DNA of 25,219 nt from IMG/VR virus record IMGVR_UViG_3300025487_000048, positions 1 through 25,219 of that record; one strand, given 5' to 3'. A model generated the notes under the pieces. That model had not been told where the DNA came from. It searched no databases and worked only from the letters and a program-made list of their open reading frames with translations. Within the stretch, counting starts at the first letter, position 1. Each line of letters starts with the position of its first letter. Positions 1-25,219 of the stretch are shown here, piece by piece. The DNA comes from a virus. A program made the translations under genes and the position numbers.

Positions 1-118
1 TCAAAGCGAAGGTGTTGCCGATTTTGATCCTCAGCTCGCTAGGGAAGAAGTTCAAGCAATCCTTAATGATGAAGGATTAGATGCATACAGCCCGAAGTTT
101 TTGCGTGGTCGTCAATAA
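1..118 (+). CDS. 3' end of an unidentified phage protein (partial)
   Basis: An open frame enters from the left edge (codons from base 2) and ends at TAA 116-118, giving about 38 C-terminal residues that finish in SPKFLRGRQ. The segment is mildly acidic and then basic, with no recognisable motif. A strong terminator starts 5 bases after the stop, so this is the last gene of an upstream transcript. I do not recognise the family from so short a piece. Confidence 0.7.
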   Translation, partial: QSEGVADFDPQLAREEVQAILNDEGLDAYSPKFLRGRQ

Positions 119-122
119 AATC

Positions 123-148
123 GGGGAGCTTCGGCTCCCCTTTTTTTT
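123..148 (+). terminator. Rho-independent terminator
   Basis: A 7-bp perfect stem (GGGGAGC 123-129 with GCTCCCC 134-140) closes a TTCG tetraloop and is followed by eight T residues (141-148). It ends the transcript of the partial gene at the left edge and separates it from the promoter at 159. Confidence 0.95.
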
Positions 149-158
149 GAAATGGTGC

Positions 159-187
159 TTGACTTTTTATAAAAACAAACGTAGAAT
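159..187 (+). promoter_or_regulatory. Early sigma70-like promoter, TTGACT-17-TAGAAT
   Basis: The -35 box TTGACT (159-164) is followed by a 17-bp spacer and the -10 box TAGAAT (182-187). The start point is expected near 194. It lies between a terminator and the DUF932 gene, so it should drive that gene and the two small genes after it. It is one of six sites in the window with the same -35 hexamer and the same spacing. Confidence 0.85.
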
Positions 188-219
188 ATATGCATAGTTG
201 AAACAGAAGGATCTATATT

Positions 220-1161
220 ATGGCTCATATGGTTGAAACAATGGCTTACGCTGGTGAAGTTCCTTGGCATGGTCTTGGTACAAAAGTTCCTAGCGACCTT
301 ACACCTATTCAGATGCTCGACGCAGCTGGTTTGAATTGGACTGTCGAAAAAATCCCTGCTTATGCTACAGTTGCTGGTAAGCAAGTAGATATCGGTCAGT
401 CTGCTTTGGTTCGCAATACTGACAATTCTATTCTTGATATTGTGTCAAATGACTGGAATCCTGTTCAAAACGAAACAGCTTTTGAGTTCTTCAATGACTT
501 TATTTCTGCTGGCGACATGGAAATGCATACCGCTGGTTCGCTTCGCGATGGTCAAATCGTGTGGGCGTTAGCTAAGGTCAAAGAATCATTCGAGTTGTTC
601 AAAGGCGATACGATTGACTCATATCTGCTGTTCTCGAACTTCCATCGTTATGGTTTCTCTACTGACGTGCGCTTCACACCTATCCGTGTTGTTTGTAATA
701 ACACACTGACCTTGTCTTTGAATTCTAAAGTCGAGCGCATGGCAAAGATCTCTCATCGTAAAGAGTTTAATGGTGATGAAGTCAAGAGCATGCTTGGTAT
801 TGCTCACGAAAAGCTGGCTCAATATAAAGAGATGGCGTCATTCCTTGGCTCGCGTCGATACAACGATGAGAACATTGTTGAGTACTTTACTCGCGTGTTC
901 CCTGTGTCTGGTTCAAACGACAAGAAAAAGAAAGAAGTATCTAAGAATGCTGAGATTGCTCTCGATGTTCTTGATAAACAGCCTGGAACTGAATTTGCTC
1001 CAGGGACTTGGTGGCAAGCTTTCAATGCTGTGACCTACGTAACCGATCACATCGCTGGTCGTAATGCTGATAATCGTTTGCAGTCTGCTTGGTATGGCTA
1101 CCACAAAGGCATCAAGACTAAAGCTCTTGAAACTGCTATTGAATATGCGGAGGCTGCGTGA
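220..1161 (+). CDS. DUF932 phage/plasmid-like protein
   Basis: This 313-residue protein matches the DUF932 family (phage/plasmid-like TIGR03299 type). The N-terminus (AHMVETMAYAGEVPWHGLG, residues 2-20) is the family hallmark, and the later FTPIRVVCNNTL segment near residue 155 is typical too. The length is usual for the family. Members occur in many phages and plasmids, but their biochemical role is not established, so I assign none. The start is supported by AGAAGGA at 205-211, eight bases before the ATG, and by the upstream promoter. The stop overlaps the next start by one base (TGATG), so the two are probably translated together. The C-terminal part is rich in charged residues, with a KKKK stretch around residue 235. 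No signal peptide or membrane segment is visible. Confidence 0.85.
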   Translation: MAHMVETMAYAGEVPWHGLGTKVPSDLTPIQMLDAAGLNWTVEKIPAYATVAGKQVDIGQSALVRNTDNSILDIVSNDWNPVQNETAFEFFNDFISAGDMEMHTAGSLRDGQIVWALAKVKESFELFKGDTIDSYLLFSNFHRYGFSTDVRFTPIRVVCNNTLTLSLNSKVERMAKISHRKEFNGDEVKSMLGIAHEKLAQYKEMASFLGSRRYNDENIVEYFTRVFPVSGSNDKKKKEVSKNAEIALDVLDKQPGTEFAPGTWWQAFNAVTYVTDHIAGRNADNRLQSAWYGYHKGIKTKALETAIEYAEAA

Positions 1162-1508
1162 TGACTAAGATCGTTTATAATGCATGCTATGGCGGATTTG
1201 GTTTATCTGATAAGGCTATTCAACGCTATTCAGATTTAGCTGGTTTGGGTTTGATCTATAAGGAAGACAGCGACAGAGGCTGGGGTCATTGGGAGTTGCC
1301 TGATGGCGAGTATTGGGACGATTCAGATTTGTCTCGCACCGATCCTATTTTGGTTCAAGTAGTTGAAGAGTTAGGCAAAGAAGCCGATGGTCCTTCTGCC
1401 GTTTTAGCTATTGACGAACTACCATCAGGAACTTTATATCATATTCATGAATATGATGGTCTTGAAACAGTTATGACTCAAGATGCTTATGATTGGAGTG
1501 TAGCATGA
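1161..1508 (+). CDS. Conserved small phage protein of unknown function
   Basis: A 115-residue acidic protein starting MTKIVYNACYGGFGLS. The N-terminal pattern (KIVYNxCYGGFxLS, then a segment that repeats AIQRYSDLAGL-type helix features) is one I associate with hypothetical proteins of several tailed phages, but I know of no assigned function. I chose ATG 1161 rather than the GTG three bases upstream, because TGATG overlaps the stop of the DUF932 gene in a standard coupling arrangement. No catalytic motif, signal peptide or membrane segment is apparent. It shares a stop/start overlap with the next small gene, so the three genes appear to form one translationally coupled early operon. Confidence 0.75.
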   Translation: MTKIVYNACYGGFGLSDKAIQRYSDLAGLGLIYKEDSDRGWGHWELPDGEYWDDSDLSRTDPILVQVVEELGKEADGPSAVLAIDELPSGTLYHIHEYDGLETVMTQDAYDWSVA

Positions 1509-1636
1509 TTAATCGTGAACAACTCGTAAAGCTCTCCGATGACTTGATCGAAGATTGGAAGCAACAGAACAGCGGCAAGAAGTATCCAAACGAAGCGATG
1601 GGCAAATTATTTAGGTTGACTTGCACGCAAATCTGA
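1505..1636 (+). CDS. Small hypothetical protein (43 aa)
   Basis: A short frame starting MINREQLVKLSDDLIEDWK and ending at TGA 1634-1636. Its ATG overlaps the stop of the preceding gene by four bases (ATGA), which is the main reason to believe it is translated. The first 20 residues could form an amphipathic helix and the rest is basic. Its 3' end runs through the -35 box and spacer of the next promoter (1616-1644), so coding and regulatory sequence overlap here. No family is recognised. Confidence 0.5.
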   Translation: MINREQLVKLSDDLIEDWKQQNSGKKYPNEAMGKLFRLTCTQI

Positions 1637-1644
1637 GTTATACT
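1616..1644 (+). promoter_or_regulatory. Early sigma70-like promoter, TTGACT-17-TATACT
   Basis: TTGACT (1616-1621), a 17-bp spacer and TATACT (1639-1644), with the start point expected near 1651. The strong Shine-Dalgarno of the next gene (AGGAGG, about 1664-1669) follows shortly after. Its -35 box lies inside the end of the 43-residue frame. Confidence 0.85.
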
Positions 1645-1674
1645 ATGTCTATGATTGAAAAATAGGAGGTTAAA

Positions 1675-2157
1675 ATGCCAAACTGGTGTTCAAATTCACT
1701 AACAGTGTCACACAAAGACCCAGCAGTACTTGCTGAGTTTTTCGAAGCTTCACAAACAGATAAGCTTATCGAACATTATATTCCCTTTCCAAATGGCGAA
1801 TGGGATTATAACTGGTGCGTTGAAAACTGGGGAACCAAGTGGGACGTAACAGATCAATTTTCTGAATTGCAATCTGATTCTGTTTGTTGTGGTTTTATGA
1901 CTGCTTGGTCTCCGCCTATTCGATTTTTCGAAAAATTGGTCGAGCTTGGTTTCGAAGTCGAAGTATATTACCATGAGCCTGGAATGGCATACGCTGGTAA
2001 ATTCACCAATGAAGGCGATGAGTATCATGAGTATGACTTCAGCGACCCCGAGTGGCGTGAAAAGATCAACGATGAAATTATCATAGATATGCTCGAATCA
2101 GATTATCAATCGTATCTAGAATATCTAGAAGAAGATGTTGATGAAGAAGACGCTTGA
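1675..2157 (+). CDS. Api92-like (DUF1281-type) phage protein
   Basis: A 160-residue acidic protein with the hallmark N-terminus MPNWCSNSLTVS of the Api92/DUF1281 family, which is predicted to have a ferredoxin-like fold and is common in phages, plasmids and integrative elements. The downstream segment with ENWGTKWDV near residue 58 and a TAWSPP motif near residue 85 are also typical of the family. The function is unknown. The C-terminus is very acidic (EEDVDEEDA), as in several phage proteins that mimic nucleic acid or bind basic partners, but that is only suggestive. Translation start is supported by a strong AGGAGG Shine-Dalgarno and its own promoter. The stop codon lies inside the -35 box of the next promoter. 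Confidence 0.85.
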   Translation: MPNWCSNSLTVSHKDPAVLAEFFEASQTDKLIEHYIPFPNGEWDYNWCVENWGTKWDVTDQFSELQSDSVCCGFMTAWSPPIRFFEKLVELGFEVEVYYHEPGMAYAGKFTNEGDEYHEYDFSDPEWREKINDEIIIDMLESDYQSYLEYLEEDVDEEDA

Positions 2158-2182
2158 CTTTCAAATCAAAATCGAGTAATAT
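2154..2182 (+). promoter_or_regulatory. Early sigma70-like promoter, TTGACT-17-TAATAT
   Basis: TTGACT (2154-2159), a 17-bp spacer and TAATAT (2177-2182). The TGA stop of the upstream gene is embedded in the -35 box. The start point is expected near 2189, leaving a leader of roughly 75 bases before the preferred start of the next gene. Confidence 0.85.
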
Positions 2183-2264
2183 ATATGAATGATCGATATC
2201 GAAGCACATGGTGTGCCAGAATCGATTGTATGCGGGCAAGATGCCCAAATCAAGGACTAAAGAT

Positions 2265-3632
2265 ATGCAATTCGAATACGATATTAAAACAGTACAGGAG
2301 CTTATCAATCTAACAATCAGCGGTAAGCTTAATCCCGATCCAATCGCTCAGCGACCATCAACCAGTTCTGGTCATAAGAAAAGCCAAGAGATTGCCGAAG
2401 CAGTTACTAGCAATCTTGGTGTTGGTATGGTTAGCGTTCGTGATATTAGTAAAGACGAAGCTCTACAGAAAATCTACCCAGGAGTACATTATCTTGTGAT
2501 TGATGGTGGTCATCGTACAAGATCATTTGTAGAAGTTTATACCAACAAGATCAAAGTAAATGGTAAGTTCTTCAAGGAAATGTCCTTTGAGGAACAATCA
2601 GCATTCTTAGATCATAAGATTGCATTTGAAATGATCACATGTACATCGCGCGAAGCAACTAAGATTTTCCGCTCGCGAAATAAAACGACCGCTGTTAACT
2701 TCATGGAAATGATTATGTGTGACGATGAGTCAATAATCTGTAAAGAAGTTCGTCAGCGTGTTAAGCATTATAGCGAATACAATAATAGTGTTAATGAAGT
2801 TTTTGAGATAAGTAAGAGTTCTGATGGTGATTGGAAATCTGAATGTTTTGATGGCGATATTAATCCTCGCCGTAAATGGGACGAATATGTTTTCATCGCA
2901 ATTCTTAAAACACTTGGTAAGGGTAACGTCGACGCTGGTCAGCGTGAAATCGAAAATCTTGTTAAGCAAGAGTATGAAGGTAAAAATCCTGTATCTAAAC
3001 GTGTCCTAGAAACTGTTGATCGTTTCTTACAAGATCTGCGTAATTTCCGCTATCAGCGTGGTAAGAAACTCAATGGCGATATATTCGCAGCGTTTCAGCT
3101 TGTTTGGTTCGCTTTATATGAGCAGAATCAAGAATTCAACATTGAAAGTCGTTATACTTTTATGACTATTTTTATGGAAGCTTATACTCGCTTGACTGGT
3201 ACTAGCGATACTTCTTATAATAATAAAATCGTTGAGATCGATGATCAAGCTGTCAATCTTAAAGAATATATTCGCGCCAATACTAAAAACTTTGCGAATA
3301 GTCATGTTCAACGTATCTGTGCTGAATATATGTTAAAAGAGATGGGTGATAAAGTTGGTGTTGTTTTTCGAGATAAAAAAAGATCATTAACAGCCAAAGA
3401 GCGCGAAGAACACTTAGCTATTCAGAAATATAATTGCGCGATTGATGGTTTGCCGCTTTCTCTTGAAGATAGTGTTTGGGGTCATGACACACCATGGGCT
3501 CATGGCGGTCAACTTGAGGATGGCGCTGTGATTCGTAAAACACATAATGTAAATATGGGTTCTACAACTCTAGATGAATATCGTATGATTCTTAAGTTGC
3601 GCGAACAACGTAAATTAGAGAAAGTAGCATAA
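2265..3632 (+). CDS. DUF262-like protein with C-terminal HNH-like domain
   Basis: The N-terminal part carries DGGHR (residues 80-84 from this start) preceded by a strand-rich segment, which matches the DGQxR signature of DUF262/ParB-like proteins. The last 67 residues look like an HNH nuclease: YNCAIDG, then GHDTPWAHGG (H407 D408), then THN (H427 N428). The second zinc-binding cysteine usual in HNH domains is an Asp here, so the fold may be zinc-free or the site degenerate. DUF262-HNH pairs are best known from GmrSD-type modification-dependent enzymes, but phages also carry them and no substrate can be read from the sequence. I prefer ATG 2265 because AAGGA lies eight bases upstream; ATG 2208 would add 19 residues but has only a weak ribosome site. 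It is followed closely by the next gene (10-base gap), suggesting cotranscription. Confidence 0.65.
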   Translation: MQFEYDIKTVQELINLTISGKLNPDPIAQRPSTSSGHKKSQEIAEAVTSNLGVGMVSVRDISKDEALQKIYPGVHYLVIDGGHRTRSFVEVYTNKIKVNGKFFKEMSFEEQSAFLDHKIAFEMITCTSREATKIFRSRNKTTAVNFMEMIMCDDESIICKEVRQRVKHYSEYNNSVNEVFEISKSSDGDWKSECFDGDINPRRKWDEYVFIAILKTLGKGNVDAGQREIENLVKQEYEGKNPVSKRVLETVDRFLQDLRNFRYQRGKKLNGDIFAAFQLVWFALYEQNQEFNIESRYTFMTIFMEAYTRLTGTSDTSYNNKIVEIDDQAVNLKEYIRANTKNFANSHVQRICAEYMLKEMGDKVGVVFRDKKRSLTAKEREEHLAIQKYNCAIDGLPLSLEDSVWGHDTPWAHGGQLEDGAVIRKTHNVNMGSTTLDEYRMILKLREQRKLEKVA

Positions 3633-3642
3633 GGAGAAAACT

Positions 3643-4764
3643 ATGGCTCGTCGTCCAAAAATTATAGCAAGAAAACCAAAGAAAACTCGTGTTACTCGTA
3701 ACGAAGCGTATCTGGTCAACTTCAAATATATGGGCGATGAGCCAGAGTTCACAGCTCCTCTGACGCTCGGTGAATATACCAAAGCACTTAATTGGTACAA
3801 TACGATGTGTGAGGTCAAGGATGCTCGTGAGTATATCGAAACATATCTAAAAACAAACAATCGTCATGATGAAGCCAAGAAGCTGAAGCGTGTTTCAGAT
3901 ACATGGATTAATACGACGACTGCTTGGATTTGTCGTTTGCTTACTAGAGGATATCTACTTCCTGTCAGTAGTTCTGATTATATCAACAAGCAAATTGAAT
4001 TGATGTTGAAGAAAGCAACAGCAGAAGAGACAACTGAAGTATCTAAGCCAGTCGTTTCTATTCAAGATCGTATGCGCGAAAAGGTTATGGACATAATCGG
4101 CGAAATCGAGCATGCGATTGATTCTGGCGAAGAGTTCAGTTTGTATGACTATCTAAAGGCTAATGAGACGCCAGCTTACGCTACGGGATATATCGCTCAG
4201 TATTATGCTAACTGGCTTACGGAGTTGATTGAAGCTTACGAGAAACCAGACGATCAACTCAAGGAAGCTTACTCTTATATGTCTAAGAAAGAACTTAAAG
4301 ATCGTATTGTGTTCTTTCATAAGCTTATCGAAGATGCTGAGAAGTATGGTGGCGTAGTTAAGAAAACTCGTGCGCCGCGCAAGCCTCGCACACAATCTAA
4401 AGAAAAGATCCTCAAGAACTTTAAGTATCAAAAGGAAGATAACACCTATAAGATCGCCTCGATCAATCCTGATAAGATTATTGGAGCGCAAGAGCTTTGG
4501 TGTTTTAATACCAAGTACAAAACTGTGACAGTCTTCAGAGCTCTCGATCGCAGCGGACTCGGTATTAAGGGAACAAGTATAACCAAATATGACGAGAAGT
4601 CAAGCTTGACAAAAGGAACTGGTCGTAAGCCTGAAACAGTGCTTGACAAATTACAGAATGGCGGTAAAATAGTATTGAAGAAATTGATGAGCGAACTGAA
4701 GACAGATAAACCACTCCAGTATCGAATCAATGAAAACACTATCTTGATGAAGGTGGTATCATGA
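3643..4764 (+). CDS. Lysine-rich phage protein of unknown function
   Basis: A 373-residue protein with a very basic N-terminus (ARRPKIIARKPKKTR) and a second basic linker near residue 245 (KKTRAPRKPRTQSKEK), which separates a helical N-terminal part from a more strand-rich C-terminal part. The basic tracts suggest contact with nucleic acid, but no known domain is recognised. The start has a good Shine-Dalgarno (AAGGAG just upstream of ATG). It probably belongs to the transcript of the preceding gene. The end overlaps the next start by four bases (ATGA). A TTGACA/TAAAAT pair at 4653-4680 inside the gene could be a weak internal promoter for the small genes downstream. Confidence 0.7.
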   Translation: MARRPKIIARKPKKTRVTRNEAYLVNFKYMGDEPEFTAPLTLGEYTKALNWYNTMCEVKDAREYIETYLKTNNRHDEAKKLKRVSDTWINTTTAWICRLLTRGYLLPVSSSDYINKQIELMLKKATAEETTEVSKPVVSIQDRMREKVMDIIGEIEHAIDSGEEFSLYDYLKANETPAYATGYIAQYYANWLTELIEAYEKPDDQLKEAYSYMSKKELKDRIVFFHKLIEDAEKYGGVVKKTRAPRKPRTQSKEKILKNFKYQKEDNTYKIASINPDKIIGAQELWCFNTKYKTVTVFRALDRSGLGIKGTSITKYDEKSSLTKGTGRKPETVLDKLQNGGKIVLKKLMSELKTDKPLQYRINENTILMKVVS

Positions 4765-4988
4765 ACAAGCGTAAGAAAGTGACAGATCGTAAGCCTGAAT
4801 TGGTTACACTGATTGATCCACCTTCTGGTTGGAAGTATGGTTTTCCAAAAGCTTTACCAGATCCAAGACCTGCTGATATTGAACAGTGGATTAGGGATGA
4901 AGGATATCCACAATCAGAAATTGATCGAGGTATGCTTAATTATGTTCGTTGTTGGCAGGAGTTGAATAACGGATATTGGATAGAATAG
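4761..4988 (+). CDS. Small hypothetical protein (75 aa)
   Basis: A 75-residue protein with a basic start (MNKRKK) and a proline-rich middle (LIDPPSGWKYGFPKALPDPRP), ending in a helical segment. The ATG overlaps the stop of the gene before it (ATGA), which supports translation by coupling. I recognise no family. It is followed after nine bases by the small membrane peptide gene. Confidence 0.6.
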   Translation: MNKRKKVTDRKPELVTLIDPPSGWKYGFPKALPDPRPADIEQWIRDEGYPQSEIDRGMLNYVRCWQELNNGYWIE

Positions 4989-4997
4989 GAATAGATT

Positions 4998-5174
4998 ATG
5001 GATTATCAAACAATTGCAGTAATTGCAGTGCTGAGTGCAGCAGTGCTGAGCGTAGTGGCATTAGGTGTTTTTTACGTTATGTTTATCATTAATGATTTAT
5101 CATTAATGATTGACTTTCCAGTAAAAGTCAGGTATAATAAATATATTGCTTGGTTGATGAAGCGCAAGGAATAG
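4998..5174 (+). CDS. Small membrane peptide (58 aa)
   Basis: The frame begins MDYQTIAVIAVLSAAVLSVV and continues as one hydrophobic helix to about residue 31, followed by a basic C-terminus ending KRKE, so a single-pass inner-membrane peptide is predicted. It starts nine bases after the preceding stop, with GGA about seven bases upstream. The DNA contains a 15-base internal duplication (GCAGTGCTGAG at 5025 and 5040), which encodes repeated AVLS. The end of the gene contains two palindromes, the tmRNA promoter and the first ~30 bases of the tmRNA acceptor piece, so the gene and the RNA gene overlap. It could be a real peptide of unknown role or a frame kept open by chance; the overlap and coupling make me moderately confident. 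Confidence 0.5.
   Translation: MDYQTIAVIAVLSAAVLSVVALGVFYVMFIINDLSLMIDFPVKVRYNKYIAWLMKRKE
5082..5109 (+). repeat. Tandem 14-bp repeat with palindromes before the tmRNA promoter
   Basis: TTTATCATTAATGA occurs twice in perfect tandem (5082-5095 and 5096-5109). Each copy, with the next T, contains the perfect 12-bp palindrome ATCATTAATGAT (5085-5096 and 5099-5110). The second palindrome ends on the first base of the -35 box TTGACT. The arrangement resembles a double operator for a dimeric regulator, although it also lies within the small membrane peptide frame. Confidence 0.75.
5110..5138 (+). promoter_or_regulatory. Strong promoter for tmRNA/tRNA, TTGACT-17-TATAAT
   Basis: TTGACT (5110-5115), a 17-bp spacer and a perfect TATAAT (5133-5138) make this the best -10 box of the six related promoters. 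The start point is expected near 5145, just before the tmRNA acceptor piece. It probably transcribes tmRNA, tRNA-Arg and possibly the porin as one precursor ending at the terminator at 6939-6964. Confidence 0.88.
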
Positions 5175-5212
5175 ATCGTAAGACTCGGGGGCAGTACCCG
5201 ACGCCTCCACCA

Positions 5213-5304
5213 TAAGCACAAGCGTCCTGCGAGAGAGTTGCTTTAGGGTAGGACGACAGGGAATAGAACAGCAACTAATACCTGTTTTCACTTGTGCTTA
5301 TGAT
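5213..5304 (+). other. Intervening segment of the pre-tmRNA
   Basis: This 92-base segment joins the CCA end to the 5' end of the coding piece and must be cut out. Its ends pair perfectly (5213-5222 with 5291-5300) and stack on the acceptor stem, so 5202-5222 and 5291-5311 form a nearly continuous 21-bp helix with one C-A mismatch (5210/5303). Inside, CGTCCTGC (5223-5230) can pair with GTAGGACG (5248-5255), and AGTTGCT (5236-5242) with AGCAACT (5270-5276); these cross, predicting a pseudoknot. ACAGG (5256-5260) can also pair with CCTGT (5281-5285). Confidence 0.8.
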
Positions 5305-5366
5305 GGGGGCGACATAGGCTCGATTGCGATGATAAAGGTGTGTGGAGACTAAGTAAACTCGTAAGT

Positions 5367-5408
5367 GCAAACGATAATTTCGCACATGATTTCGCAGTAG
5401 CTGCTTAA
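5367..5408 (+). other. tmRNA proteolysis-tag reading frame
   Basis: The resume codon GCA (5367) opens a 13-codon frame ANDNFAHDFAVAA that ends at TAA 5406-5408. With the alanine carried by the tmRNA, the tag would be A-ANDNFAHDFAVAA. The AND start and AVAA end match alphaproteobacterial tags (Caulobacter is AANDNFAEEFAVAA from memory), and the AVAA-type end is the kind read by ClpXP. The upstream GTAAGT occupies the position of the element that sets the resume codon. Confidence 0.93.
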
Positions 5409-5453
5409 TCTGAGCTCGGGGGAGGCTTGGAAACAGAACTCCCCCACATCACA

Positions 5454-5530
5454 GGTCTCATAGCTCAACAGGATAGAGCAACAGCCTTCTAAGCTGTAGG
5501 TTGAACGTTCGATTCGTTCTGAGATCGCCA
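5454..5530 (+). tRNA. tRNA-Arg (UCU anticodon)
   Basis: A complete 77-base cloverleaf: acceptor GGTCTCA (5454-5460) with TGAGATC (5520-5526), D-stem GCTC/GAGC (5463-5466/5476-5479), anticodon stem ACAGC/GCTGT (5481-5485/5493-5497) with anticodon TCT at 5488-5490, T-arm GAACG/CGTTC (5503-5507/5515-5519) with loop TTCGATT, discriminator G and encoded CCA (5528-5530). It reads AGA, normally a rare arginine codon in GC-rich alphaproteobacteria but usable in this AT-rich phage. It directly follows the tmRNA and is probably cut from the same precursor. Confidence 0.96.
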
Positions 5531-5539
5531 ATTTGAGTA

Positions 5540-5547
5540 TATAAGTA
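5540..5547 (+). promoter_or_regulatory. Possible late promoter TATAAGTA before the porin
   Basis: TATAAGTA differs from the T4 late box TATAAATA by one base and lies 35 bases before the porin ATG, with a start point expected near 5554. The same 8-mer occurs before gp48 (16936-16943). Without it the porin would depend on read-through from the tmRNA promoter. Confidence 0.35.
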
Positions 5548-5582
5548 ATGATGTATTTAAACCAACGAAAGAAGGAAAAGAT

Positions 5583-6929
5583 ATGAAGCGTTCAATTACA
5601 ACTATTGCTTTCCTAGTCGGGACAGCTGCTGCAGCATATGCAACAGATCTTCCGTCAAAGAGAGCAGCTCCAGTTAATTATGTCAAAGTGTGTGATGCAT
5701 ATGGTGCAGGTTTCTTTACACTCCCAGGCACCGATACATGCATTCATGTTGGTGGGATGGTTCGTAGTGATACATTCTATGTTCCAGCTAAAGACGTTTA
5801 TAAGGTAACAAATGGTGCGCAAGCAATTGCTACACCAGCTGCTACAGAAAACACACTCGGTTACGAAGTTCGCGGTCGCATCGATATTGATGCTCGCACA
5901 CAAACCGAGGACGGCACTCTTCAGACTGTTATCTCATCCCGTTTGGGTCGTACAGGTGGCGCTCTTCAGTCATCTGCAGCTCCATCAGGAACTACTCAGT
6001 CTGCTACTACAACAACTCCAATCCTCGAAGCTGCTTATCTTCGTTGGAATGGCATCACAGCAGGTATTGCTCGTGACAACTTCCAGTTTATGCCAGTCGT
6101 AACATATACTGGCAACCAACACTGGGCAGCATTTTCTAATGGTGCACAACAGCTCGCCTATACCGCATTGCTTGGTGGCGGTCTGTCAGCTACTGTAGCT
6201 ATTCAAAATCCAAATGATACTGCTGCAGCTCCTGTTGGCGTTTCAGCTTTGTCAACTGTTTATAACACAAATCGTTCGCCTCAATTGAATGGTCGTGTTG
6301 ATTACGAACAGTCATGGGGTTCATTGGCTGTTATGGGTGCTGCTCGTCAGGTCAACGCAGTTGATCCAACAGGCAATGTTTATAACAAAGATGCTAATGT
6401 TTGGGCTGCTGGCGCTGGTGCTAAGATCAATCTGCCTATGCTTGCTCAAGGCGACTTCATCGCTTTCACTGGCGCTTATGCTAACGGCATGACAGAGTAT
6501 ACAACATCTTACGGCGATAACAAGCTTTCAGCTAACGTACAGCGTGATGTTAGCGGATATGTTATCAATCAGCCTTCTGTTGTTTATTTTGCTGATGGCA
6601 TTCAGACTGTTAAGTCTTGGTCAGTTGGTGCTGATCTGAAACACTACTGGGCTCCTCAATGGGCTTCAAACGTGTTCGCCTCATATGGTCAGATCACAGC
6701 TCCTGCTGAAGATGCTGCTGTTGTTTGGGATGGCAAGACTGGCTTCGGCAATGCAAAGCTTTGGTCAGTTGGTACTAACTTAACATACTCACCTGTTAAG
6801 GATTTCGACATCGGTGTCGAAGGTATCTACTCCAATATGTCTCAAGACGTTCGTTATACAACTACTGCAGTTAATAACGTCTCTGACAACAACTGGACTG
6901 CACGTCTCCGTTTGGAGCGTCGCTTCTAA
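5583..6929 (+). CDS. Alphaproteobacterial-type outer-membrane porin (Porin_2)
   Basis: The 448-residue product has a signal peptide (MKRS, hydrophobic core, AYA|T near residue 20), then the typical start of Brucella/Bradyrhizobium-type porins: DLPSKRAAPVNYVKVC, DAYGAGFFTLPGTDTC with two cysteines (C37, C53) and VGG. The rest is alternating beta-strand sequence, and it ends RLRLERRF with the terminal Phe recognised by the outer-membrane assembly machinery. Length and ends are those of an intact cellular porin, a trimeric 16-stranded channel family. The ATG follows AAGGA by six bases. The gene lies between tRNA-Arg and its own terminator. Codon use looks like its phage neighbours, so transfer is not recent. 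A role in superinfection exclusion, receptor replacement or altered permeability is inference; a precedent is the Lc porin of coliphage PA-2. Confidence 0.9.
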   Translation: MKRSITTIAFLVGTAAAAYATDLPSKRAAPVNYVKVCDAYGAGFFTLPGTDTCIHVGGMVRSDTFYVPAKDVYKVTNGAQAIATPAATENTLGYEVRGRIDIDARTQTEDGTLQTVISSRLGRTGGALQSSAAPSGTTQSATTTTPILEAAYLRWNGITAGIARDNFQFMPVVTYTGNQHWAAFSNGAQQLAYTALLGGGLSATVAIQNPNDTAAAPVGVSALSTVYNTNRSPQLNGRVDYEQSWGSLAVMGAARQVNAVDPTGNVYNKDANVWAAGAGAKINLPMLAQGDFIAFTGAYANGMTEYTTSYGDNKLSANVQRDVSGYVINQPSVVYFADGIQTVKSWSVGADLKHYWAPQWASNVFASYGQITAPAEDAAVVWDGKTGFGNAKLWSVGTNLTYSPVKDFDIGVEGIYSNMSQDVRYTTTAVNNVSDNNWTARLRLERRF

Positions 6930-6938
6930 TAAGTTAAG

Positions 6939-6964
6939 AGTGGGGGCTTGTCCCCCACTTTTCT
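6939..6964 (+). terminator. Rho-independent terminator after the porin
   Basis: An 8-bp perfect stem (AGTGGGGG 6939-6946 with CCCCCACT 6952-6959), a 5-base loop and a short T-rich tail (TTTTCT). It begins 10 bases after the porin stop and should insulate the tmRNA-tRNA-porin unit from the gp33 promoter directly downstream. Confidence 0.88.
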
Positions 6965-6965
6965 A

Positions 6966-6994
6966 TTGACTTTTGTTTTGTCATGAGGTAAGAT
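6966..6994 (+). promoter_or_regulatory. Early sigma70-like promoter, TTGACT-17-TAAGAT
   Basis: TTGACT (6966-6971), a 17-bp spacer and TAAGAT (6989-6994). The start point would be near 7001, five bases after the A of the annotated gp33 ATG (6996). Either gp33 is translated from a later start or from a transcript that begins upstream, or the promoter mainly serves the genes after gp33. Confidence 0.65.
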
Positions 6995-6995
6995 A

Positions 6996-7220
6996 ATGTT
7001 GAATGTAACGAGTAACACATTTTCTGAAGATATAGAGAAACTCTGTAGAGATAAGAAAATAGAATACATTGATGCCGTCATTTATTGGTGTGAGAAAAAC
7101 AAAGTCGAAGTTGAGATGGTTGCAAACATTATCAAGAAAGACCCTGTGTTCAAATCTAAGATTCAGGTTGAAGCAGAAAATCTAAACATCCTCAAAAAAA
7201 GTGCTCGTCTCCCCATATAA
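6996..7220 (+). CDS. gp33: Late-transcription co-activator, T4 gp33-like
   Basis: A 74-residue protein whose middle (YIDAVIYWCEKNKVEVEMVA, followed by IKKDPVFKSKIQVEAENLNIL) matches the conserved core of T4 gp33, and which ends RLPI as in short gp33 proteins of non-coliphage T4-like phages. In T4, gp33 binds the RNA polymerase flap and links it to the sliding clamp, activating late promoters with gp55. T4 gp33 is 112 residues, so this is the short form. Gene order supports the call: T4 has 33, 59 and 32 in this order, as here. GAGG at 6985-6988 gives a Shine-Dalgarno for ATG 6996, but the promoter at 6966 would start transcription just inside the gene. No late -10 box precedes it, consistent with expression before late genes. 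Confidence 0.75.
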   Translation: MLNVTSNTFSEDIEKLCRDKKIEYIDAVIYWCEKNKVEVEMVANIIKKDPVFKSKIQVEAENLNILKKSARLPI

Positions 7221-7245
7221 ATACTTGGAACTCTAAATTGGGGAG
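7209..7245 (+). promoter_or_regulatory. RBS-sequestering hairpin around a late promoter
   Basis: CTCCCCA (7209-7215) pairs with TGGGGAG (7239-7245), which contains the Shine-Dalgarno of the next gene; the loop is 23 bases. The late promoter TATAAATA sits in the loop region, with a start point near 7230. Read-through early mRNA would therefore hide the ribosome site, while late mRNA lacks the left arm and leaves it free, as known for T4 genes e, soc, 49 and I-TevI. Confidence 0.7.
7216..7223 (+). promoter_or_regulatory. T4-type late promoter TATAAATA
   Basis: An exact match to the T4 late consensus, overlapping the last codons and stop of gp33. The start point is expected about seven bases beyond the box (near 7230), giving a leader of about 22 bases before the SprT-like gene. 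Confidence 0.75.
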
Positions 7246-7251
7246 AACTGT

Positions 7252-7701
7252 ATGATCGTAAGAACAGTAAGCAAACCCACTAAAGTTCCATTAAAGCTTT
7301 GCAAGGAAGCTGTTAAGTGGTATGGTCGCAAACTATTAGGCGATCGTCTATACAACAAAATTGAAATAACACTTGAGTTTGATGACAGCGATCTTGGCGG
7401 CGAAGTTTATGGATTTTGCGATTGGAACGATGACAATAACCGAGCTCGTGACTTTACAATCACGATAGATCCTAATCTCGGTAAAAGAAACACCCTACTA
7501 GTATTAGCACACGAAATGGTTCACGTCAAGCAATATGCGAAAGGTGAGATGAAGGACTATGTTCGATTGAATCGTGTTAAGTTCAATGGTAAGGTTTATG
7601 ATGATGACAAATTAGATTACTGGGATCATCCATGGGAGATAGAAGCTCATGGGCGCGAGAGAGGTCTTTACTATCGTTTTCTTAACAGCATGAAGGAATA
7701 G
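7252..7701 (+). CDS. SprT-like zinc metalloprotease domain protein
   Basis: A 149-residue protein with the zincin motif HEMVH (H87-H91) in LLVLAHEMVHVKQYA and a downstream PWEIEAHGRE segment (residues 127-136) that can supply the third zinc ligand (E129 or E131). This arrangement resembles SprT-like and related small phage metallopeptidases; the substrate is unknown. No signal peptide is present, so it acts in the cytoplasm. GGGGAG lies six bases before the ATG, but this site is in the right arm of a hairpin whose left arm is removed when transcription starts at the late promoter 7216-7223, so late expression is likely. It is followed after three bases by the next small gene. The size is close to that of standalone SprT-like phage proteins. 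Confidence 0.8.
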   Translation: MIVRTVSKPTKVPLKLCKEAVKWYGRKLLGDRLYNKIEITLEFDDSDLGGEVYGFCDWNDDNNRARDFTITIDPNLGKRNTLLVLAHEMVHVKQYAKGEMKDYVRLNRVKFNGKVYDDDKLDYWDHPWEIEAHGRERGLYYRFLNSMKE

Positions 7702-7704
7702 ATT

Positions 7705-7929
7705 ATGGCATGGGTTAGTGTTGAAGTTGATTTTGATGATTTTGATACGGACGATCTAATCACTGAATTAGAAGGTCGTGGATACGAAGTCAATAAAAAA
7801 AGCAATGGTGTTGATAAAGATATTTGGAATCTGTATCAAACATTCCTTACTGATAATGGTGACAACAATAACATGGATAAAGAGCTTAGAAAGTTCTTCG
7901 CAAAGTATTATAACAAAGCTACGGTATGA
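7705..7929 (+). CDS. Small acidic protein of unknown function
   Basis: A 74-residue protein with a very acidic start (MAWVSVEVDFDDFDTDDLITELEGRG) and a more basic, helical end (KELRKFFAKYYNKATV). AAGGA lies seven bases before the ATG. Its stop overlaps the gp59 start by four bases (ATGA), so its translation is probably coupled to gp59. I recognise no established family. Its place between the protease and the helicase loader suggests a role during replication, but nothing in the sequence proves it. Confidence 0.6.
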   Translation: MAWVSVEVDFDDFDTDDLITELEGRGYEVNKKSNGVDKDIWNLYQTFLTDNGDNNNMDKELRKFFAKYYNKATV

Positions 7930-8531
7930 GTGACGCAATGTCGGCGTATGAATGTTATCAGCATTACAATGCACTGAAGCTGCATTTTACAAAACCTAAC
8001 TACGATTATTTCAAATACAATCACAAAACTCGTACCAGCGCCAGTTCGTTTGATACGAGAAAAGATAAGCTTTACTTTATGAAGGTCGCCAAACACAGCG
8101 AACCAGTAAAGTATATGTTAGCTAATCTATTAGAAAATCCCAAACTCTGGATAAAAGATATCGCCTACTCTCCCAATGCGGAGAAGGTTTATACTGATTG
8201 GCTGAAACGCCAGCAGTCATTAACATATCTTTTTAAACAAGATTTATCCAAGCTCAAAGACAATTTCGATTCGAATTTCAAGAGCGAGGATAACAGCCAT
8301 CCATATGTTTTAAAATTGTATCTGCAGCAACAGATCAGTTTAGAAACATTGGTAATGCTTGTTGATCTAGTAAAGTGTCAAAAATACTGGAGCAAGAAGC
8401 ATGAGTATGACCCTATCGTTGAAGAAGTGCTAATCAAGATTATGAAGTATCGACCATTTTTACATTATGATCGTGAAGCGACAAAGAAAATAGTACTTGA
8501 CTATTTCGGCGATAAAGGCTATACTAAATAA
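7926..8531 (+). CDS. gp59: Replicative helicase loader, T4 gp59-like
   Basis: A 201-residue basic protein, close to T4 gp59 (217). The pattern matches throughout: an N-terminal segment around YNALKLHFTKPNYDYFKYN, then DTRKDKLYFMKVAK, then LANLLENPKLWIKDIAYS, and a C-terminal helical part with YVLKLYLQQQISLETLVMLVDL, which corresponds to the T4 YIFKLLQSNIISFETFILLD region. In T4, gp59 binds gp32-coated forks, loads gp41 helicase and coordinates leading and lagging strands. The gene lies directly before gp32, as in T4. ATG 7926 overlaps the previous stop; an alternative ATG at 7938 would shorten it by four residues. Its last codons contain the promoter of the gp32 gene. Confidence 0.88.
   Translation: MSDAMSAYECYQHYNALKLHFTKPNYDYFKYNHKTRTSASSFDTRKDKLYFMKVAKHSEPVKYMLANLLENPKLWIKDIAYSPNAEKVYTDWLKRQQSLTYLFKQDLSKLKDNFDSNFKSEDNSHPYVLKLYLQQQISLETLVMLVDLVKCQKYWSKKHEYDPIVEEVLIKIMKYRPFLHYDREATKKIVLDYFGDKGYTK
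8497..8525 (+). promoter_or_regulatory. Promoter for gp32, TTGACT-17-TATACT
   Basis: TTGACT (8497-8502), a 17-bp spacer and TATACT (8520-8525), placed within the end of gp59. The start point is expected near 8532, exactly where an 8-bp hairpin begins, so the gp32 mRNA would carry this hairpin at its 5' end. ACTAAATA (8523-8530) overlaps it and could be a degenerate late box. Confidence 0.8.
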
Positions 8532-8589
8532 TGTTGGTCGCTAATACAGACCAACAAATACGTTTAATACTAACAATACGGAGAATACA
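8532..8589 (+). promoter_or_regulatory. gp32 mRNA leader: hairpin plus AATAC repeats
   Basis: TGTTGGTC (8532-8539) and GACCAACA (8549-8556) form an 8-bp hairpin at the expected 5' end of the mRNA. AATAC then occurs at 8557, 8566, 8575 and 8584, at exact 9-base intervals running through the Shine-Dalgarno (GGAG 8580-8583) to the ATG; a fifth copy lies in the hairpin loop (8543). T4 gp32 represses its own translation by binding a 5' structured element and an unstructured leader with short A/U-rich repeats, so this leader looks like an equivalent autoregulatory operator. Confidence 0.7.
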
Positions 8590-9486
8590 ATGTCAAACTT
8601 TGCAAAACTCAAAGCACAATCAGGCAAGAAGTCACTCGAGAAGCTGACTTCAGAACTTTCCAAACTAAATGGTGGTCAAAACGATAAGTCTAATGACGAT
8701 CGTTATTGGTATCCTAATGTGGATAAAGCTGGCAATGGCTACGCAGTTATCCGCTTTCTTCCTGCTCCAGGCGAAGAAGATGTTCCTTTTGTTCGTTTGT
8801 TCTCTCATGGGTTCAAAGGTCCAACTGGCTCATGGTATATTGAGAACTCTTTGACAACTATCGGTAAGACAGATCCAGTTGGCGAGTATAACACTCAGCT
8901 TTGGAACTCTGGTCTTGAATCTGATAAGGAAATTGCTCGTAAGCAAAAGCGTAAGCTGACATTTATTAGCAACATCTACGTTATCACCGATCAAAACAAT
9001 CCTGAAAATGAAGGCAAGGTATTCTTGTTCAAGTACGGCAAGAAGATCTTTGACAAGCTCAACGAAGCAATGAATCCTCAGTTCGCTGATGAAGCTCCGA
9101 TGAATCCTTTTGATCTTTGGGATGGCGCTAACTTCAAGCTGAAGATTCGCAACGTTGAAGGCTATCGTAACTATGATAAGTCTGAGTTCGCTTCTTCTGG
9201 TCCATTGTCAGATGACGATGGAGAGATGGAAGCAATCTGGAAGCAAGCATATTCGCTTCAAGAGTTGATTGCTCCAAGTCAATTCAAGTCTTATGATGAG
9301 TTGAAGGCTAAGTTGAATAAAGTGCTTGGTCTTGATGGTGACTATGTTTCAAAGAAGCAAGTTGATGAAGATGTAATTCCATCGACTCCAGCTCCAAAAT
9401 TGAAGGAGACGCTAGCAGCTGCTCCGAAATTGGATGATGAAGACGAAGATATGGATGAGTTCTTTAAGAAACTCGCTGATGACTAA
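8590..9486 (+). CDS. gp32: Single-stranded DNA-binding protein, T4 gp32-like
   Basis: A 298-residue protein (T4 gp32 is 301) that coats single-stranded DNA in replication, recombination and repair. The N-terminal basic cooperativity part (GKKSLEKLT) is followed by the OB-fold core with DKAGNGYAVIRFLP, HGFKGPTGSWYIE, NPENEGKVFLFKYGKKIFDK and PFDLWDGANFKLKIRNVEGYRNYD, all direct matches to T4. KRKLT near residue 120 corresponds to the second LAST-like motif. The acidic C-terminus (DDEDEDMDEFFKKLADD) is the usual docking tail for gp59 and other partners. The zinc-binding segment of T4 (His and three Cys) is replaced by a Cys-free insert, and the whole protein contains no cysteine, as in several marine T4-like phages. 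It has its own promoter and leader, and a terminator begins eight bases after the stop. Confidence 0.96.
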   Translation: MSNFAKLKAQSGKKSLEKLTSELSKLNGGQNDKSNDDRYWYPNVDKAGNGYAVIRFLPAPGEEDVPFVRLFSHGFKGPTGSWYIENSLTTIGKTDPVGEYNTQLWNSGLESDKEIARKQKRKLTFISNIYVITDQNNPENEGKVFLFKYGKKIFDKLNEAMNPQFADEAPMNPFDLWDGANFKLKIRNVEGYRNYDKSEFASSGPLSDDDGEMEAIWKQAYSLQELIAPSQFKSYDELKAKLNKVLGLDGDYVSKKQVDEDVIPSTPAPKLKETLAAAPKLDDEDEDMDEFFKKLADD

Positions 9487-9493
9487 GAATTAA

Positions 9494-9517
9494 GGGGAGC
9501 TTTGGCTCCCCTTTTTT
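9494..9517 (+). terminator. Terminator at the convergent gp32/late operon junction
   Basis: GGGGAGC (9494-9500) pairs with GCTCCCC (9505-9511) around a TTTG loop, followed by six T residues (9512-9517). The stem and loop type are nearly the same as at 123-148. On the opposite strand the stem is followed by a broken T-rich stretch, so it may also stop leftward transcripts, whose last gene ends at 9516. Confidence 0.92.
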
Positions 9518-10031
9518 ATTGCCCGACCTTAGCCAGTTTTTCTTGACCACGTGTCCAAGCAGACACACCAAGAATAGCACCGAATGCTAAGTGAATCAAT
9601 CCACCATTACTCAATGACAGCGACTGCCAAGCAACGTATTGGTATTGTACGCCGAATCCTTTGAACACAACTGGCAGGAACATTGAGATGAGCGGAAAGC
9701 CTACGAAGTCCATAAAGCAAATCAGCATGTAGAGCCAGCCCATTGCTGGACGCCAGTATGCTTTTACCCAATGTTCTTCTTCTTTCTTAATCTGTTCGTC
9801 AACGACTTCTTTATCAAGAGACGTTTGCGCCAATCCAACTGACGCTGTAGCTTGAGCTGCCGCAGTAGCTTGCGCAGCTTGATAGTTAGTAGTAGAATTG
9901 CCGCTAGAGCTACCACCACTGCTATTGTTATTATTGTCAACAACAACCACTGTGGGGGCTGGTGCAGCAGGTATAGTTCTTTCAACTGGTGGAGTTGGTT
10001 CATCGTCAGTATGTTTCGAGAATTTAGCCAT
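9516..10031 (-). CDS. Holin-like membrane protein
   Basis: A 171-residue protein with a low-complexity N-terminal half (Pro/Ala, then Asn/Ser/Gly, then Ala/Gln) and a charged helix around residues 70-85 (DKEVVDEQIKKEEEHW). Two long hydrophobic segments follow: GWLYMLICFMDFVGFPLISMFLPVV, and GGLIHLAFGAILGVSAW near the C-terminus, with a weaker one between. This layout, with the WRPAMGW entry to the first segment, resembles three-TM holins of the gene-transfer-agent type (GTA_holin_3TM). It is the last gene of the leftward virion operon, after two proteins with wall-degrading domains, which fits a lysis or membrane-penetration role. A structural membrane-associated tail protein is the alternative. 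The gap to the upstream gene is 11 bases, with AAGGAA as ribosome site. Confidence 0.55.
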   Translation of the reverse strand: MAKFSKHTDDEPTPPVERTIPAAPAPTVVVVDNNNNSSGGSSSGNSTTNYQAAQATAAAQATASVGLAQTSLDKEVVDEQIKKEEEHWVKAYWRPAMGWLYMLICFMDFVGFPLISMFLPVVFKGFGVQYQYVAWQSLSLSNGGLIHLAFGAILGVSAWTRGQEKLAKVGQ

Positions 10032-10042
10032 TATTATTTTCC

Positions 10043-11950
10043 TTATGCGGCAGTGTGAAGATAAGCTCCGAGTAATTGGTTTGATGGCGCACCAAGCATC
10101 GCCGTTTGTTTTGGAGCAGAATGACTAACTTGTTTGTCAGTTGATCCTTGCGGTGGTGTCGGAGCGTTTGGCACAGAAGGCGCTGTCATTGCTGATGTTG
10201 ACCTTCCAGTGCGATATTTAGGTGTAATCGTTGGTGGCGCAGGAGGCGCTGGTTTTGCTGGCGTTTGTTGAACAGGCGCAGCAGCAGGAGGCGGACTCAT
10301 TGGTTTAGCCTCTGGTTTTGTTTCTTGTCTAGCAGCTTGCGGAGCGCTTCTATTCGGAGCTGATGGTGCAGATAAATTAGTAACTGGCGTATTAGAAGCA
10401 ACACGTTGTTCTGGTCTTTCTCTATCTGGTTGACTTCCGCCACCACCAAGATTACCAGAAACTTCACCAGCCATAATACCAGTTCTAGTAATAGCGACGC
10501 TACCTTGTTCAGCTTTCGCAATAGAAAAATGCATTGGATCTTTAACAGAACGCCAATTCATACCCCAGCCCAAACCATGAGCAGCAGCAATTGCACCAGT
10601 TTGTGGAGGTAAATCTGTTTTAGTAGAACGATTAGGATTTGATGCTGGGTTAATATCAATCGCTGCGCCAAAAGCATGATAGCTTTTAACAGATGGATTG
10701 TTAACATTTGCTCTGTTAGCGTAGCCACCAAGACTGTTAATTTTATAACCAGTCGCTTCCATATCGTTGATAAAACCTTGGAAGTTAGCAGCGAATGCAG
10801 CATTAACTTTTGCTGTTTTACCAGTTGATGTTCTTACTTCAACTAAGTCAATACCAAGCTGTTGTGGGTTGTTTAATGATTGATCGTTTGGTGGAGGCGA
10901 TGATATGTTACCTACATCAAAACCAGATGATCCCATAGTTTGAGAAGCAACGCCATTAATCTGTATGTTATCTGCTCTGATAACCATATCTTTGGCAGTG
11001 AATTTAATATCGCTTGCTTTAAATTCAATGATTGGTGACGAAAGTAATTTCGTTCCATCTTTCTGCGTTTTAAATAATTCGCTAGTTGTTTTATCTTCTG
11101 TTTTAGATGAACCAAACAATGAGCCAGCATTCTGAAACAAACCAACAGCAGCTCCAAGCAAACCACCAATCGCACCACCAATTGCTGTTCCAACTCCAGG
11201 TACAATACTACCAATTGTAGCGCCAATACCAGCGCCAGTCATAGCACTTGAACCGATGTCAGCAACAGCACCAAGCTTTTCGTGACCCGATTCTTTTAGT
11301 TTGTCAGCAGCAAAGTCAAGAGCTAGTCCACCTAATAATCCACCAACACCCTTGAGTAAGCCACCGCCAACTTTCATTGCACCTTTGCCGACTGTTGATA
11401 ATACTCGGCTTACCTTTGATGCATTTTTTGCTTCGAGTTCAGCTGCTTTTAGAACGCCATTACCTTTAAACTTAACACCAGTTGCTGTTTCATGCGAAAC
11501 AATTTTATTTGTTTTGACGTCATGCCAGCGACCAGTCTTTTCATTAAACTTATATCCAGGCTTCCCTTTGACTTTTTTTCTAAATGGATTTTTAACATCA
11601 GGTAAATCAGTCAGACTATTCAGCAAACTACCGCCAGTAATACCACCTTGTTTTAGATTACCAATAACATAAACAAGATTCTGAAGTATTACGTTTTGTT
11701 GTTTCTGTAAATCAATTGACTGAGAAAGAAAATCATTTGTTTGTAATACGCTTTTATTGAAAGCTTCGTATGCTTCTTTTTCAGTTTCGGGTGGTTTGTT
11801 GTTAGCGAAATTATTATAAGCTGATCTTATTTTAGAAGCTCTAGAATATGTTGTTGGGAACATATTTTGCAATGCAGATTTACCGAGGTAAAGAGCTCCC
11901 TTACCAGCTAACTTTGCAGCACCTTTAACAACTGAGCCAATAGTTCCCAT
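10043..11950 (-). CDS. Large tail protein with M15-type peptidase domain
   Basis: A 635-residue protein. Residues 24-100 (KSALQNMFPTTY and a long helix with NVILQNLVYVIGNL) resemble the N-terminal module of the upstream 800-residue protein. Residues 190-275 are Gly/Ala-rich and hydrophobic, as in tape-measure or membrane-active tail proteins. Residues 308-333 (FKASDIKFTAKDMVIRADNIQI) are again shared with the paralogue. Residues 375-478 form an M15 peptidase domain: SYHAFGAAIDINP gives zinc ligands H425 and D432, and GLGWGMNWRSVKDPMHF gives D471 and H474. The rest is Pro/Ala/Gln-rich. It probably cuts peptide cross-links of peptidoglycan during DNA entry. The start overlaps the upstream stop by one base (TAATG). 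No export signal is present, consistent with packaging into the virion rather than lysis from within. Confidence 0.8.
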   Translation of the reverse strand: MGTIGSVVKGAAKLAGKGALYLGKSALQNMFPTTYSRASKIRSAYNNFANNKPPETEKEAYEAFNKSVLQTNDFLSQSIDLQKQQNVILQNLVYVIGNLKQGGITGGSLLNSLTDLPDVKNPFRKKVKGKPGYKFNEKTGRWHDVKTNKIVSHETATGVKFKGNGVLKAAELEAKNASKVSRVLSTVGKGAMKVGGGLLKGVGGLLGGLALDFAADKLKESGHEKLGAVADIGSSAMTGAGIGATIGSIVPGVGTAIGGAIGGLLGAAVGLFQNAGSLFGSSKTEDKTTSELFKTQKDGTKLLSSPIIEFKASDIKFTAKDMVIRADNIQINGVASQTMGSSGFDVGNISSPPPNDQSLNNPQQLGIDLVEVRTSTGKTAKVNAAFAANFQGFINDMEATGYKINSLGGYANRANVNNPSVKSYHAFGAAIDINPASNPNRSTKTDLPPQTGAIAAAHGLGWGMNWRSVKDPMHFSIAKAEQGSVAITRTGIMAGEVSGNLGGGGSQPDRERPEQRVASNTPVTNLSAPSAPNRSAPQAARQETKPEAKPMSPPPAAAPVQQTPAKPAPPAPPTITPKYRTGRSTSAMTAPSVPNAPTPPQGSTDKQVSHSAPKQTAMLGAPSNQLLGAYLHTAA

Positions 11951-14352
11951 TAGCGTCTCATTCTCCTACTTTGCATAATAGAATGCGATGCTTGATGTTG
12001 ACCAGTTACTGCAGCAAGAGCAAGATAAGGTAACAAGCTAGCTAAACGGAATACCATATCTCCACCTGGATCTGTTGGTGCTGGCGAAGAGCTTTCAACT
12101 CGGCGCGGATGTGGTTTTGCATTTGAATCTTTGTTCGCTTTTGGTGTTGGAGGATTAGGCGTTTTTCCAGTAACGTCAAAATAACCTTTTTCTTCAAATT
12201 GACCCCCAGAAGCTGGTGTAATTCCAGCAGCTGGTTTTGCTGGCGCTTTGTCAACCATTTGATTAGGGGATGATATAATGTCACCAGCTTTGGCAGGAAC
12301 AAACTTTGCTCCGCCAGTATCATTCTTTTCCCATCTACCTTGTTCGCCTTTGTATGTTTGTAAGTCAGTCGCTTTAACGAACTTAACACCACCCTGACCA
12401 TTTGGTTCCCATGAGCCGAACTCGCCTTTATATTGACTTAATCGGCTACCAGAAGCTGGAGCAGTAGGAGCTGGTGCATTTGTAGTCGCTGTTGGTTTTG
12501 ATTCTGGAGCTGCTTGCGGAGCTGTTTGTGGTTTTGCTTGCTGTTGACTTTCGTCAACTTTCAAAACACCAAGCATACCAAGACGATTGGCTGTATCTTG
12601 TTCTGGTCTAGCAGGAGCTTCAAAGTTTTTAACAACAGAATACATTCTTTGCGAATCACTAAGCTCTTCATTAGTTAGATCAGAATACGCTTTCTTATAA
12701 TATGTTTTCAATTCCCAAGCGAAAGCTTTTGCCTGTTCAGCAACAGTCATTTCGTTTGGCATTTTACCGAATTGTTTTGCTATTCTTGCTGCACGAGCAT
12801 CATCCCATGAAGCAATACCATGAGCTTTCTGATATGGATTACTACGAGATGGATCAGCATGAACATCGCCAGGTCTAGAAAGAGCTTCGCCCGATAAATT
12901 GGCAACAGCGATTCTAGCAGCTTTTTCTGATAAGCCTTCTGCTCTTAATGCCTGATACGCTTCTTGTTGATTGGCTGCTAATCCTTTTGATGGCACACGT
13001 TGACTTGTAGCCTGTATGTTTGTCATCGGTGCATTTTGCAGCTGCATTGTTTGCGGTTGACCGCGCTGCTGACCAATTTGTGGCAGAGGTCCAGTTCCAG
13101 GAGCGTTTTGTAATGTTGGATGATCACCACCATAATTGCCAGCACCACTGCCAGCGCCGCCACCAAACCCAGCTCCAGTAGCGCCTTGTCCTTGCGTCTG
13201 TTGCTGGTTCTGTTGTTTTGATTCAATTGTTAATGTTTGAACATCAAACGAAAGCTTATCAGAGTTGAATCTGATCTCATCAGCTTTAATCGTAAGGATA
13301 TCTTCAGCTTTTGTTTGCTTTGTTTTCGCAGCTGCAACAGCTGCTGTTTCTTTACTAGCTGCGATGCTACCACCAGCTGGTGCTAATGGTGCACCCTTTG
13401 TTCCTGTTGCTGGAACAGCAGTGGAAGCTGCCATAGCAGCTGCTGGAGCAACTGCAGCTGCAGTTGGTGTTGTTGTTTGAGCTGGTTTATTCTTTGGATC
13501 AGCTGTGTTCAGTTCTGGGTGCATAATGTATGCGCCCATCGCTGCATCTGGATCCATAGCACCAAGCATGTTAACGCCAGAAGCTTCAGATGAATTCATT
13601 GCTTCGGCTAATTGTTTTCCTTGCTCGCCTTGAGCTGACTTAGTAGCGCTGTATGATAATGCACCACCAATGGCAGCAATACCACCACCCAATGCTCCAA
13701 GAACAGCTGTTGATTCGCCAACAAGTGGAGCTGCTTTTAATGGATTGGCACTCTTTGGGCGTCTAAAGAAATCTAGTGGATTTCCACCAAATCCTGATCC
13801 GCTGTTTCTAGCAATTCTTGCAACCGATTCAGCAATTTGCGTAAGTAGTGTTGCCGAACGTTCTTGTATAGAAACAAGATCACGAATTAAATCGTTATTA
13901 TCTTTTAAATTGTCATTGATGGTTGTAAATTGAAGGCGACGTTCAGTTCTTTCGCGTTTCTTTTCAGCTTCTTCTTTTTCGGTTGTTTCTTTCCAGAACT
14001 TACGTAATGCCTCAACATTTTCGTAGGCAGTAGGAAATGCTTTTCTAAGAACAGCCTTACCTAGTTTCTTACCGATTGATTTACGTGGACCTGCAGCTTC
14101 GGCTATTTCCTCTTCTGCAGGTTCTGCTGCAAATGGAGGATTGATGTCAACTTTCTTTTTTGGAGGAGTTACGTTAACAGCTTCAGCTTTGACTTGTTGT
14201 GGGAATATTTTTTCAAGCTTTTTGTTCCAGCCGTCACCGACATACTGACCTGCAGAATCAGTAAATTTACCTTCAGGGTTTCTGAAGTATTCGACACCGC
14301 CGATTGCACCCGCAAATGGTTGGCCAACTTTATTCTTTTTTTGTTTAGCCAT
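11950..14352 (-). CDS. Large tail protein (tape-measure candidate) with lysozyme-like domain
   Basis: An 800-residue protein that follows the gp26-like chaperone genes, the usual place of the tape-measure gene in tailed phages. Residues 98-180 hold a GKAVLRKAFPTAY motif and coiled helices (EKEEAEKKRERTERR). Residues 208-235 are hydrophobic and Gly/Ala-rich. Residues 348-379 carry the DILTIKADEIRFNSDKLSFD element shared with the downstream paralogue. Residues 460-597 match phage tail lysozyme domains (Phage_lysozyme2-like): NLSGEAL with candidate catalytic E489, HGIASWDDARAARI, and WELKTYYKKAY. Two copies of a YKGExGxWE...GGxKFV repeat follow (640-663, 666-688), then a Pro-rich tail. The start overlaps the stop of the -1 frameshift frame (TAATG). 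It probably opens the cell wall during infection; the tape-measure role is inference from order and composition. Confidence 0.75.
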   Translation of the reverse strand: MAKQKKNKVGQPFAGAIGGVEYFRNPEGKFTDSAGQYVGDGWNKKLEKIFPQQVKAEAVNVTPPKKKVDINPPFAAEPAEEEIAEAAGPRKSIGKKLGKAVLRKAFPTAYENVEALRKFWKETTEKEEAEKKRERTERRLQFTTINDNLKDNNDLIRDLVSIQERSATLLTQIAESVARIARNSGSGFGGNPLDFFRRPKSANPLKAAPLVGESTAVLGALGGGIAAIGGALSYSATKSAQGEQGKQLAEAMNSSEASGVNMLGAMDPDAAMGAYIMHPELNTADPKNKPAQTTTPTAAAVAPAAAMAASTAVPATGTKGAPLAPAGGSIAASKETAAVAAAKTKQTKAEDILTIKADEIRFNSDKLSFDVQTLTIESKQQNQQQTQGQGATGAGFGGGAGSGAGNYGGDHPTLQNAPGTGPLPQIGQQRGQPQTMQLQNAPMTNIQATSQRVPSKGLAANQQEAYQALRAEGLSEKAARIAVANLSGEALSRPGDVHADPSRSNPYQKAHGIASWDDARAARIAKQFGKMPNEMTVAEQAKAFAWELKTYYKKAYSDLTNEELSDSQRMYSVVKNFEAPARPEQDTANRLGMLGVLKVDESQQQAKPQTAPQAAPESKPTATTNAPAPTAPASGSRLSQYKGEFGSWEPNGQGGVKFVKATDLQTYKGEQGRWEKNDTGGAKFVPAKAGDIISSPNQMVDKAPAKPAAGITPASGGQFEEKGYFDVTGKTPNPPTPKANKDSNAKPHPRRVESSSPAPTDPGGDMVFRLASLLPYLALAAVTGQHQASHSIMQSRRMRR

Positions 14353-14537
14353 TAATTAGCCTGTTGTTTTTGTCTTTCTTCTTGTTCTCGCAAATACCCC
14401 ACTAACATTTCAACATATATGTCACGTTCGAACACAATCCAGCTTTCTATTTCCGATATAGCATATTTATGGTGCTGAGCCAAAGAGAAATTCGTTTGAT
14501 AGTAATTCTCTAGGGTATTGTGACTCAGCGCAAGGTA
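14352..14537 (-). CDS. -1 frame extension of the gp26-like chaperone
   Basis: This frame has no plausible start codon of its own; its only ATG is near the end. It continues exactly from the gp26-like frame after a -1 slip at the T7 run 14543-14537: ...SDFF then YLALSHNTLENYYQTN, ISEIESW, FERDIYVEMLVGYL, ending QQAN at TAA 14354-14352. That adds 61 residues, for a fusion of about 295. The helical ending with charged residues suits the extended form of a tail-assembly chaperone (the lambda G-GT principle), which recruits the tape measure and tube subunits. The stop overlaps the ATG of the following 800-residue gene (TAATG), as at other gene joints in this operon, which independently argues that this frame is translated. 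Confidence 0.75.
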   Translation of the reverse strand, partial: YLALSHNTLENYYQTNFSLAQHHKYAISEIESWIVFERDIYVEMLVGYLREQEERQKQQAN

Positions 14538-14543
14538 AAAAAA
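14474..14543 (-). promoter_or_regulatory. Programmed -1 frameshift signal
   Basis: On the minus strand, the codons GAT TTT TTT ACC hold the slippery heptamer T TTT TTT (14543-14537). After a 7-base spacer, GCTGAGTCA (14529-14521) can pair with TGGCTCAGC (14482-14474) over 9 bp (one G-U), with a 38-base loop that holds a 6-bp inner stem (14511-14506/14489-14484). The zero-frame stop TGA (14527-14525) lies in the stem. Site, spacing and stem are all those of a standard -1 frameshift element. Confidence 0.75.
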
Positions 14544-15238
14544 TCGGATAGCGTTTTCAGCTCAATAGCTCTTTCATTACCATTTGAATTGGTATATTCA
14601 AGCTTATAATAAAGCGAGGGAAGATTGAGCATAAACTCTCTGATCTTCTCAAAGCTTGGAATATCGACGAGCTCAAGGAATTCAAGGATAGCATCTTCAT
14701 CAAAGTCCTTGCCTTCATATACGTTTTCAGCATCATAGATCTGATCAATACAACGAACAACAAGGCGATAAAATGTTTCTTCGCCTTCAGCTTTAAGGAA
14801 TGTCTTATCGGAATAGATCTCAGATGATGGATATTTCATAATGATGCCAGAGGTATCGGTGATCTTAATTGTTTTGTCAATGTTCTCTGGGAACTTTACA
14901 TCGACATTTCCAAGATCAACTTCAAAGTCATAGCTCTTATTGTCTTCGAGATCACGATATGATACATTGATCTTATCGCCGATTGAAAAGCCACGCAACT
15001 TAACAAACAAATACTCGAGCGCGTATAGCGGGAGTTTATCGATATCCAGCGTAGGATCTAAGCTGCAGTTTGTAACAACTTGTTTAATAGCCTGAAGAAT
15101 ATCAGAATCATCTTCAGAAACCTTCGCCATCAACAAAAGCTTTTCTTCCTTAACCAACATCGGACGAAAGATATATTGTTTCTTTTCGGGTGGGATTGTA
15201 ATGTTGATTGTAGGGTAATCAATTTTAGGTAGTGCCAT
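14525..15238 (-). CDS. gp26: Baseplate hub/tail chaperone, T4 gp26-like
   Basis: A 237-residue protein of the T4 gp26 family (T4_baseplate, PF12322): a strand-rich start (MALPKIDYPTINITIPPEKKQYIFRPMLVKEEKLLLMA), then ILQAIKQVVTNC, LDIDKLPLYALEYLFVKLRGFSIGD, and a later GIIMKYPS segment, all typical. In T4, gp26 is needed for hub assembly and is not a major part of the finished baseplate; the position before the tape-measure gene fits a chaperone. The zero frame ends LSDFFTLR at TGA 14527-14525, six codons after a slippery T7 run begins, so a longer -1 product is likely. GGAGT lies about 10 bases before the ATG, after a 15-base gap from the gp19-like gene. Confidence 0.85.
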   Translation of the reverse strand: MALPKIDYPTINITIPPEKKQYIFRPMLVKEEKLLLMAKVSEDDSDILQAIKQVVTNCSLDPTLDIDKLPLYALEYLFVKLRGFSIGDKINVSYRDLEDNKSYDFEVDLGNVDVKFPENIDKTIKITDTSGIIMKYPSSEIYSDKTFLKAEGEETFYRLVVRCIDQIYDAENVYEGKDFDEDAILEFLELVDIPSFEKIREFMLNLPSLYYKLEYTNSNGNERAIELKTLSDFFTLR

Positions 15239-15253
15239 AATTTACTCCAGTTA

Positions 15254-15907
15254 TTATCCAAGGGATGCGTTGTTTTGTCCGTCTCCAAGCACCCATTCTC
15301 TAAAGGTGATTGTTGTTGTCAATTTAATTAGGTTATTGTTATCAGTCCAGCTCAATGCTGTATCGTTGATTGAAATAGGATATGCTTTTAAAAGTGTAGC
15401 CTGAATGTTTGGATTTCCTTCATTATCATAAACAGTTATTGTAATCGTAGCCGAGTAGTTGTCTTTATATTCGGCAGTGTAAAACGATCTTTTGTTACCA
15501 CTGTTATTGATTGTTCCGTAAATATTGGAAGAGCTTTCCTCACCAGAAATACCGAAGATATAATTGAACCAAGTATACCAGAAGTTATATTGCAAACCAT
15601 ATCTGTCAACAAGGAATGTTAATGATACGTCTGTATAGTTGGCTGAGTAAGGCATTTTTTCCGAAACACCAACACCAAAACGATTGATGTCAGCTGTTCG
15701 CATTGTAAGTCCAGGTAACGAAGCATTGATACAACGATATTGCGTATCCTGTGTGCTTTCGTTTGTACCGACTGTTGAGCCATCTGCTCCCTGAATGCTG
15801 AGCTGACCGAAGTCGCCATCAAACGTAATTTGAACATCGTACTTGTTTGTTTGAAGCACGCCTGTATCGGCGATGTAGGATTGAAAGTCTAATATATTAA
15901 ATGCCAT
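15254..15907 (-). CDS. gp19-like tail tube or tube-initiator protein
   Basis: A 217-residue protein with the T4 gp19-like tail tube pattern: N-terminal NKYDVQITFDG, CINASLPGLTM followed by the long arm (SEKMPYSANYTDVSLTFLVDR), then YKDNYSATITITVYDNEG, LLKAYPISINDTALSW and the final strand KLTTTITFREW. T4 gp19 is 163 residues, so this version is longer. T4 has a gp19-type domain in the main tube protein and in gp48 and gp54, which start the tube on the baseplate. As a gp48-like gene lies just across the divergent region (16992), this one could be the gp54 counterpart; the major tube gene normally sits with gp18 and gp20. It starts one base after the preceding stop. Confidence 0.65.
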   Translation of the reverse strand: MAFNILDFQSYIADTGVLQTNKYDVQITFDGDFGQLSIQGADGSTVGTNESTQDTQYRCINASLPGLTMRTADINRFGVGVSEKMPYSANYTDVSLTFLVDRYGLQYNFWYTWFNYIFGISGEESSSNIYGTINNSGNKRSFYTAEYKDNYSATITITVYDNEGNPNIQATLLKAYPISINDTALSWTDNNNLIKLTTTITFREWVLGDGQNNASLG

Positions 15908-15908
15908 C

Positions 15909-16502
15909 TTACACCATTGATAGAGAGTCTTTAAAGACTTTTTGTTTGCTTGCGCCTTGGAAGTTTTCAGTCGGTAACATCAAAGCAAAGTCCCATTCGT
16001 CTGGCGAAATATAAATGAAAGGCGATCCAACCTGACTGAACAAATACTTCTTTACGCATGGTTTAAACCATTTAAAACGACCAGCACCTTTCAATATATG
16101 ATATGACATTTTTAACAATGTCGTTTGATCATACTTTTGATTATTTATCAGCGTATAGAGAGCGTCCATCAGCAGAGCTCTTGTCTTTGGTGGTAGATAA
16201 TGTAAGTTGATACCAAGGAAGCTGTCACCATAAAACTCTATAGGAAATATGAGAGGAAACGCATCGAAATAAGGCAAGTTCTTCGTTTTGGCATCATAAA
16301 CGAACATATACATTTTGCCGATGCTCTTTTCAGTAAGCATCTGTTGGCGTTTGAACGGCATATTCTGCCCGAGTATTTGCTGGCGATCGACTTTCTTAAC
16401 CGATAAAGCTTGTTTGCGAAACCAGTCAATGGCTTCTTTTGTACCTGTTTTAAGGTCATTTGCCGAAGCTTGCGCTAGCGTATCTGCGAAAAGTGATGCC
16501 AT
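15909..16502 (-). CDS. Conserved T4-like virion assembly protein, unknown role
   Basis: A 197-residue basic protein. Its central part (IGKMYMFVYDAKTKNLPYFDAFPLIFPI, then INLHYLPPKTRALLMDALY) is of a kind I know from T4-like phages of marine and alphaproteobacterial hosts next to gp4, but I cannot tie it to a T4 gene with certainty. The C-terminal part includes WFKPCVKKYLFSQVGSPFIYISPDEW. It is not gp53, which is found on the other strand at 17935. Association with gp4 suggests head completion or neck/baseplate assembly. It starts in a TAATG overlap with the gp4 stop. A TATAAATA match on this strand at 16727-16720 lies upstream inside gp4 and might give extra late transcription. Confidence 0.65.
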   Translation of the reverse strand: MASLFADTLAQASANDLKTGTKEAIDWFRKQALSVKKVDRQQILGQNMPFKRQQMLTEKSIGKMYMFVYDAKTKNLPYFDAFPLIFPIEFYGDSFLGINLHYLPPKTRALLMDALYTLINNQKYDQTTLLKMSYHILKGAGRFKWFKPCVKKYLFSQVGSPFIYISPDEWDFALMLPTENFQGASKQKVFKDSLSMV

Positions 16503-16948
16503 TAAAATTTCAACCCTAACTCTTTTTCAGTAAATATCTGAAACTTCCAGCCTCGATCTTTACAGTATTCAGTAGCAGCTTTCCACTTTGCCTCATTAAC
16601 ACCCCAAGTCATAACTTCCTGAATATAGCGTTTATTCTTTTTGCCTTCAGTAAGCACTGGCGGGCGAGTTTGCGAAGCTGGTTTTACTTCGATCAGTGTG
16701 GTTTCTTTAATCCCTTGTTTATTTATAGTGGTTACGATAAAGTCAACAAAGTACCTGTGGACTCTGCCATCTATTGGAGAACGATAAGGTATGACAACTT
16801 CTTCCGACCCCCAGCTTATAACATCTGGATGTTCGTCTAATTTGCTCATCAACAAGGATTCCCATCGAGAGCGATAAATAATATTCGAGGGATTGCCCTT
16901 GTATTTGGCGGGATTTCTTGGTTTGAAATATCCTTTATAAGTATTCAT
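16502..16948 (-). CDS. gp4: Head completion nuclease-like protein, T4 gp4 (gp50/65)
   Basis: A 148-residue protein, the same size as T4 gp4. The start (NTYKGYFKPRNPAKYKGNP) and the core (IIYRSRWESLLMSKLDEHPDVISWGSEEVVIPYRSPIDGR, then HRYFVDFIV and IEVKPASQT) match closely. The fold is of the TnsA/Holliday-junction type with D in YFVDF, and E and K in IEVKP as the nuclease triad. In T4 it is required to finish heads so that tails can join. I use ATG 16948; a TTG nine bases upstream is possible but unneeded. It is the first gene of the leftward operon and faces gp48 across a 43-base divergent region that holds late-promoter-like boxes. Confidence 0.92.
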   Translation of the reverse strand: MNTYKGYFKPRNPAKYKGNPSNIIYRSRWESLLMSKLDEHPDVISWGSEEVVIPYRSPIDGRVHRYFVDFIVTTINKQGIKETTLIEVKPASQTRPPVLTEGKKNKRYIQEVMTWGVNEAKWKAATEYCKDRGWKFQIFTEKELGLKF

Positions 16949-16980
16949 GACACCCAATAAATAGTAAAAAGATATTTAGT
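16936..16980. promoter_or_regulatory. Divergent late promoter region between gp4 and gp48
   Basis: Rightward, AATAAATA (16956-16963) differs from TATAAATA by one base and would start near 16970, just before the gp48 Shine-Dalgarno (AAGGA 16981-16985); TATAAGTA (16936-16943), inside the gp4 start, is a second candidate. Leftward, ACTAAATA (16980-16973) has two differences and would start near 16966. The same 8-mer occurs before gp32 (8523-8530). No sigma70-like -35 box is visible. Confidence 0.5.
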
Positions 16981-16991
16981 AAGGAATGTAA

Positions 16992-17921
16992 ATGCCAGCA
17001 ACTTACAACGCTGATCCTCAAAACAAACCAACATCATCTACGGCGACTCAGGCAAAAGCTTTGCCAGCAGGTCAGTATTCAACAAACAATCCTGTTGGAG
17101 CTGTTCCAGCTGCTGGTTCTAATTTGGCATTCCCATACGACTTACAGAAACAACCATTTTGGATGTCGTTTTCCTTCTATCAGTATAACATGCCTTCACT
17201 TACACAGCAGAATGTTTATTATGCTGATCAAGGAACTATCCGTCTGCCTTTGCCAAATGGTATGGTTGACAGCCAACAAGTTCAATACGATATAGAAAAT
17301 CTTTCGCTTTTATCTGGTGCTGCTATCAATCAGCTGCAGCAGGGTAATGTTAAAACAGCTGCTGGTCTTGGAGTTGGATCTGCTCTGTTTAGTGGCGCTC
17401 TTTCTAAAGCTGCTTCAACGCCAGAGGCTGCTGCTTTTGGCGCATTAAATGGTGTGGCTGCTAATCCGTTTCTTACTGTTATGTTTAAACAGCCTGCATT
17501 TAAGAAGCATGCGCTCGAGTGGAAACTTACGCCAAGCAACGAACAGGAATCGTTACAGCTCAACGCTATCATTAATACGTTTAGAGCAAATATGTTGCCC
17601 GATGTCGACAATGCTCTTGGTGGTTCTTTGCTTACCTATCCTAACATTGTACAAATTCAAGTCAGCGTTAACGACCCAAATTATTTTACATACGTATTTA
17701 AGCCAGCTGTTGTTGAAAGTTTTGATGTTAACTTTGCTCCATCTGGTCAGCCATCGTTCTTTGGTTCATCAGCTTCACCAGCTCCAACTGAAGTTCAAAT
17801 CCGTTTAGGAATTATGGAAATTGAATACTGGCTGTCGAGCGATTATGGTTTGCAAGGCAATCAAGTATCGCTTCAGTCTTTGGGTTCTGGCTTCCTTAAT
17901 CTAGTCAAGTCAGCATTTTAG
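16992..17921 (+). CDS. gp48: Baseplate tail-tube cap/initiator, T4 gp48-like
   Basis: A 309-residue protein. The first 45 residues are flexible (Ala/Ser/Thr/Pro). The middle has a Gly/Ala-rich segment (GLGVGSALFSGALSKAASTPEAAAFGALNGVAANP), and the C-terminal half has the gp48/gp54 tube-like pattern: FKKHALEWKLTPSNEQESLQLNAIINTFRANM (T4 has FTWDLTPRSTEDLMAIINIYQYF), then YPNIVQIQV, KPAVVESFDVNFAPSGQPSFF and EVQIRLGIMEIEYW. gp48 caps the baseplate hub and starts the tail tube. It is somewhat shorter than T4 gp48 (364). It is the first gene of the rightward baseplate operon, with AAGGA six bases before the ATG, and is followed by gp53 after 13 bases. Confidence 0.8.
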   Translation: MPATYNADPQNKPTSSTATQAKALPAGQYSTNNPVGAVPAAGSNLAFPYDLQKQPFWMSFSFYQYNMPSLTQQNVYYADQGTIRLPLPNGMVDSQQVQYDIENLSLLSGAAINQLQQGNVKTAAGLGVGSALFSGALSKAASTPEAAAFGALNGVAANPFLTVMFKQPAFKKHALEWKLTPSNEQESLQLNAIINTFRANMLPDVDNALGGSLLTYPNIVQIQVSVNDPNYFTYVFKPAVVESFDVNFAPSGQPSFFGSSASPAPTEVQIRLGIMEIEYWLSSDYGLQGNQVSLQSLGSGFLNLVKSAF

Positions 17922-17934
17922 TGGATAACTTTTA

Positions 17935-18798
17935 ATGGCATACGAAACATACTTTAAAAACTTCAATCAGATTCAGTATGGTAATAGTACATCCAATGTT
18001 GCTATTGTCGATATTACTGAACGAGTTGTTGCGCTTACAAATGTCGAAAAGAATCCATATATCTTTTATCCTCAAGATATTACATCAGGTAAAAGAGCTG
18101 ATCAAGTTGCCTACGAAAATTTCAAAGATCCATTTTCGAGCTGGGTTCTTTATCTTACCAATGATATTATCGATCCATATTATGACTGGTATCTAGATCA
18201 AGATCAATTCAATTTTTTCATCAATACGAAATATGGCTCGATCGCCAATGCTATGACGACTGTTGCTTTCTGGAGAAACAACTGGGTTGATCAACCAGCT
18301 CTGACAGTTGCAGCGTATAATGCATTACCAGCCAATTTGGTTAAGTATTGGCAGCCAGTTTATAACGGAACAAGCATCATAAGTTATACAAGAACACAAT
18401 CTGACTGGATTATGAACACAAATCAGATTGTTTATTATAACACAACTGCAGATACATCGGCGCTTATTCCGAATGAAGTTGTTAATCTAAATGGTAATGG
18501 TCAGGCGCAATTCATTCAGGCTAACTCTGGACTTTTAGCCGTTCAACATACTTTCGGTAACACAACTATTACTGGCGGTTATATCTACGGTACACAGTCT
18601 GGCGCTAACATTGCGATTACTTCTACCAATACTGTTGTTCAAGTTATACCACTGAGCGAAGAAGCATATTGGTCGCCAGTTTATAACTACGATATGGAAA
18701 ACGAAAAGAATCAGGGTAACAGAACTATCCGTGTTATGCAGCCACAATACGTTCCACAATTCATTAAAAACTTTAAAGCAGATTTGAGTACTACATAA
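17935..18798 (+). CDS. gp53: Baseplate wedge protein, T4 gp53-like
   Basis: A 287-residue protein with the gp53 core near residues 45-80: YPQDITSGKRADQVAYENF then SSWVLYLTNDIIDPYYDWYL (T4: LYWVLLMCNDNYDPYYGW). The end (YWSPVYNYDMENEKNQGNRTIRVMQPQYVPQFIKNFKADL) resembles the C-terminal segment of gp53. T4 gp53 is 196 residues; the extra roughly 90 residues here, between about 135 and 240, are Asn/Thr/Gly-rich and strand-like. gp53 links wedges around the hub in the baseplate. Its stop overlaps the gp27 start by one base (TAATG). Confidence 0.82.
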   Translation: MAYETYFKNFNQIQYGNSTSNVAIVDITERVVALTNVEKNPYIFYPQDITSGKRADQVAYENFKDPFSSWVLYLTNDIIDPYYDWYLDQDQFNFFINTKYGSIANAMTTVAFWRNNWVDQPALTVAAYNALPANLVKYWQPVYNGTSIISYTRTQSDWIMNTNQIVYYNTTADTSALIPNEVVNLNGNGQAQFIQANSGLLAVQHTFGNTTITGGYIYGTQSGANIAITSTNTVVQVIPLSEEAYWSPVYNYDMENEKNQGNRTIRVMQPQYVPQFIKNFKADLSTT

Positions 18799-20027
18799 TG
18801 GCAGCTCATAATCCAGGCGATATTCTAATTGATGATCTAACTATTAACTCGCCAAGATCTGGTTCTTGGCAAGCAGCTGGCAATTTTCTCAGTTTTGATA
18901 TATTCGAGTCAATGTTTGCTCCAGCTGTTTTAGGAACAATTGAAGTCCTTGATGATAAGGATTATCTTGGTACTCTTAAAATAACTGGCGATGAAACAGT
19001 TAGCCTGTCATTCCGTAATCCTAATGGGACTAGCGTTTCCTATCAATTCCATTTGAATCAGGTTCAGGATGTTGGCATTGAAGGCGCAATGAAATCTAAA
19101 ACATACAAGCTTGAAGTTGTATCCAGAGAAGCATTGACGGGTCAGGGTAATCAGGTTCAGAAAGCTTACAATACGACAATCGATCAGATCGTAGCCGACT
19201 TACACAAAAACTTTCATAACAGTCAGTTGCCTATCTTTACAGAGCCTACAAAGGGTAATCGTAAGTTCGTTGTACCAAACCAGCCATCTTACCATGCTAT
19301 CGAAAACCTACGTAAAGAAGCTGTGTCAGCTCAGAACAAAGGTTCAAATTATATGTTCTGGCAAACATGGCGTGGCTTTTATTTTCAATCGCTCGAATAC
19401 ATGCTTCAACAGGGTGATGTTAAAACATTTAAACAGGATAATACCATCGGTCATTATCTCGGTAATGTTGTTGATAACAATATCCTTGCTTGGCAGGTCA
19501 AACAGAATATGGATGCTATGAATCGTATTCATGCGGGCGTGATCAATCAGCGTGTTACAACGTATGACCCACACACTCATAAATATGTCAGTAATGATTT
19601 TAAAATACAGCAAAATGAATTAACCAATCTTGGCGCTGGTTTGATTACAACTCTTTCTTCGTTCTTATCTTTGTTTCCTAATGCAAACAGAACAGTGCAT
19701 AGAGTTGTTAATCCTAATCAGGCTATTAATGTTGGTAAGAGTTTTGTTCCTGCTTCAATTCCATACAAACAGTTGAATATGGCAGCGATGCAAGAACAGA
19801 TGATGCAAATGACTGCGATCGGAGATCCTACTCTAGAGCCTGGGAAAACGATTACAGCAAATGTTCCAAAAATTACTGGCGAGACTGGTACAACGCAATC
19901 TGAACCACAAGTAAGCGGAAGATGGTTAATTTCTAAAGTTCATCATGAAGTTAGACGACCGCAAGTTAGACCTAGATGGGTCAGTAACTTAGAGTGTTTA
20001 AAAGGTGCATATCAGGAGGGTGTATAA
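18798..20027 (+). CDS. gp27: Baseplate hub protein, T4 gp27-like
   Basis: A 409-residue protein (T4 gp27: 391). The N-terminal part (DILIDDLTINSPRSGSW, then LSFDIFESMFAPAVLGTIEVLDD) and the following strand pattern (VSLSFRNPNG, KSKTYKLEVVSREAL) are typical of the tube-like domains of gp27 hubs, and GRWLISKVHHEVRR near the C-terminus matches the late hub segment of these proteins. It forms the trimeric ring that links tube and spike. It is followed in a TAATG overlap by the OB-domain protein, the same order of partners as in the T4 gp27-gp5 complex, which supports the call. Confidence 0.78.
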   Translation: MAAHNPGDILIDDLTINSPRSGSWQAAGNFLSFDIFESMFAPAVLGTIEVLDDKDYLGTLKITGDETVSLSFRNPNGTSVSYQFHLNQVQDVGIEGAMKSKTYKLEVVSREALTGQGNQVQKAYNTTIDQIVADLHKNFHNSQLPIFTEPTKGNRKFVVPNQPSYHAIENLRKEAVSAQNKGSNYMFWQTWRGFYFQSLEYMLQQGDVKTFKQDNTIGHYLGNVVDNNILAWQVKQNMDAMNRIHAGVINQRVTTYDPHTHKYVSNDFKIQQNELTNLGAGLITTLSSFLSLFPNANRTVHRVVNPNQAINVGKSFVPASIPYKQLNMAAMQEQMMQMTAIGDPTLEPGKTITANVPKITGETGTTQSEPQVSGRWLISKVHHEVRRPQVRPRWVSNLECLKGAYQEGV

Positions 20028-20350
20028 TGTCAGAGAGTTCTCTTGGTTCTCATATGGAAATGTTCACGGCAGAAGTTCGTGATATTCAAGATCCCGATGG
20101 CGGAGCTGGTAAAGTAAAATTGATGGTTCATGGTCATCACAACGTTGGCGATACGCCGATTGAAGATAAAGATTTGCCATGGGGACATTGCGTAATGAAT
20201 AATTCGCCATCGTTGAATGGTATTGGCGAATCGGTTAATTATCATCCAGGAAGTACAGTGATTGGTTTCTGGTTAGACCCGCATACAAAACAAATACCAA
20301 TTATTCTTGGTTCGCTGCATCGTTCAGCTCTACCAGATTATAAAGGCTGA
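20027..20350 (+). CDS. gp5: gp5 OB-fold domain protein (hub/spike adaptor)
   Basis: A 107-residue protein equal to only the N-terminal OB domain of T4 gp5: FTAEVRDIQDPDGGAGKVKLMVHGHH (T4 VGVVEDRMDPLKLGRVRVRVVGLH), DLPWGHCVMNNSPSLNGIGESVNYHPGSTVIGFWLDPHTKQIPIILGSLH (T4 LPWMSVIQ...GTRVYGHFLD...NGIVLGTYGG). The lysozyme and beta-helix parts that complete T4 gp5 (575 residues) are missing, so the frame is a naturally short gene. I use ATG 20027, with GGAGGG about eight bases upstream and a TAATG overlap with gp27; a start at 19994 would add 11 unrelated residues. It binds the hub ring and should carry the separate spike protein. Confidence 0.85.
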   Translation: MSESSLGSHMEMFTAEVRDIQDPDGGAGKVKLMVHGHHNVGDTPIEDKDLPWGHCVMNNSPSLNGIGESVNYHPGSTVIGFWLDPHTKQIPIILGSLHRSALPDYKG

Positions 20351-20355
20351 TATAA

Positions 20356-22080
20356 ATGGCTGGTGTAACATATAATAGTTCTGGACAAGTATCATTTCCT
20401 AACGCTCCTGCTGGTTCAGCGCTTCCAGGAGCGCCAGCTGCTACGACTCAAACCAATCCTTATGCTGATGCTGCAGCTTCAAATTTTGGGTTTGGTTCGG
20501 CTGCTCCGCCTTCTTCAACTCCTGCGGCAGTAGACAAAGCAGAAGGTGATGGTAATCCTGCCAATAAAGATCCATCTGATTATGGCGTTTGTACAACATT
20601 AGATGGAACAGTTAATAAAGGTGGTGCTGTTAACTTAGATGATGGTGCGCCGAATCTACCTACAAACTTTGCTGATTTTAAAAGTTTTGTGAATAGCAAC
20701 AGACCATTAAAAGAATATGGCTTAAACACAAGTGTTGGACGTCAATCTACTTCAAAAATAAATCCTAATGCAAGCTCGGTTGACAATGCTCAAAAGAATA
20801 AAAAAGATCAAGGATTAGATCAGTCGCATCCTACAGCTGGTTCACAAGATCCATCACAAGCAATTCATGATGCTATTCTTGCCGCTGATCCTAGCGCGAA
20901 TGCAGCTATCTTTTTAAAGAAAGCATTACAATCAATGGTAATGTTAAGAATGATGGATAAGCTTACTAGCCCTGCAGGTATCCTTTCAATGGCTTCTGGT
21001 GGGCTCGGTGGAGCTTTACAGGGGTTGGCTGGACAAGTTGGTCTTGGGTCTATGATGGGCGCTCTGAATAGCGTTATGCCAGCTTTATCCGTTTCTGGTT
21101 TGCTTAATTCTTCAGCAACGAATGCTCTTCATGCAGGTATGATTGGTATGATGAACAACGTAGCCGTTGGTGCTCTTGCTGCTTCTGAAGTTGCTGCTGC
21201 TACAAATCATGCCACAAATATATCTAATGCTATGCAAGCGATTGTTGCTGGTTCTCCTGACGCTGTAGATGCTGTAGCTCAATTTGGTGGACCTGCTTTC
21301 GGATTGCAACCTGGATCTCTTGCTTCAAAAATTGCTTTGATTGGACCATCTGGTTATGTAAGCACATCTAGCGTTTATGGTGGAGTTAGAATCAACACAA
21401 CAATTCAAACATCGCCGAATCCTCACCCAACTCAAAATATTCCTGTTCTCACAGGTACAGAGCATGTGGAAATTGCAACTGCAGCTGTTAGTAATATAAC
21501 TGGAGCATTAAGTGATGTTCTTGGTGTTAACACAGGCGTTGGCCAAGTATTAGGAAGTGTTAGCGATATTACTGGTGGTGTTTCTAATTTAGCTGGAGCT
21601 TTTTCTAATATCTCAAATTTCAGTCATACTTCTTTGGCTGGTGTTGTAAATGGTGGTATTGCGGGTATTGTTGATGGTGGATTGAATAAGATCCTAGGAT
21701 TCCCTATGTCAGGGTTGCTCGGTAATGTGACAAAATTACTACCACAAATCGGCGGCAATATTACTGGATCAATTTCAGCATTTCCTAAATCATCTCTTAG
21801 TGCTGGCAAAATGAATACTGTTATGCAAAATGCAACAAAAGCTATGGCATTATCAAAATCAGCTCATAACGTAGCTCAAAATATATTCGGTCAATCTAGA
21901 GCAGAACATATTGTTGATGCTATCACTTCAACAGCAAATTTGGCTGCAGCTGTTGGTGGACCAATTTCTATGATAACAGCTTTTGGTGATAGAATAACAT
22001 CAGCGCCTGTAAATGTTTTAAAATCGGCTGTAAATGCTGGTACACAGGTTATTGTTGGTAATGGAACGAGGTTAGTATAA
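20356..22080 (+). CDS. Gly/Ala/Ser-rich tail protein of unknown function
   Basis: A 574-residue protein between the OB-domain and spike genes. The first ~160 residues are low-complexity (Pro/Ala/Thr/Asn) with a charged linker (NAQKNKKDQGLDQSH). From about residue 175 it becomes hydrophobic with repeated GxxxG-like glycine patterns (GILSMASGGLGGALQGLAGQ; ITGGVSNLAGAFSNISNF; GIAGIVDGGLNKILGF). A central part (VRINTTIQTSPNPHPTQNIPVLTGTEHVEIATAAVSN) is strand-like. No enzyme motif is seen. The position within the central spike cluster suggests a hub component, a membrane-inserting protein released at infection, or a tape-measure-like protein. It starts six bases after the OB gene and shares a TAATG overlap with the spike gene. 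Confidence 0.6.
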   Translation: MAGVTYNSSGQVSFPNAPAGSALPGAPAATTQTNPYADAAASNFGFGSAAPPSSTPAAVDKAEGDGNPANKDPSDYGVCTTLDGTVNKGGAVNLDDGAPNLPTNFADFKSFVNSNRPLKEYGLNTSVGRQSTSKINPNASSVDNAQKNKKDQGLDQSHPTAGSQDPSQAIHDAILAADPSANAAIFLKKALQSMVMLRMMDKLTSPAGILSMASGGLGGALQGLAGQVGLGSMMGALNSVMPALSVSGLLNSSATNALHAGMIGMMNNVAVGALAASEVAAATNHATNISNAMQAIVAGSPDAVDAVAQFGGPAFGLQPGSLASKIALIGPSGYVSTSSVYGGVRINTTIQTSPNPHPTQNIPVLTGTEHVEIATAAVSNITGALSDVLGVNTGVGQVLGSVSDITGGVSNLAGAFSNISNFSHTSLAGVVNGGIAGIVDGGLNKILGFPMSGLLGNVTKLLPQIGGNITGSISAFPKSSLSAGKMNTVMQNATKAMALSKSAHNVAQNIFGQSRAEHIVDAITSTANLAAAVGGPISMITAFGDRITSAPVNVLKSAVNAGTQVIVGNGTRLV

Positions 22081-22871
22081 TGGCGGCGAATAGCGCAAAT
22101 TCAAGAACAAGAACTCAACAAAAACCGCCAAATCAATTTTTGCGGTATAATAGAGTTACACCAACCAGCCATGAAGTAACAGGCTGGGATATTGCTGGTG
22201 GTATTGTTCATTATGTTGCTAAAATGGCAGCTGAAGGGTTTTCTGTAGAAGAACACTCGCATGACGGACACAGCAGCCGTATTCAGCATGGCGATCATCA
22301 CGAAGCTGTTCAAGGTAGAACTTCTGATACAACTGGTCACCATGACGAAAGAACACAAGGCGGTCACAGAAACCAAAACAATAGCGAACACCACGAAACA
22401 GGCGGTGACTCTACAAAAGCTACCGATGGCAGTCATCAGCAAACAAGTTCTTCATCAGCTAAAAATTATACAAAAGGCGATGGTCACCACCATATGCAGG
22501 GCGACCAAGCTTTTACTGTTGAAGAAGGTGGCGTCCACTACAACGTTGCTCAGGACTTTTCAATTACAGCAACGGGTAATGGAATTCACATTAACCCATC
22601 AAACGAACTGTCAATGATTGTTGGCGGTAACGAAGGTCACGTTGTAGGAGGAAAAGTAAGCTATTCTTCTGGTGACGATATTACCATTACTTCAGCTACT
22701 TCTATAACATTACAAGTTGGCGAATCTTCTATTGTGATTGGGTTGAACGGAATTACCATTAAATCGCAACACAATATCACTATTGAAGGTAACGATAACA
22801 CGATTAAGTCTAAAACTGGTACGCAAATTGAAGCTGGTTTCACTCCTCCTCTTCCATGGGATGGTAGTTGA
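22080..22871 (+). CDS. Central spike/needle protein, gp5 C-terminal beta-helix-like
   Basis: A 263-residue protein. After a basic N-terminus (residues 1-35) comes a His/Gly/Asp/Thr-rich stretch (about 58-150) with repeated short units around HSHDGHSS, HGDHHEAVQG, GHHDERTQGG, EHHETGG, GDGHHHMQGD. The C-terminal part has beta-helix repeats of the gp5C/VgrG type (SYSSGDDITITSATSITLQVGESSIVIGLNGITIKSQHNITIEG). It thus supplies the needle that T4 carries as the C-terminal domain of gp5. The many His residues could bind metal ions along the trimer, as seen in tips of other spikes; this is inference. It sits downstream of the gp5-OB gene in the baseplate operon and before a late promoter for gp25. 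Confidence 0.75.
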   Translation: MAANSANSRTRTQQKPPNQFLRYNRVTPTSHEVTGWDIAGGIVHYVAKMAAEGFSVEEHSHDGHSSRIQHGDHHEAVQGRTSDTTGHHDERTQGGHRNQNNSEHHETGGDSTKATDGSHQQTSSSSAKNYTKGDGHHHMQGDQAFTVEEGGVHYNVAQDFSITATGNGIHINPSNELSMIVGGNEGHVVGGKVSYSSGDDITITSATSITLQVGESSIVIGLNGITIKSQHNITIEGNDNTIKSKTGTQIEAGFTPPLPWDGS

Positions 22872-22873
22872 GC

Positions 22874-22881
22874 TATAAATA
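22874..22881 (+). promoter_or_regulatory. T4-type late promoter TATAAATA before gp25
   Basis: An exact TATAAATA in the 30-base gap between the spike gene and gp25; transcription would begin near 22888, 14 bases before the gp25 ATG. Its position in one of the few intergenic gaps of the operon supports it. Confidence 0.7.
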
Positions 22882-22901
22882 AGAATTAAAAAGGTCAATA
22901 A

Positions 22902-23327
22902 ATGGCATTATCTAGAGCCGACGCAATTACTCAAACACTTAAGAAAGTCGATACATATTCCGACTTTACGACAAACTTTATCAAACATCCAATTAGCAAT
23001 GAGTTGGTTGTCGTTAAAAATGAAGAGTCTGTAAAACAATCGTTTAAGAATCTGATTCTTACTAATATCTTTGAACGCTTTTATAATCCATTTTTCGGCT
23101 CTAATGTCGAGCGCACGCTATTTGAAAACTTTGGTCCATGGGTTGTTGAAGATCTAAATCGTTATATCAGTGTAGCCGCAAAACAGTTTGAAAACAGAAT
23201 TCAAATACTGAACACTCAGATTACCGATAATTCTGAACAGAATGGCATTTCGGTTAGCATCGTTTTTTCTATCCTAAATAATCCAGAACCAGTTTCAATT
23301 AACCTATTCCTCAAAAGAGTCAGATAA
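22902..23327 (+). CDS. gp25: Baseplate wedge protein, gp25 (GPW/gp25 family)
   Basis: A 141-residue protein (T4 gp25: 132). The core (DFTTNFIKHPISNELVVVKNEESVKQSFKNLILTN, then RFYNPFFGSNVERTLFENF) is the family signature, with the usual strand-rich C-terminus (NGISVSIVFSILNNPEPVSINLFLKRVR). gp25 is part of the wedge core with gp6 and gp53, and its fold is shared with type VI secretion TssE. It is preceded by a late promoter and its stop overlaps the gp6 start (TAATG), the T4 gene order. Confidence 0.93.
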   Translation: MALSRADAITQTLKKVDTYSDFTTNFIKHPISNELVVVKNEESVKQSFKNLILTNIFERFYNPFFGSNVERTLFENFGPWVVEDLNRYISVAAKQFENRIQILNTQITDNSEQNGISVSIVFSILNNPEPVSINLFLKRVR

Positions 23328-25141
23328 TGGCAGCGAACAATTCAGTTTCATTAACATCTCTAGATTTCGATACACTGAAAGCGCAGTTTCAACAGTATCT
23401 GACAAACCAGACTATCTTCAAAGACTACAATTTTGCGGGCTCCAACATCAACGTATTGTTGGATATCCTTTCATACAACACATATTTAAATGCATTTTAT
23501 CTTAACATGGTTGCTTCCGAGATGTTTCTTGACTCAGCTCAGAAACTCAACTCGGTTGTATCGCATGCCAAAGAGCTGAATTATATTCCAAAGTCAGCTA
23601 AGTCTGCTGAGGCAAACATTGCATTTACAGTAACGACTTCCAACTCTTCAACGCTGACTATTCCAAAAGGCACAACATTTACTGGTCAGAATTCGAATGG
23701 TCAGTTCGTATTTACAACAGCGATCAATCAAAACTTTACTTCTTCGAATAACTTATTCAACATTCAAAACCTACAGATTTTCGAAGGTTCATATATCAAC
23801 GATGTGTTTGTTATCGACTATACGCAGGGCAACACACAAAGCTTTGTTCTTTCAAACCCTGGCATTGATACAGACAGTTTAACTGTTACTGTTATTGAGA
23901 GCGGCGTCAACACTGCATTTACTCAGGCAGAAACGCTGTTAGGTTTGCAATCTAATTCAAACATATACTTCTTACAACCTGCACAAAATGGCCAGTATGA
24001 GGTTGTGTTTGGCGATAACTTGTTTGGACGTATTCCTAACAATTTGGCTACTGTTGTTGCTAATTATCGCGTAACAGCTGGCGATGCGGCTCAGGGCATA
24101 TCTTCGTTCTTGATAACTCAGTCGCTCGCCAATGGTGTTATTTCAGCAATCACAACTCTTGCTAATTCTTCTGGCGGTTCTGCTTCAGAAGATATCGAAA
24201 CGATCCGTAAAAATGCGCCACGCTATTTCGCAACGCAGCAAAGAGCTGTTGCATCTGACGATTATTCTTCGCTTATTTTCAGCCAGTTCGGCGGTCAGAT
24301 TTCTGACGTTAGCGTTTATGGTGGCGAGTTATTAAATCCAAAACAATACGGTACAGTCGCTATTTGTTTAAAACCGCAAGGCGCAACAGTCGCGCCAGAT
24401 TATGTAAAAGCAGAAATATCAAACTATCTTGGAAATTATATTTCGCTTCCTACGAAAATTACAATTACCGATCCTGACTATACGTACATTGCTATTTCTG
24501 CTAATGTTCAGTATAACTCAACAAGCACAACCAAATCAGCTGATGAAATTAAAGGTATTGTCGTTAATGCTATTCAAACATACAGCAACAACAATCTTCA
24601 GTTGTTTAATGCAGATTTCCGTTATTCAAGATTTTCTGCTGCTATTGATGCGGCAGATCCTTCGATTACAAGTAACGAAACTTCTCTTTTAATCGCTAAA
24701 CGCTGGTCGCCTTTGTTAAACTATTCATCGTCAGTTGTTCTTGACTTTAACAATCCAGCAGAAGTCGAATCAAGAAAATCAGCTCAGGGATATGTCGCTG
24801 GCGCTCCATTTTATGATGAGCCGCAGGTAACTTCTTCACCATTTACATATGTTAACGCTAAGGGTGTTCAATGGCCAGTTTCCTATATTCGTGACGATAA
24901 TTTTGGAAAACTTGTCGTATACACAACGATCAATAATGTGTTCACTATCATTGACTATATTGGCACTGTTGATTATACAACTGGTTTGGTATCGATTAGC
25001 AATCTCACGACATCATCTTATGATCAATATATCTCAATCTACATGAATCCACAAAATAATGATATCTTGGTTAATCGTGATAAGATTTTACAAATCGATC
25101 CAGCTGACGTTACTGTTTCAATTATTAATACGCAAAAGTAA
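23327..25141 (+). CDS. gp6: Baseplate wedge protein, gp6 (baseplate J-like)
   Basis: A 604-residue protein (T4 gp6: 660). The N-terminus (LDFDTLKAQFQQYLTNQTIFKDYNFAGSNINVLLDILSYNTYLNAFYLNMVASEMFLDSA) and the middle (LEGS-like strands, then NLFGRIPNNLATVVANYRVTAGDAAQG and ETIRKNAPRYFATQQRAVASDDY near residue 290) are highly typical of gp6 and the baseplate J family. gp6 dimers form the inner ring of the baseplate that holds the wedges and changes shape when the sheath contracts. It starts by TAATG overlap with gp25 and is followed after four bases by the next gene. Confidence 0.93.
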   Translation: MAANNSVSLTSLDFDTLKAQFQQYLTNQTIFKDYNFAGSNINVLLDILSYNTYLNAFYLNMVASEMFLDSAQKLNSVVSHAKELNYIPKSAKSAEANIAFTVTTSNSSTLTIPKGTTFTGQNSNGQFVFTTAINQNFTSSNNLFNIQNLQIFEGSYINDVFVIDYTQGNTQSFVLSNPGIDTDSLTVTVIESGVNTAFTQAETLLGLQSNSNIYFLQPAQNGQYEVVFGDNLFGRIPNNLATVVANYRVTAGDAAQGISSFLITQSLANGVISAITTLANSSGGSASEDIETIRKNAPRYFATQQRAVASDDYSSLIFSQFGGQISDVSVYGGELLNPKQYGTVAICLKPQGATVAPDYVKAEISNYLGNYISLPTKITITDPDYTYIAISANVQYNSTSTTKSADEIKGIVVNAIQTYSNNNLQLFNADFRYSRFSAAIDAADPSITSNETSLLIAKRWSPLLNYSSSVVLDFNNPAEVESRKSAQGYVAGAPFYDEPQVTSSPFTYVNAKGVQWPVSYIRDDNFGKLVVYTTINNVFTIIDYIGTVDYTTGLVSISNLTTSSYDQYISIYMNPQNNDILVNRDKILQIDPADVTVSIINTQK

Positions 25142-25145
25142 ATAA

Positions 25146-25219
25146 ATGCAATTTGACATTCAAAAGACGATATCGAATTTCGTAGAAAGTCAGTTCCCTC
25201 AGTTCTACTTGGAAGAGGG
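25146..25219 (+). CDS. Start of the next baseplate gene (partial)
   Basis: The first 24 codons are in the window, from ATG 25146: MQFDIQKTISNFVESQFPQF followed by YLEEG, open to the right edge. The position after gp6 corresponds to gp7 in T4, and the FVESQFPQFYLEEG start is of a kind seen in wedge proteins of other T4-like phages, but the piece is too short to assign. It begins four bases after the gp6 stop without a strong ribosome site. Confidence 0.65.
   Translation, partial: MQFDIQKTISNFVESQFPQFYLEE

Follow-up and report, generated by a model that had tools for sequence, protein, structure and literature searches.

The window analysed here, the whole 25,219-nt stretch of IMGVR_UViG_3300025487_000048, derives from an uncultured T4-like virus of bacteria, and profile searches identified in it a T4-type tail operon on the minus strand. 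This operon comprises genes matching the profiles of the head closure protein gp4 (16957..16502) and the DNA end protector gp2 (16502..15909), then a tail tube-like gene of the gp19/gp54 type (15254..15907; 217-aa product; phrog_45, E 5e-29; PF23849; PF06841) located directly upstream of a gp26-like gene (14525..15238). On the downstream side of the latter lie a gene encoding an 800-aa protein (11950..14352) and a gene whose 635-aa product matches D-Ala-D-Ala carboxypeptidase profiles (10043..11950). The initial annotation had placed the gp26-like gene immediately before the tape-measure gene; the two genes do adjoin, whereas the tape-measure label is the weakest point of this description. The 800-aa protein carries a Phage_lysozyme2 domain (PF18013, E 3.5e-9) and its one match to a PHROG tape-measure family (phrog_9570, E 1e-11) largely spans this domain, so that gene order, the lysozyme domain and weak matches together make it the probable tape measure.

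The 800-aa and 635-aa proteins have similar N-terminal regions (pairwise BLASTP, E 4e-6) and distinct cell-wall enzyme domains, lysozyme-like in the former and an M15 peptidase in the latter; from their sequences they look like duplicated tail proteins. Elsewhere in the window, on the plus strand (5583..6929), a gene encodes a 448-aa porin of the alphaproteobacterial type (PF02530, E 2e-44). This porin had no match among 50,697 phage records and was present on three viral contigs at 72-100% identity, one of which belongs to nearly the same phage. It is unusual for a phage to carry a host-type outer-membrane porin, which may change the surface or the permeability of the host.

The gp26-like identity of the 237-aa product was confirmed by a nearly full-length match to PF12322 (E 2.7e-48; 165 bits against a curated cut-off of 24.5; residues 9-234 aligned to profile positions 2-218 of 219) and by a match to phrog_150 (E 6.3e-53). 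The AlphaFold2 model of this short form was confident (pLDDT 90), and Foldseek returned gp26/hub proteins from other phages among its matches, those in BFVD being mainly gp26/gp51-type, baseplate and uncharacterised proteins. Searching the PDB with the same model gave no match at E <= 0.001, and hence no fold shared with tail assembly chaperones of solved structure. For this reason we make no claim of homology to lambda G, and the resemblance between the gp26-like protein and lambda G is a functional one.

The 3' end of the gp26-like gene reads GAT TTT TTT ACC TTG CGC TGA, the last codon being the 0-frame stop (14527..14525). It contains, in register, the heptamer T TTT TTT (14537..14543), which is separated by the 7-nt spacer ACCTTGC (14530..14536) from a stem-loop (14474..14529). 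An open -1 frame extends from the slip site (14352..14543; two phenylalanine codons followed by 61 codons) to a TAA stop (14354..14352) that overlaps the ATG of the next gene (14352..14350) as TAATG. No ATG or GTG is found near the beginning of this frame and the first possible start is a TTG located 20 codons in. The slip run, the spacer, the stem with its nested hairpin, the start-free 61-codon frame and its TAATG end were thus all recovered as initially annotated. It should be noted that a run of seven T (T7) is not in itself unusual here, as the window contains 8 such runs for 17.8 expected. Among the 26 genes of the window that were checked, however, only the gp26-like gene has an in-register T6 or A6 within an overlap with a -1 open frame.

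The 63-residue product of the -1 frame matches phrog_634, the "baseplate hub assembly catalyst" or gp51 family (E 4.2e-25; columns 56-116 of 121). Across relatives, dN/dS was 0.09 in the -1 frame, whereas the two remaining frames gave about 1.0 and 2.4; column entropies at the first, second and third codon positions of the -1 frame were 0.69, 0.36 and 1.32, respectively. On these comparisons the -1 frame is a genuine protein-coding domain. This C-terminal domain, a "T" (TAC-C or gp51) domain to the "G" (TAC-N) part encoded upstream, therefore lies in the shifted frame, is under selection and lacks a start of its own, as in G/GT-type genes.

Relatives were collected with single-protein queries, which retrieved 17 viral contigs via gp26, 80 via the C-terminal domain and 13 via a cyanophage gp26, and 16 named phages other than T4 were also read; loci were thus picked by gp26 or by the C-terminal domain and not by the slip site. 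No relative was found in the genome contigs searched, and there is therefore no sign of a prophage form. The domain is conserved in cyanophages, in a pelagiphage and in phages of Sinorhizobium, Rhizobium, Pseudomonas, Delftia, Stenotrophomonas, Aeromonas, Cronobacter and Vibrio. It is intact yet unannotated in Aeromonas phages CC2 and Aswh_1, in Aeh1, where it follows T TTT TTC in the -1 frame, and in Cronobacter phage S13. As the initial annotation had called for, the slip site was looked for in these relatives: NNT TTT TTN occurred in register shortly ahead of the gp26 stop in 123 of the 124 loci bearing the C-terminal domain, the exception being Vibrio phage D493, and in those 123 loci the stop codon ended 3-12 nt after the heptamer. 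At the two synonymous positions required for tandem slippage, T was found in all 66 non-redundant loci, even in phages of up to 55% GC. When the codon usage of each gp26 gene served as the expectation, the chance of T at both positions was about 10^-31.5 across the 66 loci and about 10^-14 across the 12 loci with more than 45% GC, values that overstate independence since related loci were treated as independent. By contrast, the last position of the second slip codon, on which tandem slippage places no constraint, was T in 51, C in 13 and G in 2 of the 66 loci.

These data bear on the reading implied by public annotations, according to which the small frame has the status of an independent gene 51, with ribosomes re-initiating at the gp26 stop or close to it. 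Many phages do have a stand-alone gp51 of 45-60 aa in their database annotation, and in five phages TGATG or TAATG occurs at the gp26 stop, where re-initiation would be possible. Relatives in which the small frame possesses a proper start had been named beforehand as evidence against frameshifting, and such relatives do exist, 23 of the 123 loci having an ATG among the 12 opening codons of the small frame. The slip site is nevertheless kept in these loci, and 83 of the 123 have neither ATG, GTG nor TTG in this interval; the only early candidate in the window is the TTG 20 codons in. Moreover, sequence conservation passes through the annotated gp51 starts as far back as the slip site, and there would be no need for NNT TTT if the frame were an independent gene. 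We consequently regard translation from a separate start as very unlikely.

The stem-loop downstream of the slip site consists of a 9-bp outer stem formed by the arms GCTGAGTCA (14529..14521) and TGGCTCAGC (14482..14474), with a nested 6-bp hairpin, and it includes the 0-frame stop codon. This fold had a minimum free energy of -16.9 kcal/mol (z -3.5), and none of 200 shuffled sequences was as stable. Its conservation was assessed in 45 non-redundant T7-class members. As RNAalifold returned no consensus structure from the 45-sequence alignment, pairs of the named structure were counted against controls in which one arm was slid. The nine outer pairs were standard in 91.9% of cells and all nine were retained in 29 of the 45 relatives; when both helices were counted, pairing reached 87.9% of cells compared to 38-45% with a slid arm. 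Both-side, compensatory changes occurred in 26 cells against 8.9 in shuffles, and three outer-stem pairs showed changes on both sides. A downstream stimulatory structure, common though not obligatory for the G/GT type, is thus present with compensatory changes despite the lack of an RNAalifold consensus. Other lineages have different or weak downstream folds, and no stable fold was detected in several relatives (L007, L064, L107, L110, HTVC008M and CC2). Of the three features to be checked in relatives, the slip site and the -1 frame are kept in 123 of the 124 loci, whereas the stem, well supported by sequence comparison in the clade of the window, is not universal and may be helpful rather than essential. 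In the relatives L007 and L008 (75% identity in gp26), the slip site is kept, the 9-bp stem is broken and the -1 stop lies apart from the start codon that follows.

Slippage of RNA polymerase on the T run, yielding mRNAs with one base more or less, could produce the same fusion with no ribosomal slippage, and the T7 run of the window clade would lend itself to it. However, in many lineages the run stops at T6, with C or G as the next base (29 TTC and 2 TTG among the 123 loci), and the T TTT TTY heptamer is kept in the codon register; only tandem tRNA slippage would constrain both codons in frame and register, and a covarying stem at a spacing of 7 nt suits ribosomal slippage. Transcriptional slippage thus appears even less probable than a separate gene. 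That the -1 frame is noncoding or decayed and its association with the slip run a coincidence, a thought prompted by the eight T7 runs in the window, is of negligible probability, being already refuted by the comparative data (the PHROG match, the dN/dS value and the near-invariant slip site).

Taken together, the slip site, the reading frame, the domain homology, the purifying selection and the stem covariation observed here make it highly probable that two forms of a T4-type tail assembly chaperone are produced from this locus by means of a programmed -1 frameshift, and from them we infer the slippage itself, its efficiency and the roles of the two products. Most ribosomes would read gp26 to the stop at 14525 and yield the 237-aa, G-like short form. 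A minority, paused by the stem-loop, would slip back by one base on T TTT TTT, both phenylalanine anticodons re-pairing with UUU/UUU, and would continue in the -1 frame to 14352, yielding a GT-like fusion of about 295 aa that ends in the 61-residue C-terminal domain. If the two products act as lambda G and GT do, the short form, or the N-terminal part, would coat the tape measure, and recruitment of tail-tube subunits would fall to the rare C-terminal domain of the fusion. The comparison of gp26 and its extension with the lambda G/GT chaperones is drawn because the dN/dS value, the slip-site conservation and the stem compensation make a -1 frameshift very likely; the relatives thus strongly support the lambda-like frameshift that had been proposed for this gp26-type gene.

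In three relatives lacking the T6 site, Salmonella phage Maynard and Vibrio phages Kuja and D493, an apparent C-terminal domain is still found in the -1 frame. The slip position reads ATT TTC in Maynard, CTT TTT in Kuja and CTT TTC in D493; Maynard and Kuja belong to the Ackermannviridae, and D493 has TAATG at the gp26 stop. These phages may use another slip site or re-initiation. It is conceivable, if rather doubtful, that the alphaproteobacterial T4-like clade possesses a lineage-specific, covarying stem-loop by which the G:GT ratio is tuned and that Maynard, Kuja and D493 replaced the T6 site by a non-canonical slip or by re-initiation to obtain the same fusion or a separate domain.

The arrangement in T4 itself is different. 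T4 gp26 and gp51 both belong to PF12322 (E 9e-64 and 4e-52); gp26 ends just past the slip-site position, whereas gp51 runs on in frame into the same C-terminal domain (residues 200-247, 25 bits with the T-domain profile; 33 bits for 44RR gp51). The end of T4 gene 26, GAG TTC TTT GAG TTA CTA TAA, has no slip site and its -1 frame closes almost at once. T4 has two PF12322 genes, while a single one was found in 15 of the 15 slip-site genomes tested and in D493. Judged from these sequences, T4 obtains the short and long forms from two paralogous genes and other T4-like groups very probably obtain them from one gene by frameshifting. In a tree of the gp26 domain, gp26 and gp51 of the T4 group clustered together (90/91) and the window clade was placed near Sinorhizobium phage phiM12. 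Given long branches and midpoint rooting, a change from frameshifting to split genes is only suggested. In Klebsiella phage CP-p-KP-21068 (L135, 1501-2792), two PF12322-type genes lie in tandem on one strand, with the C-terminal domain in the first and not in the second; this pair is a possible intermediate between a frameshift gene and the divergent gp26/gp51 pair of T4. Frameshifting and the T4 gp26/gp51 paralogy support reading these proteins as tail-length chaperones.

A 2022 study by Vladimirov, Gautam and Davidson is said to have found frameshifting to be conserved in several T4-like groups, T4 using genes 26 and 51. In the passages that cite it (Virology 566:9-15), the PRFect paper refers to T4-like phages in which a short chaperone gene is accompanied by a longer, fused one (PMC10885494), and the phage Adele paper to poly-T stretches serving as -1 slippery sequences in the TAC-N genes of such phages (PMC12846349). 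The frameshift in T4-like phages was therefore already described in 2022, and the initial view that it was not an established feature of T4-type gp26 does not hold. Most implications follow from that identification; new here are the quantified codon-level constraint on the slip site, the covariation of the stem, an uncultured clade near phiM12 and relatives without the T6 site.

The contractile-tail phage P2 has, in E/E+E', a frameshifted chaperone gene as proposed here, with the slip site T TTT TTG and a protein family different from the gp26-like one. The lambda slip site, G GGA AAG, likewise differs from the T TTT TTT of the window. The proposed short/long logic is the same, as would be the position of the frameshift if the 800-aa protein is the tape measure: in lambda, ribosomes shift to the -1 frame close to the 3' end of the gene that precedes the tape-measure gene, which yields an abundant short and a rare long chaperone (PMC5009743). 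At the TAC locus of Vandenendeviridae/Andersonviridae, represented by phage Adele, a downstream ORF was misannotated, the phage family and the slip motif being distinct from those of the window (PMC12846349). With the T4-like TAC-N/TAC-NC genes, as these are presented in the passages citing Vladimirov et al., the window locus shares the gene family, the two-product logic and a poly-T slip site in the TAC-N gene. With T4 it shares PF12322 and the C-terminal domain, T4 having separate and divergent genes whose products are listed as hub assembly chaperones, gp51 being essential and of unknown function (PMC3004832). Cyanophage gp51 was described as only ~20% of the normal length and gp51 as absent in Aeh1 (Sullivan et al. 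2010, PMC3037559), both of which are explained by the frameshift arrangement; what many genomes of cyanophages and other T4-like phages list as short "gp51" genes are very probably not genes and correspond to the C-terminal half of the frameshift product.
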